Assembly (NCBI GenBank): GCA_903857495.1
Contig: CAIOFF010000020.1
Coordinates: 62,001-126,000, forward strand
DNA length: 64,000 nucleotides
From: an uncultured Holophagaceae bacterium
GTDB taxonomy: Bacteria > Acidobacteriota > Holophagae > Holophagales > Holophagaceae
Direction of reading: 5' to 3'
The translations under genes were made by a program, and so were the position numbers. The notes beneath the pieces were generated by a model. The model did no database searches. It worked only from the letters and a program-made list of their open reading frames with translations, and was not told the origin of the DNA. Positions 1 to 64,000 of the stretch are shown one piece after another. Positions within the stretch are counted from its first letter, which is position 1; each line of letters starts with the position of its first letter.

Positions 1-458
1 GTGCCGAGGTAGTGGATCACCTCGGTGGCGACCGCCGTGCCCAGGCTGTGCCCGACCACGACGAGGTTGTTGTCCGGGCTCTTCGGCAGGGTCTGGATGA
101 AGGGCATCAGCTCCGCGGCCAGCTTCGTGATGATGCGGTTGCGGGTTGGGGCGTGGAAGCGCCAGGCCAGCACATCCAGGACATGGGTGTAGAGGAAGGC
201 GTTCGAAGCCTGGAGATCCTCGATGGCCTTGAGTGCGCCCGCATCCTGGATGAGCGGCCTGAGGATGTCCAGGGACCCGGCCTGCCGCAGCTCCGTGAAG
301 ATGTCGTGGTAGAAGAAGGCCTTGGGTGTGCAGGTGGCCCTGAGGTCGCTGCCGGCAATGGCCTGGTGCTTCTCCACCAGGAAGTCCCAGACGGCCTGGT
401 GATAGCCGGGATCCTGCACACCCATGCCGTGGAAAAAGACCAGGTTGGTACGCGGCAT
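1..458 (-). CDS. Alpha/beta hydrolase (lipase-like), C-terminal part cut off by the window edge
   Basis: The protein starts MPRTNLVFFHGMGVQDPG, where FFHGMG is the strand-turn-oxyanion region of alpha/beta hydrolases. The visible part ends with VVVGHSLGTAVATEV, the nucleophile elbow GHSLG with Ser as nucleophile. The catalytic Asp and His would lie beyond base 1. There is no signal peptide, so it is probably cytoplasmic. The ATG has a good ribosome site, caggag, six bases upstream. It lies downstream of the protease gene on the same strand with a 151-base gap, so it may be co-transcribed. The substrate cannot be told; the fold call is solid. Confidence 0.75.
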   Translation of the reverse strand, partial: MPRTNLVFFHGMGVQDPGYHQAVWDFLVEKHQAIAGSDLRATCTPKAFFYHDIFTELRQAGSLDILRPLIQDAGALKAIEDLQASNAFLYTHVLDVLAWRFHAPTRNRIITKLAAELMPFIQTLPKSPDNNLVVVGHSLGTAVATEVIHYLG

Positions 459-609
459 GACAGCTCCTGCGCGAGGGCCTTTCCGGCGAGTCGTGGCGAA
501 TCGGAGGGTGATCTGGTCCCCATGATAGGCCTTCTTTGCCTATTTTTCCCTTCGAACGGCAGCTGCGCCTCGCGCTTCTTTTCCTGCCCCTGTTTGGAAG
601 GCTGTTCGG

Positions 610-2667
610 TTACCTCCCGGCCATCCCGGCAAGCAGGATGGCAAGGTCGGCGTCGCCCACGGTGGTGCCCCCGCTGAAGGTGGCCTTGGGATCGGTCGTT
701 CCGTAGTACTTGGCGAAGCTGAGCAGGTCCAGCGGGCTCACCAGACCGTCGCCGTTGAGGTCCAGGCTGGCCGCCTCGTTGACAGCCTGGGCGGGCACCC
801 AGGTCAGGGCGAAGTCGTCCAGGTCCCACCGGGCGATTGGGGTGAGGGCACTGGCGCTCCCGTTCAAGGCGGCCTGGTTCCACTGGGCCCGCACCCTGAT
901 TGTCTGCCCTGCGAAGTCGCTGAGGTCGAAGGTGTCCCGGGTCCAGAGGAAGTGGTCCACCTGCTGATTGGTGTAGGTCTTCAGGGTCCGCAGGAGGTTG
1001 CCAGAGGCGCCCAGGACCTGCATCGAGAGCGTGGCGGAAGGGGTGTCCAGGGTCAGCTGCGTCCCGCTGGTGTATTGCCTGAGCCAGTAGCTGAGCCACA
1101 CGGAACCCCCGGCCGCAGGGAGGGTGACGAGCTGCTCCAGGCTGCCCGCTTCGGTGCCCTGGCTGAGGTTGCCCGCCCAACCGCTGAGGATGGCGTAGGT
1201 GCTCCCAAGGTGAGGTCCGGCTCCGGGTGACATCGACCAGATGGGGTTGGGATGGCTGGCTGAGGGGAGCGTGGAACGCCACTGCCAGGCGCCGTTGTCC
1301 CCCTGCTCGAAGCCCGTGTTGGCAAGCAGCTGCTGGCCGCCGACCGTGAAGGTCACAGCGGGGGCGGTATCGCTGCCCGAGCCGTTGGTGACGACCACGT
1401 CATAGGGATGACCACCATCGGTGGTGCTCAGGTAGGGAATCACGTAGAGGGCCGAGGTCGCCCCGCTGATGTCCGCCCCGTCCCTTCGCCATTGATAGGA
1501 GAAGGGCGGATTGCCGGTAACCTTTGCCTCCAGCTCCAGGTACTGGCCGACGGTTGGGTTAACCAGAGAGGTGGAGACGGTGACGGTCGGGACCTTGGGG
1601 GTCGCCGGGGTCATCGTCAGGGTGAGCACATGGAACTGGTAGTTCGTGCTGCCGTAGTTCATCCGCATGGGCATCCGGAAGCGGTCATTGGGCCGGTTCG
1701 CGCGGGTACCCCACGAGTTCTGGAGCACCCAGTAGTGCTTGGCGGGGTCGGAGTCACTCTCGTCGTAGCCCATGATCGTCGCCATGTGGGAGCCCCACCC
1801 GTCCTCCCAGCTGCTCGCGCTCCCGGCCTTGGGGTCGATCCAGAGCTCGGCTTCAGGCTGGTTGTTCCAGAAATCAAAGAAGCCGCGAGTCTCGCTCCCG
1901 TCAGGGTTGGGGACATCCAGGAACAGGGTGGCGTAGACGAAACCAACGGCCTGGCCCTGGTTCAGGGCGTCCTTGATGTCCCGGATCACCTGATCCTGAG
2001 GCGCGGCACTGTTGATTTGGGCGAACGAGAGCTGGCCGATCCCAAAGTTCGTCGCCGAATTGATGGTGGCAGGGTCGATCAGGGTCTTCGTGCAGTAGGC
2101 CGTTCTGACGGCCCCATCCAGGTATTCCGCGTGAGCGTTCCGCCAGGGGACAGCCAGGCCCGTCGCGTTGTAGATCTTGGCAAAGACACCCGGGAACGCG
2201 CCGTCACAGCCGTTCAGACTCTGCCCAGGCGAGGCGAGGTGGAAGTTGGACAGGACGTACTGGACGGAGAGGAGGTCCTTGATGCCGTAGTGGTGAGACA
2301 TGGCCACTTCAAGCATCGCCGTGCAGGCGAAGATCCAGCAGCTTCCGCACACTCCCTGGTTCCACAGGGAGGGCTCGATGGTCAGGTCCGAGAAGAGATC
2401 CATGGCGACGGGCACCGACGCCGCAAGCGGCAGATCGGGCGTGGATGACTGGCCCTTCTTGAAGACCGGCAGGTGCTCGTGCTCAATCGACCACTGCTTT
2501 CGGGTGGCGGCATCCGGGCGCATGATCGCGTATTCAGTGTGGGGCCCGGCACCCGGCGCAGCGCCCTGCGAGATGGCGAAGGGAGCCTGCGCGCGCAGGG
2601 CTTGGCCGGTGGGAAGCAGGCAAAGGGCGCTCCAGAGAAGGGTGCAGCTGCGGGAGTCAGAGGCCAT
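610..2667 (-). CDS. Secreted papain-family (C1) cysteine protease with Ig-like, jelly-roll and dockerin parts
   Basis: A 685-aa exported protease. Residues 1-26 form a signal peptide ending in an ALRAQA-type site. The C1 catalytic domain covers about 85-345: NQGVCGSCWIFA gives oxyanion Gln104 and nucleophile Cys110, GSHMATIMGYD gives His294, and VLQNSWGTR gives Asn317. An Ig-like domain follows at about 355-440 (PFSYQWRRDGADISG). A carbohydrate-binding-like jelly roll (about 445-620) starts at NTGFEQGDNGAW. The end is dockerin-like: DLNGDGLVSPLDLLSFAKYYG is a good Ca-binding dockerin repeat, and the second repeat (VGDADLAILLAG) has lost most of its calcium loop. Dockerins normally dock to cohesins or serve as C-terminal sorting modules. 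No cohesin is seen in the window. Confidence 0.85.
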   Translation of the reverse strand: MASDSRSCTLLWSALCLLPTGQALRAQAPFAISQGAAPGAGPHTEYAIMRPDAATRKQWSIEHEHLPVFKKGQSSTPDLPLAASVPVAMDLFSDLTIEPSLWNQGVCGSCWIFACTAMLEVAMSHHYGIKDLLSVQYVLSNFHLASPGQSLNGCDGAFPGVFAKIYNATGLAVPWRNAHAEYLDGAVRTAYCTKTLIDPATINSATNFGIGQLSFAQINSAAPQDQVIRDIKDALNQGQAVGFVYATLFLDVPNPDGSETRGFFDFWNNQPEAELWIDPKAGSASSWEDGWGSHMATIMGYDESDSDPAKHYWVLQNSWGTRANRPNDRFRMPMRMNYGSTNYQFHVLTLTMTPATPKVPTVTVSTSLVNPTVGQYLELEAKVTGNPPFSYQWRRDGADISGATSALYVIPYLSTTDGGHPYDVVVTNGSGSDTAPAVTFTVGGQQLLANTGFEQGDNGAWQWRSTLPSASHPNPIWSMSPGAGPHLGSTYAILSGWAGNLSQGTEAGSLEQLVTLPAAGGSVWLSYWLRQYTSGTQLTLDTPSATLSMQVLGASGNLLRTLKTYTNQQVDHFLWTRDTFDLSDFAGQTIRVRAQWNQAALNGSASALTPIARWDLDDFALTWVPAQAVNEAASLDLNGDGLVSPLDLLSFAKYYGTTDPKATFSGGTTVGDADLAILLAGMAGR

Positions 2668-3024
2668 GCTGGGCTTCTACAGGTGAACCGCTGGCCCTGG
2701 TTGGGCCCTCGCGGGATGGATTGGGGAAGGACGCCAGACAACCCGCTGAAAGCCCTCGCGTTGGTCGAGAACTCAGGCCGGGCGGTCTCAGGGGAAGAGG
2801 AGAACTGTTAGAAGATCGCCCTTCCGTCCAAAGTTATAAATATGTTCAATTACTTACATCTGAAGAGAAGGACTCCCCGCCTATGGCCCCAAGTTCGGGC
2901 AAGGCCTGGGAGGAAAGCGATCCCCCGACGACCGTTACAACTGCACCTCAGCGGCGGCGGATCAGGCCGACCTCCGGTGGGGTATCTCTGGCGCATCTCC
3001 GTCATTGCATTTGGTAGCTCCTGC
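2668..3024. other. Intergenic spacer without a recognised gene
   Basis: This is the upstream region of the minus-strand protease gene. It changes from GC-rich to clearly AT-rich around 2825-2870, where a run such as ttataaatatgttcaatta stands out. That could hold the protease promoter, but I see no convincing -35/-10 pair. I checked for riboswitch cores and tRNA-like folds by eye and recognised none. Confidence 0.4.
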
Positions 3025-3177
3025 TCACACCACCCTGGGGGAATCAGTGGGGAGCAGCGAACATGCCAGTTCTGCTTGTATAGATTTAAGTAGATCGTTT
3101 GTTGCTTTTATCTCGTATTTCAGATCAACCGGACAACTGTTGGCATTTTTTGCCCAATAAGGCCAGAGCCCTGCCAT
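3025..3177 (-). CDS. Possible 50-aa ORF, unusually AT-rich codons
   Basis: An open frame from ATG at 3177 to TGA at 3025 encodes a 50-residue peptide beginning MAGLWPYWAKNANS. A gagagg ribosome-site-like sequence lies upstream of the ATG. Its codons (AAA, ATA, CTA, ACA, TCT, GTT) are unlike the GC-ending codons of every neighbour, so if real it is recent foreign DNA or a remnant of a longer gene. I recognise no family. It could equally be chance in an AT-rich spacer. Confidence 0.2.
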   Translation of the reverse strand: MAGLWPYWAKNANSCPVDLKYEIKATNDLLKSIQAELACSLLPTDSPRVV

Positions 3178-3244
3178 GGCGGCCTCTCCCGGCGCCCTAG
3201 GTCCAACCCTTCAGGTGAGCACCCGCACCCCGAACAGCCGGGTA

Positions 3245-3826
3245 TCAAAGCCCTTTTTCATCGCCCCAGAACTGCGCACCATTGACCTGATTCGCGATCC
3301 CGCCGAGGGTATCCGCGGCGCCGAGCAGCTCCAGGACCCGGGCGAAGGGGGAGTCCATCTGTCCTATGACCGCCCACTCGGGCTCGGTCCAGGGCTCCAG
3401 GACGAAGTCCACCAGGGGCCGCTGGAAGGGGCCGATGCCTAGGCGCAGGCGGGCGACCTCCGGGGTGCCGAGGCAGTCGAAGATGGAGCGCAGCCCGTTG
3501 TGGCCGCCGTCGGAGCCATTCAGGCGGAAGCGGCCGGTACCCAGGGGCAGGTCCTTGTCGTCATGGAGCAGGACCAGCCGGCGGGGGTAGATGCCCGTGG
3601 CCTCTGCCTGGGCGCAGACCTCGCCCGAGAGGTTCATGTAGGTGCTAGGCACCAGCGCCTGCAGGTTCGGCGCCAGCGGGTAGAGCGTGCCGGAGGGGAA
3701 GCGCTTCCGGGGAGTCGGCACCAAGTCCTGCTCCGCCATCCAGCGCTGGAGCAGCAGCCGTCCGAGATTGTGCCGGGTGTCCTGGTATTCAGGACCGGGA
3801 TTGCCGAGAGGTACCAGAGTCCACAT
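3245..3826 (-). CDS. pth: Peptidyl-tRNA hydrolase
   Basis: A 193-aa cytoplasmic enzyme that cleaves the ester bond of peptidyl-tRNAs released from stalled ribosomes. All expected active-site motifs are present: LGNPGPEYQDTRHNLG (Asn and catalytic His), TYMNLSGE (Asn), LLHDDKDLP (Asp) and GGHNGLRSI (Asn). Length is normal for the family. The ATG at 3826 is chosen because MWTLVPLGNPG matches the usual N-terminus. Longer upstream reading would run through the rplY-pth hairpins. It follows rplY on the same strand, the common rplY-pth pairing. Confidence 0.95.
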   Translation of the reverse strand: MWTLVPLGNPGPEYQDTRHNLGRLLLQRWMAEQDLVPTPRKRFPSGTLYPLAPNLQALVPSTYMNLSGEVCAQAEATGIYPRRLVLLHDDKDLPLGTGRFRLNGSDGGHNGLRSIFDCLGTPEVARLRLGIGPFQRPLVDFVLEPWTEPEWAVIGQMDSPFARVLELLGAADTLGGIANQVNGAQFWGDEKGL

Positions 3827-3840
3827 GGCTTCCGTCCAAA

Positions 3841-3894
3841 CGCGCAGGCTGCACCTGCGCGTTAATGAGAAACGCGGCCGGGGCCGCGTTTCTC
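3841..3894 (-). terminator. Two adjacent stem-loops between rplY and pth
   Basis: Bases 3867-3879 pair perfectly with 3882-3894 (13 bp, GAGAAACGCGGCC arm). Bases 3841-3848 pair with 3854-3861 (CGCGCAGG arm). There is no long T tract on the minus strand. They may act as an attenuator or RNA-processing site that lowers pth expression relative to rplY rather than as a full terminator. Confidence 0.6.
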
Positions 3895-3920
3895 GCATAG
3901 AACAATGAAGGGTGAAGAGC

Positions 3921-4559
3921 CTACTTCTTCTCTTCCTTCTTGCCCTTCTTGGCAACCTCGGGCTCGGCGGCAGCGACAGCGGCCACTTCTTCCTCGGCGG
4001 CCTTGCCGTGGACGGAGCAGACGACCTGATGGGCATCGCCGGTGATGGTGACGTTGGGACCGAGGTTGATCTGCTCGAAGCGGATGCTTTCACCCACGGC
4101 CAGGCTGGTGATGTCCACGTCGATGTGGGCAGGGATCATGCTGGGCAGGCACTCGAGTTCGATCTCGCGGTGGGCGAAGTCAAGCACGCCGCCCATGGCC
4201 TTGACGCCGATGGAGGTGCCGATGAGGCGCACGGGCACCTTCACGCGGACCTTGAGGGTCATGTCAACGCGCATGAAGTCCACGTGGCGCAGGCGGGAGG
4301 TGATGGGGTCGCGCTGCAGGTCCTTGATGATGACGTGGCGCTTGATGTCGGTGCCCTCGCGCTGGAGGAACATCACGGAGTTCATGCCGGTGTCGCTGGC
4401 CAGCACGCGGGCCACGACCTTCGGGCTGATGGCGATGGCGACGGGGGGCTCGTTGAGGCCGTAGACCACGGCGGGGATCATGCCGCTGGCCTTGAGGTCG
4501 CGGATGGCAGCCTTGCCGAAAGACTCGCGCTTGGGAACGATCAGGGTTTCCTGGGACAT
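3921..4559 (-). CDS. rplY: 50S ribosomal protein bL25, long CTC form
   Basis: A 212-aa protein that binds 5S rRNA in the large subunit. The N-terminal part (about 1-95: LIVPKRESFGKAAIRDLKAS, GMIPAVVYG, HVIIKDLQRDP) is the L25 domain. The following beta domain (about 95-185) is the extra domain of the CTC-type stress form. The tail is low-complexity, rich in Ala, Glu and Lys, and ends KKGKKEEKK. The ATG has a strong ggagga site seven bases upstream. It is divergent from ppk1 and followed by pth. Confidence 0.95.
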   Translation of the reverse strand: MSQETLIVPKRESFGKAAIRDLKASGMIPAVVYGLNEPPVAIAISPKVVARVLASDTGMNSVMFLQREGTDIKRHVIIKDLQRDPITSRLRHVDFMRVDMTLKVRVKVPVRLIGTSIGVKAMGGVLDFAHREIELECLPSMIPAHIDVDITSLAVGESIRFEQINLGPNVTITGDAHQVVCSVHGKAAEEEVAAVAAAEPEVAKKGKKEEKK

Positions 4560-4766
4560 TTGGTTCCTCCTACCTGGCAGCGTCGGCTGCCCTCTCGTTG
4601 GGATGGGTCCGGGCGGACCGGTCGTGCCCTCCCGATGGAGGACCGAACCCCTGATTCTGCCCGAAAAACCCTTGGAATCAAAGGAAGATCTTCGTGCCGA
4701 CCGCCGGGGAAGGCGTACCATCAGTTTGTTACAGCAGGTGGTTACCATTCGGCCAAGAGGACACCC

Positions 4767-6899
4767 GTGTTCCATCCCATCCCCCGCCCCGAGGAACTGC
4801 TCAACCGCGAGCTGAGCTGGCTGGACTTCAACGCCCGGGTCATGGAAGAGGCCGAGGATCCCACGGTGCCCCTCCTGGAGCGGGTGAAGTTCCTCAGCAT
4901 CGTCTCCAGCAACTGGGACGAGTTCTTCATGGTGCGGGTGGCTGGTATCTGGCGGCAGATCGATGCGGGCATCACCCAGCCGGGCCATGACGGCCTGACG
5001 CCCCGGCAGTTGCTGGAGCGGGTGTCCTCCAAGATCCACACCTACTCCGCCCGCCAGCATGAGCTGTTTCACACCATCCTCGAGCCTCAGCTGGAGGCCC
5101 AGGGCATCCAGATCCTGAACCCCCGGAACCTGGACGAGGCCCAGGCTGCCTTCCTGCTCGACTACTTCGAGCGGAGCCTCCTGCCCCTCATCACGCCCCT
5201 GGCCGTGGACACCGGCCATCCCTTCCCCCGCCTGGGCAACCGTGCCCTGGTGCTGGTGGTGGAACTGGAGCCGGATGAGGACCAGCTGGACGGGCACCTG
5301 CCGTCCTCGGAGCTTTCCTTCATCCATGTGCCCACGGGCCAGGCCTCCCGCTTCCTGCGGGTGCCCTCGGCGCCGGGCATGCAGGGCTTCGTGATGCTCG
5401 AGGACGTGGTCCAGCACCACCTCTCCCGGCTCTTCCTGGGCTACACCGTGCTGAGCTGCCACGCCATCCGGGTCACCCGCGACTCGGACCTGCCGGTGGA
5501 GGAGGATCCCTCCGAAGACCTGCTCAAGACCGTGGAGGAGAGCCTCCGGGATCGCCGCCGCGGCGCGGTGGTGCGCCTGCAGTACGAGCAGGGCATCTCC
5601 GCCAAAGTGCTTGAGCTGCTTATCGACGAGATGGATCTGAGCCCGGAGGATCTCTACCCCACCAAGGGGCTGACGGCCTTCTCGGACCTGATGCAGCTCT
5701 ACGGCCAGCTGGACTTCCCCCGGCTGAAGGACTCGCCCCTGCCGCCGCTGCCCGCGCCCCAGCTGGATCATGGCGGCAGCATCTTCGAGGCCATCGCCAA
5801 GAACGACATCCTGCTGCACCACCCCTACCAGAGCTTCGACGACAGCGTCGTGCGCTTCGTGCGCGAGGCGGCGGAGGATCCCAAGGTCCTTGCCATCAAG
5901 ATGACCCTCTACCGGGTGACCGCCAACAGCCCCGTGGCAGCGGCCCTGGAGCGGGCCGCGGAGCGGGGCAAGCAGGTGGCCGCCATCGTGGAGTTGCGGG
6001 CGCGCTTTGACGAGGCCGCCAACATCGCCTGGGCGCGCCGCCTGGAGCTGACCGGCGTGCATGTGGTCTACGGCCTGCCCAACCACAAGATCCACTGCAA
6101 GGCCTGCCTGGTGGTGCGCCAGGAAGGTGGCGTCATCAAGCGCTACTGCCATCTCGGCACGGGCAACTACAACGAGCGCACCAGCCGTCTGTACTCGGAC
6201 CTGGGCCTGCTGACGGCCCGCCCCGAGTATGGCGAGGACCTCTCCAACCTGTTCAATATGCTCACGGGCTACACCCGGCCGCCCCGGTTCCACCGGCTGC
6301 TGCTGGCGCCCCAGTACCTGAAGAAGGCCCTCAAGGTCCGCATCCAGCGGGAGATCGCCCATGCCCGGGAGGGTCGGCCCGCCCGCATGGTCCTCAAGAT
6401 GAATGCCCTGGTGGATCCCCAGATCATCCAGGTGCTTTATGAGGCCAGCCGCGAGGGTGTGAAGGTCGATCTCATCGTGCGGGGCACCTGCTGCCTGCGT
6501 CCCGGCGTCCCGGGCCTGTCCGAGAACATCCGCGCCATCTCGATCATCGACCGCTTCCTGGAACACGCCCGCATCTACCACTTTGCCAACGATGGCCAGC
6601 CGGAGACGCTCCTCTCCAGCGCGGACCTCATGCCGCGGAACCTGGAGCGCCGGGTGGAGCTGGCCTTCCCCCTGACGGACCCCCTCCTGGCGGCTCAGGT
6701 GGTGGAGATGCTGGAGCTGCAGCTCCACGACACCCTCAAGGGCCGGGTCATTGGCCCGGATGGCTCGGTCATCCGCCGGGGCCTGGACCTGCAGGACCCG
6801 CCCCTGCGCAGCCAGCTCCGCATCTACGAGCACACCCTGCTCGCCAGTGGCGTCGGCAACCTGACGCAGAAACTGGGACCGCTGGATTCGGATATCTAA
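4767..6899 (+). CDS. ppk1: Polyphosphate kinase 1
   Basis: A 710-aa enzyme that reversibly polymerises the gamma phosphate of ATP into polyphosphate. The four PPK1 regions are visible: the N-terminal ELSWLDFNARV helix region, the head domain (about 115-320), and two phospholipase-D-like C domains. The autophosphorylated histidine is His443 in NHKIHCKACLV, and the second conserved His is His605 in ARIYHFANDG. HLGTGNYNERTSRLYSDLGL is the family's conserved glycine/arginine segment. The start is GTG at 4767, preceded by agagg with good spacing. The frame stays open for 285 codons upstream, but that part is antisense to rplY and has no PPK homology. Confidence 0.95.
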   Translation: MFHPIPRPEELLNRELSWLDFNARVMEEAEDPTVPLLERVKFLSIVSSNWDEFFMVRVAGIWRQIDAGITQPGHDGLTPRQLLERVSSKIHTYSARQHELFHTILEPQLEAQGIQILNPRNLDEAQAAFLLDYFERSLLPLITPLAVDTGHPFPRLGNRALVLVVELEPDEDQLDGHLPSSELSFIHVPTGQASRFLRVPSAPGMQGFVMLEDVVQHHLSRLFLGYTVLSCHAIRVTRDSDLPVEEDPSEDLLKTVEESLRDRRRGAVVRLQYEQGISAKVLELLIDEMDLSPEDLYPTKGLTAFSDLMQLYGQLDFPRLKDSPLPPLPAPQLDHGGSIFEAIAKNDILLHHPYQSFDDSVVRFVREAAEDPKVLAIKMTLYRVTANSPVAAALERAAERGKQVAAIVELRARFDEAANIAWARRLELTGVHVVYGLPNHKIHCKACLVVRQEGGVIKRYCHLGTGNYNERTSRLYSDLGLLTARPEYGEDLSNLFNMLTGYTRPPRFHRLLLAPQYLKKALKVRIQREIAHAREGRPARMVLKMNALVDPQIIQVLYEASREGVKVDLIVRGTCCLRPGVPGLSENIRAISIIDRFLEHARIYHFANDGQPETLLSSADLMPRNLERRVELAFPLTDPLLAAQVVEMLELQLHDTLKGRVIGPDGSVIRRGLDLQDPPLRSQLRIYEHTLLASGVGNLTQKLGPLDSDI

Positions 6900-6926
6900 A
6901 AAATTGGAATCCCTACCGTTGGGTGC

Positions 6927-7757
6927 TCAACCCGGCCAAGCAGGCGCAGCCAAAAGACAGCCGGGACCTTCCGCTGTCCCGCCAATGACCGGGCCGATAG
7001 GTACGAAGGGTGGGGCGAACGTTGGAATGGGTCCCTTGCCAAGCACTGTCAACACCTGGGCCGCACATGCCCAATAATAAAACTTGGCGGCAAATTCCCG
7101 CGAGAACCGATCGATGGCCTGGGCAGCGCCAGGGTCATTGGCGCGCGCACCCAGACCGGCACGGATGGCAGCGGCGAGGTTCTGGGGGAGGATCGGGGAG
7201 GGGTCGAACCAGAGCGTGATAAACGGAAACGGAACATTTGGCATCGGCGGGGCCTGAGGTCCGGGGAAGGCCGCGAAGGCTGGATACCAGGGCAGGCCAG
7301 GGACCTTCACACTGGCGGCCAGGCGGTCCCAGGCGCTGGCAGCGGCGTTCTGGAAGGCCCCAATCAAGGGCTGCACGGAGGGCGACTGGGCCGGCACGGC
7401 GAACAGGCCCGCCAGCGGAGGACCGTCGAGACGACCCCCGAAGGCCTGGATCCCCATGACCGTGACGCCGGTGAGACGGGCTTGAAGTCTGTACCTGCTG
7501 TGCGCGTTGACCATGCCATCGCTCACGGCCCGCGCCGCGATATCGGCATCGGTGTGCGGACCCGTCGGGAGCTTCTGGGGGGCGGGTGTGCCGGCCGCTT
7601 TTACCTGGGGACCGACGACCTGGGCTGCGGTCAGGGAGGTTCCCATGAATCCGGCCGCCAGCGCGGCCAGAGTGGCCAGGGCTTCCCGCCGGGCAATGGA
7701 TTCGGGGGCGTCTTCGGAGGGAATGCCGTAGTCGGGAGGGGTGGTATGCGGGCTCAT
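6927..7757 (-). CDS. Exported protein of unknown function, possible Tat signal
   Basis: A 276-aa protein I do not recognise. After a 20-residue hydrophilic start comes ARREALATLAALAAGFMGTSLTAAQ, an Arg-Arg pair followed by a hydrophobic run, which looks like a Tat-type signal with the twin arginine but without the full SRRxFLK consensus. The mature part is rich in Pro, Ala and Gly, with aromatic clusters such as PGLPWYPAF and FPFITLWFDPSP. The ATG lies seven bases after the stop of the preceding gene, so the two are very probably one operon. No metal-binding or catalytic motif is visible. Confidence 0.6.
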   Translation of the reverse strand: MSPHTTPPDYGIPSEDAPESIARREALATLAALAAGFMGTSLTAAQVVGPQVKAAGTPAPQKLPTGPHTDADIAARAVSDGMVNAHSRYRLQARLTGVTVMGIQAFGGRLDGPPLAGLFAVPAQSPSVQPLIGAFQNAAASAWDRLAASVKVPGLPWYPAFAAFPGPQAPPMPNVPFPFITLWFDPSPILPQNLAAAIRAGLGARANDPGAAQAIDRFSREFAAKFYYWACAAQVLTVLGKGPIPTFAPPFVPIGPVIGGTAEGPGCLLAAPAWPG

Positions 7758-7764
7758 GGCTGCC

Positions 7765-8541
7765 TCACTTGAGGTTCTGAATGGCGCGGATCTGCGCGTC
7801 TTGGACGGCCTTCGTGACCTGAGTGAGGGCAGTCGTGGCCTGGGTGACCTTCTCCAGCATGGCCGTCATCTCGTTCTTCAGGCGCTTCTCGAACTCGTTG
7901 CGCCCCACCGTGGAGGCTTTCGCGATGCCCGTGAGCACGGCATTCCCCGTCGCAATGGCTGCCCGGATCTCCGTTTCGCTGGGGGGGCCGTTCGGCACCT
8001 GGCAATCGATCTCGATCTTGGTCAGAGGATCCCGGCAGCGGCCCTTCTTCGTGGCCGGCCGGTTCCCCACGGGGCTGGGCAGCAGGGCGCGAAGGGCACT
8101 GAGGGCCTCGTCGCCGTGCCGGCGGAGGTCCCCGATGGCCGTGTTGAGGGAGTCTGTGGAGCGGGTGTTGGCCGCTGCAGTGTAGGCAGAGCGGGCGGAG
8201 GTTACAGCGGCCATGGCACTTCCGTAGGCCGTCAGGTTGGCCTCGAGGCTGCTCCAGGTGGGCGCCAGGGCTGGTCGGCTCATGGGCAGGCTCCAGAGGC
8301 GGCGGGCCTCAGCGAGGCCCGCCTGGGCCTCGTTCCAGCGCTGCCGATAGATGGGGTCGAGGCTCGGCCAGAGACCTTCCGCCGCCGTCCGGGCCTCCCG
8401 CACGCCCTTCTCTGCCAACGAGCGGCCGTAGTCGCCCGGATTGCCAAGGCGCTGGAGGATGCCCTTCGCCTCCTCCAGCAGATCAGACCCAATAGCCGCT
8501 GGCGCTAGCGTGGCGGCGAGGAACACTCCCAATGGCTTCAC
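7765..8541 (-). CDS. Exported alpha-helical protein of unknown function
   Basis: A 258-aa protein from GTG at 8541. The N-terminus VKPLGVFLAATLAPAAIG is a simple signal peptide. The rest is mostly amphipathic helix with many Ala, Leu and charged residues and two cysteines (KGRCRDP, EIDCQVP) near residue 170. The C-terminal 60 residues read as a long coiled helix (ending in QDAQIRAIQNLK). In-frame ATGs at 8601 and 8592 exist but lack a ribosome site and would bury the signal peptide. It is followed after seven bases by the other unknown exported protein. I recognise no family. Confidence 0.6.
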   Translation of the reverse strand: MKPLGVFLAATLAPAAIGSDLLEEAKGILQRLGNPGDYGRSLAEKGVREARTAAEGLWPSLDPIYRQRWNEAQAGLAEARRLWSLPMSRPALAPTWSSLEANLTAYGSAMAAVTSARSAYTAAANTRSTDSLNTAIGDLRRHGDEALSALRALLPSPVGNRPATKKGRCRDPLTKIEIDCQVPNGPPSETEIRAAIATGNAVLTGIAKASTVGRNEFEKRLKNEMTAMLEKVTQATTALTQVTKAVQDAQIRAIQNLK

Positions 8542-8609
8542 TCGACTACCCCCAGGTGAGCGTAGGGCGAGCCCTCCGCGTGGATGATGCATGGCCTTCA
8601 TTGGTGAAA

Positions 8610-9995
8610 TTAGGAAAAACCATAGCATCCAGCCGCGATCTTGGAATAGGTTAATTCGGCCTTGAGATCGAGGCCTCTCTGGATCAGCGCCAAGCTGGCG
8701 GACGGTAGCTGGAAGAAGTTGCGCGCCAGGGCGGCGTCTGCCGCGTAGGCCCGCCGCACCCCTTCGAGCGACCACTGCTCGGGGAAGGGCTCGTAGCGCA
8801 GGGGGGGCTCCCGCAGCCACCACTCCGTGAACCCGAAGTGCGCATGGTGGCGTTCGTAGACTTCCGTGCCCGGATACGGGACGAGCACCCCACGGGCGTT
8901 GAAGGAGGCCGCCAGGGGAGCCGCTTCCTGGAGGAAGGCAAGGGTGGTTCGCAGCTCCTGGTCCGTCTCGTCCGGCCAGCCGAACATGAGGTTGAGCATG
9001 CAGTGCAGCCCGATCGCCTGGGCGTCCCGCAGGACCTGCAGCACCCGCTCCACCGTCACTCCCTTGCCGATGCGCAGCAGCATGTCGGGATCACCACTCT
9101 CCATGCCGATATCAACCGACGTGCAACCGGCGGCCCGCATGCGGACCAGGAGATCCCGGTGCAGGTGGGCGGGGTGGGCGGTGCAGCTCCAGGTCACACG
9201 GCGAGGCAGGCTAGCCAGGGCCTCGCACAAGTCCTCGACCCGGCGACGGCCGACCGCGAAGGAATCATCGAAGAAGCTGAAGGAGACCAGGCCGATCGTC
9301 TCCTGCAGGCGCGTGATCTCGGCGCAGATGGCCCCGGGCGAGCGGTGGCGGAAGACCCGGCCGGTGACGTTGTTGCTGCAGAAGGTGCAGGCGGCGGGGC
9401 AGCCGCGGCTGGAGAGGAGGCCAGCCGGGGAGACGGGGTGGGAGGCGCCATACCAGGCCGGGTCGAAGAGCTCGAGCGCGTCCAGAGGGGAGGCGAGCGC
9501 GTCCAGGTCGGTCAGGAGGCCCCGGGCGGGATTGACCTCCGGTGAGCCGTCGGGTCCGCGCCAGACCAGGGACCGGACACTGGAGAGGGGGCGTCGGCCA
9601 TCCAGCGCGTCTGCCAGTTCCGTGAGCGTCTCCTCTCCCTCTCCGACCACGGCGAAGTCGAACCCGTGGGCGAGGGGTTCCCGGGGAACCACCGTGGGAT
9701 GGGGGCCACCGCAGACCAGCGGCGCGGTCAGGCCATGAGTGCGGAGGGCCGCGGCGAGGGCGTAGCTGTCCTGCACGAAGAGGGTCTTGGCGTGGATGCC
9801 CACGAGGGCGGGGTCGAAGGCTCGGACCAACTGGGCGATGGTCTCGGGAGTCTTGGGCGCGAAGGGCGCAGAGGCATCCAGCAGGGCCACCTCGTGCCCG
9901 GCTCGGCGCAACGCGGCCGCCAGGTAAGCGAAGGCCAGCAGCGGGGTCCGGATGGGTTCATCCGTGGCCGGATTCAGGAGGAAGACGCGTGCCAT
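8610..9995 (-). CDS. Radical SAM protein with N-terminal cobalamin-binding-type domain
   Basis: A 461-aa enzyme. Residues 1-135 have the B12-binding-like Rossmann pattern of this superfamily (LLNPATDEPIRTPLLAFAYL, LVCGGPHPTVVPRE, FAVVGEGEETLTEL). The radical SAM barrel carries the 4Fe-4S motif SSRGCPAACTFCSNN (CxxxCxxC), and later SFFDDSF and GMESGDPDMLLRIGKG support SAM binding. Such enzymes do methyl transfers or ring and chain rearrangements on lipids or natural products; the substrate cannot be inferred here. The DxHxxG motif for base-off B12 is not clear. It lies 87 bases downstream of the PhyH-type gene and just upstream of two unknown exported proteins. Confidence 0.85.
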   Translation of the reverse strand: MARVFLLNPATDEPIRTPLLAFAYLAAALRRAGHEVALLDASAPFAPKTPETIAQLVRAFDPALVGIHAKTLFVQDSYALAAALRTHGLTAPLVCGGPHPTVVPREPLAHGFDFAVVGEGEETLTELADALDGRRPLSSVRSLVWRGPDGSPEVNPARGLLTDLDALASPLDALELFDPAWYGASHPVSPAGLLSSRGCPAACTFCSNNVTGRVFRHRSPGAICAEITRLQETIGLVSFSFFDDSFAVGRRRVEDLCEALASLPRRVTWSCTAHPAHLHRDLLVRMRAAGCTSVDIGMESGDPDMLLRIGKGVTVERVLQVLRDAQAIGLHCMLNLMFGWPDETDQELRTTLAFLQEAAPLAASFNARGVLVPYPGTEVYERHHAHFGFTEWWLREPPLRYEPFPEQWSLEGVRRAYAADAALARNFFQLPSASLALIQRGLDLKAELTYSKIAAGCYGFS

Positions 9996-10082
9996 CCGGG
10001 AAGTCTAGTGCAGCTCGCCAGAGATGCCGGGCTTAAGTTGGGTCATGGGGAGGTGGGCGATTGCATGCTCCCGGCCCGCTGC

Positions 10083-10799
10083 TCAGTCCGCCTTCTTGCG
10101 ATACCGGCAGTCCACCGACACCCTGAGCCGCCTCGGATCCCGGTTGTGCTGGGCGGCGTGGATGGTCAGCGGGTGGAAGAGCAGGACGTCCCCGAGGCGG
10201 AAATCCGAGCCAGCCCACTCCGTGCCCTCGGGCACCGCCATGCCGCTGACGCCGGGTCCGTGCGGCCGCAACCCGGCGAGGTGGCTGCCGGGAATCAGCC
10301 GCAGGGCGCCGAGGCTGCCGGGGCAGTCGCCCAGGGGGATCCAGGCGGTCCAGGAGCCGGACCCGGCCTGGTGGTAGTAGGCCTGGTCCTGGTGCGGGCG
10401 GGTGGTGTGCGCTTCCGAAGCCGGGAAGGCCAGACGGCAGACCTCGCCGCAGCGGGACTGGATCGGTCCGCCCAGGCAGCGCTCGAGGAGCGTGATCAGG
10501 GCCGGGTGCTCTCGCAGGGCGTCGAACTCCCTTCGGCTCTGCACGCCCACCTGCAAGGCCACAAAGCACGGGTCGTCGTAGCTCGGGGTCTGCAGACCAG
10601 GGCGGGCGATGCCTTCCATGAGCTCGCTCTCGGGGTTGAGGAGATCCAGGTCGGCCGCCTGCTGCAGCAGGATTCGCCGGAGCATCCTCAGGTCCTCGAC
10701 AGGCAGCAGCTCCCGGACAAAGAGGTAGCCGAGGTCCTCGGCCTGGGCGCGGAGGGCGTTGGAAGGGAGGCGTTCAGGGTCGGCGGTCAGGAATTCCAT
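10083..10799 (-). CDS. Phytanoyl-CoA dioxygenase (PhyH) family protein
   Basis: A 238-aa Fe(II)/2-oxoglutarate oxygenase. The iron ligands are visible: HxD in RPHQDQAYYH and the distal His in HPLTIHAAQHNRDPRRLRVS, whose Arg would hold 2-oxoglutarate. WIPLGDCPGSLGALRLIPGSH is the characteristic middle strand of the family. There is no signal peptide. PhyH relatives hydroxylate many small molecules, so the substrate is unknown. Being followed by a radical SAM enzyme on the same strand suggests a short tailoring pathway. The gene is divergent from mrp. Confidence 0.85.
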   Translation of the reverse strand: MEFLTADPERLPSNALRAQAEDLGYLFVRELLPVEDLRMLRRILLQQAADLDLLNPESELMEGIARPGLQTPSYDDPCFVALQVGVQSRREFDALREHPALITLLERCLGGPIQSRCGEVCRLAFPASEAHTTRPHQDQAYYHQAGSGSWTAWIPLGDCPGSLGALRLIPGSHLAGLRPHGPGVSGMAVPEGTEWAGSDFRLGDVLLFHPLTIHAAQHNRDPRRLRVSVDCRYRKKAD

Positions 10800-10924
10800 G
10801 GGCTACTCCATGCAGGTCCTCGTCCTAATTGTTTTGGAGCGTCCCTCCACTATAACGGGCTGAGGCCTGATGCCTGTTTCGACTTCTATCCGGCCCGTGG
10901 CAGACTGGGGGGCTGGAGACACGC

Positions 10925-11959
10925 ATGACGAAGATCAGCCGCGCCGCCCTGTTCGAAGCCCTCAACGGTTATGTGGTCCCCGGGACCACGGGCACCCTCG
11001 CCAACCTCAAGGCGCTGAAGGGCATTGATGTCACCGAAGGCAAGGTCACGGTGCTGCTCCAGCTCATGGAGTCCTACCAGGACCGGGTCCAGGCAATCAA
11101 GCAGGCCCTGGAGGAGCTGATCCTCAGCCAGCCCGGTGTCGAAGCCGCCGAGATCGAGATCGGCTGGGAGAAGACCGCCCAGGTGGAGTTCAAGAACCTG
11201 ATCCCCGGCATCAAGCGCTGCGTGGTGGTCGGCTCCGGCAAGGGCGGCGTCGGTAAGAGCACGGTCACCATCAACCTGGCGCTGGCCATGTCCCAGCTGG
11301 GCCTCAAGGTGGGCCTGCTGGACTCGGACATCTATGGCCCCTCAGTACCGATGATGCTGGGGCTGAAGGACTCGCCCCTGGCCACCCCCGAGGGGCAGAT
11401 CCTCCCCCTGGACGCCTTCGGCCTGAAGGTCATGTCCATGGGTGTGCTCATCGAGGAGGACCGCCCGGTCATCTGGCGCGGCGCCATGCTGAACAAGGCC
11501 CTGCAGCAGTTCCTGAAGGACGTGGCCTGGGGCGACCTCGACGTGCTCTTCATCGACCTGCCCCCGGGCACGGGCGATGTGCAACTCACCCTGATCCAGA
11601 ACGCCCAGGTGGACGGCGCGGTCATCGTCAGCACGCCCCAGGACGTGGCGTTCCTCGACGCGCGGAAGGCCATCGGCATGTTCGGGACGGTGAAGGTGCC
11701 GATCCTCGGCATCATCGAGAACATGAGCAGCTTCATCTGCCCGGGCTGCGGCCAGGAGACCCAGATCTTCGGCCACGGCGGCGTGAAGGCCGCGGCCCTG
11801 CGCATGGATCTGCCCTTCCTGGGCGAGGTGCCCATCGACCTCGCCATCCGCGAGGGCGGCGACAGCGGCAAGCCGCTGGTGGTGGAACACCCGGACAGTC
11901 CCCAGACCCTGGTCTTCAAGGGAATGGCAGACACCCTGAAGAGCGTCCTGGGACTCTGA
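10925..11959 (+). CDS. mrp: Mrp/ApbC/NBP35-type P-loop ATPase, Fe-S cluster carrier
   Basis: A 344-aa cytoplasmic protein. The N-terminal 85 residues form a MIP18/DUF59-type domain. The ATPase domain has the deviant Walker A VVGSGKGGVGKSTVTINLA, LLDSDIYGPSVPMMLG (Walker A') and the late LFIDLPPGTGDVQLT motif. The bridging-cluster CxxC is CPGCG in FICPGCGQETQIFG. The family assembles and hands over Fe-S clusters. ATG with a ggaga site upstream. Followed after 14 bases by the thioesterase gene, then by the channel gene one base further on, so these three may be one transcript. Confidence 0.93.
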   Translation: MTKISRAALFEALNGYVVPGTTGTLANLKALKGIDVTEGKVTVLLQLMESYQDRVQAIKQALEELILSQPGVEAAEIEIGWEKTAQVEFKNLIPGIKRCVVVGSGKGGVGKSTVTINLALAMSQLGLKVGLLDSDIYGPSVPMMLGLKDSPLATPEGQILPLDAFGLKVMSMGVLIEEDRPVIWRGAMLNKALQQFLKDVAWGDLDVLFIDLPPGTGDVQLTLIQNAQVDGAVIVSTPQDVAFLDARKAIGMFGTVKVPILGIIENMSSFICPGCGQETQIFGHGGVKAAALRMDLPFLGEVPIDLAIREGGDSGKPLVVEHPDSPQTLVFKGMADTLKSVLGL

Positions 11960-11973
11960 GGTAGACTCAACCG

Positions 11974-12417
11974 ATGCCCCGACCGCTGATCCCCGAGACC
12001 TTGGCTCCGGATCTTACGGAGCGGCTCCGCGCGCGGTTTCATCCCTGGGAGCTCATCAAGGACTGGGGACTTACCGTCGAGTCCACGGAGCCCGGCGGCG
12101 CCATCATGCGACTGCTGCCGACCAAGGCAGTGCTGAACAGCTCCAGGGGCATCGTGAACGGCGGGGTGCTGGCCACCATGGCCGACATGGTGGGGGCCAT
12201 GGCCCTCAGCACGGCCTTCGACGGCGCCATGCCCTTCGCCACCTCGGACCTGCACATCCGCTACCTGGAGCCCGCCAAGGGCGAGGTCCTGGGCGAGGGC
12301 AGGGTGATCCGGTTCTCGGGTCGCGGCGCCATTGTCGAGTGCCGCCTCACCTGCGGGGGCAGCCTGGTCGCGCTATGCACCGCCAACTTCGCCATCAAGC
12401 ATGGCCTGGGCGGCTAA
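11974..12417 (+). CDS. PaaI-family hotdog-fold thioesterase
   Basis: A 147-aa single hotdog domain. The conserved segment SSRGIVNGGVLATMADMVGA contains the NGG loop and the acidic residue on the long central helix typical of PaaI-type acyl-CoA thioesterases. LHIRYLEPAKGEVLGEGRV is the following beta sheet. Substrate unknown. It sits between mrp and a K+ channel gene that starts one base after its stop. Confidence 0.85.
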   Translation: MPRPLIPETLAPDLTERLRARFHPWELIKDWGLTVESTEPGGAIMRLLPTKAVLNSSRGIVNGGVLATMADMVGAMALSTAFDGAMPFATSDLHIRYLEPAKGEVLGEGRVIRFSGRGAIVECRLTCGGSLVALCTANFAIKHGLGG

Positions 12418-12418
12418 G

Positions 12419-13471
12419 ATGCGGCTGAACGGGCCCTTTCCCCTGCCGTCCCGGAACCCTGATGCGGATGCTCCCCTGGTGCGGCTGCGGTACACCCTGG
12501 TGCTGCTGGCCGTGGTCATCCTGGCGGGCGCGCTGGGCTATCACCTCCTGGCCCACCTGGGCACCCTGGACGCCTTCTACATGGCGATCACCACCCTGTT
12601 CACGGTGGGCTTCCGCGAGATGGGCGACGTCAATGCCTATACCAAAGTGTTCACGATCTTCTACCTCATCGTCGGCCTGGGTGTGGCCACCTACGCCCTC
12701 TCGAACCTCACGGCCCTGCTCCTCGAGGGTGACCTCCGGGGCTACCTCATGGAGCGCCGCATGCTGAAGCGCCTGGACGACCTCAAGGACCACGTCATTG
12801 TCTGCGGCTTCGGCAAGATGGGCTTCCAGGCTGCCTGGGAGCTGAAGAAGGCGGGTGTCCCCTTCGTGATCATCGAGCAGGACGAGACCAAGGGCCGCAG
12901 CCCCCGCTTCTCCGGCGAGCTGATCCTCTACGGCAACGCCATGGATGACCTCACCCTGGAGCGCGCCGGGGTCCGCCACGCGCGGGGGCTGATCACCGCC
13001 CTCACCACGGACGCGGACAACGTGCTGGTGACCCTCACGGTGAAGCAGATCCGCCCCGACATGCCCGTGGTGGCGCGCAGCGCGAAGCTGGGCACCGAGC
13101 GGCAGCTGCGGGCCGCGGGTGCCGACCACATCGTCAGCCCCTACGAGATCGGCGGGCGCCGCATGGCGGGCCTGCTCCTGAAGCCCGAGATGATGAACTT
13201 CTTCGACGTGGTGCTGCAGCAGGAGCAGCTGGAGCTGGGCCTCGAGCGCATCACCATCGCGCCTGCCTCGCCCCTGGTCGGCCAGACCCTCCGGGAAGCG
13301 CGGCTCCGGCACGCCACGGGGGCGCTGCTGGTGGGACTTGTCCACCCTGGGGCGGGGCTCCGCTTCAATCCTTCCGGAGATGAGCGCTTCCAGGCGGGGG
13401 ACGAGATCCTGATCATGGGGCCAGCCGAGGCCCTGGAGATCCTGACCAAGCTGGCCGAGGGCAAGGTCTAG
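12419..13471 (+). CDS. Two-TM potassium channel with RCK (TrkA-N and TrkA-C) domains
   Basis: A 350-aa membrane protein. TM1 is about residues 26-48 and TM2 about 78-100, with a pore loop between them (FYMAITTLFTVGF). The RCK domain starts at DHVIVCGFGKMGFQAAWELK, a nucleotide-binding GxGxxG, and a TrkA-C domain follows (about 260-345). The selectivity filter reads T62-V-G-F-R-E instead of the usual TVGYG/TVGFG: an Arg sits where the last filter glycine is expected. The ATG overlaps nothing and lies one base after the thioesterase stop, so translation is probably coupled. The channel-family call is firm; K+ selectivity is less so. Confidence 0.85.
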   Translation: MRLNGPFPLPSRNPDADAPLVRLRYTLVLLAVVILAGALGYHLLAHLGTLDAFYMAITTLFTVGFREMGDVNAYTKVFTIFYLIVGLGVATYALSNLTALLLEGDLRGYLMERRMLKRLDDLKDHVIVCGFGKMGFQAAWELKKAGVPFVIIEQDETKGRSPRFSGELILYGNAMDDLTLERAGVRHARGLITALTTDADNVLVTLTVKQIRPDMPVVARSAKLGTERQLRAAGADHIVSPYEIGGRRMAGLLLKPEMMNFFDVVLQQEQLELGLERITIAPASPLVGQTLREARLRHATGALLVGLVHPGAGLRFNPSGDERFQAGDEILIMGPAEALEILTKLAEGKV

Positions 13472-13484
13472 GCGGGAATCCCGC

Positions 13485-14975
13485 TCAGGGCTTGGCGGCT
13501 GCGGTTGCCGGCGGGGCCGGGGTCCGGGCCACGATCCCGTGGGGCAGGCGGCCCTCCATGTTCAACAGTTCCCAGGCGGTGACGGCCATGGCCTGGGCGC
13601 CCTGGATCAGCTGGTCCGGGCGCAGGTGGTCCGGGAAGTCCATCTGGCTGTGGTGGGTGCCATCGAAGTAGTCCACGGGCTCCTGGATGGCCGCGAAGGC
13701 GGGCACCCCGGCGCGGTCGTAGGAGGCGTGGTCGGTGCCGTTCATGGTCCGCAGGGGCAGCTCGCGCACGCCGAGGTCATTGAGGGGGGCGATGGCCTGG
13801 GCCATGAGGCCCCGGCAGTTCTCGCGGCCCTGGAGCTCGAAGCCCTTGACCATGCCCGTGCCCATGTCGTGCACGATGACCGCCTGGATGGCGTCCAGCT
13901 CGGCCTTGTGGGCTTCCACGTAGGCCCGGGAGCCCAGCAGGCCCTGCTCCTCGCCGCTCCACAGGATGATGCGCAGGGTGCGCCGGGGCTTGAGGCCCGT
14001 GGCCTGCAGGGCTCGCAGCACCTCCAGGCACACGGCGCTGCCGGTGGCGTTGTCCGTGGCGCCGGTGCCCAGGTCCCAGCTGTCCAGGTGGCCGCCGACG
14101 ATGACCACTTCGTTCGCCTTGTCCGTGCCCTTGATCTCGGCGACGACGTTGTGGGCCTGGACCGGCTTGGCCGAGAAGGAGCCGCCGAGAGAGAGCTCCA
14201 GCCGCACCGGCTCCTGCCGCGCCACCTGGCGCAGCAGCATGCGGTAGGGCTCCTGCGGCACGTAGGCGGCGGGCAGGGCGGGCTTCTTGGGATCGCGTCC
14301 CGCGCCACTGGTGGTGAAGCTCAGGCCGTTCTTCCGGCCGGACATGGACAGGGTCGCCAGGGCGCCCTCGTCGATGAGGAACTGGGTCATGGCGGTCTGC
14401 TCAGCCTGGAAGGCCGCCATGTCGCCACCCCCGCGACGCCCCAGGGGCGGTCGCTTGTCATCGGGGTTGCTGCGCAGCAGGATCCGCCCCTTCAGGCGGC
14501 CCTTGAAGGCCTGCAGCTCCTCCAGGTTGCGGGCGTCCACCAGCAGCAGCTCGCCCTGCACGGGGCCCTTGGTGGCCGGCGACCAGGCCAGCTGATCCAC
14601 ACGGAACCGGAGGCCGTTCTGGGTGAGCAGGCGGGCGCTGTCCGTACCCCGGGTCCACGCCAGCCCGAAGTCGTAGGCCTCTTCGTGGACGTTCACGGCG
14701 CCAAGGGCCTTCGCCTCGGCCATGGCCCAGGCCTGGGCGCGCCGCAGCGGCTCCGAGCCCGTGAGGCGGGGGCCGATCATGTCCGCCAGGTATTCCACCC
14801 GCGCCACCACGGCGGAGCGTTCCTTGATCTCCCGCAGCAGCTTGCCGGCGGGGGTATCCGGGTAGCTGGCCAGCACAGGCACCGGGGAAGGGGCTGGCGC
14901 GGTGGGCTGGAAGGGGGACTGGGCCTGGAGGGCAGCGGTCAGGGCAACGGTCAGCAGGACTGGATTGGGCCGCAT
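13485..14975 (-). CDS. Secreted M28-family zinc peptidase
   Basis: A 496-aa exported exopeptidase. Signal peptide at residues 1-19 (VLLTVALTAALQAQ). A protease-associated-type insert lies at about 120-260. The M28 catalytic domain carries the zinc ligands: VGGHLDSWDLGTGATDNATG (His, Asp), WSGEEQGLLGS (Glu pair), NGTDHASYD, and a final His in DGTHHSQMDF. The C-terminal tail is Pro/Ala rich. It converges with the channel gene (13-base gap) and is divergent from the arsenic operon. Confidence 0.9.
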   Translation of the reverse strand: MRPNPVLLTVALTAALQAQSPFQPTAPAPSPVPVLASYPDTPAGKLLREIKERSAVVARVEYLADMIGPRLTGSEPLRRAQAWAMAEAKALGAVNVHEEAYDFGLAWTRGTDSARLLTQNGLRFRVDQLAWSPATKGPVQGELLLVDARNLEELQAFKGRLKGRILLRSNPDDKRPPLGRRGGGDMAAFQAEQTAMTQFLIDEGALATLSMSGRKNGLSFTTSGAGRDPKKPALPAAYVPQEPYRMLLRQVARQEPVRLELSLGGSFSAKPVQAHNVVAEIKGTDKANEVVIVGGHLDSWDLGTGATDNATGSAVCLEVLRALQATGLKPRRTLRIILWSGEEQGLLGSRAYVEAHKAELDAIQAVIVHDMGTGMVKGFELQGRENCRGLMAQAIAPLNDLGVRELPLRTMNGTDHASYDRAGVPAFAAIQEPVDYFDGTHHSQMDFPDHLRPDQLIQGAQAMAVTAWELLNMEGRLPHGIVARTPAPPATAAAKP

Positions 14976-15061
14976 GTGGAGGACTCCCGGGTGAGGTCTT
15001 TCCAGAAAACCTCATGTTGTGAGGCATGACAAGGAGTTATCGCAGAGGTAGACTGGTTCTG

Positions 15062-15077
15062 TTCGCAAATACGAGAA
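15062..15077 (+). promoter_or_regulatory. Possible ArsR operator upstream of the first arsR
   Basis: The sequence ttcgcaaatacgagaa is an imperfect inverted repeat (TTCG with CGA/GAA arms) directly before the arsR start codon. It resembles the site before the third arsR at 22486-22507, which also has CG-x-AAAT followed by a CGA and AAT block. Autorepression by ArsR proteins is the family norm; binding here is inferred. Confidence 0.35.
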
Positions 15078-15461
15078 ATGACGATGAACTCCCTCCGGCC
15101 TCTGGTCGAACTCCTGAAAGCCCTGGCGCATCCCGTGCGCCTGCGCATCCTCGCCCTGCTGCGGGACGGGGAGCTCTGCGTCTGCCAGGTGGCGGAGATC
15201 CTGCGGCTGGCCCCCTCCACCGTCTCCGAGCACCTGACGGACCTGCGCCGCGCGGGCCTGGTGCAGGAGCGCAAGGTGGGCCGCTGGGTGCACGTCGCCC
15301 TGACCGACGCCGCCGCCTCCCGCGCGGTGCTCGAGAGCCTCTGGCCGCTCATGGCCTCGGCCGCTGCGGAGCTGGACCGGGACCAGGTCCATGCCCGCGA
15401 AGTTCGTTGCTCTGCCACTGCGCCCGTCCCCTATTCCGACCCGGTCGCAGATCCTGTCTGA
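15078..15461 (+). CDS. arsR: ArsR/SmtB-family metalloregulator
   Basis: A 127-aa winged-helix repressor. KALAHPVRLRILALLRDGELCVCQVAEIL holds the ELCVC motif, in which Cys-x-Cys on helix 3 binds As(III)/Sb(III) in classical ArsR. PSTVSEHLTDLRRAGLV is the recognition helix and the wing follows. A C-terminal extension of about 30 residues adds one more Cys. Starts at ATG 15078; an in-frame ATG at 15084 is possible because no clear ribosome site precedes either. It leads the plus-strand arsenic operon. Confidence 0.9.
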   Translation: MTMNSLRPLVELLKALAHPVRLRILALLRDGELCVCQVAEILRLAPSTVSEHLTDLRRAGLVQERKVGRWVHVALTDAAASRAVLESLWPLMASAAAELDRDQVHAREVRCSATAPVPYSDPVADPV

Positions 15462-15491
15462 CCCCTTCTTAAACCCCTCCAAGGAGCCTCC

Positions 15492-15869
15492 ATGACCACT
15501 CAGACCGCCCCCCAGGCCGACACCGGGCTTGCCGAGATCACCCTGAACCTCGTCGCCCTTGGCGCGGCGGTGGGCGCCAACGCCGAGCGGGCCTTCCGGG
15601 CCCACACCTCCCGCCTTGAGGCCCTGGGCGTCTCCAAGGACGACATGATCCAGGCCGTGAACATGGCCCTGCGCGTCAAGGGCGATCCCCACCAGATGAT
15701 GCTGGCCCTGGCGGAGACCACCCTCACCGAGGGCGGCGGCTGCTGCGGCGGGGGCGGCTGCTGCGAGACCGAGGGCAAAGAGAAGGGCGACTGCGGCGAC
15801 GACTGCGCCTGCGAAGCCGAGGGCAAGGAAAAGGGCGACTGCGGCGACGACTGCGGCTGCTCGAAATAG
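15492..15869 (+). CDS. AhpD-like helical protein with a cysteine-rich repeat tail
   Basis: A 125-aa protein. Residues 1-75 (LNLVALGAAVGANAERAFRAHTS...DMIQAVNMALRVKG) look like the helical core of the carboxymuconolactone decarboxylase/AhpD family but lack its CxxC active site. The tail holds 10 cysteines in 35 residues: GGGCCGGGGCC, then two near-identical 16-residue units, EGKEKGDCGDDCACEA and EGKEKGDCGDDCGCSK (48-bp DNA repeat at 15771 and 15819). Such a tail should bind thiophilic metal or arsenite. It has a strong aaggag site and sits between two arsR genes. The function as an arsenic chaperone or sink is inference; I know no named family for the whole protein. Confidence 0.75.
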   Translation: MTTQTAPQADTGLAEITLNLVALGAAVGANAERAFRAHTSRLEALGVSKDDMIQAVNMALRVKGDPHQMMLALAETTLTEGGGCCGGGGCCETEGKEKGDCGDDCACEAEGKEKGDCGDDCGCSK

Positions 15870-15925
15870 GCTTCCCGGAACCTTGGAAAAGCCCGGGCAG
15901 GTCAACATTGGGGTCTTGATTTCTT

Positions 15926-15937
15926 ATTTCTAGAAAT
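15926..15937. promoter_or_regulatory. Palindromic operator candidate before the second arsR
   Basis: The 12-mer atttctagaaat is a perfect palindrome in an AT-rich stretch (15919-15948) about 15 bases before the arsR start codon. The position fits a repressor site over an internal promoter, which would let the second half of the operon be controlled separately. Confidence 0.5.
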
Positions 15938-15952
15938 TTAGAATTAAGTCCC

Positions 15953-16276
15953 ATGACTTCCACCGACCTCGTCCTCTCCCACATCACCCGACAGCTGAAG
16001 GCCCTGGCCCATGGCGGCCGGCTGGCCATCGTCCGCGCCGTGGTGCAGGGCCCCGTGGAGGGCACCCCGGCGGGGCAGATCCAGGCCAGGGTGGGCCTGC
16101 CCGCCTCGACCCTCAGCCACCACCTGGCGGACCTCACGGAGGCCGGGCTGCTCCGGGCCAGCCGGCAGGGCACGACCATCCGCTATGCCGCCTGCTTCGA
16201 TCAGCTGCGAGCCCTGACGGACTACCTCTGGCAGGACTGCTGCGGCGGCGGCTGTCGGGATCCCCACTGTCTTTGA
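15953..16276 (+). CDS. arsR: ArsR-family regulator with C-terminal cysteine cluster
   Basis: A 107-aa winged-helix protein. RQLKALAHGGRLAIVRAVVQG and LPASTLSHHLADLTEAGLL give the HTH. It lacks the ELCVC motif on helix 3. Instead four cysteines are at the C-terminus (QDCCGGGCRDPHCL), as in ArsR types whose As(III) site moved to the end of the protein. Start ATG at 15953. The next gene, arsM, follows 14 bases after the stop. A palindrome lies just upstream. Confidence 0.88.
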   Translation: MTSTDLVLSHITRQLKALAHGGRLAIVRAVVQGPVEGTPAGQIQARVGLPASTLSHHLADLTEAGLLRASRQGTTIRYAACFDQLRALTDYLWQDCCGGGCRDPHCL

Positions 16277-16290
16277 TCCAAGGAGCCCCG

Positions 16291-17127
16291 ATGGAATCCA
16301 CCCCGCATCCCACCCACCTGAAGATCCAGGACGCCTACGGCAAGATCGCCAGCATCGGCGGCGGCTGCTGCGGCCCGCAGTCGGGCTGCTGCGGGGGCGG
16401 CCGGGCCGGGGAGGTTGCTCAGGGTGTCGGCTACTCGGCTGACGATCTGGCCTCTCTCCCCGAGGGGGCCAACCTTGGGCTGTCCTGTGGCAACCCCACG
16501 GCCCTGGCTGAGCTGAAGGCCGGGGAGGTCGTGCTGGACCTTGGCAGCGGGGCAGGCATGGACGCGTTCCTGGCGGCCCAGCGGGTCGGGCCTGAGGGCC
16601 ACGTGCACGGCGTCGACATGACGCGGGAGATGCTGGCCAAGGCCCGCGCCAACGCCGCGGAGTTCCGCCGCCGCACGGGCCTGGGCAACGTGACCTTCCA
16701 CCAAGGCCAGATCGAGGCCATCCCCTTGCCGGATGCCTCCGTGGATGTGGTGCTCTCCAACTGCGTGCTGAACCTGAGCCCGGACCAGCCCAAGGTCTGG
16801 CGCGAGATTGCCCGGGTGCTGAAGCCCAGAGGACGGGTGTCCATCTCGGACATGGTGCTGCTGCAGCCCCTGCCCGAGGCCGTTCAGGAAAGCGTCCAGG
16901 CCCTGGTGGGCTGCATCGCCGGCGCGCCCCTCCTGACGGACCTGCAGGCCATGACCGCCGCCGCAGGCCTGGTGGACCGGGCCTTCACCCCCAAGGGCGA
17001 GGCCATCGAGGCGATGCTGCCCGTGGACGACCCGCTGATCGATCACCTGCTGGCCCTGCTCCCGGCGGGCACGAAGCCGTCGGACTTCATCACCAGCATG
17101 ATCATCTCCGCCCGAAAATTGGCCTAG
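16291..17127 (+). CDS. arsM: Arsenite S-adenosylmethionine methyltransferase
   Basis: A 278-aa class I methyltransferase that methylates As(III) with SAM. SAM motif I is VLDLGSGAGMDAFLAA. The three arsenite-binding cysteines of ArsM appear as Cys66 (LSCGNP), Cys158 (LSNCVLNL) and Cys208 (VGCIAGA). The N-terminus carries the ArsM-type GGGCCG plus a second SGCCGGG. Starts at ATG 16291 with aaggag upstream. Between arsR and acr3, so methylation is part of this operon's response. Confidence 0.95.
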   Translation: MESTPHPTHLKIQDAYGKIASIGGGCCGPQSGCCGGGRAGEVAQGVGYSADDLASLPEGANLGLSCGNPTALAELKAGEVVLDLGSGAGMDAFLAAQRVGPEGHVHGVDMTREMLAKARANAAEFRRRTGLGNVTFHQGQIEAIPLPDASVDVVLSNCVLNLSPDQPKVWREIARVLKPRGRVSISDMVLLQPLPEAVQESVQALVGCIAGAPLLTDLQAMTAAAGLVDRAFTPKGEAIEAMLPVDDPLIDHLLALLPAGTKPSDFITSMIISARKLA

Positions 17128-17139
17128 CCGGAGGCTCCC

Positions 17140-18237
<1,098 letters not shown>

Positions 18238-18240
18238 GCC

Positions 18241-19068
18241 ATGGGAGTCTTTGACGGCAAGGGCATGGTCATCCAGGGACTGCGGTTCCTTGGCCCGAAG
18301 GAAGCCCTCTGCGCCCTGCAGGACGGGGCGCTCCTGGTGGACCTCCGCACCGATGAGCTCGCAGAGATGAAGGCGTTCCGGGTGCCGGAGGCCATCCACC
18401 TCCCTCACCTGGAGCTGCCTGGGCTGCTCTCGGAGCTGCCTGGCAACCGTCCCCTGCTGCTGGCGGACACCTCCGGGGTGTTCACCAAGGACGCCGCGCA
18501 CCTTCTCCTGGACCACGGCTTCGGCGAAGTCGCCTGCCTGAACGGCGGCATGCTCGCCTGGGACCAGGAAGGCCTGCCCCTCGTCACCGATCCCGAGGCC
18601 ATCCTCCACGGCGAGTGCGCCTGTGTGATGACCTCCCGCAAGAAGAGGCGCCCCATGATCCGCTCCATCCTGTTCCTCTGCGTCGCCAACAGCGCCCGCT
18701 CCCAGATGGGTGAAGGCCTCGCGCGGCAGCTGTTCCCCGACCTGCGGCTCCAGAGCGCCGGCAGCCGCCCCAGCCACGTAAATCCCTACGCCATCGAAGT
18801 CCTCGCCGAGCAGGGCATCGACGCCAGCACCCACACCTCCAAGAGCGTCCAGGGCATCGATCCCGCCACCGTGGACCTGGTGATCACCCTCTGCGCCGAG
18901 GAAGTCTGTCCCCTGTTTCTGGGCAAGGCTGAGCGCCTGCACTGGCCCATCCCCGACCCCGCCAGTGACGACCCCAGCCTGACCCCAGACAACCTGAGGG
19001 CGCGCTTCCGCGCGGGGCGCGACGAGATCCGGCGGCGGCTGGAGCAGCTGAAGGCCGAGCGGTTCTGA
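18241..19068 (+). CDS. arsC: Rhodanese-like domain fused to thioredoxin-type arsenate reductase
   Basis: A 275-aa fusion. Residues 10-115 form a rhodanese-like domain ([27 protein letters not shown]), but the active-site loop reads [14 protein letters not shown] with no cysteine, so it should be catalytically dead. A linker with ECACVM follows. From residue 139 comes a low-molecular-weight phosphatase-fold Ars[16 protein letters not shown] (nucleophile Cys147), [11 protein letters not shown] (Cys218 and Cys223, the disulfide relay) and [10 protein letters not shown] (general-acid Asp). It reduces arsenate to arsenite for Acr3 and ArsM. An internal ATG at 18655 with a weak ribosome site could give ArsC alone. 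Confidence 0.9.
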
Positions 19069-19092
19069 TCCAGACCCTGGTTCGGAGCCGGG

Positions 19093-19533
19093 TCAGCGGG
19101 ACAGCTCCAGGACCTTGTCGCCCCGCAGCAGCTCGGCCAGCCCCAGCAGCCCATCCTCCAGATACTTCACGTCGAAGCCCCGGGTCTTGAGGTAGGCCAT
19201 GGCCAGGGCCGAACGGTCCTTGTGCGGGCAGGCGGTCACCACGAGCTTCGTCCGGTCCAGCTCCTTGAGCCGCTTGGGCAACTCATTCAAGGGAATGTGC
19301 AGCCCGAAGCCCATGCGCCAGGCCGAGTATTCCTCCTGGAACCGGATGTCGACCAGGACGGCCTTCTTCTCCTTCAGCAGCTTCAGGAGCTCCTTGCTGC
19401 CGATCTTCATGTCGCGCCGTTCCGCGTAGTCGAAGTCGAGCAGGTACTGCTCGAGCGTGAACAGGGGGGCGTCCTGGGCCAGGAGGGGCGCACTCGTCGA
19501 GAGCAGCATCAGCAGGGGGAGTGCGGTTCGCAT
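19093..19533 (-). CDS. Exported rhodanese-like protein
   Basis: A 146-aa protein with a signal peptide (MRTALPLLMLLSTSAPLLAQ) and one rhodanese domain: AVLVDIRFQEEYSAWRMGFG and VVTACPHKDRSALAMAYL, which has the active-site Cys. It should handle sulfane sulfur or a thiol relay in the periplasm. The ATG has a gaggag site. It is the last gene of the minus-strand arsenic operon and converges with the rhodanese-ArsC fusion, 24 bases apart. Confidence 0.85.
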   Translation of the reverse strand: MRTALPLLMLLSTSAPLLAQDAPLFTLEQYLLDFDYAERRDMKIGSKELLKLLKEKKAVLVDIRFQEEYSAWRMGFGLHIPLNELPKRLKELDRTKLVVTACPHKDRSALAMAYLKTRGFDVKYLEDGLLGLAELLRGDKVLELSR

Positions 19534-19597
19534 GCAAGAGCTCCTCGGTGTCAGGTGGAAGCCAATCCCTGGAGGTAGGAAGGCCGTGCGGCCTTGT

Positions 19598-20308
19598 TCA
19601 GTTCTGGAACTTTGTCTTCCAGGCCAGGGCCAGCACCCAGAGCGCACAGCTGGCCAGCAGCAGGCCCATGCCCTTGGGCAGCCAGCGGCCCAGGACGCGG
19701 GAGAAGTGGCTTTCGGCATACCGAGTCGCCCACCCCGAGGAGGCACCCGCCAGGAACAGCAGGAGCACATGGCCCAGCGCATAGGTGAACAGCAGCACGC
19801 CGCCCCAGAGGACCTTCTTCTGCAGGGCGACGATGGTGAGCACGGCCGCCAGGGCCGGGGTGGCACAGGGGGCGGAGAGGGTGCCGGTGAGGCCACCCAG
19901 GGCGAGGGCGCCCAAGAGCCCCGCGCCATGGAAGCGCGCCAGATGGCTGTGGGAGGGCGTGGGGAGCGCGAACAGTCCCAGGAGGTGCAAGCCCATGGCC
20001 AGCAGGATCAGCCCCAGCAACGCCTTCCAGCCCCAGCCCACATCGCCCATGAGGCTGCCGGTCAGGGCCGCGACGAGGCCCAGGAGGGTGAAGGCCGCAG
20101 CCAGACCCAGGACGAAAACGGCCGAGAGCACCATGGGATGGTGTCGGCCTTCCCGGGTGCCTCCGGTGAAGCCCACCACCAAGGGTGCGGCCACGAGGAC
20201 GCAGGGATTGGCCGAGGTGAGCAGGCCGCCCAGGAACACGAGCCCCAGCTGCTGGTAGGCCGGGGCCTGGGCCACCAGATCCGCCAGGCGGCCAATCCAG
20301 GTGTCCAT
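19598..20308 (-). CDS. CcdA/DsbD-like thiol-disulfide transmembrane protein
   Basis: A 236-aa protein with about six TM segments. The two cysteines expected in the CcdA/DsbD electron channel occur as TSANPCVLVAAPLVVGF and TLSAPCATPALAAV, each followed by Pro or Thr in a membrane helix. It would carry electrons from cytoplasmic thioredoxin to a periplasmic partner, probably the CVPC thioredoxin-like protein encoded just upstream. Its ATG overlaps that gene's TAA by one base, so the two are translationally coupled. Confidence 0.85.
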   Translation of the reverse strand: MDTWIGRLADLVAQAPAYQQLGLVFLGGLLTSANPCVLVAAPLVVGFTGGTREGRHHPMVLSAVFVLGLAAAFTLLGLVAALTGSLMGDVGWGWKALLGLILLAMGLHLLGLFALPTPSHSHLARFHGAGLLGALALGGLTGTLSAPCATPALAAVLTIVALQKKVLWGGVLLFTYALGHVLLLFLAGASSGWATRYAESHFSRVLGRWLPKGMGLLLASCALWVLALAWKTKFQN

Positions 20309-20694
20309 TACTTCAGTCCAGCCTTGGCCAGGGCGGCGAGGAACTCGTCCTTGGGCCAGTAGCCGAGGTGGCGGGTCACTTCCCTGCCGGAGGGATCGAA
20401 CACCACCTGGGTGGGCATCACCATGATCTTGTGGGCCTGGGCTTCCCGGGGGTGCTCGGTGACGTAGAAGTTCCGGATCTGGGCCCGGGTCCCGAAGGTC
20501 TGCTGGAGCTCGGCCAGGACCGGCTGCATCTTCACGCAGGGCACACAGGTGGGACCGCCGAACTCGATGACGGTCCACTTCTTCGAAGTCAGGATCTGGC
20601 TGAGGCCCGCGGGCTCCAGCGCCGGGACATGGCCTTGTGCGAAGAGGGAACCCGAGAGGGCGAACACGAACGCGGCGAGGCGCGGGGAGGGCAT
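20308..20694 (-). CDS. Exported thioredoxin-like protein (CVPC)
   Basis: A 128-aa thioredoxin-fold protein with an N-terminal signal peptide (AAFVFALSGSLFAQ). The active site is GGPTCVPCVKMQP, and the cis-proline loop is MVMPTQVVFD. Periplasmic location is inferred from the signal. It is coupled by a one-base overlap to the CcdA-like gene, its likely electron donor. Start ATG at 20694. Confidence 0.88.
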   Translation of the reverse strand: MPSPRLAAFVFALSGSLFAQGHVPALEPAGLSQILTSKKWTVIEFGGPTCVPCVKMQPVLAELQQTFGTRAQIRNFYVTEHPREAQAHKIMVMPTQVVFDPSGREVTRHLGYWPKDEFLAALAKAGLK

Positions 20695-20741
20695 GGGAGC
20701 TCCTGAGGGCTGGCAGAGTGAGCGTGGATCCGGGCGTGACC

Positions 20742-20975
20742 TCAGCCCTTGAGCAGGGCCAGGATCTCGTCAGCGCTGGCCACGCGGCCCTGGAACTTCA
20801 GCTGACCATCCAGCGCGAGCGCGGGGGTGCTGAGGACGCCCCGGGCCACCATGGCGGCGTAGTCCGAGACCTTGACGACCTGGTGCTCCCCGCCGGACTG
20901 ACCGGCGGCTTCCTTGGCGTGCTTCTCCATGGTCTGGCACTTCATGCAACCGGGACCGAAGACTTCGATGAGCAT
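20742..20975 (-). CDS. Small redox-active disulfide protein (MTH895-type thioredoxin)
   Basis: A 77-aa minimal thioredoxin fold: MLIEVFGPGCMKCQTMEKH has the CxxC, and GVLSTPALALDG has the cis-Pro. No signal peptide, so cytoplasmic. Proteins of this type (TM0996/MTH895 family) are often encoded next to ArsP-type permeases, exactly as here (eight-base gap). A role in reducing or delivering a thiol-bound substrate to the permease is inference. Confidence 0.88.
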   Translation of the reverse strand: MLIEVFGPGCMKCQTMEKHAKEAAGQSGGEHQVVKVSDYAAMVARGVLSTPALALDGQLKFQGRVASADEILALLKG

Positions 20976-20983
20976 GGGATCTC

Positions 20984-22030
20984 CTAGAGGATGGCGTTGA
21001 AGAGGTAGCCCACCAGCAGGATGCCGAGGGCGACGACGGAGACGAAGGTGGCGATGAGCCGGGGCCGCATCACCTTGCTGAGGATGATGGTCTCGGGCAG
21101 GGACAGCCCGATGACGGCCATCATGAAGGCCAGGGTGGAACCCAGGGCGGCGCCCTTGCCCAGCAGTGCTTCCACGATGGGCATGACGCCCGCAGCGTTG
21201 GAGTAGAGGGGCACGCCGATCAGCACGGCCAAGGGCACGCTGTACCAGTGGTTCTTGCCGAGCAGGCCCGCCATGAAGCTCTCGGGCACGTAGCCGTGGA
21301 TGAAGGCTCCCACGGCGATGCCCGCCAGGATGTAAGGCCAGACCTTGCCCACGATCTCCTTCACGCCCTGAACGGAGAGCTCAATGCGGGCGGGAAGGTT
21401 GGGGGTTTCCTCCTCGAACTCACCCAGGGCTGGGCCCTTCAAGGCGTCCTGCACCCAGCCCTCCAGGTGCCGCTCCATGTGGAGCTGTCCGAGGATGAGA
21501 CCCGAGGTGAACGCGATGGCCAGGCCGGTCCCGGCGTAGAGGGCGGCGATCTTCCAGCCGAACATCGCGAAGAGCATCCCCAGGGCGACCTCGTTGATCA
21601 TGGGCGCGGCCACCAGGAAGCTGAACGTCACGCCGAGGGGCACGCCTGCCCGCAGGAAGCCGATGAACAGCGGCACGGCCGAGCAGGAGCAGAAGGGGGT
21701 GACGATGCCGAAGAGAGATGCCAGCGCATTGCCGAGCCCCGGACGCCGCTTGGAGAGGGCGTCCCGCACCCTGCCTGGGTTCACGAAGGTCTGGATGAAG
21801 GTGACGATGAACACCACCAGGGTCAGAAGCAGCAGCACCTTCGGCGTGTCGTAGAAGAGGAAGGCAACGGCCTCGCCCAGGTGCGACTTCGGGGTGAGGC
21901 CCAGCAGGCGGAAGGCGATCCATTCCGATACGGCGTGATTGACGGCGTAGAGGAACACCCAGAGCGGAAGGGCGAGCAGGAGCCAGCCGCCCCGCCGGAA
22001 GGGGGAGGCCTGAACCGATCCGTCAGACAT
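20984..22030 (-). CDS. arsP: ArsP/DUF318-family permease, probable organoarsenical exporter
   Basis: A 348-aa protein with eight to nine TM segments. The signature TPFCSCSAVPLFIGFLRAG (Cys-x-Cys-x-Cys-free form FCSC) and SFLVAAPMINEVAL, then GVPLYSNAAGVMPI, match the permease family that includes ArsP, an exporter of trivalent organoarsenicals. Placing it as ArsP rests on the arsR-trx-permease neighbourhood and on arsM nearby, which makes methylarsenicals. Other family members move other solutes. ATG at 22030 overlaps the arsR stop by eight bases. Confidence 0.75.
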   Translation of the reverse strand: MSDGSVQASPFRRGGWLLLALPLWVFLYAVNHAVSEWIAFRLLGLTPKSHLGEAVAFLFYDTPKVLLLLTLVVFIVTFIQTFVNPGRVRDALSKRRPGLGNALASLFGIVTPFCSCSAVPLFIGFLRAGVPLGVTFSFLVAAPMINEVALGMLFAMFGWKIAALYAGTGLAIAFTSGLILGQLHMERHLEGWVQDALKGPALGEFEEETPNLPARIELSVQGVKEIVGKVWPYILAGIAVGAFIHGYVPESFMAGLLGKNHWYSVPLAVLIGVPLYSNAAGVMPIVEALLGKGAALGSTLAFMMAVIGLSLPETIILSKVMRPRLIATFVSVVALGILLVGYLFNAIL

Positions 22031-22421
22031 GGGAGGCCTCGCGCGCGATCGGCGCATCCCGCTGGACCTTGGAACAGACGACGGGGATCGCCAGCGCTTT
22101 CACCGCCTGGGCCCGGGCCCGGTCCTGCTGAAGCTCGGGGACCGCGGCCGCCTCCTCGAGGAGGCCCTTGAGGAAGGGGGACGCGAGCTCCCGGGAGACC
22201 AGGGACATGAAGACCCAGCGGCCGTCCTTCCGCTCTGCAACAAAGCCCGCCCGCCGCAGCTCCCGCAGGGCCTCGGACACCGAGGACGCGGGCACCTGCA
22301 GGGTCTCGGCGATCTGGCAATTGCACAGCTCGCCGAGCTCAAGGAGGGACAGCACCCGCAGGCGCAGTGGGTGGGAGACCGCCTTCAATCGCTCCACCAG
22401 GGTTCGCAGCTCCTCGGCCAT
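22023..22421 (-). CDS. arsR: ArsR-family metalloregulator, third in the cluster
   Basis: A 132-aa winged-helix protein: RLKAVSHPLRLRVLSLLELGELCNCQIAETL has the ELCxC arsenite motif, and PASSVSEALRELRRAGFV is the recognition helix. A further cysteine occurs near the end (IPVVCSKVQ). ATG at 22421 chosen for its aggaggagg ribosome site; longer starts upstream lie in the AT-rich operator. It leads the minus-strand operon and overlaps the permease start by eight bases. Confidence 0.9.
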   Translation of the reverse strand: MAEELRTLVERLKAVSHPLRLRVLSLLELGELCNCQIAETLQVPASSVSEALRELRRAGFVAERKDGRWVFMSLVSRELASPFLKGLLEEAAAVPELQQDRARAQAVKALAIPVVCSKVQRDAPIAREASHV

Positions 22422-22485
22422 GGCGGGCACCTCCTCCTGATCCTCCCTCGCACCTGCCAGGGCGTCGGGCGGCAGGTTCCAGTAT

Positions 22486-22507
22486 ATATCGGAAATTATC
22501 GAAATAT
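22486..22507 (-). promoter_or_regulatory. Operator/promoter candidate for the minus-strand arsenic operon
   Basis: An AT-rich block with an imperfect dyad, ATATCG and CGAAATAT arms around an AAATTA core. The block lies about 65 bases upstream of the arsR ATG. The region is the only AT-rich stretch between arsR and tyrA. Binding by an ArsR protein is inferred. Confidence 0.45.
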
Positions 22508-22615
22508 CATTTTGATCCCACCTCAGGGCGAGGGCGCATCCCGGTGCCATGGGTCCCCAGGGCGGCCATTCCGGACCTGCTGCGGTAGGATCAAACCACT
22601 TAGCGAGGGAGCTCC

Positions 22616-23656
22616 ATGCGCATCGGCATCCTGGGATACGGCCGCTTCGGGGTGGCCCTGGGCTCGCTGCTCCGCGAAGCAGGGCTGCCCTACCGCGCCT
22701 GGGATCCTGTGGCCCCGGTCCCGGCCGAGTGCCGGGCGGCCAGCGTACTGGACCTGGTCGAGGGCCATGAGGTCCTGGTGCTGGCGGTGCCCATTCCGGC
22801 CCTGGAGGGTGTCCTCAAGCAGCTGCGGCCCCACCTGCGGCCCGACCACCTGCTGTTCGACGTCGGCAGCGTGAAGGTGGGTCCCTGCGCCTTGATGGCC
22901 CAGCACCTGGGCTCGGCCATCCCCTACGTCGGCACCCACCCGCTGTTTGGACCCGTGAGCCTAGCCCGGGCCGAGCGACCCCTGCGGGTGGTGCTCTGCG
23001 CGGCGCCGCAGCATCCGGCCGCGGCAGCGCGGGTGGAGTCCCTGTTCCGCCGCCTGGGCTGCGAGGTGCTGCAGCAGAGCGCCGAGGACCATGACCGCGT
23101 CATGGCCACCACCCACGCCCTCACGTTTTTCATCGCCAAGGGCCTGCTGGCGGTGGGCGCCGGGGCCGAGCTGCCCTTCACCCCGCCCTCCTTCCACGCC
23201 ATCGCCCACACCCTGGAGTCGGTGCAGGAGGATGCTGGCCACCTCTTCGCGGTCCTCCAGAACCAGAATCCCTTCGCCCAGGGCGCCCGGGTGGGCCTGC
23301 TTGAGGCCCTGTCCGCCATCCACCAGTCCCTGGCGGAAGCCCAGATCAGCGGAGGCGAGGAACAGCTGGCCATCCCCGACCTGGGAGCCCGGTCGCCGAT
23401 GCTGCAGGAGGCCCGCAACCACATCGACTCGCTGGATCAGGAGCTGGTCGCGTTGCTGGCGAGACGCACGGAGCTGGTCCTGCGGGCCGGCCGGGCCAAG
23501 GCCGAGCTGGGGCTGCCGATCCACGATCCTGAGCGCGAGAGCGCCCAGCTTGAGGCCCGGCGCGCCTGGGCCCAGGAAGCAGGCCTGGACATCCAGGGCG
23601 TCGAGGATGTCTTCCGCGCCGTCCTTCGGGCCAGCCGGGCAGCCCAGGGGAAGTAG
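22616..23656 (+). CDS. tyrA: Prephenate dehydrogenase with C-terminal chorismate mutase
   Basis: A 346-aa bifunctional enzyme of tyrosine synthesis. The N-terminal part binds NAD (MRIGILGYGRFGVALGSLL) and has the prephenate dehydrogenase motifs LLFDVGSVK and VGTHPLFGP (catalytic His). From about residue 260, ARNHIDSLDQELVALLARRTEL is an AroQ-type chorismate mutase. In E. coli TyrA the mutase is at the N-terminus; here the order is reversed. The mutase would convert chorismate to prephenate for the dehydrogenase. Start ATG with gaggga upstream. Confidence 0.9.
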   Translation: MRIGILGYGRFGVALGSLLREAGLPYRAWDPVAPVPAECRAASVLDLVEGHEVLVLAVPIPALEGVLKQLRPHLRPDHLLFDVGSVKVGPCALMAQHLGSAIPYVGTHPLFGPVSLARAERPLRVVLCAAPQHPAAAARVESLFRRLGCEVLQQSAEDHDRVMATTHALTFFIAKGLLAVGAGAELPFTPPSFHAIAHTLESVQEDAGHLFAVLQNQNPFAQGARVGLLEALSAIHQSLAEAQISGGEEQLAIPDLGARSPMLQEARNHIDSLDQELVALLARRTELVLRAGRAKAELGLPIHDPERESAQLEARRAWAQEAGLDIQGVEDVFRAVLRASRAAQGK

Positions 23657-23687
23657 AGACTAGAACCTCAAAGAAAAAAGGGAAAAA

Positions 23688-23772
23688 TTAACCACAAAGA
23701 ACACAAAGGCCACAAAGAAAAGACAGGCTCTTCCTTTGTGCTCTTTGTGCTCTTTGTGCTCTTTGTGGTTAA
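23688..23772. repeat. CACAAAG inverted repeat, long hairpin
   Basis: The left arm reads ttaaccacaaagaacaca and continues with more CACAAAG units. The right arm has three ctctttgtg units and ends ctttgtggttaa. The arms are close reverse complements, giving a stem of about 30 bp around a short gacaggctc loop. Similar CACAAAG arrays are scattered in many bacterial genomes in my memory. It may also terminate sod transcription. Confidence 0.75.
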
Positions 23773-23782
23773 AAAAATCTTT

Positions 23783-23861
23783 AGGCGCCGAAGCGCTTGG
23801 AGACTTCGCTCCACTTGATGTTCTCGACGAAGGTCTCGAGGTACTTGGCGCGGGCGATGCC
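23783..23861 (-). repeat. Duplicated copy of the superoxide dismutase 3' end
   Basis: This 79-bp stretch is identical to 23965-24043, the last 26 codons of sod (starting GIARAKYLETF). After the copy the stop is TAA, whereas the intact gene ends TGA. Upstream of the copy the frame continues into unrelated sequence, so it is a non-functional remnant. Confidence 0.9.
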
Positions 23862-23964
23862 AGCGGGGCCCCGTCCGTGAAGCCAAGCGAAGCGCCGGCT
23901 GAACGGGAGCAGGCCCCATGCGGGGCCTGCGATCCGGGGGGCGATGAGGCTCGCTCGCGCGATC
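23862..23964. repeat. 103-bp hairpin-rich insert between the two sod end copies
   Basis: The segment contains a perfect 9-bp stem with a 4-base loop at 23909-23930 (arm GCAGGCCCC) and other short dyads (agcc...ggct near 23881-23900). It looks like a REP/BIME-type small element or similar, but no second copy of it was noticed in the window. Confidence 0.5.
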
Positions 23965-24541
23965 AGGCGCCGAAGCGCTTGGAGACTTCGCTCCACTTGA
24001 TGTTCTCGACGAAGGTCTCGAGGTACTTGGCGCGGGCGATGCCGTAATCGACCATGAAGGCGTGCTCCCAGCTGTCGAGGACCACGAGCAGGTCCTGCTC
24101 AATGGGCAGGCCTAGGTGGTGCTCGGCGACGAAGTAGGTGTGCAGCTTGCCGTCGCGCCGGTTGCGGGTGAGCAGGGCCCAGCCGGGACCGCCCATGGCC
24201 GTGGCCTTGAGGTCGGCGACGACCTTGTCCTGGCCGCCGGCGGCGTCGAAGGCGGCCTTCAGGCCCGCGCTGACCGTGCTGTCGGCGCCGAGGTTCTCGA
24301 AGTAGAGCTCGTGCAGGAAGGAGCCGTTGAAGGCCACGGCCTCGCGGCGCTTCAGCTCGCTGAACTCGTTGAAGGAGTAGTTCGGCTTGGTGTTGTCCAC
24401 CGTGGCCAGGCGCTCCTCGATCTCGTTGAGCTTGGCGACGTAGCCCTTGTAGAGCGTGAAGTGCTGGTCCAGCTGGGCGTCACTCAGCCCTTTGAGGGCG
24501 CCGCCCTTCAAGTGGTCATAGGATTTAGCGGTGTAGGCCAT
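23963..24541 (-). CDS. Superoxide dismutase, Fe/Mn family
   Basis: A 192-aa cytoplasmic enzyme that dismutates superoxide. Metal ligands: His in LDQHFTLYKGYV, His in SFLHELYFENLG, and Asp and His in VVLDSWEHAFMVDYG. Distinguishing Fe from Mn is not safe by eye. Length is normal. ATG has caggaga upstream. The last 26 codons are repeated downstream with a 103-bp insert between the copies, so the present TGA comes from the insert junction, yet the protein sequence is intact. Confidence 0.93.
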   Translation of the reverse strand: MAYTAKSYDHLKGGALKGLSDAQLDQHFTLYKGYVAKLNEIEERLATVDNTKPNYSFNEFSELKRREAVAFNGSFLHELYFENLGADSTVSAGLKAAFDAAGGQDKVVADLKATAMGGPGWALLTRNRRDGKLHTYFVAEHHLGLPIEQDLLVVLDSWEHAFMVDYGIARAKYLETFVENIKWSEVSKRFGA

Positions 24542-24628
24542 GGGATCTCCTGGAGTGCGCGGGGCGCGGATGAGTAGTTTACCAAAAAAGTCGGGATTAG
24601 AACAGCCTGGTACCGTCAGGCGTTTCCC

Positions 24629-25177
24629 TCAGGACGGCCAGAGGGTCCAGGCGACGGGCGCGGGCCAGCGGCCGGGGACTTCGGCGTGGCTGGAGACAAG
24701 GGCGGCGATGGAGCTGCCGTCCGTAATCAGGTAGCGCAGGGCCAGCACGGCGGGGAGGCGGTCCTCGGGGCCGGCGGTGCCCCGGTCCACGTGCGGGGCG
24801 ATCCGGGTGCCGTCCCCCAGCTCCAGCACCAGGCGGTCCGGGAAGTCCTGGAGAGCCGCCAGGCGCTGGTCCCGGACGGCGTCCGGGAACCCCAGCATCA
24901 AGGTGGCGGCCAGGGACCAGCCGCCGGACTCTCGGCGGGGCGAGAGCACGGCGAAGGAGGCCCGGGCTTCGGCCAGCTCCTCCGGATCTGTGGTTTCAAT
25001 CGTCTTGCCCTCGGCCCAGAGCGTCTCGATCACCTGGTCTTCGACACTCTCGGCCGTCTCGGGCTGAAAGCTGATGCCCTCGGCCAGATCCAGGCGAAGC
25101 TCGGCCTGGCGGGCGAGAAAGTCCTTCCGGGTAAGGAAGCGCTCACGCTCGATGGCGGGGTCGAAGACCAGGTTCAT
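24629..25177 (-). CDS. Probable DUF3501-family protein next to rubrerythrin
   Basis: A 182-aa cytoplasmic protein. The pattern [55 protein letters not shown] and [10 protein letters not shown]-like end recalls DUF3501 as I remember it, a family regularly found beside rubrerythrins. The ATG lies seven bases after the rubrerythrin stop, so the two are one operon. Function unknown; a role in peroxide or oxygen defence is inferred from context only. If the family match fails, this is a conserved hypothetical. Confidence 0.5.
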
Positions 25178-25184
25178 GGCGGCC

Positions 25185-25649
25185 TCAGACGTGCTTCGCG
25201 ATGTCCGCGTCGGGGGCGGCCATGGTGCCGGTCTGCAGCCGCGTGAGGGCATCCTGGAAGCGGCCGGCGTGGAAGCGCTCGACTTTGGCCAGGGTCTCGA
25301 ACCAGGCGGCGATCTCGGCAAAGCCCTCTTCCCGAGCCAGGCGGGCGAACTCGGGATACATGTCGGTATATTCGTAGGTCTCGCCGGCCACCGCGGACTT
25401 CAGGTTGGTCAGCGTGTCACCCAGGGGCAGGCCCGTGGCGGGATCGCCGGCCTGGGCCGCCAGATACATGAGGTGCTTCAGGGCATGGCCGGTCTCACCG
25501 TCGGCGCTGTGCTTGAAGAGCGCGGCCACCTCGGGCAGGCCCTCCTTCTCGGCCACCTGGGCCATCCAGGTGTAGCGGCGATTCGCCTGGCTCTCGCCAG
25601 CAAAGGCGGCCTTGAGGTTCTGATGGGTCTTGGACTCAGTGAAGGACAT
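25185..25649 (-). CDS. rbr: Rubrerythrin, diiron domain only
   Basis: A 154-aa ferritin-like protein. Diiron ligands are suggested by [39 protein letters not shown] and [10 protein letters not shown] (E and ExxH pattern). The usual C-terminal rubredoxin domain with two CxxC knuckles is missing, so electrons must come from another carrier. The family reduces hydrogen peroxide. First gene of an operon with the DUF3501-like gene. A palindromic operator lies over its likely -35. Confidence 0.92.
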
Positions 25650-25715
25650 GGTGTCTCCTTGGGGGGCCGCAGTGCGGCGGCCTCAAGGTAGAGCCATTGG
25701 CGTGCCAACGCAATA

Positions 25716-25736
25716 AGTCAAATCATTGAATGATTT
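25716..25736 (-). promoter_or_regulatory. Palindromic operator overlapping the rubrerythrin -35
   Basis: Bases 25720-25736 are a perfect 17-base palindrome (AAATCATT, one central base, AATGATTT). Reading the minus strand, TTGACT overlaps its end and can serve as the -35. The shape is the 7-1-7 inverted repeat of Fur/PerR-family sites. A peroxide or iron sensor is plausible. A second dyad, TTGGC-GT-GCCAA, lies at 25697-25708. Confidence 0.5.
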
Positions 25737-25814
25737 TCAGAATTTACAAGCCTCAAGGCCCGGGGTTTTTATCGGCGGGCCGTGAGTGATTTTATCGAAA
25801 TGCCGAGACTTGGC

Positions 25815-25997
25815 TCAGGCCTGGTCGGCTTCGGCAGGGGTCTCGGTCCCCTCGTCTTCCGATTCGTCGCCCTCGGGAATGTCATTGCCGAGGGCGTCCT
25901 TCTTGAGGGCCTTCTTCTGCAATTTTTCTTCCTTCTTCTTGATCCGGGCCAGATCCTTCTGACGCTTCTCGAAGTTGTAGTTGGGCTTCCTGGCCAT
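25815..25997 (-). CDS. Small conserved Lys-rich protein
   Basis: A 60-aa protein, MARKPNYNFEKRQKDLARIK followed by KKEEK repeats and an acidic end (EGDESEDEGTET). The MARKPNYNFEKR start is shared by small conserved proteins in several bacterial phyla, as far as I recall. Strongly basic then strongly acidic, likely unstructured. Function unknown. It lies upstream of the rubrerythrin operon on the same strand. Confidence 0.7.
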   Translation of the reverse strand: MARKPNYNFEKRQKDLARIKKKEEKLQKKALKKDALGNDIPEGDESEDEGTETPAEADQA

Positions 25998-26048
25998 GGC
26001 TTATCCGATCATCACGAAGGTTGGATCCACTCCTGCCTTTGCGTCAGT

Positions 26049-26525
26049 CTACCGCGAGCCACGCCGGATGGCCTGGATCAGGTCGTCCAGCCGCTGCAGG
26101 AACGTGGAGCGGTCCCGGGCGGTGAAGGGCGCGGGACCGCCACCCATCTCGCCCATGGCCCTCAGGTTGGCCATGAGCTCGCGGCTGGCCAGGGCGTCAC
26201 CGATGGATTCAGGTGAGTAGACGCGGCCCTTGGCGTCCAGCACCCGGGCGCCCTGCTCCAGGCAGCGGGCGGCGAGGGGGATGTCCGCCGTCACGGCGAT
26301 ATCCGTGGGGGTGACCCGCTCGGCGATCCAGTCATCGGCCCCATCGAAGATGCCCCGGGCCACCACCACGGCCTCGAACAGCGGGTTGCGCGGGATCCGC
26401 AGCAGCGAGTTGGAGACCACGAAGACCCGGAGCCCGCAGCGGAGCGCCACGCGGAAGATCTCGTCCTTCACGGGGCACGCGTCGGCGTCCACGAAGATGC
26501 GGATGGCGGGTGTGGCAGGGGCCAC
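26049..26525 (-). CDS. UPF0178 (YaiI/YqxD) family protein
   Basis: A 158-aa PIN-like-fold protein of unknown function. RIFVDADACPVKDEIFRVA is the family signature with its acidic metal-binding residues, and TPTDIAVTADIPLAARCLEQGA the second. GTG at 26525 gives a family-like short N-terminus and begins just after the stop of the STAS-like gene. An ATG at 26558 would overlap that gene by 31 bases. Confidence 0.85.
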   Translation of the reverse strand: MAPATPAIRIFVDADACPVKDEIFRVALRCGLRVFVVSNSLLRIPRNPLFEAVVVARGIFDGADDWIAERVTPTDIAVTADIPLAARCLEQGARVLDAKGRVYSPESIGDALASRELMANLRAMGEMGGGPAPFTARDRSTFLQRLDDLIQAIRRGSR

Positions 26526-26527
26526 CG

Positions 26528-26899
26528 TCAAGGCGTCCCACCCGCAGCATCCAGCCACTGGTCCGCCTCTTCCACGCTGGAGACTTCCACGGCCTCGAAG
26601 CCGGCCTCGGTGCTGATCCGCTGGGCCTGGATGCGGCTGAGGGGGATCTTCACCACCCGGACCACGGGGCCGGCGCCCTTGAGCTTGAGGCCCGATTTGG
26701 CGCGCAGGAAATCCTTGAAGCCCTCCTGGTCGGAGGCATAGAGACCGGAGATGTCCGAGACCACGCCGAAGCCCGGGGCGAGCTTGCCGGCCTCCGTAAG
26801 GATGGCCTTGATGATCGCCTGCCGCTCGGCGCTGTCGAGGCTCCCGGCCAGGGTGAGGTAGAGCCGGTTCCGTTCAGGGTCGGAGCGGACTTCGAACAT
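26528..26899 (-). CDS. STAS-like small protein of unknown function
   Basis: A 123-aa cytoplasmic protein with alternating strands and helices (RNRLYLTLAGSLDSAERQAI, GFGVVSDISGLYASDQEG, VRVVKIPLSRIQAQRIS), resembling a SpoIIAA/STAS fold. No phosphorylatable serine pattern is certain. It sits between folE and the UPF0178 gene with very small gaps, so the three are probably co-transcribed. Confidence 0.6.
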   Translation of the reverse strand: MFEVRSDPERNRLYLTLAGSLDSAERQAIIKAILTEAGKLAPGFGVVSDISGLYASDQEGFKDFLRAKSGLKLKGAGPVVRVVKIPLSRIQAQRISTEAGFEAVEVSSVEEADQWLDAAGGTP

Positions 26900-26907
26900 G
26901 GTTGGCC

Positions 26908-27447
26908 TTAGACCTGGAAGGGTGGTGGGGGTTGCGTCGCCCAGGTCCCGCCCAGCAGGGTGGTCCGGACGGGCACGCCGGGGGTATGGACGCCCCGGTG
27001 GCTCATGCAGGTGTGCACGGCCACGAGCTGGACACCCCAGGCGGCGGGCCGGAGGTGGGTCTCGAGCGCCTCGGCGATCTGCTGTGCCATGCGCTCCTGC
27101 ACCTGCAGGCGCCAGGCATAGGCCTGCACCACGCGGACCAGCTTGGAGAGCCCGACGGTGCCGCCGGCTCCGGGCAGGTAGCCCACGGTGGCGTGGCCTT
27201 CGAAGGGGGCCAGGTGGTGCTCACAGGTGCTGACGAAGGGGATGCGCTCCAGGATGACGGGCACCGGGGCGAGCACCCCGGGCAGGGGCTTCAGCTCCGC
27301 GCCTAGGTCCGTGCCGTAGCCCGCTAGGCGCTCCCGCCAGAAGTCCGCCACCCGGGCTGGCGTGGCCTGCAACTCCGGAGCGTCCGGGTCCTGGCCGAGG
27401 CTGGCCAGCAACTCCCGCACAGCTCGGGCGGTTCGCGCCTCATCCAT
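26908..27447 (-). CDS. folE: GTP cyclohydrolase I
   Basis: A 179-aa enzyme that turns GTP into dihydroneopterin triphosphate, the first step of folate synthesis. STCEHHLAPFEGHATVGYLP has the zinc Cys and active-site His residues, GLSKLVRVVQAYAWRLQVQ the conserved helix, and VHTCMSHRGVHTPG the second zinc Cys and His. Length is close to the family norm. ATG at 27447 with gagagg upstream. Confidence 0.95.
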   Translation of the reverse strand: MDEARTARAVRELLASLGQDPDAPELQATPARVADFWRERLAGYGTDLGAELKPLPGVLAPVPVILERIPFVSTCEHHLAPFEGHATVGYLPGAGGTVGLSKLVRVVQAYAWRLQVQERMAQQIAEALETHLRPAAWGVQLVAVHTCMSHRGVHTPGVPVRTTLLGGTWATQPPPPFQV

Positions 27448-27613
27448 GGCCTCTCCTCACGGCCTCAGTGTATAGCGGCCTTCCAGGGGGCATGAACGGA
27501 TCCCGCGGGTTGGCTCAAATTCAGACGACCCTCCTGTCCTCAAGAATGGTGCGCCGGGGCCGATCAGTGCCTTACCCCCGGGTCTGAGGCCCGGCTAAAC
27601 CCTTGGAGGTCCC

Positions 27614-28021
27614 GTGAAGGTGCCCCGTTTCCTGCCCGTCCTCACCCTGCTACTGGGAGCCGTGCTCCCCCTGGCCGCGGGAGAATTCGCTGTGCTCAAG
27701 TCCGAGACGGAACTCGCCCGCAAGGAGCTGGTGACCATGGTGCTCTACCGGGACAAACGCACCCCCGAGCAGCAGAAGCTGGTCAAGGACACGGCCAACG
27801 CCGTCAGCGCCCACCTCGCGAAGATGAAGGCCCCGGCGGGCCGGGGGCCCCAGTTCAAGGAGCTCAAGGAGACCTGGGAGGCCTTCAAGCACACCCGCGA
27901 GACCGAGCTGGTGCCGGCCATCCTGGCGGGGGAGAAGGAGAAGGCCGAGAAGATCGCCGCAGGCATCCAGAAGGTGCGCCTCGAGCGGTGCTACGCCCTC
28001 ATGCTCGAGCTGGACAAGTAG
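27614..28021 (+). CDS. Exported four-helix-type protein of unknown function
   Basis: A 135-aa protein from GTG 27614, with a ggaggt site. Signal peptide VKVPRFLPVLTLLLGAVLPLAAG. The mature part is helical and charged (ETELARKELVTMVLYRDKRT ... RLERCYALMLELD), similar in look to the four-helix-bundle sensor modules of chemoreceptors, but without TM anchor at the C-terminus. Its last 23 bases overlap the end of the convergent Mur-ligase fusion gene. Confidence 0.6.
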   Translation: MKVPRFLPVLTLLLGAVLPLAAGEFAVLKSETELARKELVTMVLYRDKRTPEQQKLVKDTANAVSAHLAKMKAPAGRGPQFKELKETWEAFKHTRETELVPAILAGEKEKAEKIAAGIQKVRLERCYALMLELDK

Positions 28022-29957
28022 GCTCCGCGAGCCGGGTAAGGATCTGCCGGGAGAGCTCCGTGAGGGAGGGATCCCGGGCGCCCATCACCAGGACCAGGTC
28101 GCCGGGCAGGGCCTCTGCGGCCAGGCGCGTCACCAGCCAGTCCCGAGAGGGGGCGTGCTCGGCGGTGCCGAGGCGCGGCAGGATGTCGGCGATCACCTCG
28201 GCGCTGCTGATGTCCCGGGCGGCGGTGCCGCCGGCGTAGAAGACATCCAGGAACCAGAGCCGGTCCTGAGTCCGCAGCTCCGTGGCGAAGGTCTCCACGA
28301 AGTCCGCGCGCAGGAACTTGAGGGGGCCGAAGCCGTGAGGCTGGAAGATGGCCAGCACCCTGCCGCCGGTGCCCTCCACCCGCAGGTGCGCGGCCCGGAT
28401 GGAGGCCGCGACCTTCGCGGGGTTGTGGCCGAAGTCGTCCACCACGGTGACGCCTCGGGCGGTGCCCAGCACCTGGAAGCGGCGGGCCACGCCCTGGAAA
28501 CCGGCCAGGGGCGCGCCCATGGCCGCCAGGGGCACGCCCAGAGCGGCGCAGGCCGCCATGGCCGCAAGCGCGTTCTCCAGGTTGTGCCGGCCCGGGACCG
28601 GCAGCCGGAAGGGCTGACCGCGCACCGTGAAGGTGGTGCCCTCGGGACCGGTCTGGATGGCCTCGGCCCGGAAGGCGGCCCCGGGTCCGCAGCCGAAGAC
28701 CGTGGCACCAACGGCGAACTCCCGCAGGTTGTCGGCCTCGCCCACGAGGGCGCCTTCGCGCAGCTGGGAACAGAAGGTGCGGAACATCGCCGCCACCGCG
28801 TCCATCTCCTTGTGGTCCCGCTGGAGGTTGAGCAGCACGCCCAGGGCCGCGTGGTAGCGCACCACGGAGCCGTCGCTCTCATCGGCCTCGATGACCAGCA
28901 GGTCGGACGGTCCCGCCCAGGCGTTGCCCCAGAGTCCCTCCCGCTGCAGCTCCACCAGCTCGCCGCCGGTGATGATCGAAGGCTCGCGGCCCGCGCCCCG
29001 GAGGATCGCGAAGACCATGGCGGCGGTGGTGGACTTGCCGCTGGTGCCGGTCACCGCCACGGTGCGGTAGCGCGCCACCAGGTGCGCCAGCAGCTCGGAG
29101 CGGTGCAGCACCGGGACCCCCAGGCGACGCGCCGCCGCCACGTCCGGCACGTCCTCCTCCACGGCGGTGGACACGACCAGGGCCGCGCAGTCACCCGCGA
29201 GGCCCGCCCCGTCCTGGGGGAAGATCGTCACGCCCAGGGCCTCCAGCCGGGCGCGGTCCTCGGGGCGCTGGGCCCGGTCGAAGCTGCGGTCGCTGCCGCT
29301 GGCGCGGCCGCCCTTCATGGCCACGAACTGGGCCAGGGCGCTCATGCCGCTGCCCGCCACACCCGCGAAGTGCAGTCGGCCGAGCCCCAGGCCATCACCC
29401 GACAGCCCGTCGGCGATGAGCACGGGATCCCCCACCGCCACGCGGTCGAAGAGGTCCACGACCTCGGCGTTGCCCAGCCGCACGCAGCCGTGGGAGACGG
29501 GCTGGCCCAGCAGACCCTCCTGGTTGGTGCCGTGCAGGTAGATGAAGCGCTCGAAGGAGTCGTGGCCGGGACCACGGTTCCAGCCTTCCTCCAGGCCCTC
29601 CAGGGGCAGCACCCGGGTGAGGATGAGGTCCTCCGTGCGGGGCTCGCCATGCCAGACCTCGCCCGTGGGCACCTTGGCGCGGAAGACGGCGCCCGGTTCC
29701 GCTCCGGCGCCGAGGCAGGCCTGGATGCGATGCCAGCCCGTGGGCGTGCGGTAGGAATTCTCCTGGCACCCCAGTCCGTTCAAGGCGGTGGAGATGGCGG
29801 CCTCGAAGACCAGCCGGCCGCCTTCCAGGAGGCCCAGGCGCTGGGCCTGGGCGTCCACCACCAGGATCCGGTCGCCGGCCGGGTCGGGAGCGCCTGGGCG
29901 CGAGCGGGCGGCGACCGCCATGGCCCGGTAGCGCGCCGCCAGGACAGGATCGATCAC
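27999..29957 (-). CDS. L,D-transpeptidase (YkuD) fused to a MurC/Mpl-like Mur ligase
   Basis: A 652-aa fusion. Residues 30-182 are a YkuD L,D-transpeptidase: FIYLHGTNQEG (His142) and PVSHGCVRL (His156, Cys158). From residue 195 a full Mur ligase follows: LHFAGVAGSGMSALAQF (Rossmann), VTGTSGKSTTAAM (ATP loop, 302-314), IEADESDGS and VVDDFGHNPAKVA. The last motif is DDFGHNP rather than the usual DDYxHHP. No signal peptide is seen, odd for an L,D-transpeptidase, which normally works in the periplasm. Start GTG overlaps the upstream stop (GTGA, four bases), so translation is coupled. Likely a peptidoglycan precursor or recycling role; substrate unknown. Confidence 0.85.
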   Translation of the reverse strand: MIDPVLAARYRAMAVAARSRPGAPDPAGDRILVVDAQAQRLGLLEGGRLVFEAAISTALNGLGCQENSYRTPTGWHRIQACLGAGAEPGAVFRAKVPTGEVWHGEPRTEDLILTRVLPLEGLEEGWNRGPGHDSFERFIYLHGTNQEGLLGQPVSHGCVRLGNAEVVDLFDRVAVGDPVLIADGLSGDGLGLGRLHFAGVAGSGMSALAQFVAMKGGRASGSDRSFDRAQRPEDRARLEALGVTIFPQDGAGLAGDCAALVVSTAVEEDVPDVAAARRLGVPVLHRSELLAHLVARYRTVAVTGTSGKSTTAAMVFAILRGAGREPSIITGGELVELQREGLWGNAWAGPSDLLVIEADESDGSVVRYHAALGVLLNLQRDHKEMDAVAAMFRTFCSQLREGALVGEADNLREFAVGATVFGCGPGAAFRAEAIQTGPEGTTFTVRGQPFRLPVPGRHNLENALAAMAACAALGVPLAAMGAPLAGFQGVARRFQVLGTARGVTVVDDFGHNPAKVAASIRAAHLRVEGTGGRVLAIFQPHGFGPLKFLRADFVETFATELRTQDRLWFLDVFYAGGTAARDISSAEVIADILPRLGTAEHAPSRDWLVTRLAAEALPGDLVLVMGARDPSLTELSRQILTRLAEPTCPARA

Positions 29958-31906
29958 GAGTCGGCTCCGACGATCCGCCCGGCGAGGGCGCTGGCGGCGA
30001 CGGTGGCGGGGCTGGCCAGCCACATCTGGCCCGGGCCGCTGCGGCCGGGGAAGTTTCGGTTGATGGCGCTGACCGTGACCTGGTCCGCCCGGCTGGAGAC
30101 GCCGGGACCGGCGTTGATGCAGGCCCCGCAGGAGCTGCCGAGCACCACCGCGCCGACGGCCTCGAAGGCCTTGAGCCAGCCCTCGGCCTCGGCGTAGCGG
30201 CGCACGTCCTCGCTGCCGCACTGCACGAAGAACTGCACCCCCTCGGGGACGCGGCGACCGGCCCGGACTGCGGGGAGGATGGCCTCGTAGGCCCGGCGGA
30301 GGTCCTCGCGCTTGCCGCCGGTGCAGCTGCCCAGGTAGGCGATGTCGATGGGCACCGCCTCGGCGAGGTCCGCCAGGGCCAGGCCGTTGCCGGGGTCGCC
30401 CGGGCGGGCCAGCATGGGGCCTAGCGCGGCGCAGTCGAGGTCCAGGGTGTGGGCGTAGTCGGCGTCCTCGTCGCCGCGCATCCAGGGCTCCAGAGCCAGG
30501 TCCAGGCCGCGGCGCTCCTTGAGGAAGCGGCAGGTCTCCGCGTCCGGGGCCACCAGGCCTGTGAAGCCGCCGATCTCGGCGGCCATGTTGGTCAGGGTGG
30601 CGCGCTCGTCCGTGTCGAGATCCCGCAGGCCCTCGCCCTGATACTCGATGACATGGCCGAGGGCGCCGCCCTCGCGGATCAGGGGCTGGGCCAGCAGGTG
30701 CAGGACCAGATCCTTGGCGGACACACCGGCCCGCAGCCGGCCGTTGAGGCGCACCCGCAGGGTGGGCGGCACCGTGACGCGGACATCGCCGGTGACCCAG
30801 GCGCAAGCGATGTCCGTGGTGCCGATGCCGAAGGCCAGGCAGCCCAGGGCGCCCGAGTGGGGGGTATGCGAGTCGGTGCCCACGACTACCTGGCCGGGGC
30901 CGGCATAGCGCTCGGTCATGAGGGCGTGGCAGATGCCCTCGCTGCCGGAGCCATCGGCGAGCTCGCCGTGGAGGCGGATGCCATGCCGGGCGCAGAAGGC
31001 CTCCTGGGCCGGCTTGAGGCCCTCGGCCACCGCCAGCAGGCCCAGGGCTCGGTGGTCCGGGTGGATGCTGTGGTGCAGGAAGGTGAGGTGGTCGCGGAAG
31101 GCCAGGATGGACGCCGGGTCGCGGAGTACCGCCTCGGGTCCCAGGGCCTGCTCCAGGAACCGGGCGGCCATGGGGGTCACGTACTCGTGGCTGAAGCGCC
31201 AGTCCGCCCGCACGAAGAGGCCGTCGCCGGGCCGCACCGCCGGAAGCCCGGTCTTGCCGGCGGCCGCGTCTGCGATGGCGTGGCGGGCCAGCAGCTTCTC
31301 CGCGTAGGTCATGGGGCGTGCTGCATGGGCCGGGAGGGGCGGCGCGACCTCGCCCGTCAGCCGCGCGGCGTTGTAGGCGAAGAGACCCCCGCGCCGCACG
31401 ATCTCGGCGGTGACCGGATCGAGCCCATCTGTGAACTCGGCGAGGGGGATGGCCTCGCCCTGGCGCAGACGCGACACCAGGCCGAAGTCCGTGCTGGTGA
31501 GCAGGCCCAGGTTCTGGCAGTTCTGGCGGTAGATGCGCTCGAAGCTCTCGGCGATCACCAGGCGGAGGCCCGCGCACCACTCGGCGTAGGGACTGGCCTC
31601 GCGGCTGCTGCCCTTGCCCCGCCGCTTGCCGGCCACGCTGACCACGAAGCCGCCGGCCCGCACGGCGCCCTCCCCGATGGGAGACATGCCACCACAACGC
31701 AGGCCGAGGTACGGGAAGTCACCCAGCTTCTCGTCGTAGTGGTAGCAGATGTGGGCGGGCGTGATCTCGTCGGTGCTGATCTGGTCCCGGAGCGGACCGG
31801 CCGCTTCCAGTGTCAGGTCCTCGCCAGCGAGCTGCCGGAGGATCCGGGCCGGATCCTCCGAGAGGAAAAGGATTCGGCCAGCAAAGCGGATCGAGTCGGG
31901 CAGCAT
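29954..31906 (-). CDS. Aconitase-family hydro-lyase with LeuD-like domain in front of LeuC-like domain
   Basis: A 650-aa protein. Residues 1-170 form the swivel domain (DQISTDEITPAHICY; GKRRGKGSSREASPYAEW, where the SSRE loop binds substrate). Residues 220-650 form the Fe-S large-subunit part: VVGTDSHTPHSGALG, the first cluster Cys in YLGSCTGGKRED, and the pair in LGSSCGACINAG. In most leucine pathways LeuC and LeuD are separate, and in aconitase the swivel is C-terminal; here it is N-terminal. It could be 3-isopropylmalate dehydratase, a homoaconitase or another relative. Coupled to the transpeptidase-Mur ligase gene. Confidence 0.8.
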   Translation of the reverse strand: MLPDSIRFAGRILFLSEDPARILRQLAGEDLTLEAAGPLRDQISTDEITPAHICYHYDEKLGDFPYLGLRCGGMSPIGEGAVRAGGFVVSVAGKRRGKGSSREASPYAEWCAGLRLVIAESFERIYRQNCQNLGLLTSTDFGLVSRLRQGEAIPLAEFTDGLDPVTAEIVRRGGLFAYNAARLTGEVAPPLPAHAARPMTYAEKLLARHAIADAAAGKTGLPAVRPGDGLFVRADWRFSHEYVTPMAARFLEQALGPEAVLRDPASILAFRDHLTFLHHSIHPDHRALGLLAVAEGLKPAQEAFCARHGIRLHGELADGSGSEGICHALMTERYAGPGQVVVGTDSHTPHSGALGCLAFGIGTTDIACAWVTGDVRVTVPPTLRVRLNGRLRAGVSAKDLVLHLLAQPLIREGGALGHVIEYQGEGLRDLDTDERATLTNMAAEIGGFTGLVAPDAETCRFLKERRGLDLALEPWMRGDEDADYAHTLDLDCAALGPMLARPGDPGNGLALADLAEAVPIDIAYLGSCTGGKREDLRRAYEAILPAVRAGRRVPEGVQFFVQCGSEDVRRYAEAEGWLKAFEAVGAVVLGSSCGACINAGPGVSSRADQVTVSAINRNFPGRSGPGQMWLASPATVAASALAGRIVGADS

Positions 31907-31925
31907 CTCTCCAGCCTACTTCGTT

Positions 31926-31975
31926 CTCCCAAACACACGAAGGCCCCCGGACGGGGGCCTTCGTGTGTTTGGGAG
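31926..31975. terminator. Perfect 23-bp hairpin between two minus-strand genes
   Basis: Bases 31926-31948 pair perfectly with 31953-31975 around a GGAC loop. The arms start CTCCCAAACACACGAAGG. There is no T tract after it in either direction, but the stem is very stable. It lies four bases beyond the stop of the DUF1292-like gene and would end or attenuate that transcript. Confidence 0.75.
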
Positions 31976-31979
31976 TAGG

Positions 31980-32327
31980 TCAGTCCTTCTCTTCCTCGGC
32001 CTTGAGCTTGGCTTCCTGCTCGTCGAGGTGCTTCATGAGGCGCTCGGCCAGGGGCTCGTCGTCCAGGGGCGTGAACATGTCGTCCTTGACCTCGAAGATC
32101 TCGAGGCTCAGGCCCTCTTCGGGATCCGCGGTGCCCTCTTCCTGAGCCTGCAGCTCGGCCAGGGGGGCGAGAATGGCGAAGTTGCGGCCCTCGAACTCGA
32201 GTTCCTCGAGGATGGCGAACTCTTCCTTTTCGCCGTTCTCGTCTTCGAGTTCCACCACTTCGATCTCGAAGGAATCATCGTGGTCGTGGTTGCAGTCTGG
32301 TCCGTGTTCGTGACCTTCATGAGCCAT
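31980..32327 (-). CDS. Acidic DUF1292-like protein with His-rich start
   Basis: A 115-aa very acidic protein. It begins MAHEGHEHGPDCNHDHDD, a possible metal-binding stretch (six His, one Cys), followed by EIEVVELEDENGEKEEFAIL and FAILAPL, the DUF1292 pattern. Function unknown. ATG at 32327 chosen for its ggaggag site. It follows flgA on the same strand with a 76-base gap and ends at the large hairpin. Confidence 0.75.
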   Translation of the reverse strand: MAHEGHEHGPDCNHDHDDSFEIEVVELEDENGEKEEFAILEELEFEGRNFAILAPLAELQAQEEGTADPEEGLSLEIFEVKDDMFTPLDDEPLAERLMKHLDEQEAKLKAEEEKD

Positions 32328-32403
32328 GGGCTCCTCCTTGCGCAAGGGTCAAGAATACGGTCGAACGCCTGTCCGGCCAAGGGAATAAGCACACTGCCGG
32401 AAG

Positions 32404-33087
32404 CTATGGGAGCTTGGCTTCCCCGGGGCCGGTGACGATGGCGCTGACCGTGCGCCGGGCGCCTGGGGCTTCCAGCCGAACCCGCTCGCCGAGGCCTGCC
32501 CGGCTGCGGGCGGTGGTGTCGACGCTGATGGTCAGGGCCTCGTGGGAGCTCGTCAGGCGGACCTTGTCGCCCATCTGCACCAGGGGAACGCCCTCCAGAT
32601 CCCCCCGCGTGAGGATCTTGCCCGAGACCACGGAGCGCATGAGTCGGTAGCCTGTGGGGAGCTCGGTCAGGGCACCCTCAGGGGGCACGCCCTCGAAGGG
32701 GCTGGACTCCACCTGGTCTTCGGTCAGCTCGGCCTTGCGGCTGAGGTCGAGCTTGGCGCGCAGCAGGTTGCCCACCCAGTGGCCTTCCAGGTCCACCCGG
32801 ACCATGCCGACCCGCTCGCCGTCCACCTTCAGGGTCACCACCACGAAGAACCGGCCCAGGGGCTCGCGCTTGCTCAGGTGCGTGGGCTCAAAGGTCAGGG
32901 TGCCGGCCCGGACGGTGGGCACCCGTGGCATCTGGGCCACCTTGAACTGGTGCTCGCCGCCGAAGGCCTTGGCCTCGCGCTGGGCGAAGGCCAGGGCCGC
33001 GTCCGCCAGCTTCTCGGAGGGCGAGGCGGAGGGCGCCTGGGCCACGAGGGCCGGCAGGGCCAGGAGCAGGAAGGCGGCGGTGTGCAT
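32404..33087 (-). CDS. flgA: Flagellar P-ring assembly chaperone FlgA
   Basis: A 227-aa exported protein. Signal peptide MHTAAFLLLALPALVAQ. The SAF-type C-terminal domain (about 135-227) shows YRLMRSVVSGKILTRGDLEG and VPLVQMGDKVRLTSSHEALT, typical of FlgA. It helps FlgI form the P ring in the periplasm. Follows flgG in the order flgF-flgG-flgA. The usual next genes flgH and flgI are not in this window. Confidence 0.88.
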   Translation of the reverse strand: MHTAAFLLLALPALVAQAPSASPSEKLADAALAFAQREAKAFGGEHQFKVAQMPRVPTVRAGTLTFEPTHLSKREPLGRFFVVVTLKVDGERVGMVRVDLEGHWVGNLLRAKLDLSRKAELTEDQVESSPFEGVPPEGALTELPTGYRLMRSVVSGKILTRGDLEGVPLVQMGDKVRLTSSHEALTISVDTTARSRAGLGERVRLEAPGARRTVSAIVTGPGEAKLP

Positions 33088-33099
33088 GGTCGAGCTTCT

Positions 33100-33891
33100 C
33101 TACGAGCGCTTGAGGTTGGCCACGAGGCTGAGCATGTTGTCCACGGTCTGGATGGTCTTGGAGTTGGCCTCATAGGCCCGCTGGCCGATGATCATGTTCA
33201 CCATTTCCTCGGCGACGTCCACGTTGGAGACTTCCAGGGAGCCCTGGGCGAGGGTGCCCAGGCCGTCGGCGCCGGGCACGCCGTCAATGGCGTCGCCGCT
33301 GGCGAGGGTGGGCTGCAGCAGGTTGCGGCCCAGCTGATTCAGGCCCGTGGGGTTGATGAAGTGCGACAGGGTGATCTGGCCCACCTGCTGGGGCTGGGTC
33401 TGGCCGGTCTGGGTCACGCTCACGGTGCCATCCGGCGCCACGGTGACGCTGAGGGCGTCCTGGGGGATGGTGATCTGGGGGTCCAGCAGGAAGCCCGCCG
33501 AGTTCACGAGGGCCCCGTTCTGGTCGGTGGTGAAGCCGCCATCCCGGGTATAGGCCATGGTGCCGTCCGGCATGGTGACCTTGAAGAAGCCGTCCCCCTC
33601 GATCGCCATGTCGAAGCGGTTGCCCGTCTGCCTCAGGTTGCCCGTGCTGTACTGCCGCATGAGGCTCTGCAACTTGGCGCCGTGGCCCATCTGGATGCCC
33701 GAGGGGATCGACGTGCTGTTGCTGGAGCTGGTGCCCGCCAGGTTCACGGTCTGGTAGAGCAGATCCTGGAACTCGGCCCGGGCCTTCTTGTAGCCTGTGG
33801 TGTTCACGTTCGCCAAGTTATTGGAAATGGTGTCCATGTTGTATTGCTGGACATTCATGCCCGCCGCTGCCGACCACATCGCACGCATCAT
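33100..33891 (-). CDS. flgG: Flagellar distal rod protein FlgG
   Basis: A 263-aa rod protein. The N-terminal motif MRAMWSAAAGMNVQQYNMDT continues into ISNNLANVNTTGYKKARAEF (rod helix). The central part has FDMAIEGDGFFKV and MAYTRDGGFTTD. The C-terminal helix is SNVDVAEEMVNMIIGQRAYE followed by NSKTIQTVDNMLSLVANL. Two in-frame ATGs overlap at the start after aggagg; both give nearly the same protein. Second gene of the flg group. Confidence 0.96.
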   Translation of the reverse strand: MMRAMWSAAAGMNVQQYNMDTISNNLANVNTTGYKKARAEFQDLLYQTVNLAGTSSSNSTSIPSGIQMGHGAKLQSLMRQYSTGNLRQTGNRFDMAIEGDGFFKVTMPDGTMAYTRDGGFTTDQNGALVNSAGFLLDPQITIPQDALSVTVAPDGTVSVTQTGQTQPQQVGQITLSHFINPTGLNQLGRNLLQPTLASGDAIDGVPGADGLGTLAQGSLEVSNVDVAEEMVNMIIGQRAYEANSKTIQTVDNMLSLVANLKRS

Positions 33892-33946
33892 GGGAACCTC
33901 CTGGGTGAATCACTGAAGACAGAAAAAGTGTTGGGAAGACAGGTCA

Positions 33947-34690
33947 CTACCTCGAGATGGCCACATCGTTGATGGACCTGGAGTCCAGGTCGTTGGAGAG
34001 GGTGGAGGCCACCTTCAGGCTCAGCTCGTAGAGCCGGTTCAGCCGGATCATCTCCACCATGGTGGAGGCGGCATCCACGCCGCTCTGCTCCAGGTGCCCC
34101 TGGGTGACGGTGCCCTTGAGGGGCGCCTCGGTGGCCCCGGTGGGATCAAACCGCAGGGCGCCGGTGCGCCTGAGGCTGCCGGCCTTCTCGAAGGCCTTCA
34201 GGTCCAGCTGACCCAGCACCTGCTCCTTCTGAGAAACGGAGCCGTCGGCCGAGATGGAGACATTCCCGTTCTTGGGGTCGACCACGATGGGCTGGCCGTT
34301 TTTGCCGAGTACGGGGTTGCCGTCCATGGCCTGGAGCTGGCCGTCCTTCCCCAGCTGGAGCCGCCCGTCCCGGGTGACCCGGTCCCCGGCTGGGGTCTTG
34401 ATGGTCAGGAAAGCATTGCCCTCAATGGCCACATCAAGGGGGCGGCCGGTGGCGCGCAGGGTTCCCTGTTCGGTGACCACGCCGGTTCCGGCGAAGATCA
34501 CACCGTCGTTCAGGCTGCCGCTCAGGGACAGCTTCCGCGCGCTGCCCTCGGCCTTGTTGAACACGGCGAAGAAGGCCTGATCGGGCTTGTAGCCCACCGT
34601 GGCCGCGTTCGCCAGGTTGTTCGCCACCACATCCAGTTGGAAGGACCGGGCCTTCAGGCTGCCAGCGGCGACATAGTATCCAGAATCCAT
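33947..34690 (-). CDS. flgF: Flagellar proximal rod protein FlgF
   Basis: A 247-aa rod/hook-family protein. DSGYYVAAGSLKARSFQLDV and VVANNLANAATVGYKPDQAFF form the N-terminal rod motif, LDVAIEGNAFLTIKTPAGDRV the middle, and SGVDAASTMVEMIRLNRLYE the C-terminal helix. It is shorter and more divergent than FlgG and precedes it, as FlgF usually does. The start ATG at 34690 has the weak gaggtgccc site. Confidence 0.9.
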   Translation of the reverse strand: MDSGYYVAAGSLKARSFQLDVVANNLANAATVGYKPDQAFFAVFNKAEGSARKLSLSGSLNDGVIFAGTGVVTEQGTLRATGRPLDVAIEGNAFLTIKTPAGDRVTRDGRLQLGKDGQLQAMDGNPVLGKNGQPIVVDPKNGNVSISADGSVSQKEQVLGQLDLKAFEKAGSLRRTGALRFDPTGATEAPLKGTVTQGHLEQSGVDAASTMVEMIRLNRLYELSLKVASTLSNDLDSRSINDVAISR

Positions 34691-34745
34691 TGGGCACCTC
34701 TCGCCCAGCCAGCGGCGGGGACGAGGGGACTACCGCCAAAGGGAT

Positions 34746-34779
34746 GCCAAAAAAATCGGCCTCCCGGAGGAGGCCGATT
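34746..34779 (-). terminator. Rho-independent terminator of cspA
   Basis: An 11-bp stem (arm AATCGGCCTCC, loop CGGA) is followed on the minus strand by a run of seven T. It lies just after the cspA stop at 34798 and separates cspA from flgF. Confidence 0.9.
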
Positions 34780-34797
34780 CAGATCGAGCGGTGGGGC

Positions 34798-35001
34798 TCA
34801 GATCTTCTGGACGTTGGTAGCCTGGGGGCCCTTCTGGCCCTGGCCGACCTGGAAGCTGACGCGCTGATTCTCGTCCAGGGTACGGAAACCCGTGGTCTCG
34901 ATCGCGGAGTGATGCACGAACAGGTCCGCACCTCCCTCGTCGGGGGTGATGAATCCGAAACCCTTTTCGGCGTTGAACCACTTAACTGTGCCTTGAGCCA
35001 T
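34798..35001 (-). CDS. cspA: Cold-shock protein, CspA family
   Basis: A 67-aa single cold-shock domain. The RNP1 motif is KGFGFI in [19 protein letters not shown] and RNP2 is LFVHHSAI. It binds single-stranded RNA and DNA and melts RNA structure. The downstream Rho-independent terminator means it is a single-gene transcript. ATG at 35001 after aggaag. Confidence 0.96.
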
Positions 35002-35183
35002 GATGACTTCCTACTTTTCTTCGTCCTGGATGAAAATGCGCTGACCCTTCCAGGCGAGGTGGCAACGCTTATTTGGCCCGTACGACAGACGGGAGACTGC
35101 TAGTGTAGGCCATTTCGGGATCCAGATTTCAAAAAATCGATCTGATTTCGAAAAAAATCCGATCCCCTGTGGAAAAGGAGGGC
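35002..35183 (-). promoter_or_regulatory. cspA upstream region with AT-rich direct repeats
   Basis: On the minus strand two near-copies, gatttttttcgaaatc and gattttttgaaatc, lie within 35126-35162. A possible TTGAAA and TACACT pair follows with 19-base spacing, then about 100 bases of leader before the ATG. A long leader is typical of cspA mRNAs, which use it as an RNA thermosensor. The promoter elements are tentative. Confidence 0.35.
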
Positions 35184-35990
35184 TTAGAGGTACGTCCTCG
35201 CTCCCAGGAGGGCCTTCCGGAAGTAGGGGTCCGCGAGCTCGTCCTGGCGAATGGTGCGCCCTGGGCTGGGGGCGTGGATGAACGTCCCATTGCCCAGGTA
35301 GAGGCCGACGTGGCTGACCCGGCCGGCGGTTTTGGTGGCAAAGAAGAGCAGATCTCCCGGGCGGGCCCGGTCCAGCTCCACCGGTGTTCCCGCCTCGAAC
35401 TGCGCCATGGAGTTGCGGGGGAGGCGCAGGCCATTGAGCCGGTAGACCGCCCCGGTGAGGCCACTGCAGTCAAAGCCCCGGTCCGTGGTGCCGCCGAAGA
35501 GGTAGGGCACCCCCATGTAGCCCCGCGCTGTCTCCACCAGGCTGCCGCGCAGGCCACGCTCATCCGTGGGTCGGAACCGACTGGGTCCGGGGGCCGTGGG
35601 TGCGGAGCCATCGGGTGCCACGACCCAGTAGGCTTCGATCACCCCCGCGGCCTTCAGGGTGGCGCCCCGGTCCCGGGCCTTCTCGCGGGTGCTGAAGTCC
35701 CCGAAGCGGACCCGGTAGAGGCCATCCCCGGAGGCATAGTAGGTGGCCTCGAGCCCCTGGGCCTGCAGGGCCTCGGAGAACCGGGCGGCATTTTCGGCCT
35801 TGGCGAAGGCGCCCGCCTGCAGGGTGAACCCCAGGCGGGGCAGGGGCTTGGCTTTCGGGGCGGGCTCCAGGGTGGGGAACTGGCGCTCCGGGGCCGGACG
35901 CGGGGTGCGCCAGCAGCCGGACAGCAGGAGCAGACCCACGACCAGCGATGGACCAACCCCCAGGCTGCGCGTCACTTCGCGGGACAACAT
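35184..35990 (-). CDS. Lipoprotein with SPOR and NlpC/P60 domains
   Basis: A 268-aa cell-wall hydrolase. Lipobox LLLSGCW at about residue 26 gives a lipid anchor. The SPOR domain is about 53-124 (GFTLQAGAFAKAENAARFS, YRVRFGDFSTREKA) and targets denuded glycan at the septum. The NlpC/P60 domain has the triad Cys in RGFDCSGLTGAVYRLNG, His in GRVSHVGLYLGNGTFIH, and a third polar residue HAPSPG. It probably cleaves peptidoglycan peptides. Start ATG 35990. Confidence 0.9.
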   Translation of the reverse strand: MLSREVTRSLGVGPSLVVGLLLLSGCWRTPRPAPERQFPTLEPAPKAKPLPRLGFTLQAGAFAKAENAARFSEALQAQGLEATYYASGDGLYRVRFGDFSTREKARDRGATLKAAGVIEAYWVVAPDGSAPTAPGPSRFRPTDERGLRGSLVETARGYMGVPYLFGGTTDRGFDCSGLTGAVYRLNGLRLPRNSMAQFEAGTPVELDRARPGDLLFFATKTAGRVSHVGLYLGNGTFIHAPSPGRTIRQDELADPYFRKALLGARTYL

Positions 35991-36022
35991 GCCTGAATCC
36001 TAGCACCTGGAGCAGCACTAAC

Positions 36023-36673
36023 CTAGGCCAGGAGGTCCAGCTGGGTGGCCACTTCGGCGGCCGGCGGGGTGGTGTAGTTCCGCAGCACCCGATCGAGCTG
36101 GGCCTGGGTCTGGCCGAAGGCCTCGGGTCCCGGTCCACCGGCGTTGGGCTGCAGGTTCCTCAGCCGGGGGACGGCCGCGGCGTCCCGGACCAGGCCCGCG
36201 CTCAGCTCTCCGGTCAGGCTGGTCTGGCCCGCCGGGGTGACCACGCCGGCCCCGAAGCGCAGCGCCGTCTGGAGGGCGAAGTCCACGCTGGCTCCGGTCT
36301 GGAAGGTGTCCTGGAGCGCGCTGAGGTCCTGCGGCAGAGTCTGGCTGGCGGTGGTCGTGGGCTGGATGGACTCCGTGGCCTGGGTGGCCGTGGTGGTGTC
36401 TGCGGTGGCCTGCGGGGTGGTCAGCGCCGCCAGCAGGGAGGCGGTGGCCGTGGAGTCGAAGCTCGGGATGGCTGCGTCAGGCTCGGCGATGGGGGCGAGG
36501 GCCACCGCCTGGAGGCTCTGGCGGAACGCCCCTTGGGCCAGCTCTTGCGCCAGACGCTGGACGGACGTGCCGGTCGCATCCTGGGCGTTGGCCTGGACCT
36601 TTGGAGTCGCCAGGACGGTGGCTGGCGGCTTGAGGGCGTAGGTGCCGAGGGGACTGATGGCGAGGGCGTCCAT
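36023..36673 (-). CDS. Hypothetical protein rich in Ala, Thr and Gln
   Basis: A 216-aa cytoplasmic protein without a signal peptide. Low-complexity Thr/Ala/Gln stretch in the middle (TTPQATADTTTATQATE). I recognise no family. Downstream of the flg genes on the minus strand, but separated by cspA and the NlpC gene, so a flagellar role is unsupported. ATG at 36673 chosen for gggag. Divergent from purM. Confidence 0.55.
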   Translation of the reverse strand: MDALAISPLGTYALKPPATVLATPKVQANAQDATGTSVQRLAQELAQGAFRQSLQAVALAPIAEPDAAIPSFDSTATASLLAALTTPQATADTTTATQATESIQPTTTASQTLPQDLSALQDTFQTGASVDFALQTALRFGAGVVTPAGQTSLTGELSAGLVRDAAAVPRLRNLQPNAGGPGPEAFGQTQAQLDRVLRNYTTPPAAEVATQLDLLA

Positions 36674-36762
36674 GACACTCCCAGCATAGGCCTTTTCGGA
36701 CAGAAGGTTTGCCCCCGGTCCCATGAGATGGCTATGGGATCATGGGGGACCCGGGAGTGGCG

Positions 36763-37800
36763 ATGAGCGAAAAGAAGGTCAGTTACGCGTCCAGCGGCGT
36801 CGACATCAGCCGCCAGGACGAGGCCCTCAAGCGCATCAAGCCCCACGTGAAGGCCACCAAGACCCCGGGCGTCCGCAGCGACATCGGCCTGTTTGGCGGG
36901 CTCTTCGACGCCCGCTTTCCAGAGGCCAAGCCCATCCTTGTCAGTAGCATGGACGGTGTCGGCACCAAGATGAAGGTGGCCCGGCGGGCCGGCATCTGGG
37001 ACACGGTGGGCCAGGATCTGGTGAACCACTGCATCAACGACATCCTGGTCCAGGGGGCGCGGCCCCTCTTCTTCCTGGACTACATCGCCGCCCAGCAGCT
37101 GGAGCCCGAGGTCATCGAGCAGATCGTCCTGGGCATGGCCACCGCCTGCCAGGCCGCGGGCGCGGCCCTCATCGGCGGAGAGCTGGCCGAGATGCCGGGC
37201 GTCTATGCCGAGGGCGAGGTGGACGTGGCGGGCACCATCGTGGGGGTCGTGGACGAGGCGGACCTGCTGCCCCGTCTCGAGGCCATGGGTGAAGGCGATG
37301 TCCTCATCGGCCTGCCCAGCTCGGGCCTGCACACCAACGGCTACTCCCTGGCCCGCAAGGTCTGCTTCGAGCTCGAGAAGCTCGAGGTGAACGATCTCCT
37401 GCCCGGCACCGACCTGACCGTGGGCCAGGCCCTGCTGGCCATCCACCGCAGCTACCTGGCGCCGGTGCTGCCGCTGGTGAAGGCGGGCAAGCTCGTGGCC
37501 ATGGCCCACATCACGGGTGGCGGCCTGACGGACAACCTGCCGCGTGTGCTGCCAAAGACGCTGGATGCCGAGATCGACACCGCCAGCTGGCAGATCCCGG
37601 CCCTGTTCCGCTTCCTCATGGAGAAGGGCGGCCTGGGTCTCGACGACGCCCGCCAGGCCCTGAACCTGGGCGTGGGCATGGTGCTGGTGGCGAAGGCCGA
37701 CCTGGCGGCGGAGGTGCTCGACCGCCTCCACGAGAGCGAAGAGCCTGCCTGGATCCTGGGACGTCTGGTCCAGGGGCGTGGCCGGGTGACCTACTCGTAG
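36763..37800 (+). CDS. purM: Phosphoribosylformylglycinamidine cyclo-ligase (AIR synthetase)
   Basis: A 345-aa enzyme of purine synthesis, forming aminoimidazole ribonucleotide. MSEKKVSYASSGVDISRQDE start, then SSMDGVGTKMKVA, VGQDLVNHCINDILVQGARP, GGELAEMPGVYAEGEVDVAG and ITGGGLTDNLPRVLP, all PurM motifs. ATG at 36763 gives the normal length; the ATG seven codons upstream has no ribosome site. Single gene, followed by a 327-base spacer. Confidence 0.96.
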   Translation: MSEKKVSYASSGVDISRQDEALKRIKPHVKATKTPGVRSDIGLFGGLFDARFPEAKPILVSSMDGVGTKMKVARRAGIWDTVGQDLVNHCINDILVQGARPLFFLDYIAAQQLEPEVIEQIVLGMATACQAAGAALIGGELAEMPGVYAEGEVDVAGTIVGVVDEADLLPRLEAMGEGDVLIGLPSSGLHTNGYSLARKVCFELEKLEVNDLLPGTDLTVGQALLAIHRSYLAPVLPLVKAGKLVAMAHITGGGLTDNLPRVLPKTLDAEIDTASWQIPALFRFLMEKGGLGLDDARQALNLGVGMVLVAKADLAAEVLDRLHESEEPAWILGRLVQGRGRVTYS

Positions 37801-38127
37801 CAGAAGGGTGTGCTCCGGGGAGAACGGGATTGGGGCGGTATTGGGGCCCCTGGCGGCGATGGACACCTCGCGACGGAGTAGGTCCAGCAAAGTTCGAGTT
37901 GCCGGTGTGTAAGCTCCTGGGCCCCCAGGTCGGCTTCTCCGCGACGATCTGTGTGCTTTGAGAGGCTTTGTTAGACAAGCTCCCTCGGGGAGCACATATT
38001 CGATCCGCAGTCTTACTTCTTGAGGCCATCTCCCTGTCCAGTGTGAGATCACGGCTCAGAGCGAAGGTGGTCAACGCTTCCTGCGGATCAGACCGCGGGG
38101 AGCCTTTCGTGCTGAGGGAGTGTCCGC
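37801..38127. other. Intergenic spacer upstream of malic enzyme
   Basis: No gene. It contains a compact hairpin at 37979-37993 (GCTCCC arm, no T tract) and probably the malic enzyme promoter, which I could not place. No riboswitch core was recognised. Confidence 0.4.
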
Positions 38128-39885
38128 ATGGAACGTTACAGCCTGAAATGCGAAGCCAGTGGCAAGAAGCGGGTGGCGGTGCCTTACCGCGGCATCCGCC
38201 TCCTGAGGAATCCCATGTATACCAAGGGGAGTGCCTTCACCCAGGAAGAGCGTCTGGCGCTTGGTCTGGGGGGCCTGCTGCCGCACGGGGTGACCACGTT
38301 GGATCAGCAGGCCAGGCGCGTCTACGCCAGCATCCAGTGCAAGCAGGATCCCCTGGAGAAGTACATCGGCCTGGCCGGGCTCCAGGACCGCAATGAATAC
38401 CTCTTCTACCGGGTCCTGATCGACCACATCCAGGAGCTCCTCCCGATCATCTACACGCCTACAGTGGGCCGCGCCTGCCAGGAGTTCAGCCACATCTTCC
38501 GCCGTTCCCGAGGCCTATGGATCACACCGGAACACCGCGGTCACGTCGCAGAAATGCTCAAGAACGCGCCGTTCGAGGACGTCCGGCTCATTGTGGTCAC
38601 CGATAACGAGCGGATCCTGGGGTTGGGCGACCAGGGCGCGGGGGGCATGGGCATCCCCATTGGCAAGCTGGCGCTCTACACCGCGGCCGCGGGCATTCCG
38701 CCCTGGCAGACCCTCCCCATCAGCCTGGATGTGGGCACGGACAACCTGGATCTGCTGGAAGACGAGTTCTACCTCGGCTGGCGCGCCCCGCGGCTGCGGG
38801 GGCCCGAGTATGACTCGCTGGTGGAGGAGTTCGTCCAGGCCGTGAAGACTTGTTTCCCCAAGGCGCTGCTCCAGTGGGAGGACTTCAAAAAATTCAATGC
38901 CTTCCGCCTGCTGGAACGCTACCGCAAGGCCATCACCAGCTTCAACGATGACATCCAGGGGACCTCCGCTGTGGGGGTGGCTGGGTTGCTGGCCGGGGCC
39001 CGGGCCACGGGAATCCCGCTCCGGCAGCATCGCATCCTCTTCCTGGGCGCTGGGGCCGCCGGGATCGGGATCGCCCGGCTCATCCGCGGGGTTCTGAGGC
39101 AGGAGGGCCTCGAGGGTGAGGCGCTGACTGCCGCCACCGCCAGCCTGGACATCCAGGGCCTCCTGGTGGACGACGATCCGGCGCTCGATCCGCTGCAGAA
39201 GCCCTTCGCCTGGCCGGTGGCGCTGGCAGAGCGCATGGGGCTGGGACGAGGGCAGAAACGAGATCTTCTCTCGGTGGTCCGCGCCTTCAGGCCGACCATG
39301 CTGATCGGCACCTCCGGCAGTCCTGGCGCCTTCACCGAAGAGGCCATCCGCGAGATGGCCCACCATGTCGAACGACCCCTGGTGCTCCCCATGTCCAATC
39401 CGACGAGCAAGAGCGAAGCAAAGCCCAAGGACATCCTGGCCTGGACGGAGGGCCGGGCCCTGGTGGCCACCGGAAGTCCCTTCGAACCGGTGTCCTACGG
39501 CGGCAAGGAACACCGCATCGGGCAGAGCAACAACGTCTTCATCTTCCCTGGCGTGGGCCTGGGCGTGCTCGTCTCCGAAGCCCGCGAGGTGACCGATGCC
39601 ATGTTCATGGCGGCGGCCCGGCAGCTGGCCGAGGAAGTCCTTCCCGAGGATCTGGAAGCTGGGAGCCTGTTCCCATGCACGGGGCGGATCCGGGAAGTCA
39701 CCGCCCATGTCGCTGCAGCTGTGGCGCGGGAGGCCCGGGACTCCGGCGTGGCCCAGCGTCCTCTAGACGACACCGTCCTGGAGAAGACCATTGCCGAGGC
39801 GATGTGGAACCCAAGCTACCTGCCCGCAGATCCCGCGCCGCTGAGTGGAGCCCGGGAGGATCGGCCGGCACCAGCCCTGGTCTGA
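38128..39885 (+). CDS. NAD-type malic enzyme
   Basis: A 585-aa oxidative decarboxylase: malate to pyruvate plus CO2 with reduced NAD(P). Motifs: YTPTVGRACQEFSHIFR (substrate Tyr), GLGDQGAGGMGIPIGKL (first dinucleotide loop), ITSFNDDIQGTSAVG (metal Asp), and LGAGAAGIGIARLI (nucleotide binding). Length near 570-585 fits the single-domain NAD-preferring class rather than the 750-residue form. Cofactor cannot be decided by eye. ATG at 38128 after gaggga. Confidence 0.93.
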   Translation: MERYSLKCEASGKKRVAVPYRGIRLLRNPMYTKGSAFTQEERLALGLGGLLPHGVTTLDQQARRVYASIQCKQDPLEKYIGLAGLQDRNEYLFYRVLIDHIQELLPIIYTPTVGRACQEFSHIFRRSRGLWITPEHRGHVAEMLKNAPFEDVRLIVVTDNERILGLGDQGAGGMGIPIGKLALYTAAAGIPPWQTLPISLDVGTDNLDLLEDEFYLGWRAPRLRGPEYDSLVEEFVQAVKTCFPKALLQWEDFKKFNAFRLLERYRKAITSFNDDIQGTSAVGVAGLLAGARATGIPLRQHRILFLGAGAAGIGIARLIRGVLRQEGLEGEALTAATASLDIQGLLVDDDPALDPLQKPFAWPVALAERMGLGRGQKRDLLSVVRAFRPTMLIGTSGSPGAFTEEAIREMAHHVERPLVLPMSNPTSKSEAKPKDILAWTEGRALVATGSPFEPVSYGGKEHRIGQSNNVFIFPGVGLGVLVSEAREVTDAMFMAAARQLAEEVLPEDLEAGSLFPCTGRIREVTAHVAAAVAREARDSGVAQRPLDDTVLEKTIAEAMWNPSYLPADPAPLSGAREDRPAPALV

Positions 39886-39927
39886 AGGACCGTTCGATGT
39901 TCCACTGGCTCCTGACGACTGGGGAGG

Positions 39928-40986
39928 ATGGTTTTGGCAACGATGCCAGGGAAAGCTTCATCCCCTCGCTTGGGCCTGCTGGATCCTCTGCGGGGCATCC
40001 TCGCGCTCAGCGTGGCGGTCTATCACCTCAGCGTGTGGTTCGACCTGACTCGGTCCGGTTCCGGCATGAACATGGCCACGGCCAAGATCGGCAACTACAG
40101 TGTGTCGGCCTTCTTCGTCCTCAGCGGCTTCCTGCTGTTCCGCACGGCCTCCTGGCAGCGCGTCCAGAAAGAAGGGCTGGGCCGCTTCTGGCTGCGCCGG
40201 TTCCTGCGCCTGGCGCCGGTCTTCTACCTGGCCTGCGGGCTGAACCTCGCATTCCACCTGGGCATGGGGCCGGATCCCACGCCGCGCTTCCTGCTGGAGA
40301 ACGTCACCCTCACCTTCGGCGCCTTCCACCCCAACCACGCCCTGGTGACCGGCGGCTGGTACGTGGGCCTGGTCTCGCTGCTCTACTTCGTCTACCCCGC
40401 GCTGGCCTGGCTGCGGGACAAGGGCGGCCTGACCTTCCTGGTGGCGCTGGCCCTGGGCCTCTGGCTGTGGAGCCTGCCCTCGACCCTGCACGGCATCATG
40501 GCCGAGCCCCAGTGGAACCGCTTCCACACCTATGTGCTGGCGCCCAACCAGCTGTTCCTCCTGGCCTGGGGCGGCCTGCTCGCGGGGCTCCACGAGCGCA
40601 CCGAGGCGCGGCTGGAGCCCAAGGTCGCGCTGCTGCTGGCCCTGCCCCTGCTCTGGCTGCTGCTGCGGCCCGCACCCCAGTTCTTCGACCACCTCACGGC
40701 CCTCACCGGGTGGCTGCGCTACCGCTACCTGCTGGTGGTCACGCTCCTCGTGGCCCTGGCAGCCTTCACCCGCCACCAGGAACCAGGCTGGCTGGGCAAA
40801 GTGCTCACCCGGCTGGGCGCCTGGAGCTTCGGCCTGTACCTGCTGCACCCCTTCACCATGAAGCTGGTGGAACCCCACTTCGGCGGGAAGCTGGGCTTCG
40901 GCCTCGCCTTGGGTCTGGCCCTGGTGGCCGCCGCGGCCGTGCACCGCTGGATCGAAGAGCCGGCCGGACGGCTCGGGCGGGGCTGA
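39928..40986 (+). CDS. Membrane acyltransferase of the OafA/YrhL (acyltransferase 3) family
   Basis: A 352-aa protein with about ten TM segments. RGILALSVAVYHLSVWF carries the catalytic His region, YSVSAFFVLSGFLLFR the second family motif, and WLRRFLRLAPVFYLA the third. It O-acetylates or acylates a surface glycan or lipid. The ggagg site abuts ATG 39928, so TTG 39934 or ATG 39943 may be the true start. Alone between the malic enzyme gene and a terminator hairpin. Confidence 0.85.
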   Translation: MVLATMPGKASSPRLGLLDPLRGILALSVAVYHLSVWFDLTRSGSGMNMATAKIGNYSVSAFFVLSGFLLFRTASWQRVQKEGLGRFWLRRFLRLAPVFYLACGLNLAFHLGMGPDPTPRFLLENVTLTFGAFHPNHALVTGGWYVGLVSLLYFVYPALAWLRDKGGLTFLVALALGLWLWSLPSTLHGIMAEPQWNRFHTYVLAPNQLFLLAWGGLLAGLHERTEARLEPKVALLLALPLLWLLLRPAPQFFDHLTALTGWLRYRYLLVVTLLVALAAFTRHQEPGWLGKVLTRLGAWSFGLYLLHPFTMKLVEPHFGGKLGFGLALGLALVAAAAVHRWIEEPAGRLGRG

Positions 40987-40993
40987 GCCCGTT

Positions 40994-41023
40994 GGAAATC
41001 TGACTTTGAAAGTTAGATTTTCT
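40994..41023. terminator. Bidirectional terminator hairpin
   Basis: An 11-bp stem (AAATCTGACTT paired with the block ending AGATTT, one G-T pair) between convergent genes. T-rich flanks on both strands. Serves the acyltransferase gene (plus) and the ScfR-type regulator gene (minus). Confidence 0.7.
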
Positions 41024-41043
41024 ATAGCCGACTGGATCTTTGG

Positions 41044-42489
41044 TCAGGAGTCGCCCTCAATCCGGGCGTAGAAGCTGGTCCGGCGCAGGTTCTCCTCGAT
41101 CTTGAAGGCCTGCTGCATGGGCGGGAAGGCGCGCTGCTCGCAGTCCGTGCGCTCGCAGAGGCGGCAGGTGACGCCGATGGGAACCGGCGGCTGATCCAGG
41201 CGCAGGCCGTCCGCGTAGATCAGGTCCTTGGCGTAGCCCATCTCGCAGCCCAGGCCCACGGCTTGCATGGCGTGCTGGCCCCGGTAGCCGCCCGTGTCTT
41301 TCTGGAGGGTGCGGGCGATGCAGAAGTACTTGCGGCCGTCCGGCATCTCGCTGATCTGGGTGCGGATCAGGCCCGGCGTGAGAAAGGCCGCGTGGGCGTT
41401 CCAGCGGGGGCAGGCGCCGGAGAATCGGGCGAAGCGGATGCCCGAGGCCGAGAAGCTCTTGGAGATGTTGCCGGCGATGTCGATGCGGAGGAAATGGAAG
41501 GGCACGCCCTCCAGGCCCGGGCGGCGCATCGAGGTGAGGCGGTGACAGACCTGCTCGAAGCTGGTCTGGAAGCGCCGGGCCAGGATGTCAATGTCGTAGC
41601 GCTCGTTTCGGGCGGCTCGCAGGAAGGGCTCGTAGGGCATGAGCACGGCGCTGGCGAAGTAGTTGGCCAGAGCCACCCGTGCCAGGGCCCGGGAGGCCTG
41701 CGTGCGCAGCAGGGGATGCTCAGCGAGGCGGTCCAGGAGGCCACCGTGTTCCAGCAGAGCCAGCTGGTGGGCCAGCTGGAAGCTGCGGCTGCGCTGGGTC
41801 AGTAGCTCCGAGAGGCTGATCGTGCGCCGATCCGGGTCGTAGCGGCGCAGCAGGCCGGGGTATTCGGAGACGCGGTGGACGCGCACCTGGAGGCCCCGGG
41901 CCTCGCAGGTGGCCACCAGGCCGGGGAAGGGGTTGTCCGGATCAAGGGCGGCGGTGGTCCACAGCGTCTCCGCGGCGGCCTCCAGCTCCGGGAAGTGGTT
42001 CATGGCCTGCTGGATGAAGTCGCCGACCTCTTCAGAGGGCAGCCGGGTGGCCTCGGGGTCGAAGCCCTGGCCATCACTGAGCTTGGTGGAGAGGGTGCCG
42101 AGGCTGTCCTGGGTGTGCTGGTAGGCGCGGTAGAGCTCGAAGACACCCCGGGCCAGCTGGGGGCTGTTCTGCACAAGCTCGCGCACGTCCTGGGCCTGGA
42201 GCCCCAGGGTCTCGAAGAGCGGGTCGCCGAAGACCTCCATGAGGTCATCCGACAGGCGCTGGTCCTCCTCGGGGGCCAGGGCTGTGAGGTCCAGGTGGAA
42301 CCGCTGGGCCAGTCGGATCAGCAGGGGGGCCGTGAGCGGCCGCTTGTTGCCCTCGATGAGGTTCAGGTAGCTGGGGCTGATGCCCAGGGCTTCGGCGAGC
42401 TGCACCTGGTTGAGCCCCTCCTGGCGGCGGAGGAGGCGGATCTTGGCGCCGAGGCGCGACGCGGGCTTGCTGGGAGGGGCTGAGGGCAT
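41044..42489 (-). CDS. XRE-type regulator of the ScfR/RamB class
   Basis: A 481-aa regulator. Residues 12-68 form an HTH (RLGAKIRLLRRQEGLNQVQL, ISPSYLNLIEGNKRPLT). A middle ImmA/IrrE-like part follows. The C-terminal domain is of the ScfR type (CPRWNAHAAF, GVTCRLCERTDCEQRAFPP, a four-Cys cluster). Relatives such as RamB and PccR control acetate and propionate metabolism by sensing acyl-CoA. It is divergent from isocitrate lyase and most likely regulates it. ATG at 42489 after aaagga; TTG two codons upstream is less likely. Confidence 0.85.
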   Translation of the reverse strand: MPSAPPSKPASRLGAKIRLLRRQEGLNQVQLAEALGISPSYLNLIEGNKRPLTAPLLIRLAQRFHLDLTALAPEEDQRLSDDLMEVFGDPLFETLGLQAQDVRELVQNSPQLARGVFELYRAYQHTQDSLGTLSTKLSDGQGFDPEATRLPSEEVGDFIQQAMNHFPELEAAAETLWTTAALDPDNPFPGLVATCEARGLQVRVHRVSEYPGLLRRYDPDRRTISLSELLTQRSRSFQLAHQLALLEHGGLLDRLAEHPLLRTQASRALARVALANYFASAVLMPYEPFLRAARNERYDIDILARRFQTSFEQVCHRLTSMRRPGLEGVPFHFLRIDIAGNISKSFSASGIRFARFSGACPRWNAHAAFLTPGLIRTQISEMPDGRKYFCIARTLQKDTGGYRGQHAMQAVGLGCEMGYAKDLIYADGLRLDQPPVPIGVTCRLCERTDCEQRAFPPMQQAFKIEENLRRTSFYARIEGDS

Positions 42490-42574
42490 GGCCAATCCTT
42501 TACATCAATTTACAAAATCAATGATGACAATTGACAAAAATTTTCGACTTAACCCCTATCAATGCTGGGGTTCA

Positions 42575-42606
42575 TTGACTTGGTCCAGTATAGGTCAATC
42601 ATTGAC
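42575..42606 (+). promoter_or_regulatory. aceA promoter with palindromic operator
   Basis: TTGACT (42575-42580) and ATCATT (42598-42603), spaced 17, make a plausible promoter. A perfect palindrome GTCAAT-c-ATTGAC (42594-42606) covers the -10. Related CAATTGAC/CAATGA units recur at 42507-42540 toward the regulator gene. The divergent ScfR-type regulator is the obvious binder; this is inference. Confidence 0.5.
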
Positions 42607-42643
42607 ATAGCACCACCACCCACAACCCTTTTCGAGGTGACCC

Positions 42644-43918
42644 ATGACTCCCCGCTTCCCCATTCCCGCCCTCGACGACGACTTCTCCGCCAACCGCTGG
42701 GAAGGCATCGTCCGGCCCTACAGCGCCGACACCGTGAAGAAGCTCCGCGGCAGCGTCCGCATCGACCACACCCTCGCTCAGATGGGCGCCCGCAAGCTCT
42801 GGAGGCTCGTCCAGCAGGAGGAGCCCGCCCGCGCCCTGGGTGCCATGACCGGCGGCCAGGCAGTCCAGATGGCCAAGGCTGGCCTCAAGGCCATCTACTG
42901 CTCCGGCTGGCAGGTGGCCGCCGACGCCAACAGCTCGGGCCAGAGCTACCCTGACCAGAGCCTCTATCCGGCCAACTCCGTTCCCACCCTGGTGAAGCGC
43001 CTGAACAACGCCCTCCAGCGGGCGGATCAGGTGGAGCATGGCGAGGGCGGCGTCAGCCGCGACTGGTTCCTGCCCATCATCGCCGATGCAGAGGCCGGCT
43101 TCGGCGGTCCCCTCAACGCCTTCGAGCTCATGAAGGGCATGATCGAGGCCGGCGCCGCGGGCGTCCACTTCGAGGACCAGCTCTCCAGTGAGAAGAAGTG
43201 CGGCCACCTGGGCGGCAAGGTGCTCATCCCCACGGGCCACTTCATCCGCACCCTCGTCGCCGCCCGCCTGGCCGCGGACGTCCTGGACGTGCCGACCCTG
43301 GTCATCGCCCGCACGGACGCGGACTCCGCCCGCCTGATCACCTCGGACATTGACGATCGTGACAAGCCCTTCCTCACGGGGGAGCGCACGCCCGAAGGCT
43401 TCCACCGCATCACCGGCGGCGTCCAGATGGCCATCGCCCGTGCCAAGGCCTACGCGCCCTATGCCGACATGATCTGGTGCGAGACCTCCACGCCCGACCT
43501 CAAGGAGGCCCGCGAGTTCGCCGAGGGCGTCCACGCCGAGTTCCCGGGCAAGCTGCTCGCCTACAACTGCTCCCCTTCCTTCAACTGGAAGAAGAAGCTG
43601 TCGGACGAGGAGATCGCCACCTTCCAGCAGGAGCTGGGCGCCATGGGCTACAAATTCCAGTTCATCACCCTGGCGGGCTTCCACAGCCTCAACCACGGCA
43701 TGTTCGAGCTGGCCAACGCCTACCGCACCGAGCACATGACCGCCTACTCACGGCTGCAGGAAGCGGAGTTCGCTTCCGAGGAGCGGGGCTACACCGCCAC
43801 CAAGCACCAGCGCGAAGTCGGCACCGGCTACTTCGACGAGGTGGCCCAGGCCATCAGCGGCGGGCTGGCCTCGACGCTGGCCCTGGTGGGCTCCACCGAG
43901 TCCCAGCAGTTCCACTAG
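42644..43918 (+). CDS. aceA: Isocitrate lyase
   Basis: A 424-aa enzyme of the glyoxylate shunt, splitting isocitrate into succinate and glyoxylate. The active-site loop is [13 protein letters not shown] with the catalytic Cys. [11 protein letters not shown] binds metal, and [15 protein letters not shown] is the conserved C-terminal substrate motif. Length fits bacterial ICL (about 430). ATG after gaggtg. Lets the cell grow on acetate or fatty acids. No malate synthase is seen in the window. Confidence 0.97.
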
Positions 43919-44326
43919 TCAGCCGCCGGCCAGCGCCCGGAACACATTCAGCACCAGGTTCTGGCCCGGCAGGGAGTTTGGATAGCGCACAGTCAGGGAG
44001 AGGCGCAGCCCGCCCTCGCCCACCAAGTCGAACATGAACGGCCGGTCCTGCTGGGACCAGCGATCCGGGGCGACCTTCCAGCGGAGGGTCGCCCTTGGTC
44101 TGTCCGGGACGATCTCCGCGTCCTGGGCTTCCCTGGTCTCGACGCGCCACACGCCGAGGGGCAGCTGCAGCTCGCACAGCCAGCGGTCCCCGGCCTTGGT
44201 GGCCGTGGCGCGCAGCTCCTCCAGGGGCCGTCCTCCGAGGCTTGTCTCCAGCTGCCGCGGGCCGCTGCAGGCGGTGAACCCCGCCAGGAGCAGCACGGCA
44301 AACATCGTCTTGGCCCGAGGGGTCAT
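43919..44326 (-). CDS. Small lipoprotein of unknown function
   Basis: A 135-aa protein with signal and lipobox LLLAGFTACSG (lipidated Cys20). The mature part is beta-rich (RATLRWKVAPDRWSQQDRPF, FDLVGEGGLRLSLTVRY). Its stop codon begins directly after the isocitrate lyase stop, so the two genes converge without a spacer. I recognise no family. Confidence 0.7.
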   Translation of the reverse strand: MTPRAKTMFAVLLLAGFTACSGPRQLETSLGGRPLEELRATATKAGDRWLCELQLPLGVWRVETREAQDAEIVPDRPRATLRWKVAPDRWSQQDRPFMFDLVGEGGLRLSLTVRYPNSLPGQNLVLNVFRALAGG

Positions 44327-44349
44327 GGGGCCCTCCCGTGGGATCGAGG

Positions 44350-45129
44350 CTACTTGGCGGGCTTGGCGGCGTAGGCCTTGCCGGTGTGGTGATAGGTCAG
44401 ATACTCGCCGAAGAAGACGGCCATGAGCTCGGCGTGGTCCTTGAAGAAGGCGAACCCGTGGTCCTTGCCCTCCCAGAGGCTGAGCGCCACACCGGGCTGG
44501 TTCGCCAGGGCCAGGGCGTTCTGGTAGGCGTCCTTGTCGTCGGTGGCTGCCAGCACCAGCGTCGAGGCCTTCGCCCCCAGCACGGCGCCCTTGAGCTTCT
44601 CGCGGGCGCCCTCGCCGAAGGCGCCGGTGCCCGCAGGGCTGAGGCTTAGAATGGCCACGGGCTTCACCTGCGGAGCGGCCAGGAGCGCCGCGAAGGCGCC
44701 CACGCTCGAGCCCGCCAGGCCGATGCGGCGGCCGTCCACGCCGGGCTGGCTGCGGAGCCAGGTTGCGGCCTGGGCGAGATCCGCAGGGATGCTGTCAAAG
44801 CCGACAGCTTTCGCCGAGGCCATGAAGTCACTGGAGACGGTCATCTGGGCACCGCCCTTCAGGGTGCTGGCGCCGTGGCCGCGGAGGTCCAGGGCCAGGG
44901 TGCCGATACCCCGGGCCGCCAGCCGCTCCGCCAGCGGTGCCCAGCCGGTGCGATCCGCGCGGAACTGGTGGGCCAGGATCACCACCGGGACCTTGCCCTT
45001 GGCTGCGGGCAGGGTGAGGGTGCCCTTCAGGGCATAGCCATCGGCGCTGGTGAGGGTCATCTCCGTGGTGGCAGGGGCCGCAGCCAGCGCCAGGGAGACC
45101 AGGGGAGCCAGCAGGGTGAAGGTGCGCAT
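44350..45129 (-). CDS. Exported alpha/beta hydrolase, dienelactone-hydrolase-like
   Basis: A 259-aa protein with a signal peptide (LLAPLVSLALAAAPA). Nucleophile elbow GLAGSSVGAFAALL (Ser), Asp in VLAATDDKDAY, and His in WEGKDHGFAFF complete the triad. VVILAHQFRADRTGWAPLAE gives the oxyanion segment. Substrate unknown. Upstream of the lipoprotein gene with a 23-base gap, likely one transcript. Confidence 0.85.
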   Translation of the reverse strand: MRTFTLLAPLVSLALAAAPATTEMTLTSADGYALKGTLTLPAAKGKVPVVILAHQFRADRTGWAPLAERLAARGIGTLALDLRGHGASTLKGGAQMTVSSDFMASAKAVGFDSIPADLAQAATWLRSQPGVDGRRIGLAGSSVGAFAALLAAPQVKPVAILSLSPAGTGAFGEGAREKLKGAVLGAKASTLVLAATDDKDAYQNALALANQPGVALSLWEGKDHGFAFFKDHAELMAVFFGEYLTYHHTGKAYAAKPAK

Positions 45130-45223
45130 CGGGAACCTCCGGAATGGGCCATCACTCTAGCACGCATGGAACCGGGGCCATCCTGAGGTATAAAGGAAGC
45201 CTTCCCGAGCTTTCGAGGTGCCC

Positions 45224-45799
45224 ATGACCGCCCAGACAACCGATGCCGTCCTGCAGGAGACCAAGCGCCGCATGCACTCGTCCGTGGAGGCCCTCAAGAA
45301 GGAGATGGCCACCATCCGGACGGGCCGCGCCAACGCCAGCCTCCTGGACAATGTCCACGTGGACTACTACGGCTCCACCGTGCCCCTGAACCAGATGGCC
45401 ACGGTCTCCGTGCCCGAGGCCGGCATGCTGGTGGTGCAGCCCTTCGACAAGAGCGCCATCAAGGCCTGTGAGACCGCCATCCTCAAGTCCGACCTGGGGA
45501 TCAACCCATCCAACGACGGCAACGTGATCCGCCTGCCCATCCCCATGCTCACAGAGGAGCGTCGCCGGGACCTGGTGAAGGTGCTGCATCGCCTGGGCGA
45601 GGAGATCAAGACCGGCGTGCGCAACATCCGCCGCGACGCCAACGAGGACGTCAAGAAGCTGGAGAAGCTCAAGGAAGGTCACATCTCCGAGGACCTGGCC
45701 AAGAAGACCCTGGAGGACATCCAGAAGCTCACGGACGCCCACATCAAGGAGATTGATGAGGCCATGAAGCACAAGGAAGTGGAGATCCTCAAAGTCTGA
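45224..45799 (+). CDS. frr: Ribosome recycling factor
   Basis: A 191-aa protein that, with EF-G, splits post-termination ribosomes. MATIRTGRANASLLDNVHVD and LTEERRRDLVKVLHRLGEE are RRF signatures in domain I, and LDNVHVDYYGSTVPLNQMAT opens domain II. ATG at 45224 follows gaggtgccc. A GTG two codons earlier is inside the ribosome site. The neighbour pyrH, common beside frr, is not here. Confidence 0.96.
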   Translation: MTAQTTDAVLQETKRRMHSSVEALKKEMATIRTGRANASLLDNVHVDYYGSTVPLNQMATVSVPEAGMLVVQPFDKSAIKACETAILKSDLGINPSNDGNVIRLPIPMLTEERRRDLVKVLHRLGEEIKTGVRNIRRDANEDVKKLEKLKEGHISEDLAKKTLEDIQKLTDAHIKEIDEAMKHKEVEILKV

Positions 45800-45808
45800 T
45801 CGCCCCCG

Positions 45809-46582
45809 GTGCCCAGCCTCCCGGTCTTGCTCCTCCTCATGCTCGCCGCGCTGCTGGCGGGCTTCATCGACGCCATTGTGGGCGGCGGCGGGCTGATCAC
45901 GGTGCCCGCGCTGATGCTCGCGCTGCCGGTGGGAACCCCGCTGCCCACCCTGCTGGGCACCAACAAGGTCGTCGCCGTGGCGGGCTCGAGCATGGCGGCG
46001 GGAAAGTTTCTGCGCTCGGGAACCCTTGCCTGGCGGGAGATGGTGGGACCGGTCCTGGCCTCAGGGCTGGGCGCCTCCGTCGGGGTCTGGCTCACCTACC
46101 GGGTGCACGGGGACTTCCTGCGGCCGGTGATGCTGGGTCTCCTGGTGGCCATGCTGGCCTTCACCCTGCTGAAACCGGACCTGGGCCACCTGCACGCCCC
46201 GCGCTTCGGCCTCAGCCACCGGCGCGGGCTGGCGGCCCTCATCGCGCTGGCCCTGGGGTTCTACGACGGGTTCTTCGGGCCGGGGACGGGGTCGGTGCTG
46301 ATCTTTCTCTTCGTGGCGGTGCTGGGCTCGGACTTCCTGCGGGCCTCGGCCCTGGCCAAGAGCGTCAACTGGGCCTCGAACCTGACGGCCATGGTCCTCT
46401 TCGTTGGGCAGGGGAGCTGGTTGCCCTCGGTGGCCCTGGGCATGGCCGCCGCCAACGGGGTGGGCGGCTACCTGGGCGCTCACGTGGCCCTGACCAAGGG
46501 GAGCGGCTGGGTACGGGGGGTGTTCATCGCCGTCGTGACCGCCCTGATCCTTCGTCTGGGGTGGCAGTTGCTGAAGCTCTGA
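45809..46582 (+). CDS. TSUP/TauE-family membrane permease
   Basis: A 257-aa protein with eight TM segments. GFIDAIVGGGGLITVPALML and LGTNKVVAVAGS near the start, then GFYDGFFGPGTGSVLIFLF in the second half, are the paired motifs of the sulfite/sulfonate exporter family. Substrate unknown. Starts at GTG nine bases after frr with no clear ribosome site, so it may be translated by coupling; a start inside TM1 at 45840 would truncate a helix. Confidence 0.88.
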   Translation: MPSLPVLLLLMLAALLAGFIDAIVGGGGLITVPALMLALPVGTPLPTLLGTNKVVAVAGSSMAAGKFLRSGTLAWREMVGPVLASGLGASVGVWLTYRVHGDFLRPVMLGLLVAMLAFTLLKPDLGHLHAPRFGLSHRRGLAALIALALGFYDGFFGPGTGSVLIFLFVAVLGSDFLRASALAKSVNWASNLTAMVLFVGQGSWLPSVALGMAAANGVGGYLGAHVALTKGSGWVRGVFIAVVTALILRLGWQLLKL

Positions 46583-46646
46583 CCTGCCGGTAGAGAATGG
46601 TTTTTTCCTTCGTGACTCCAGGGCATACTTGCGGCACGAGGCACCC

Positions 46647-47792
46647 ATGCAAGAGGACAGGCTTCCGCGCGAGCAGGAATCGTCCTCTGCTCCGCCGGGC
46701 AGGGCGACGCCCACGGAGGTGGCTGGGCAGGCCGATCTCTGCCTCGGGGATCTCGTGGCCAGGGCCGTGCTCGAGGCCGTGGATACCTACGCCGTGATCA
46801 TGAACGAGCAGCGCCAGATCGTGGCGGCGAACCCGACCCTGATCGAGGCGCTGGTGCGCGAAGGCATCGCGGACCCTCAGGGAATCCGGGTGGGCGAGGC
46901 CATCGAGTGCGTCCACCGGGCGGAAGGCCCCGACGGCTGCGGCACCGCCCGGGCCTGTGGGCGCTGCGGCATGATGGACGCTGTGACGGCCGCCTGGCAG
47001 ACCAGGAAAGCGGCCACCAGCGAGTGGCTCATCAGCATCCGCCGGGAGGGGCGCTGGGAGGCCCGGGAGTTCAGCGTGCGGGCGATGCCGCTCTCGGTGG
47101 CGGGGCAGGGGCTCATGCTGGTCACCTTCCAGGACATCAGCTCGACGAAGCGGCGGGATGCGCTGGAGCGGGTCTTCATCCATGACCTCATGAACTCCCT
47201 GGAGGGGCTGAAGGGTTGGGCCGACATGCTCCGGGGGGCCGGGGCCGAGCCTGCCGTGGTCGCTGAGCGGGTGCTGGAGGTCGCGGGCCACCTGAAGGCC
47301 GAGGTAGAGTCCCAGCACCGCCTGCTGCTGGCCGAGAGCGGGGAGGTGGTCGTGGACCTCCGGCTGGTCTCACCGGAGCAGATCCTGGACCAGCTGGAGG
47401 AATCCCTGGGCCCGGTGGCCGTGGCGCGCATGCTCCGGCTGCCGTCTCCCGCGCAGACGGCGCCGGTCCATACGGACCCGGCGATCCTGTGCCGCGTCCT
47501 CGGCAACATGGTCCAGAACGCCCTGGAGGCGCTGCCCCAGGGGGGCCAGGCCAAGGTCTGGTACCAGGTCTGCGCCGGGCATCCGACCTTCTTCGTCCAG
47601 AACCCCGGGTGCCTGGCGCCGGAGATCGCTGACCGGGTCTTCCAGCGGTCCTTCAGCACCAAGGCGGCCCGCGGCCGGGGTCTGGGAACCTACGCCATGA
47701 AGGTCCTGGGCGAGACCGTCCTGGGCGGCAAGGTCGGCTTCACGACCAACTGGGAAGAAGGCACCCGGTTCCACATCGAGCTGCCTGGGTGA
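46647..47792 (+). CDS. Soluble sensor histidine kinase with Cys-rich PAS-like domain
   Basis: A 381-aa protein without TM segments. A PAS-like domain (about 45-170) holds four cysteines in IECVHRAEGPDGCGTARACG and the following RCG, which could bind an Fe-S cluster, a metal or react with oxidants. The kinase part has HDLMNSLEGLKGWADML (phospho-His), NMVQNALEALPQGG (N box) and ARGRGLGTYAMK (G box); the F box and G2 are short. No response regulator adjoins, so it is an orphan. ATG 46647 after gaggca. Confidence 0.85.
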   Translation: MQEDRLPREQESSSAPPGRATPTEVAGQADLCLGDLVARAVLEAVDTYAVIMNEQRQIVAANPTLIEALVREGIADPQGIRVGEAIECVHRAEGPDGCGTARACGRCGMMDAVTAAWQTRKAATSEWLISIRREGRWEAREFSVRAMPLSVAGQGLMLVTFQDISSTKRRDALERVFIHDLMNSLEGLKGWADMLRGAGAEPAVVAERVLEVAGHLKAEVESQHRLLLAESGEVVVDLRLVSPEQILDQLEESLGPVAVARMLRLPSPAQTAPVHTDPAILCRVLGNMVQNALEALPQGGQAKVWYQVCAGHPTFFVQNPGCLAPEIADRVFQRSFSTKAARGRGLGTYAMKVLGETVLGGKVGFTTNWEEGTRFHIELPG

Positions 47793-47821
47793 GCCCCGAC
47801 CCGGGTTATGCTGGTCCCTCG

Positions 47822-48112
47822 ATGCCTGCCCCCCGACCCCGTCCCTTCTCCCGGGACGTCCTCTTCCGAGCGCTTAGGTTCTTCTACCTGCTGTGGGGCG
47901 GGATGCTTCTGTCCACTCTGGCCTTTTACGGGCGCCTGCGTCTGCCGGCCCCGTTCTGGCAGTGGCCGGGCCTCTGCCGGACCCTCATGGGGCCCTGGGG
48001 ACGGGCCGTGGCCCTGGGTTTCGGCCTGGTGATGTGCCTGGCGGCCCTCCTGGAAGTGTGGGAGCTGGTGGACCGCCTGCTGGTGCGGTTCATGGGTGAA
48101 TCAGAGCGCTGA
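47822..48112 (+). CDS. Small membrane protein of unknown function
   Basis: A 96-aa protein with two TM segments (about 22-42 and 62-84: FYLLWGGMLLSTLAFYG and AVALGFGLVMCLAALLEVW). Starts basic (MPAPRPRPFSRD), so the N-terminus is probably cytoplasmic. No family recognised. Thirty bases after the histidine kinase stop; possibly co-transcribed. GTG at 47789 would give a longer version overlapping that stop. Confidence 0.5.
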   Translation: MPAPRPRPFSRDVLFRALRFFYLLWGGMLLSTLAFYGRLRLPAPFWQWPGLCRTLMGPWGRAVALGFGLVMCLAALLEVWELVDRLLVRFMGESER

Positions 48113-48130
48113 GCGGAATCCTTCACTTGG

Positions 48131-48197
48131 TTAAATGGCCCCTTTTGGCGATCCTGGAGCCTTGGGCTTGAACCCTTTGGGGGTTCGAGCCATTTAA
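48131..48197. promoter_or_regulatory. Nested alternative hairpins before the outer-membrane protein gene
   Basis: The outer arms TTAAATGGC (48131-48139) and GCCATTTAA (48189-48197) are perfect complements. An inner 11-bp hairpin (48165-48175 with 48181-48191, one G-T pair) shares the right arm GCC, so the two folds exclude each other. Ends 26 bases before the ATG. Looks like a regulatory leader or terminator of the upstream genes. Confidence 0.5.
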
Positions 48198-48223
48198 GAA
48201 GCGTGTCTCGGAGGCAGGGCGAT

Positions 48224-49567
48224 ATGGTGCATGTGGTTCGTGGAATGATCGGAGCGGGGCTGCTGCTGGGGGCCCTGCCGGCCTTGGCCCAGGGCGTGGC
48301 CCTTTCGGCCGTGGACCCGGTGGGCATCGCACGCAGTGGGGTGCAGGTGGCCTACGGCTACAGCCTGGAGGCCGCGACCGCCAACCCCGCGCTGCTGTCC
48401 TCCCTGAGGGACAAGAGCAGCGCCTACCTGGCGTTCGGCGTGGAGCTGTCGGGCATCCAGCAGAGCATGGAGTCCAACCAGCAGACGGCGTTCAGCATCA
48501 ACCGCAACCGCAGCATCGGCGGCTTCGGGCTGGCCGTGCGGACGTCTCCGACCCTGACGCTCGGCCTCAAGCTGGACGAGCCCTACCTCTTCCACCGGCA
48601 GCTGGTGGATACGGCCCCGAGCCGCTTCCTCGGGGACGGCCTCGACTTCTCCGCCCGCCGCCTGGAAGGGCAGCTGGCCTGGTCCCTCAGTCCCAACCTC
48701 TCCCTCGGGCTTGGCCTCGGTGTGGCGCGTCTCGGTTTCGACGCCAGCACGGTGCTGCGCCTGGGCGTGCCCGGCTCGGTGGCCACGGTCGTGGATGGCC
48801 TGGTGGAGCAGCGCGTGGGCGAGAGCGGCAACAAGATCGTGCCCAGCTACTCCCTGGGGCTGCGCTGGGCCATGAACCCGCGCTGGACCCTCGGCTTCAC
48901 GCACCAGTCGGGCCTCAAGGGCGACCTCGACCTCAAGGCGGGCTACCGGGGTGCGGCCCTGGGGCTCTACGCGAACGACGGCCTGAGCAGTGCCGCGCAG
49001 GGCACCGGCGCTCGCGCCGCGGCGCTGCTGGCGGCGTCCACGCCCCAGACCGGCAGCTCCACCCTGGAACTGCCCTCGCAGACAGCCATCGGGGTGCGCC
49101 ACCGCATCACCCCCGGCCTCACCCTGGAGACCGATCTTCGCTGGACCTCGGCGAGCCTGACCGTGCCCACCTTCGCCAGCGTGAAGACACCGACGGGCGT
49201 CACCCGAATCCCGAGTGAGCTCCCGACGACCAAGGGGCACCTCGGCATCGGCGTCTCTTCGGAGCTGGAGCTGGGCAAGTACTGGACCCTACGGGCGGGC
49301 CTCTTCCTCGACCAGCCCAGCGTCCAGGCTTCCACCACCGAGCCCCTCCTGGGCGGTTCGCGCACGGCGGACTTCTCGATCGGCGCCGGCTACAAGACCT
49401 GGGGCGGAGAGCTGAACTTCGGCTACCAGTACCGCCAGAGCGAGGACCAGGACACCACCCGGCTGGGTGGGGTCTGGAGCTCGACGGGCTACCGTGGTGT
49501 CGGCACGCGGTCCCGGATGGAAGGCATGGGGCACCTCCTGGCGCTCGGCTTCCGCAAGTCGTTCTAG
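48224..49567 (+). CDS. Outer-membrane beta-barrel protein, FadL/OmpP1-like
   Basis: A 447-aa protein. Signal peptide (MIGAGLLLGALPALAQG). The mature part starts GIARSGVQVAYGYSLEAATA with an N-terminal NPALL motif as in FadL-type long-chain fatty-acid transporters. Many amphipathic strands alternate (LTLGLKLDEPYLF, LSLGLGLGVARLGF) and the C-terminus is LLALGFRKSF, ending in Phe, the barrel-assembly signal. Substrate unknown. ATG at 48224 with ggagg nine bases upstream. Confidence 0.82.
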   Translation: MVHVVRGMIGAGLLLGALPALAQGVALSAVDPVGIARSGVQVAYGYSLEAATANPALLSSLRDKSSAYLAFGVELSGIQQSMESNQQTAFSINRNRSIGGFGLAVRTSPTLTLGLKLDEPYLFHRQLVDTAPSRFLGDGLDFSARRLEGQLAWSLSPNLSLGLGLGVARLGFDASTVLRLGVPGSVATVVDGLVEQRVGESGNKIVPSYSLGLRWAMNPRWTLGFTHQSGLKGDLDLKAGYRGAALGLYANDGLSSAAQGTGARAAALLAASTPQTGSSTLELPSQTAIGVRHRITPGLTLETDLRWTSASLTVPTFASVKTPTGVTRIPSELPTTKGHLGIGVSSELELGKYWTLRAGLFLDQPSVQASTTEPLLGGSRTADFSIGAGYKTWGGELNFGYQYRQSEDQDTTRLGGVWSSTGYRGVGTRSRMEGMGHLLALGFRKSF

Positions 49568-49581
49568 AGAGGATTGAGGCC

Positions 49582-50346
49582 ATGCGTTTTCCCGGCCCCC
49601 ACGCCTGTGAAGAGGCCCTTGCCCGAGGTGAGCTCCACACCCTCTGGATCGCCCCCGCCGCCTGGGGACGGCTCTCGAAGCTGGTGGCCGCGGCCCGCCA
49701 GGCCGGTGTCGTGATCCACCGCGAACCCATGGAGGGCCTCGACCGCCGCAGTCCCGGGCAGCGTCACCAGGGCATCCTGGGAGAAGGCGGCCCCTTCACC
49801 TATGCGGAGCTTGAGGACGTGCTGGCCCGCATCGCCGACCGGGGGAATGCCGCGCTGGTGCTGATCCTGGATGGCATCACCGACCCCCACAACCTGGGCG
49901 CCATCCTGCGCTCTGCCGCCGCCGCCGGGGTGGATGGCGTGATCCTTCCCGAGCGTCGCTCCGCCGCCGTCAACGAGACCGTGGTCCGCGCCAGCGCGGG
50001 CACTGCCGGGCGCGTGCCGGTGTGCCGGGTGGTGAACCTGAGCCGAACCCTCGAAGACCTCAAGGCAGCCGGTCTGTGGATCTACGGGCTTGCTCTGGGC
50101 GAGGGCAGCCGCGACTACCTGCAGGAAGCGTTCGATCGCCCGACCGGCCTGGTCATGGGCGCTGAAGGCGAGGGCCTGCACCAGAAGATCCGTGAGCACT
50201 GCGACGGTCTGCTGCACATTCCCATGCCCGGCGGGGTCGAAAGCCTGAACGTTTCGGCCGCTGCGGCAGTGACGCTCTTCCGCGTGCTGGCCCGGCGCGT
50301 TGCGGAAACGCCGCGGCCGAGCAGCACTCCGGAAGTTTCCACTTGA
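49582..50346 (+). CDS. rlmB: SpoU/TrmH-family 23S rRNA 2'-O-methyltransferase, RlmB-like
   Basis: A 254-aa knotted methyltransferase. The N-terminal domain (1-75) includes PGQRHQGILGE, as in RlmB. The SpoU fold has motif 1 LVLILDGITDPHNLGAILRSA, motif 2 GLVMGAEGEGLHQKI, and motif 3 IPMPGGVESLNVSAAAAV, which build the knot and SAM site. RlmB methylates G2251 in E. coli. ATG at 49582 after ggattgag. Confidence 0.9.
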   Translation: MRFPGPHACEEALARGELHTLWIAPAAWGRLSKLVAAARQAGVVIHREPMEGLDRRSPGQRHQGILGEGGPFTYAELEDVLARIADRGNAALVLILDGITDPHNLGAILRSAAAAGVDGVILPERRSAAVNETVVRASAGTAGRVPVCRVVNLSRTLEDLKAAGLWIYGLALGEGSRDYLQEAFDRPTGLVMGAEGEGLHQKIREHCDGLLHIPMPGGVESLNVSAAAAVTLFRVLARRVAETPRPSSTPEVST

Positions 50347-50471
50347 GGCGCTTCGGTTGCCGTGATACCTTTCGAGTTCCCTGTCAGGAAAGCCCTGCCT
50401 CGCAGTGTCCCCTGACATGGAGCCCCGGCAGGGGTTCCAATGGGATGGTTTACGGGTTCTCCCGAAGACCA

Positions 50472-50504
50472 TTGACAAGCCCCGGGAGGGGCACCGGACG
50501 AGTA
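50472..50504 (+). promoter_or_regulatory. Possible promoter of the tRNA-tuf block
   Basis: A consensus TTGACA lies at 50472-50477, 28 bases before tRNA-Tyr. The matching -10 is not clear: CGGACG at 17-base spacing is poor. Placement right before the tRNA cluster favours a real promoter. Confidence 0.35.
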
Positions 50505-50505
50505 T

Positions 50506-50592
50506 GCCGAGATGGCCGAGTGGTTAATGGCAGCAGACTGTAAATCTGCCACGCATCGCGTTACGGAGGTTCGAATCCTTCTCTCGGCACCA
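50506..50592 (+). tRNA. tRNA-Tyr (GTA)
   Basis: An 87-base class II tRNA with long variable arm. The acceptor arm gccgaga pairs with tctcggc, followed by discriminator A and an encoded CCA. Anticodon loop actGTAaatct reads Tyr codons. Confidence 0.97.
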
Positions 50593-50641
50593 GTCCTCCT
50601 GCACCATCGGAGTTCTGGAATCGCGTCCCCCGGGTTTCCAC

Positions 50642-50718
<77 letters not shown>

Positions 50719-50763
50719 CCCTCCCCGTCTGCCGGACCTGTCCGGCTGGCGTCAAGGTTCAAA

Positions 50764-50838
<75 letters not shown>

Positions 50839-50890
50839 CCTGCTTATTTTGTTTTCCCTTCCTTCTCTCTCCACCTTTCAGGAGGTATCC

Positions 50891-52084
50891 GTGGCCAAAG
50901 AGAAATTTGACCGTTCCAAGACCCACGTCAACATCGGCACCATCGGCCACGTGGATCATGGCAAAACCACACTGACCGCGGCCATTACCTACGTTCTGGC
51001 CAAGAAGTTCGGTGGCGAGACGAAGTCCTACGACCAGATTGACTCCGCGCCCGAAGAGAAGGCCCGCGGGATCACGATTAACACCGCCCACGTCGAGTAC
51101 CAGACCGAGAAGCGCCACTACGCGCACGTCGACTGCCCCGGCCACGCTGACTACATCAAGAACATGATCACGGGCGCTGCCCAGATGGACGGCGCCATCC
51201 TGGTGGTTGCCGCGACTGACGGCCCCATGCCCCAGACCCGTGAGCACATCCTCCTGGCCCGCCAGGTCGGCGTGCCTTACATCGTGGTCTTCATGAACAA
51301 GGTCGACATCGCCGATCCCGAGCTCACCGAGCTGGTCGAGATGGAGATCCGTGACCTGCTGTCCCTCTACCAGTTCCCCGGCGACGACATCCCCATCATC
51401 AAGGGTTCCGCCCGCCTGGCCCTGGACCACGCCGAGACCCCGGAGCACCCGGACTGCGCCTGCATCCATGAGCTTATGGCTGCGGTGGATTCCTACATCC
51501 CCGATCCGGCCCGCGCCGTCGACAAGCCGTTCATCATGCCCGTCGAGGACGTGTTCACGATCACCGGCCGCGGCACCGTGGTGACCGGTCGCATCGAAGC
51601 CGGCATCGTCAAGGTTGGCGAGGAGATCGAGATCGTCGGCCTCCGCGACACCGTGAAGAAGGTCGTCACCGGCGTCGAGATGTTCCGCAAGTCCCTGGAC
51701 CAGGGCCAGGCTGGCGACAACGCCGGCATCCTGCTCCGCGGCGTGGAGCGCAAGGACGTGGAGCGCGGTCAGGTGCTGGCCAAGCCCGGCAGCATCACCC
51801 CCCACACCAAGTTCAACGCTCAGGTGTACGTGCTGACCAAGGATGAGGGTGGCCGCCACACCCCCTTCTTCAACAAGTACCGTCCCCAGTTCTATTTCCG
51901 CACCACCGACGTGACCGGTTCCATCGAGCTCGAAGAGGGCCGTGAGATGGTGATGCCTGGTGACAACGTCACCCTGACCGTCGAACTGATCCAGCCCATC
52001 GCCATGGTCAAGGGTCTCAAGTTCGCCATCCGCGAGGGTGGCCGTACGGTAGGCGCCGGCAACGTGGGCGAGATCCTGGCCTAA
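50891..52084 (+). CDS. tuf: Elongation factor Tu
   Basis: A 397-aa GTPase delivering aminoacyl-tRNA to the ribosome. The G1 loop is [18 protein letters not shown], switch [15 protein letters not shown]4 FMNKVDIAD and the domain III part [20 protein letters not shown]. The start is GTG at 50891 with aggaggt six bases upstream; longer reading runs into the tRNA-Thr end. Expressed with the upstream tRNAs and downstream rpmG. Confidence 0.97.
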
Positions 52085-52116
52085 AGCCCGATCCGCCCTC
52101 CGACTAGGAGGTTACG

Positions 52117-52266
52117 ATGCGCGATATCATTCACCTGCAGTGCCAGGAATGCAAACGCAAGAACTACAGCACCACCAAGAACAAGAAGACCACCACAGGC
52201 AAGCTTGAGTTCAACAAGTTCTGCCGTTTCTGTGGCGGTTACCGGGTTCACCGCGAGGCGAAGTAG
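52117..52266 (+). CDS. rpmG: 50S ribosomal protein bL33, zinc form
   Basis: A 49-aa protein. HLQCQECKRKNYSTTKNK and FNKFCRFCGGYRVH show two CxxC pairs, so it is the zinc-binding (C+) form. In some bacteria the C+ form is swapped for a C- paralogue under zinc limitation. ATG at 52117 after taggagg. Lies between tuf and tRNA-Trp. Confidence 0.96.
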   Translation: MRDIIHLQCQECKRKNYSTTKNKKTTTGKLEFNKFCRFCGGYRVHREAK

Positions 52267-52321
52267 CCTTCGGTCCCGAGGGTTCCCGCCCGGCACCATC
52301 AGGTGTCCGGGCGGTTCCCAC

Positions 52322-52397
52322 AGGGGAGTAGCTCAGTTGGTAGAGCAGCGGACTCCAAATCCGCAGGTCGCGGGTTCGAAGCCTGTCTCCCCTGCCA
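52322..52397 (+). tRNA. tRNA-Trp (CCA)
   Basis: A 76-base tRNA. Acceptor aggggag pairs with ctcccct, then discriminator G and encoded CCA. Anticodon loop ctCCAaa reads UGG. The tRNA-Trp before secE is a common bacterial arrangement. Confidence 0.97.
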
Positions 52398-52467
52398 CAT
52401 CCCAGGCCCCGGCGCTCTCGCTCGGGGCCAGGTTTTTCTGATCCATGTCCATTCAACGGGGTCCCAC

Positions 52468-52662
52468 GTGATCGGTGCCATCAAGCAACAGGCAAAGGAT
52501 CTCTCGGCCGAACTCAGCCGGGTGGATTGGCCCAGCAAGGAGAAGGTCCTGACGTCCGCCTGGACGGTGGTGGTCATCTCCGTCTTCGTTGGGGTCTACC
52601 TCTGGGCCGTGGACTGGGTCCTCTCCAAGGGCTTCGCAGCCTTGTGGCTGAAGACGCGCTAA
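52468..52662 (+). CDS. secE: Preprotein translocase subunit SecE
   Basis: A 64-aa one-TM protein. LSRVDWPSKEKVLTSAWTVV is the amphipathic helix and conserved SecE motif (VxWPSxxEV type), followed by one TM segment (about 32-52, VVVISVFVGVYLWAVDWVL). The start is GTG 52468, giving the usual short form; other candidate starts lie out of frame. Followed at once by nusG. Confidence 0.92.
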   Translation: MIGAIKQQAKDLSAELSRVDWPSKEKVLTSAWTVVVISVFVGVYLWAVDWVLSKGFAALWLKTR

Positions 52663-52674
52663 GTGGAGGCATCC

Positions 52675-53319
52675 GTGACCGATCTCGTGAGCACCCCCCA
52701 AGACACCCCTCAGGACACCACCCCGCAGCCCCAGGGCCGCGAGCTGAAGTGGTTCATCATCCACACCTACTCAGGCTATGAAGCCAAGGTGATGGAGCAT
52801 CTCCGGCAGCGCATCAAGATGGAAGAGCGCTCGGAGAGCTTCGGGGACATCCAGATCCCGGAGGAGACCTACGAGGAGATGAAGGTCGACGCGAAGTCCG
52901 GCAAGAAGGAGCGCGTCGTCAAGAAGCGCAAGTCCTTCCCCGGCTACCTGCTGGTCCAGATCCAGGTCGAGCACAAGCCCGATGGCTCCGTGGAGATGGC
53001 CGACGCCGACTGGCACCTGGTGCGCAACACCCCGAAGGTCACCAGCTTCGTGGGGGCCAACAAGAAGCGGCCCACGCCCCTGACGGACGAGGAAGTCCGC
53101 CAGATCATGCACCACACCGAAGAGACCCAGGAGAAGCCCAAGCCTAAATACCACTTTGAGAAGGGCGAAAAGGTCCGTATCATAGACGGCCCCTTCGCCA
53201 ATTTCGAAGGGGATGTGGACGAGATCCACGAAGAGCGCTCCACCATCAAGGTGATGGTGACGGTGTTCGGTCGCAGCACCCCCGTGGAGCTCGACTTCAT
53301 CCAGGTCGAAAAGCGCTGA
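52675..53319 (+). CDS. nusG: Transcription termination/antitermination factor NusG
   Basis: A 214-aa protein. NGN domain from KWFIIHTYSGYEAKVMEHL, ending near PGYLLVQIQVE. KOW domain at the end (FEKGEKVRIIDGPFANFEG). Contacts RNA polymerase and links it to Rho or ribosomes. GTG at 52675 with gtggagg six bases upstream is preferred over GTG 52663, which lies inside that site. A Pro/Gln-rich 25-residue extension precedes the NGN core. Confidence 0.95.
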   Translation: MTDLVSTPQDTPQDTTPQPQGRELKWFIIHTYSGYEAKVMEHLRQRIKMEERSESFGDIQIPEETYEEMKVDAKSGKKERVVKKRKSFPGYLLVQIQVEHKPDGSVEMADADWHLVRNTPKVTSFVGANKKRPTPLTDEEVRQIMHHTEETQEKPKPKYHFEKGEKVRIIDGPFANFEGDVDEIHEERSTIKVMVTVFGRSTPVELDFIQVEKR

Positions 53320-53388
53320 CGCCCTTTTCGCACCCTTTAAGGCGGCCGTCGCCGGCATTCGCCGGAATCAGTCGCGGGAGAACAAGAC

Positions 53389-53820
53389 ATGGCTAAGAAG
53401 ATCACTGGATACATCAAGCTGCAGCTGCCCGCAGGCGAGGCCACCCCGGCCCCTCCCGTCGGTCCTGCGCTCGGCCAGCACGGCGTCAACATCATGGAGT
53501 TCGTGAAGCAGTTCAACGCGAAGTCCGTCAGCGCCGTCGAGAAGGGCACCACCCTGCCCGTCGTCATCACCGTCTTCGCCGATCGCAGCTTCAGCTTCAT
53601 CCTGAAGACCCCGCCCGCCGCCGTGCTGATCAAGAAGAAGCTTGGCCTGGCCAAGGGCAGCGCCACCCCCAACAAGGAGAAGGTCGGCAAGATCACCATG
53701 GCTGAGCTCGCCGAGATCGCCAAGGTGAAGATGCCCGACCTCACCGCCGGCAGCCTCGAGGCCGCCGTCCGCTCCATCGCCGGCTCCGCCCGCTCCATGG
53801 GCGTCGACGTCATCGACTAG
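53389..53820 (+). CDS. rplK: 50S ribosomal protein uL11
   Basis: A 143-aa protein of the GTPase-associated centre. [20 protein letters not shown] and [16 protein letters not shown] form the N-terminal domain, and [13 protein letters not shown] ends the rRNA-binding C-terminal part. Binds 23S rRNA beside L10-L7/L12. Preceded by a 69-base leader, followed by a hairpin before rplA. Confidence 0.97.
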
Positions 53821-53830
53821 ACTACCCTTT

Positions 53831-53857
53831 CCCGCCCGGGCCTCGCGCCCGGGCGGG
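53831..53857 (+). terminator. GC-rich hairpin between rplK and rplA
   Basis: An 11-bp perfect stem (arm CCCGCCCGGGC, loop ctcgc), ten bases after the rplK stop. No T tract follows. Probably an attenuator or processing site inside the operon rather than a full terminator. Confidence 0.6.
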
Positions 53858-53941
53858 CTGCACTTCATTGGAAAGCCGCGACGTGCGGCGATCCCGGCCA
53901 CCGCGACCGTCATCGCGGGAGATCGTTCGAATGGAGCCAAT

Positions 53942-54634
53942 ATGGCCAAACCTGGAAAGAAGTACCGGGCTGCCGCGGCCAAGATCGAAGATCGCCTCTA
54001 CGAGCTGCGGGACGCGCTCACCGTCGTGAAGGACATGGCTTTTGCCAAGTTCGACGAGACGGTGGAAGTCCACATGCGACTCGGAGTGGATCCCCGGCAT
54101 GCGGACCAGATGGTCCGTGGCACCATCGTCCTGCCCCACGGAACGGGCAAGACCATGCGTGTGGCGGTGATCGCGGGCGGCGAGAAGATCAAGGAAGCGG
54201 AAGCTGCGGGCGCCGAGATCGTGGGCGGGGATGAGCTGGTCGAGAAGATCGCCGGCGGATTCCTCGACTTCGATGCCCTCGTCGCGACCCCCGACATGAT
54301 GAAGGGCGTCGGTCGACTGGGCAAAGTGCTCGGACCCCGAGGCCTCATGCCCAACCCCAAGACCGGCACCGTGACCTTCGATGTGACGAAGGCCATCAAG
54401 GAGATCAAGGCTGGCAAGGTGGAATACCGCGTCGACAAGACCGGCATCATCCACGCGCCCGTCGGCAAGCTCTCCTTTGGCGTGCAGAAGCTCGAAGAGA
54501 ACGCCAAGGCGCTCATCGATGCCGTGCACAAGGCCAAGCCGCCTGCGGCGAAGGGCAAGTATGTGAAGACGATGTATATCGCCTCCACGATGGGCCCCTC
54601 CGTCACCCTCAACACCACAGTCGTTGAGAAGTAG
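53942..54634 (+). CDS. rplA: 50S ribosomal protein uL1
   Basis: A 230-aa protein. Conserved [39 protein letters not shown] and [11 protein letters not shown] are the uL1 signatures. It forms the L1 stalk and in many bacteria represses its own operon by binding the mRNA leader. ATG at 53942, 121 bases after rplK and only 10 bases before rplJ. Confidence 0.97.
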
Positions 54635-54644
54635 GAGGCTGACC

Positions 54645-55133
54645 ATGGAAAAGACCAAGAAATACGCCGAAGTCGCCGTGCTCAAGGAGACCTTCGCGTC
54701 CGCCACCTCGGCGGTCGTGATCGAATTCAAGGGGCTCGTGGTCGGGAAGGACACCGCCTTCCGCAAGAGCGTCCGCGAGAGCAAGGCCCAGTACCGTGTC
54801 AGCAAGAACACCCTGCTCCGCCTGGCCGTGAAGGACACCTCCTTCGAAGCCCTGGGCGGCTCCTTCAAGGGCGCCAGCGCCATCGCCACCACCAGCGCTG
54901 ACGTCATTGCCCTGGCGAAGGCTGTCAACGGCTTCCTGAAGGACAATCCCGCCGCGACCTTCAAGGCCGGCATCATGGACGGCAAGTCCATCGACGCGAA
55001 GCAGCTGCAGGCCCTGGCCGAGCTCCCGAGCCGCGATGTCCTGCTGAGCAAGCTGCTCTACCTCATGAAGTACCCCATCTCCGGTCTGGCGGTCGTCCTC
55101 GAGGGCATCCGCAAGCAGAAGGCCGGCGAGTAG
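54645..55133 (+). CDS. rplJ: 50S ribosomal protein uL10
   Basis: A 162-aa protein that holds the L7/L12 dimers. [36 protein letters not shown] and the C-terminal helix region ([20 protein letters not shown]) fit. ATG at 54645 after taggagg. The gap to rplA is 10 bases, so the long L10-binding leader seen in E. coli is absent here. Confidence 0.95.
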
Positions 55134-55182
55134 TACCCAACCCCGAATCCTTAACCCAATTTTCGAATTTTAGGAGACCATC

Positions 55183-55560
55183 ATGGCTCTCACTGCCGAT
55201 CAGCTCATCGCTGAAATCGAAACCATGACCGTCCTCGACCTGGCCAACCTGGTCAAGGCCCTTGAGGATCGCTTCGGCGTTTCCGCCGCCGCCATGGCCG
55301 CCCCCGCCGCTGGCGCTGGCGCCCCTGCCGCCGCTGTCGAGGAACAGACCGAGTTCAACGTCATCCTCCTCGAGGCTGGCGCCAACAAGCTGAACGTCAT
55401 CAAGGCGGTCCGCGAGATCGTTGCGGGCCTCGGCTTGAAGGAAGCCAAGGACCTCGTTGACGGCGCTCCCAAGGCCGTCAAGGAAGGCATCGCGAAGGAC
55501 GAGGCTGCCAAGATCAAGGAAAAGCTCGAAGCGGCCGGCGCCAAGGTCGAAGTCAAGTAG
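55183..55560 (+). CDS. rplL: 50S ribosomal protein bL12 (L7/L12)
   Basis: A 125-aa acidic stalk protein. The N-terminal dimerisation part is [20 protein letters not shown]. The hinge is Ala/Pro rich ([15 protein letters not shown]). The C-terminal domain has [20 protein letters not shown] and [12 protein letters not shown], the factor-binding helices. Strong aggagac site. Followed by a large hairpin and a 367-base spacer before rpoB. Confidence 0.97.
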
Positions 55561-55578
55561 CTTTTTCTTCAGCAATAA

Positions 55579-55617
55579 CGCAAAGCGTAGGGTGTGTCCC
55601 ACACCTTACGCTTTGCG
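55579..55617 (+). terminator. 18-bp hairpin after rplL, attenuator or processing site
   Basis: The arms (CGCAAAGCGTAGGGTGTG with its complement, one G-T pair, loop tcc) form a very long stem 18 bases after the rplL stop. Position matches the E. coli rplL-rpoB attenuator and RNase III site. The T run after it is weak. Confidence 0.75.
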
Positions 55618-55927
55618 ACTTTGTCTGGATATGGTACGATTATTCCTTCCGCCCGGATTCCCGGGTGGACCTCGACCCTTCAAAGGCCCCTGGTTGCCAA
55701 ACGCCCGCCGTCGTAGCGCACTCCTCGTTTCTGGGCCAGTCCTTCCACCTTCCGGTGGCGGGGTGGCCATCGGTGCGTACCTGCGCGTCTCGCGTATCAG
55801 CATTTGAAATCCCGACCCGGGGCCACGGCCCTGGGACAAAGCCGTCTTTGCCCAAGGCCCGCAGCTCTGCAATACCCCGCCGCGTGCCGTCCATAGAAGG
55901 TTCCGCCAACTTCATCTGGAGCGAACC
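55618..55927 (+). promoter_or_regulatory. Non-coding spacer before rpoB with possible extended -10 promoter
   Basis: No gene. TGG-TACGAT at 55632-55640 is an extended -10-like element with a poor -35 (TTTGCG, in the hairpin right arm) 17 bases upstream. The rest of the 310-base segment is GC-rich, with a dyad near 55815-55840, and could be an rpoB leader. No ribosome-independent ORF here looks real. Confidence 0.35.
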
Positions 55928-60319
<4,392 letters not shown>

Positions 60320-60361
60320 TCTCCTTCCGCATCCGTTTCCGACGAATCCCGAGAGGTCTCT

Positions 60362-64000
<3,639 letters not shown>

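Follow-up and report, generated by a model that had tools for sequence, protein, structure and literature searches.

A YkuD-Mur ligase fusion protein of Holophagaceae with a putative role in peptidoglycan peptide recycling

The fusion gene and its distribution

The window, by which we mean the whole 64,000-nucleotide stretch analysed (contig CAIOFF010000020.1), comes from a genome of the Holophagaceae near Geothrix, the nearest matches in a scan of genome contigs being Holophagaceae MAGs and Geothrix species. From the translated open reading frames, a single frame of 652 codons specifies a YkuD domain followed by a Mur ligase with all three of its domains (Table 1). All four domains scored far over the Pfam cut-off, with an E-value of 6.9e-20 for YkuD, and 51 of the 63 loci recovered in the contig scan contain both halves. 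The preliminary description of this DNA was therefore right to place the two in one polypeptide. The whole fusion was modelled with AlphaFold2 at a pLDDT of 92.6 and a pTM of 0.90. A fold search with this full model listed ligase matches only, and the YkuD model was searched separately.

Table 1. Fusion gene, domains, motifs and upstream neighbour (window coordinates)
Feature	Position	Strand	Remarks
YkuD-Mur ligase fusion gene	27999..29957	-	652 aa, GTG start, stop included
YkuD domain, ElsL-type L,D-carboxypeptidase-like	29415..29870	-	residues 30-181; Pfam, NF040925, YkuD tree, structure
His142, putative catalytic base, HGTN motif	29532..29534	-	invariant in 27 fusion orthologues
Cys158, putative catalytic nucleophile, SHGC motif	29484..29486	-	invariant in 27 fusion orthologues
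Mur ligase N-terminal (UDP-binding) domain	29064..29375	-	residues 195-298; PF01225 Mur_ligase
Mur ligase middle (ATP-binding) domain	28548..29054	-	residues 302-470; PF08245 Mur_ligase_M
Mur ligase C-terminal domain (incoming substrate)	28074..28484	-	residues 492-628; PF02875 Mur_ligase_C
P-loop GTSGKST	29028..29048	-	residues 304-310; translation and conservation
EADESD motif, Mg/ATP site	28872..28889	-	residues 357-362; translation and conservation
Clade signature DDFGHNPAK	28413..28439	-	residues 507-515; alignment
Clade signature QPHGFGP	28323..28343	-	residues 539-545; alignment
Aconitase-like gene, upstream of fusion	29954..31906	-	4-base overlap with fusion

The GTG start of the fusion overlaps the TGA stop of the aconitase-like gene, and the two are perhaps translationally coupled. 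No functional tie between them is known, and the operon context is uninformative. The aconitase-like protein itself (650 residues) carries an Aconitase_C stretch (residues 89-137) before the Aconitase domain (232-643), which is the reverse of the usual order, and a reading frame of similar look also precedes the fusion at locus L010.

The one-frame fusion is kept in about 50 genomes of the Holophagaceae/Geothrix group and of the Hyphomicrobiaceae (Methyloceanibacter), with 58-61% identity for the copies in Methyloceanibacter and in one further genome of that family. In the phylum sample it was found in 14 of 14 genomes of the same genus, although in one of these it is broken into two stretches and contains a stop, as well as in 3 of 4 others of the same family; it was absent from the rest of the sampled phylum. 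The samples were tool-drawn and non-exhaustive and the relatives are not independent, so these counts serve as no statistical test. A separate start giving two proteins, which had been named as a possible refutation, was also sought: among 41 fusion frames checked there were no internal stops and no conserved start codon at the YkuD/ligase junction. A search of the open-licence literature returned no description of the fusion or of its ligase clade.

The YkuD half

Among NCBIfam models, the YkuD half is best matched by that of ElsL (NF040925), with 125 bits against a cut-off of 270, and since it misses this curated value we refer to it as ElsL-like, not as ElsL. The same cut-off was reached in none of 150 sampled Pseudomonadota genomes, though 84 have matches below 1e-30, so that the threshold would appear to single out near relatives of the Acinetobacter protein alone. 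In the tree of YkuD domains, for which the ElsL set was picked by NF040925 itself and A. baumannii ElsL was left out, a single clade of fusion halves (100/99) is nested among the matches to the ElsL model, and this whole group is separate from E. coli LdtB and LdtE (97/94). The clade relations given here and below rest on one alignment and one tree per domain. The model of the YkuD half is similar in fold to YkuD of B. subtilis (Z 17.1, rmsd 2.3, 116 aligned).

Three residues of the YkuD domain, His142, His156 and Cys158, had been named in the preliminary description. The first and last are invariant in 27 fusion orthologues, together with S155, G157 and R160; H156 is not, being C or Q in some Hyphomicrobiaceae fusions (L046, L048, L049 and L050), and the second histidine of the SHGC motif may not be strictly needed. 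The lack of a signal peptide, also noted earlier, was borne out by a hydrophobicity scan, which found no N-terminal hydrophobic segment or export signal in the fusion protein; its most hydrophobic 12-residue stretch within the first 60 residues has a mean of 1.33, versus 2.49 for E. coli LdtB. A secreted L,D-transpeptidase was ruled out on the grounds that the fusion has no signal peptide or membrane anchor. In each of six relatives, no YkuD domain other than that of the fusion was found.

ElsL of Acinetobacter baumannii is a leaderless cytoplasmic L,D-carboxypeptidase of the YkuD type which strips D-Ala from tetrapeptides, though not from pentapeptides, during recycling; its loss leads to the accumulation of tetrapeptide precursors, which is toxic (PMC8649774). 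The YkuD half shares with it the leaderless state and the His/Cys motif and groups with the ElsL-model hits, but is fused to a ligase and scores under the ElsL cut-off, whereas ElsL stands alone. The apparent paradox of a cytoplasmic YkuD enzyme is resolved by this grouping of a leaderless domain with a cytoplasmic recycling L,D-carboxypeptidase, and the fusion would show how such an enzyme can serve inside the cell in relatives of Geothrix. The stand-alone YkuD protein closest to the YkuD half within the class comes from a different family (L118:1345-1989, + strand). It has an apparent signal peptide, which counts against a cytoplasmic recycling role for the fusion.

The ligase half and its partners

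The ligase half belongs to the Mur ligase superfamily, as judged from its three domains, P-loop, ADES motif and Mur fold. The ATP loop and ADES motif were correctly reported as intact (GTSGKST and EADESD): G304, T305, G307 and K308 are invariant and S309 and T310 nearly so, and in the second motif E357 and D359-D362 are invariant. The earlier term "MurC/Mpl-like" was only loosely right. The best-scoring model is that of MurC (TIGR01082), with 292 bits against a cut-off of 335, and the Mpl model (TIGR01081) gave 112 bits against 389. In a maximum-likelihood tree the fused ligases and their unfused relatives form one clade (98/99) falling outside both MurC (100/96) and Mpl (95/90). Its members carry the signatures DDFxHN[P/A]xK, with DDYAHN in one of them, and QPHG. 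At the matching sites the sequences are DDYGHHP and QPHR[YF][ST]R in MurC, against DDFAHHPTA and, with few exceptions, EPRS in Mpl. The deviant motif DDFGHNP, which had been singled out as different from MurC, has thus proved to be a clade signature. The cut-offs, the signature residues and the tree all speak against placing the ligase half in MurC or Mpl, and both assignments were rejected; from its sequence it represents a third clade of UDP-MurNAc ligases, apparently undescribed.

MurC is believed to bind its incoming L-Ala through Arg377 and Arg380 (H. influenzae numbering), both of which Mpl lacks (PMC3060825). The corresponding positions in the window protein are Gly and Pro, and these arginines are lost in all clade members checked, fused and unfused. 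We infer that this loss, as in Mpl, fits a peptide better than a free amino acid as the incoming substrate. Mpl and the clade ligase are thus alike in having lost the L-Ala arginines and in the predicted joining of recycled tripeptide to UDP-MurNAc. They differ in clade, in the score far under the Mpl cut-off, and in motifs: the window protein has QPHG in place of EPRS, and the Mpl motif (S/T)AFFDKRSK (PMC3060825) is not in its translation, where the region after EADESD reads GSVVRYHAALG.

Within the ligase tree the fused proteins are a single group (100/100), and the Hyphomicrobiaceae copies lie among those of the Holophagaceae, which suggests transfer of the fusion gene between phyla. One Holophagaceae MAG (L060) has a ligase that belongs to the fusion group, with 66-80% identity over separate pieces, but is not fused, and that is followed by a leaderless S66 gene; this locus has masked stretches and should be read with caution. 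Further 3' in the same locus, at about 8290-10221, is a gene which by its sequence resembles the oligopeptide-binding protein of an ABC importer.

Clade ligases were found in 37 of 289 genomes in a sample of the Alphaproteobacteria. At 25 of 30 alphaproteobacterial loci fetched, the unfused ligase gene adjoins a gene for an S66 L,D-carboxypeptidase (LdcA), in divergent (16) or tandem (9) order; no S66 gene was seen beside MurC at 13 loci (L085-L097). In one alphaproteobacterial gene (L063:3455-5752, + strand) the ligase (residues 7-439) is fused to a C-terminal S66 domain (478-753). LdcA is accordingly a predicted partner activity, like the YkuD half, since its gene lies beside, or is joined to, that of a clade ligase, although it belongs to an unrelated serine-peptidase family and sits at the opposite end of the L063 fusion. 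Hence the same ligase type is joined to two unrelated enzymes that share L,D-carboxypeptidase activity, which points to selection for trimming together with ligation. Canonical Mpl, too, adjoins S66/LdcA in three acidobacteria (G061, G125 and G130). Five loci (L154, L159, L160, L163 and L167) have no S66 gene within about 1.5 kb of the clade ligase, and their genomes have no match to the ElsL model. Another genome with a clade ligase, G203, which may be incomplete, has neither an S66 nor an ElsL match; G204, whose clade ligase is unfused, lacks S66 and carries an ElsL-like gene that is leaderless and stands alone.

The genome from which the window derives encodes a true MurC apart from the fusion (556 bits) and an AmpG over the cut-off, but no Mpl over the cut-off. 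Mpl also failed to reach its cut-off in all 12 fusion genomes tested, and nine other acidobacteria have it. AmpG was not over the cut-off in G150, and the NagZ-like proteins of Holophagaceae were below theirs. An apparent MurNAc/GlcNAc salvage locus lies on contig C33 of the genome that holds the window (L204; 4000-16000), with a GH3 NagZ-like enzyme, a SIS protein, MurQ, an AmpG-like transporter, an acetyltransferase-like protein, a sugar kinase and an AmpD-like amidase with a peptidoglycan-binding domain. The one S66 protein of this genome (L207:2410-3606) has the likely start MTQNRRSFLQATLL, a Tat signal by eye, and is for that reason unlikely to be a cytoplasmic carboxypeptidase. The fusion is therefore the only leaderless L,D-carboxypeptidase candidate found, LdcV-type enzymes lying outside the search. 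A small genome of the same family (G174, 1.2 Mb) is without the fusion, S66, YkuD or canonical Mpl, and may have lost peptide recycling.

Proposed role and alternatives

We propose that the fusion probably works in the cytoplasm, where it would recycle peptidoglycan peptides by two activities. The YkuD half, acting as an ElsL-type L,D-carboxypeptidase, would remove the terminal D-Ala from recycled tetrapeptides, and the ligase half would attach the trimmed tripeptide to UDP-MurNAc. By coupling ligation to trimming, the fusion would limit the formation of UDP-MurNAc-tetrapeptide, a toxic dead-end precursor. This proposal draws on the ElsL affinity, the missing export signal, the third-clade ligase and its lost L-Ala arginines, as well as on the separate MurC, the absence of canonical Mpl, the presence of AmpG and the repeated linkage of the clade to unrelated L,D-carboxypeptidases. 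Both activities, their substrates and the gating role of the fusion are predictions; tripeptide specificity of the ligase, in particular, is presumed from the lost MurC residues and the gene context. Against the proposal stand the curated cut-offs for ElsL, MurC and Mpl, all of which were missed, and the S66 protein of the same genome, though this has an apparent Tat signal; the sub-threshold AmpG of G150 and NagZ-like proteins of Holophagaceae weigh on the same side. The suggestion in the preliminary description that a cytoplasmic YkuD domain might trim or recycle peptides finds support in the ElsL-type grouping and in the ties of the clade to L,D-carboxypeptidases elsewhere.

A variant in which only the order of the two steps differs is considerably less probable. 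Here the ligase would take both tri- and tetrapeptides and the YkuD half would edit afterwards, trimming UDP-MurNAc-tetrapeptide to the tripeptide form within the same protein. Mpl does act, though slowly, on tetra- and pentapeptides (PMC3060825), the toxicity seen on carboxypeptidase loss acts via tetrapeptide precursors (PMC8649774), and the fusion is modelled as a confident single unit.

It is improbable that the ligase is a second MurC which adds one amino acid, L-Ala or a different one, to UDP-MurNAc, with the YkuD half supplying or regulating it. MurC gives the top model score and the nearest structures, the ligase of our model matching 1p3d (MurC with UMA and ANP) with Z 46.1 and rmsd 2.0 over 436 aligned residues, and more weakly 3hn7 (Mpl; Z 30.8, rmsd 4.8, 426 aligned), and the motifs for UDP-MurNAc and ATP are retained. 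Yet the score lies under the MurC cut-off, DDYGHHP/QPHR is replaced by DDFGHNP/QPHG, the L-Ala arginines are gone from the clade members checked, the host has its own MurC, and the linkage to carboxypeptidases would be left unexplained. Slightly more doubtful still is a YkuD half working as a cytoplasmic L,D-transpeptidase or D-amino acid exchanger: the fold and Cys motif are common to L,D-transpeptidases, but the domain has affinity to the ElsL type and no export signal, and the partner of the ligase elsewhere is LdcA, a plain carboxypeptidase. An annotation or assembly artefact, or two proteins from one transcript, might be read into the GTG codons near the junction of the window copy, but is scarcely credible when about 50 genomes keep one frame, the junction start is not conserved, and L049 has no start codon ahead of the ligase glycine motif.

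Beyond the recycling role proposed for the fusion itself, we hypothesize, more tentatively, that the clade constitutes a third murein peptide ligase family. It would be partnered by rule with L,D-carboxypeptidases and would have been fused at least twice to unrelated ones, with the carboxypeptidase proofreading before or after ligation; this broader scheme is possible rather than probable. The toxicity of tetrapeptide precursors offers a possible reason for the selection for trimming with ligation. Since neither Mpl nor LdcA is found in them, several bacteria are believed to degrade recycled peptides to free amino acids, as argued for Caulobacter (PMC13046382) and for Agrobacterium (PMC9790009). 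The clade ligase would escape searches for Mpl, since under annotation models it comes out as an imperfect MurC. If the hypothesis is true, a third ligase family would provide a direct route of peptide recycling in those Alphaproteobacteria and Holophagaceae that apparently have no Mpl; the alphaproteobacterial count given above does not imply its presence in Caulobacter or Agrobacterium species.

Fusion of two enzymes of precursor metabolism is also known from MurB-MurC of Verrucomicrobium (PMC4803751), which differs in joining biosynthetic steps without a carboxypeptidase. The window itself contains a further fused gene (22616-23656, + strand), in which prephenate dehydrogenase is joined to chorismate mutase with the dehydrogenase first.
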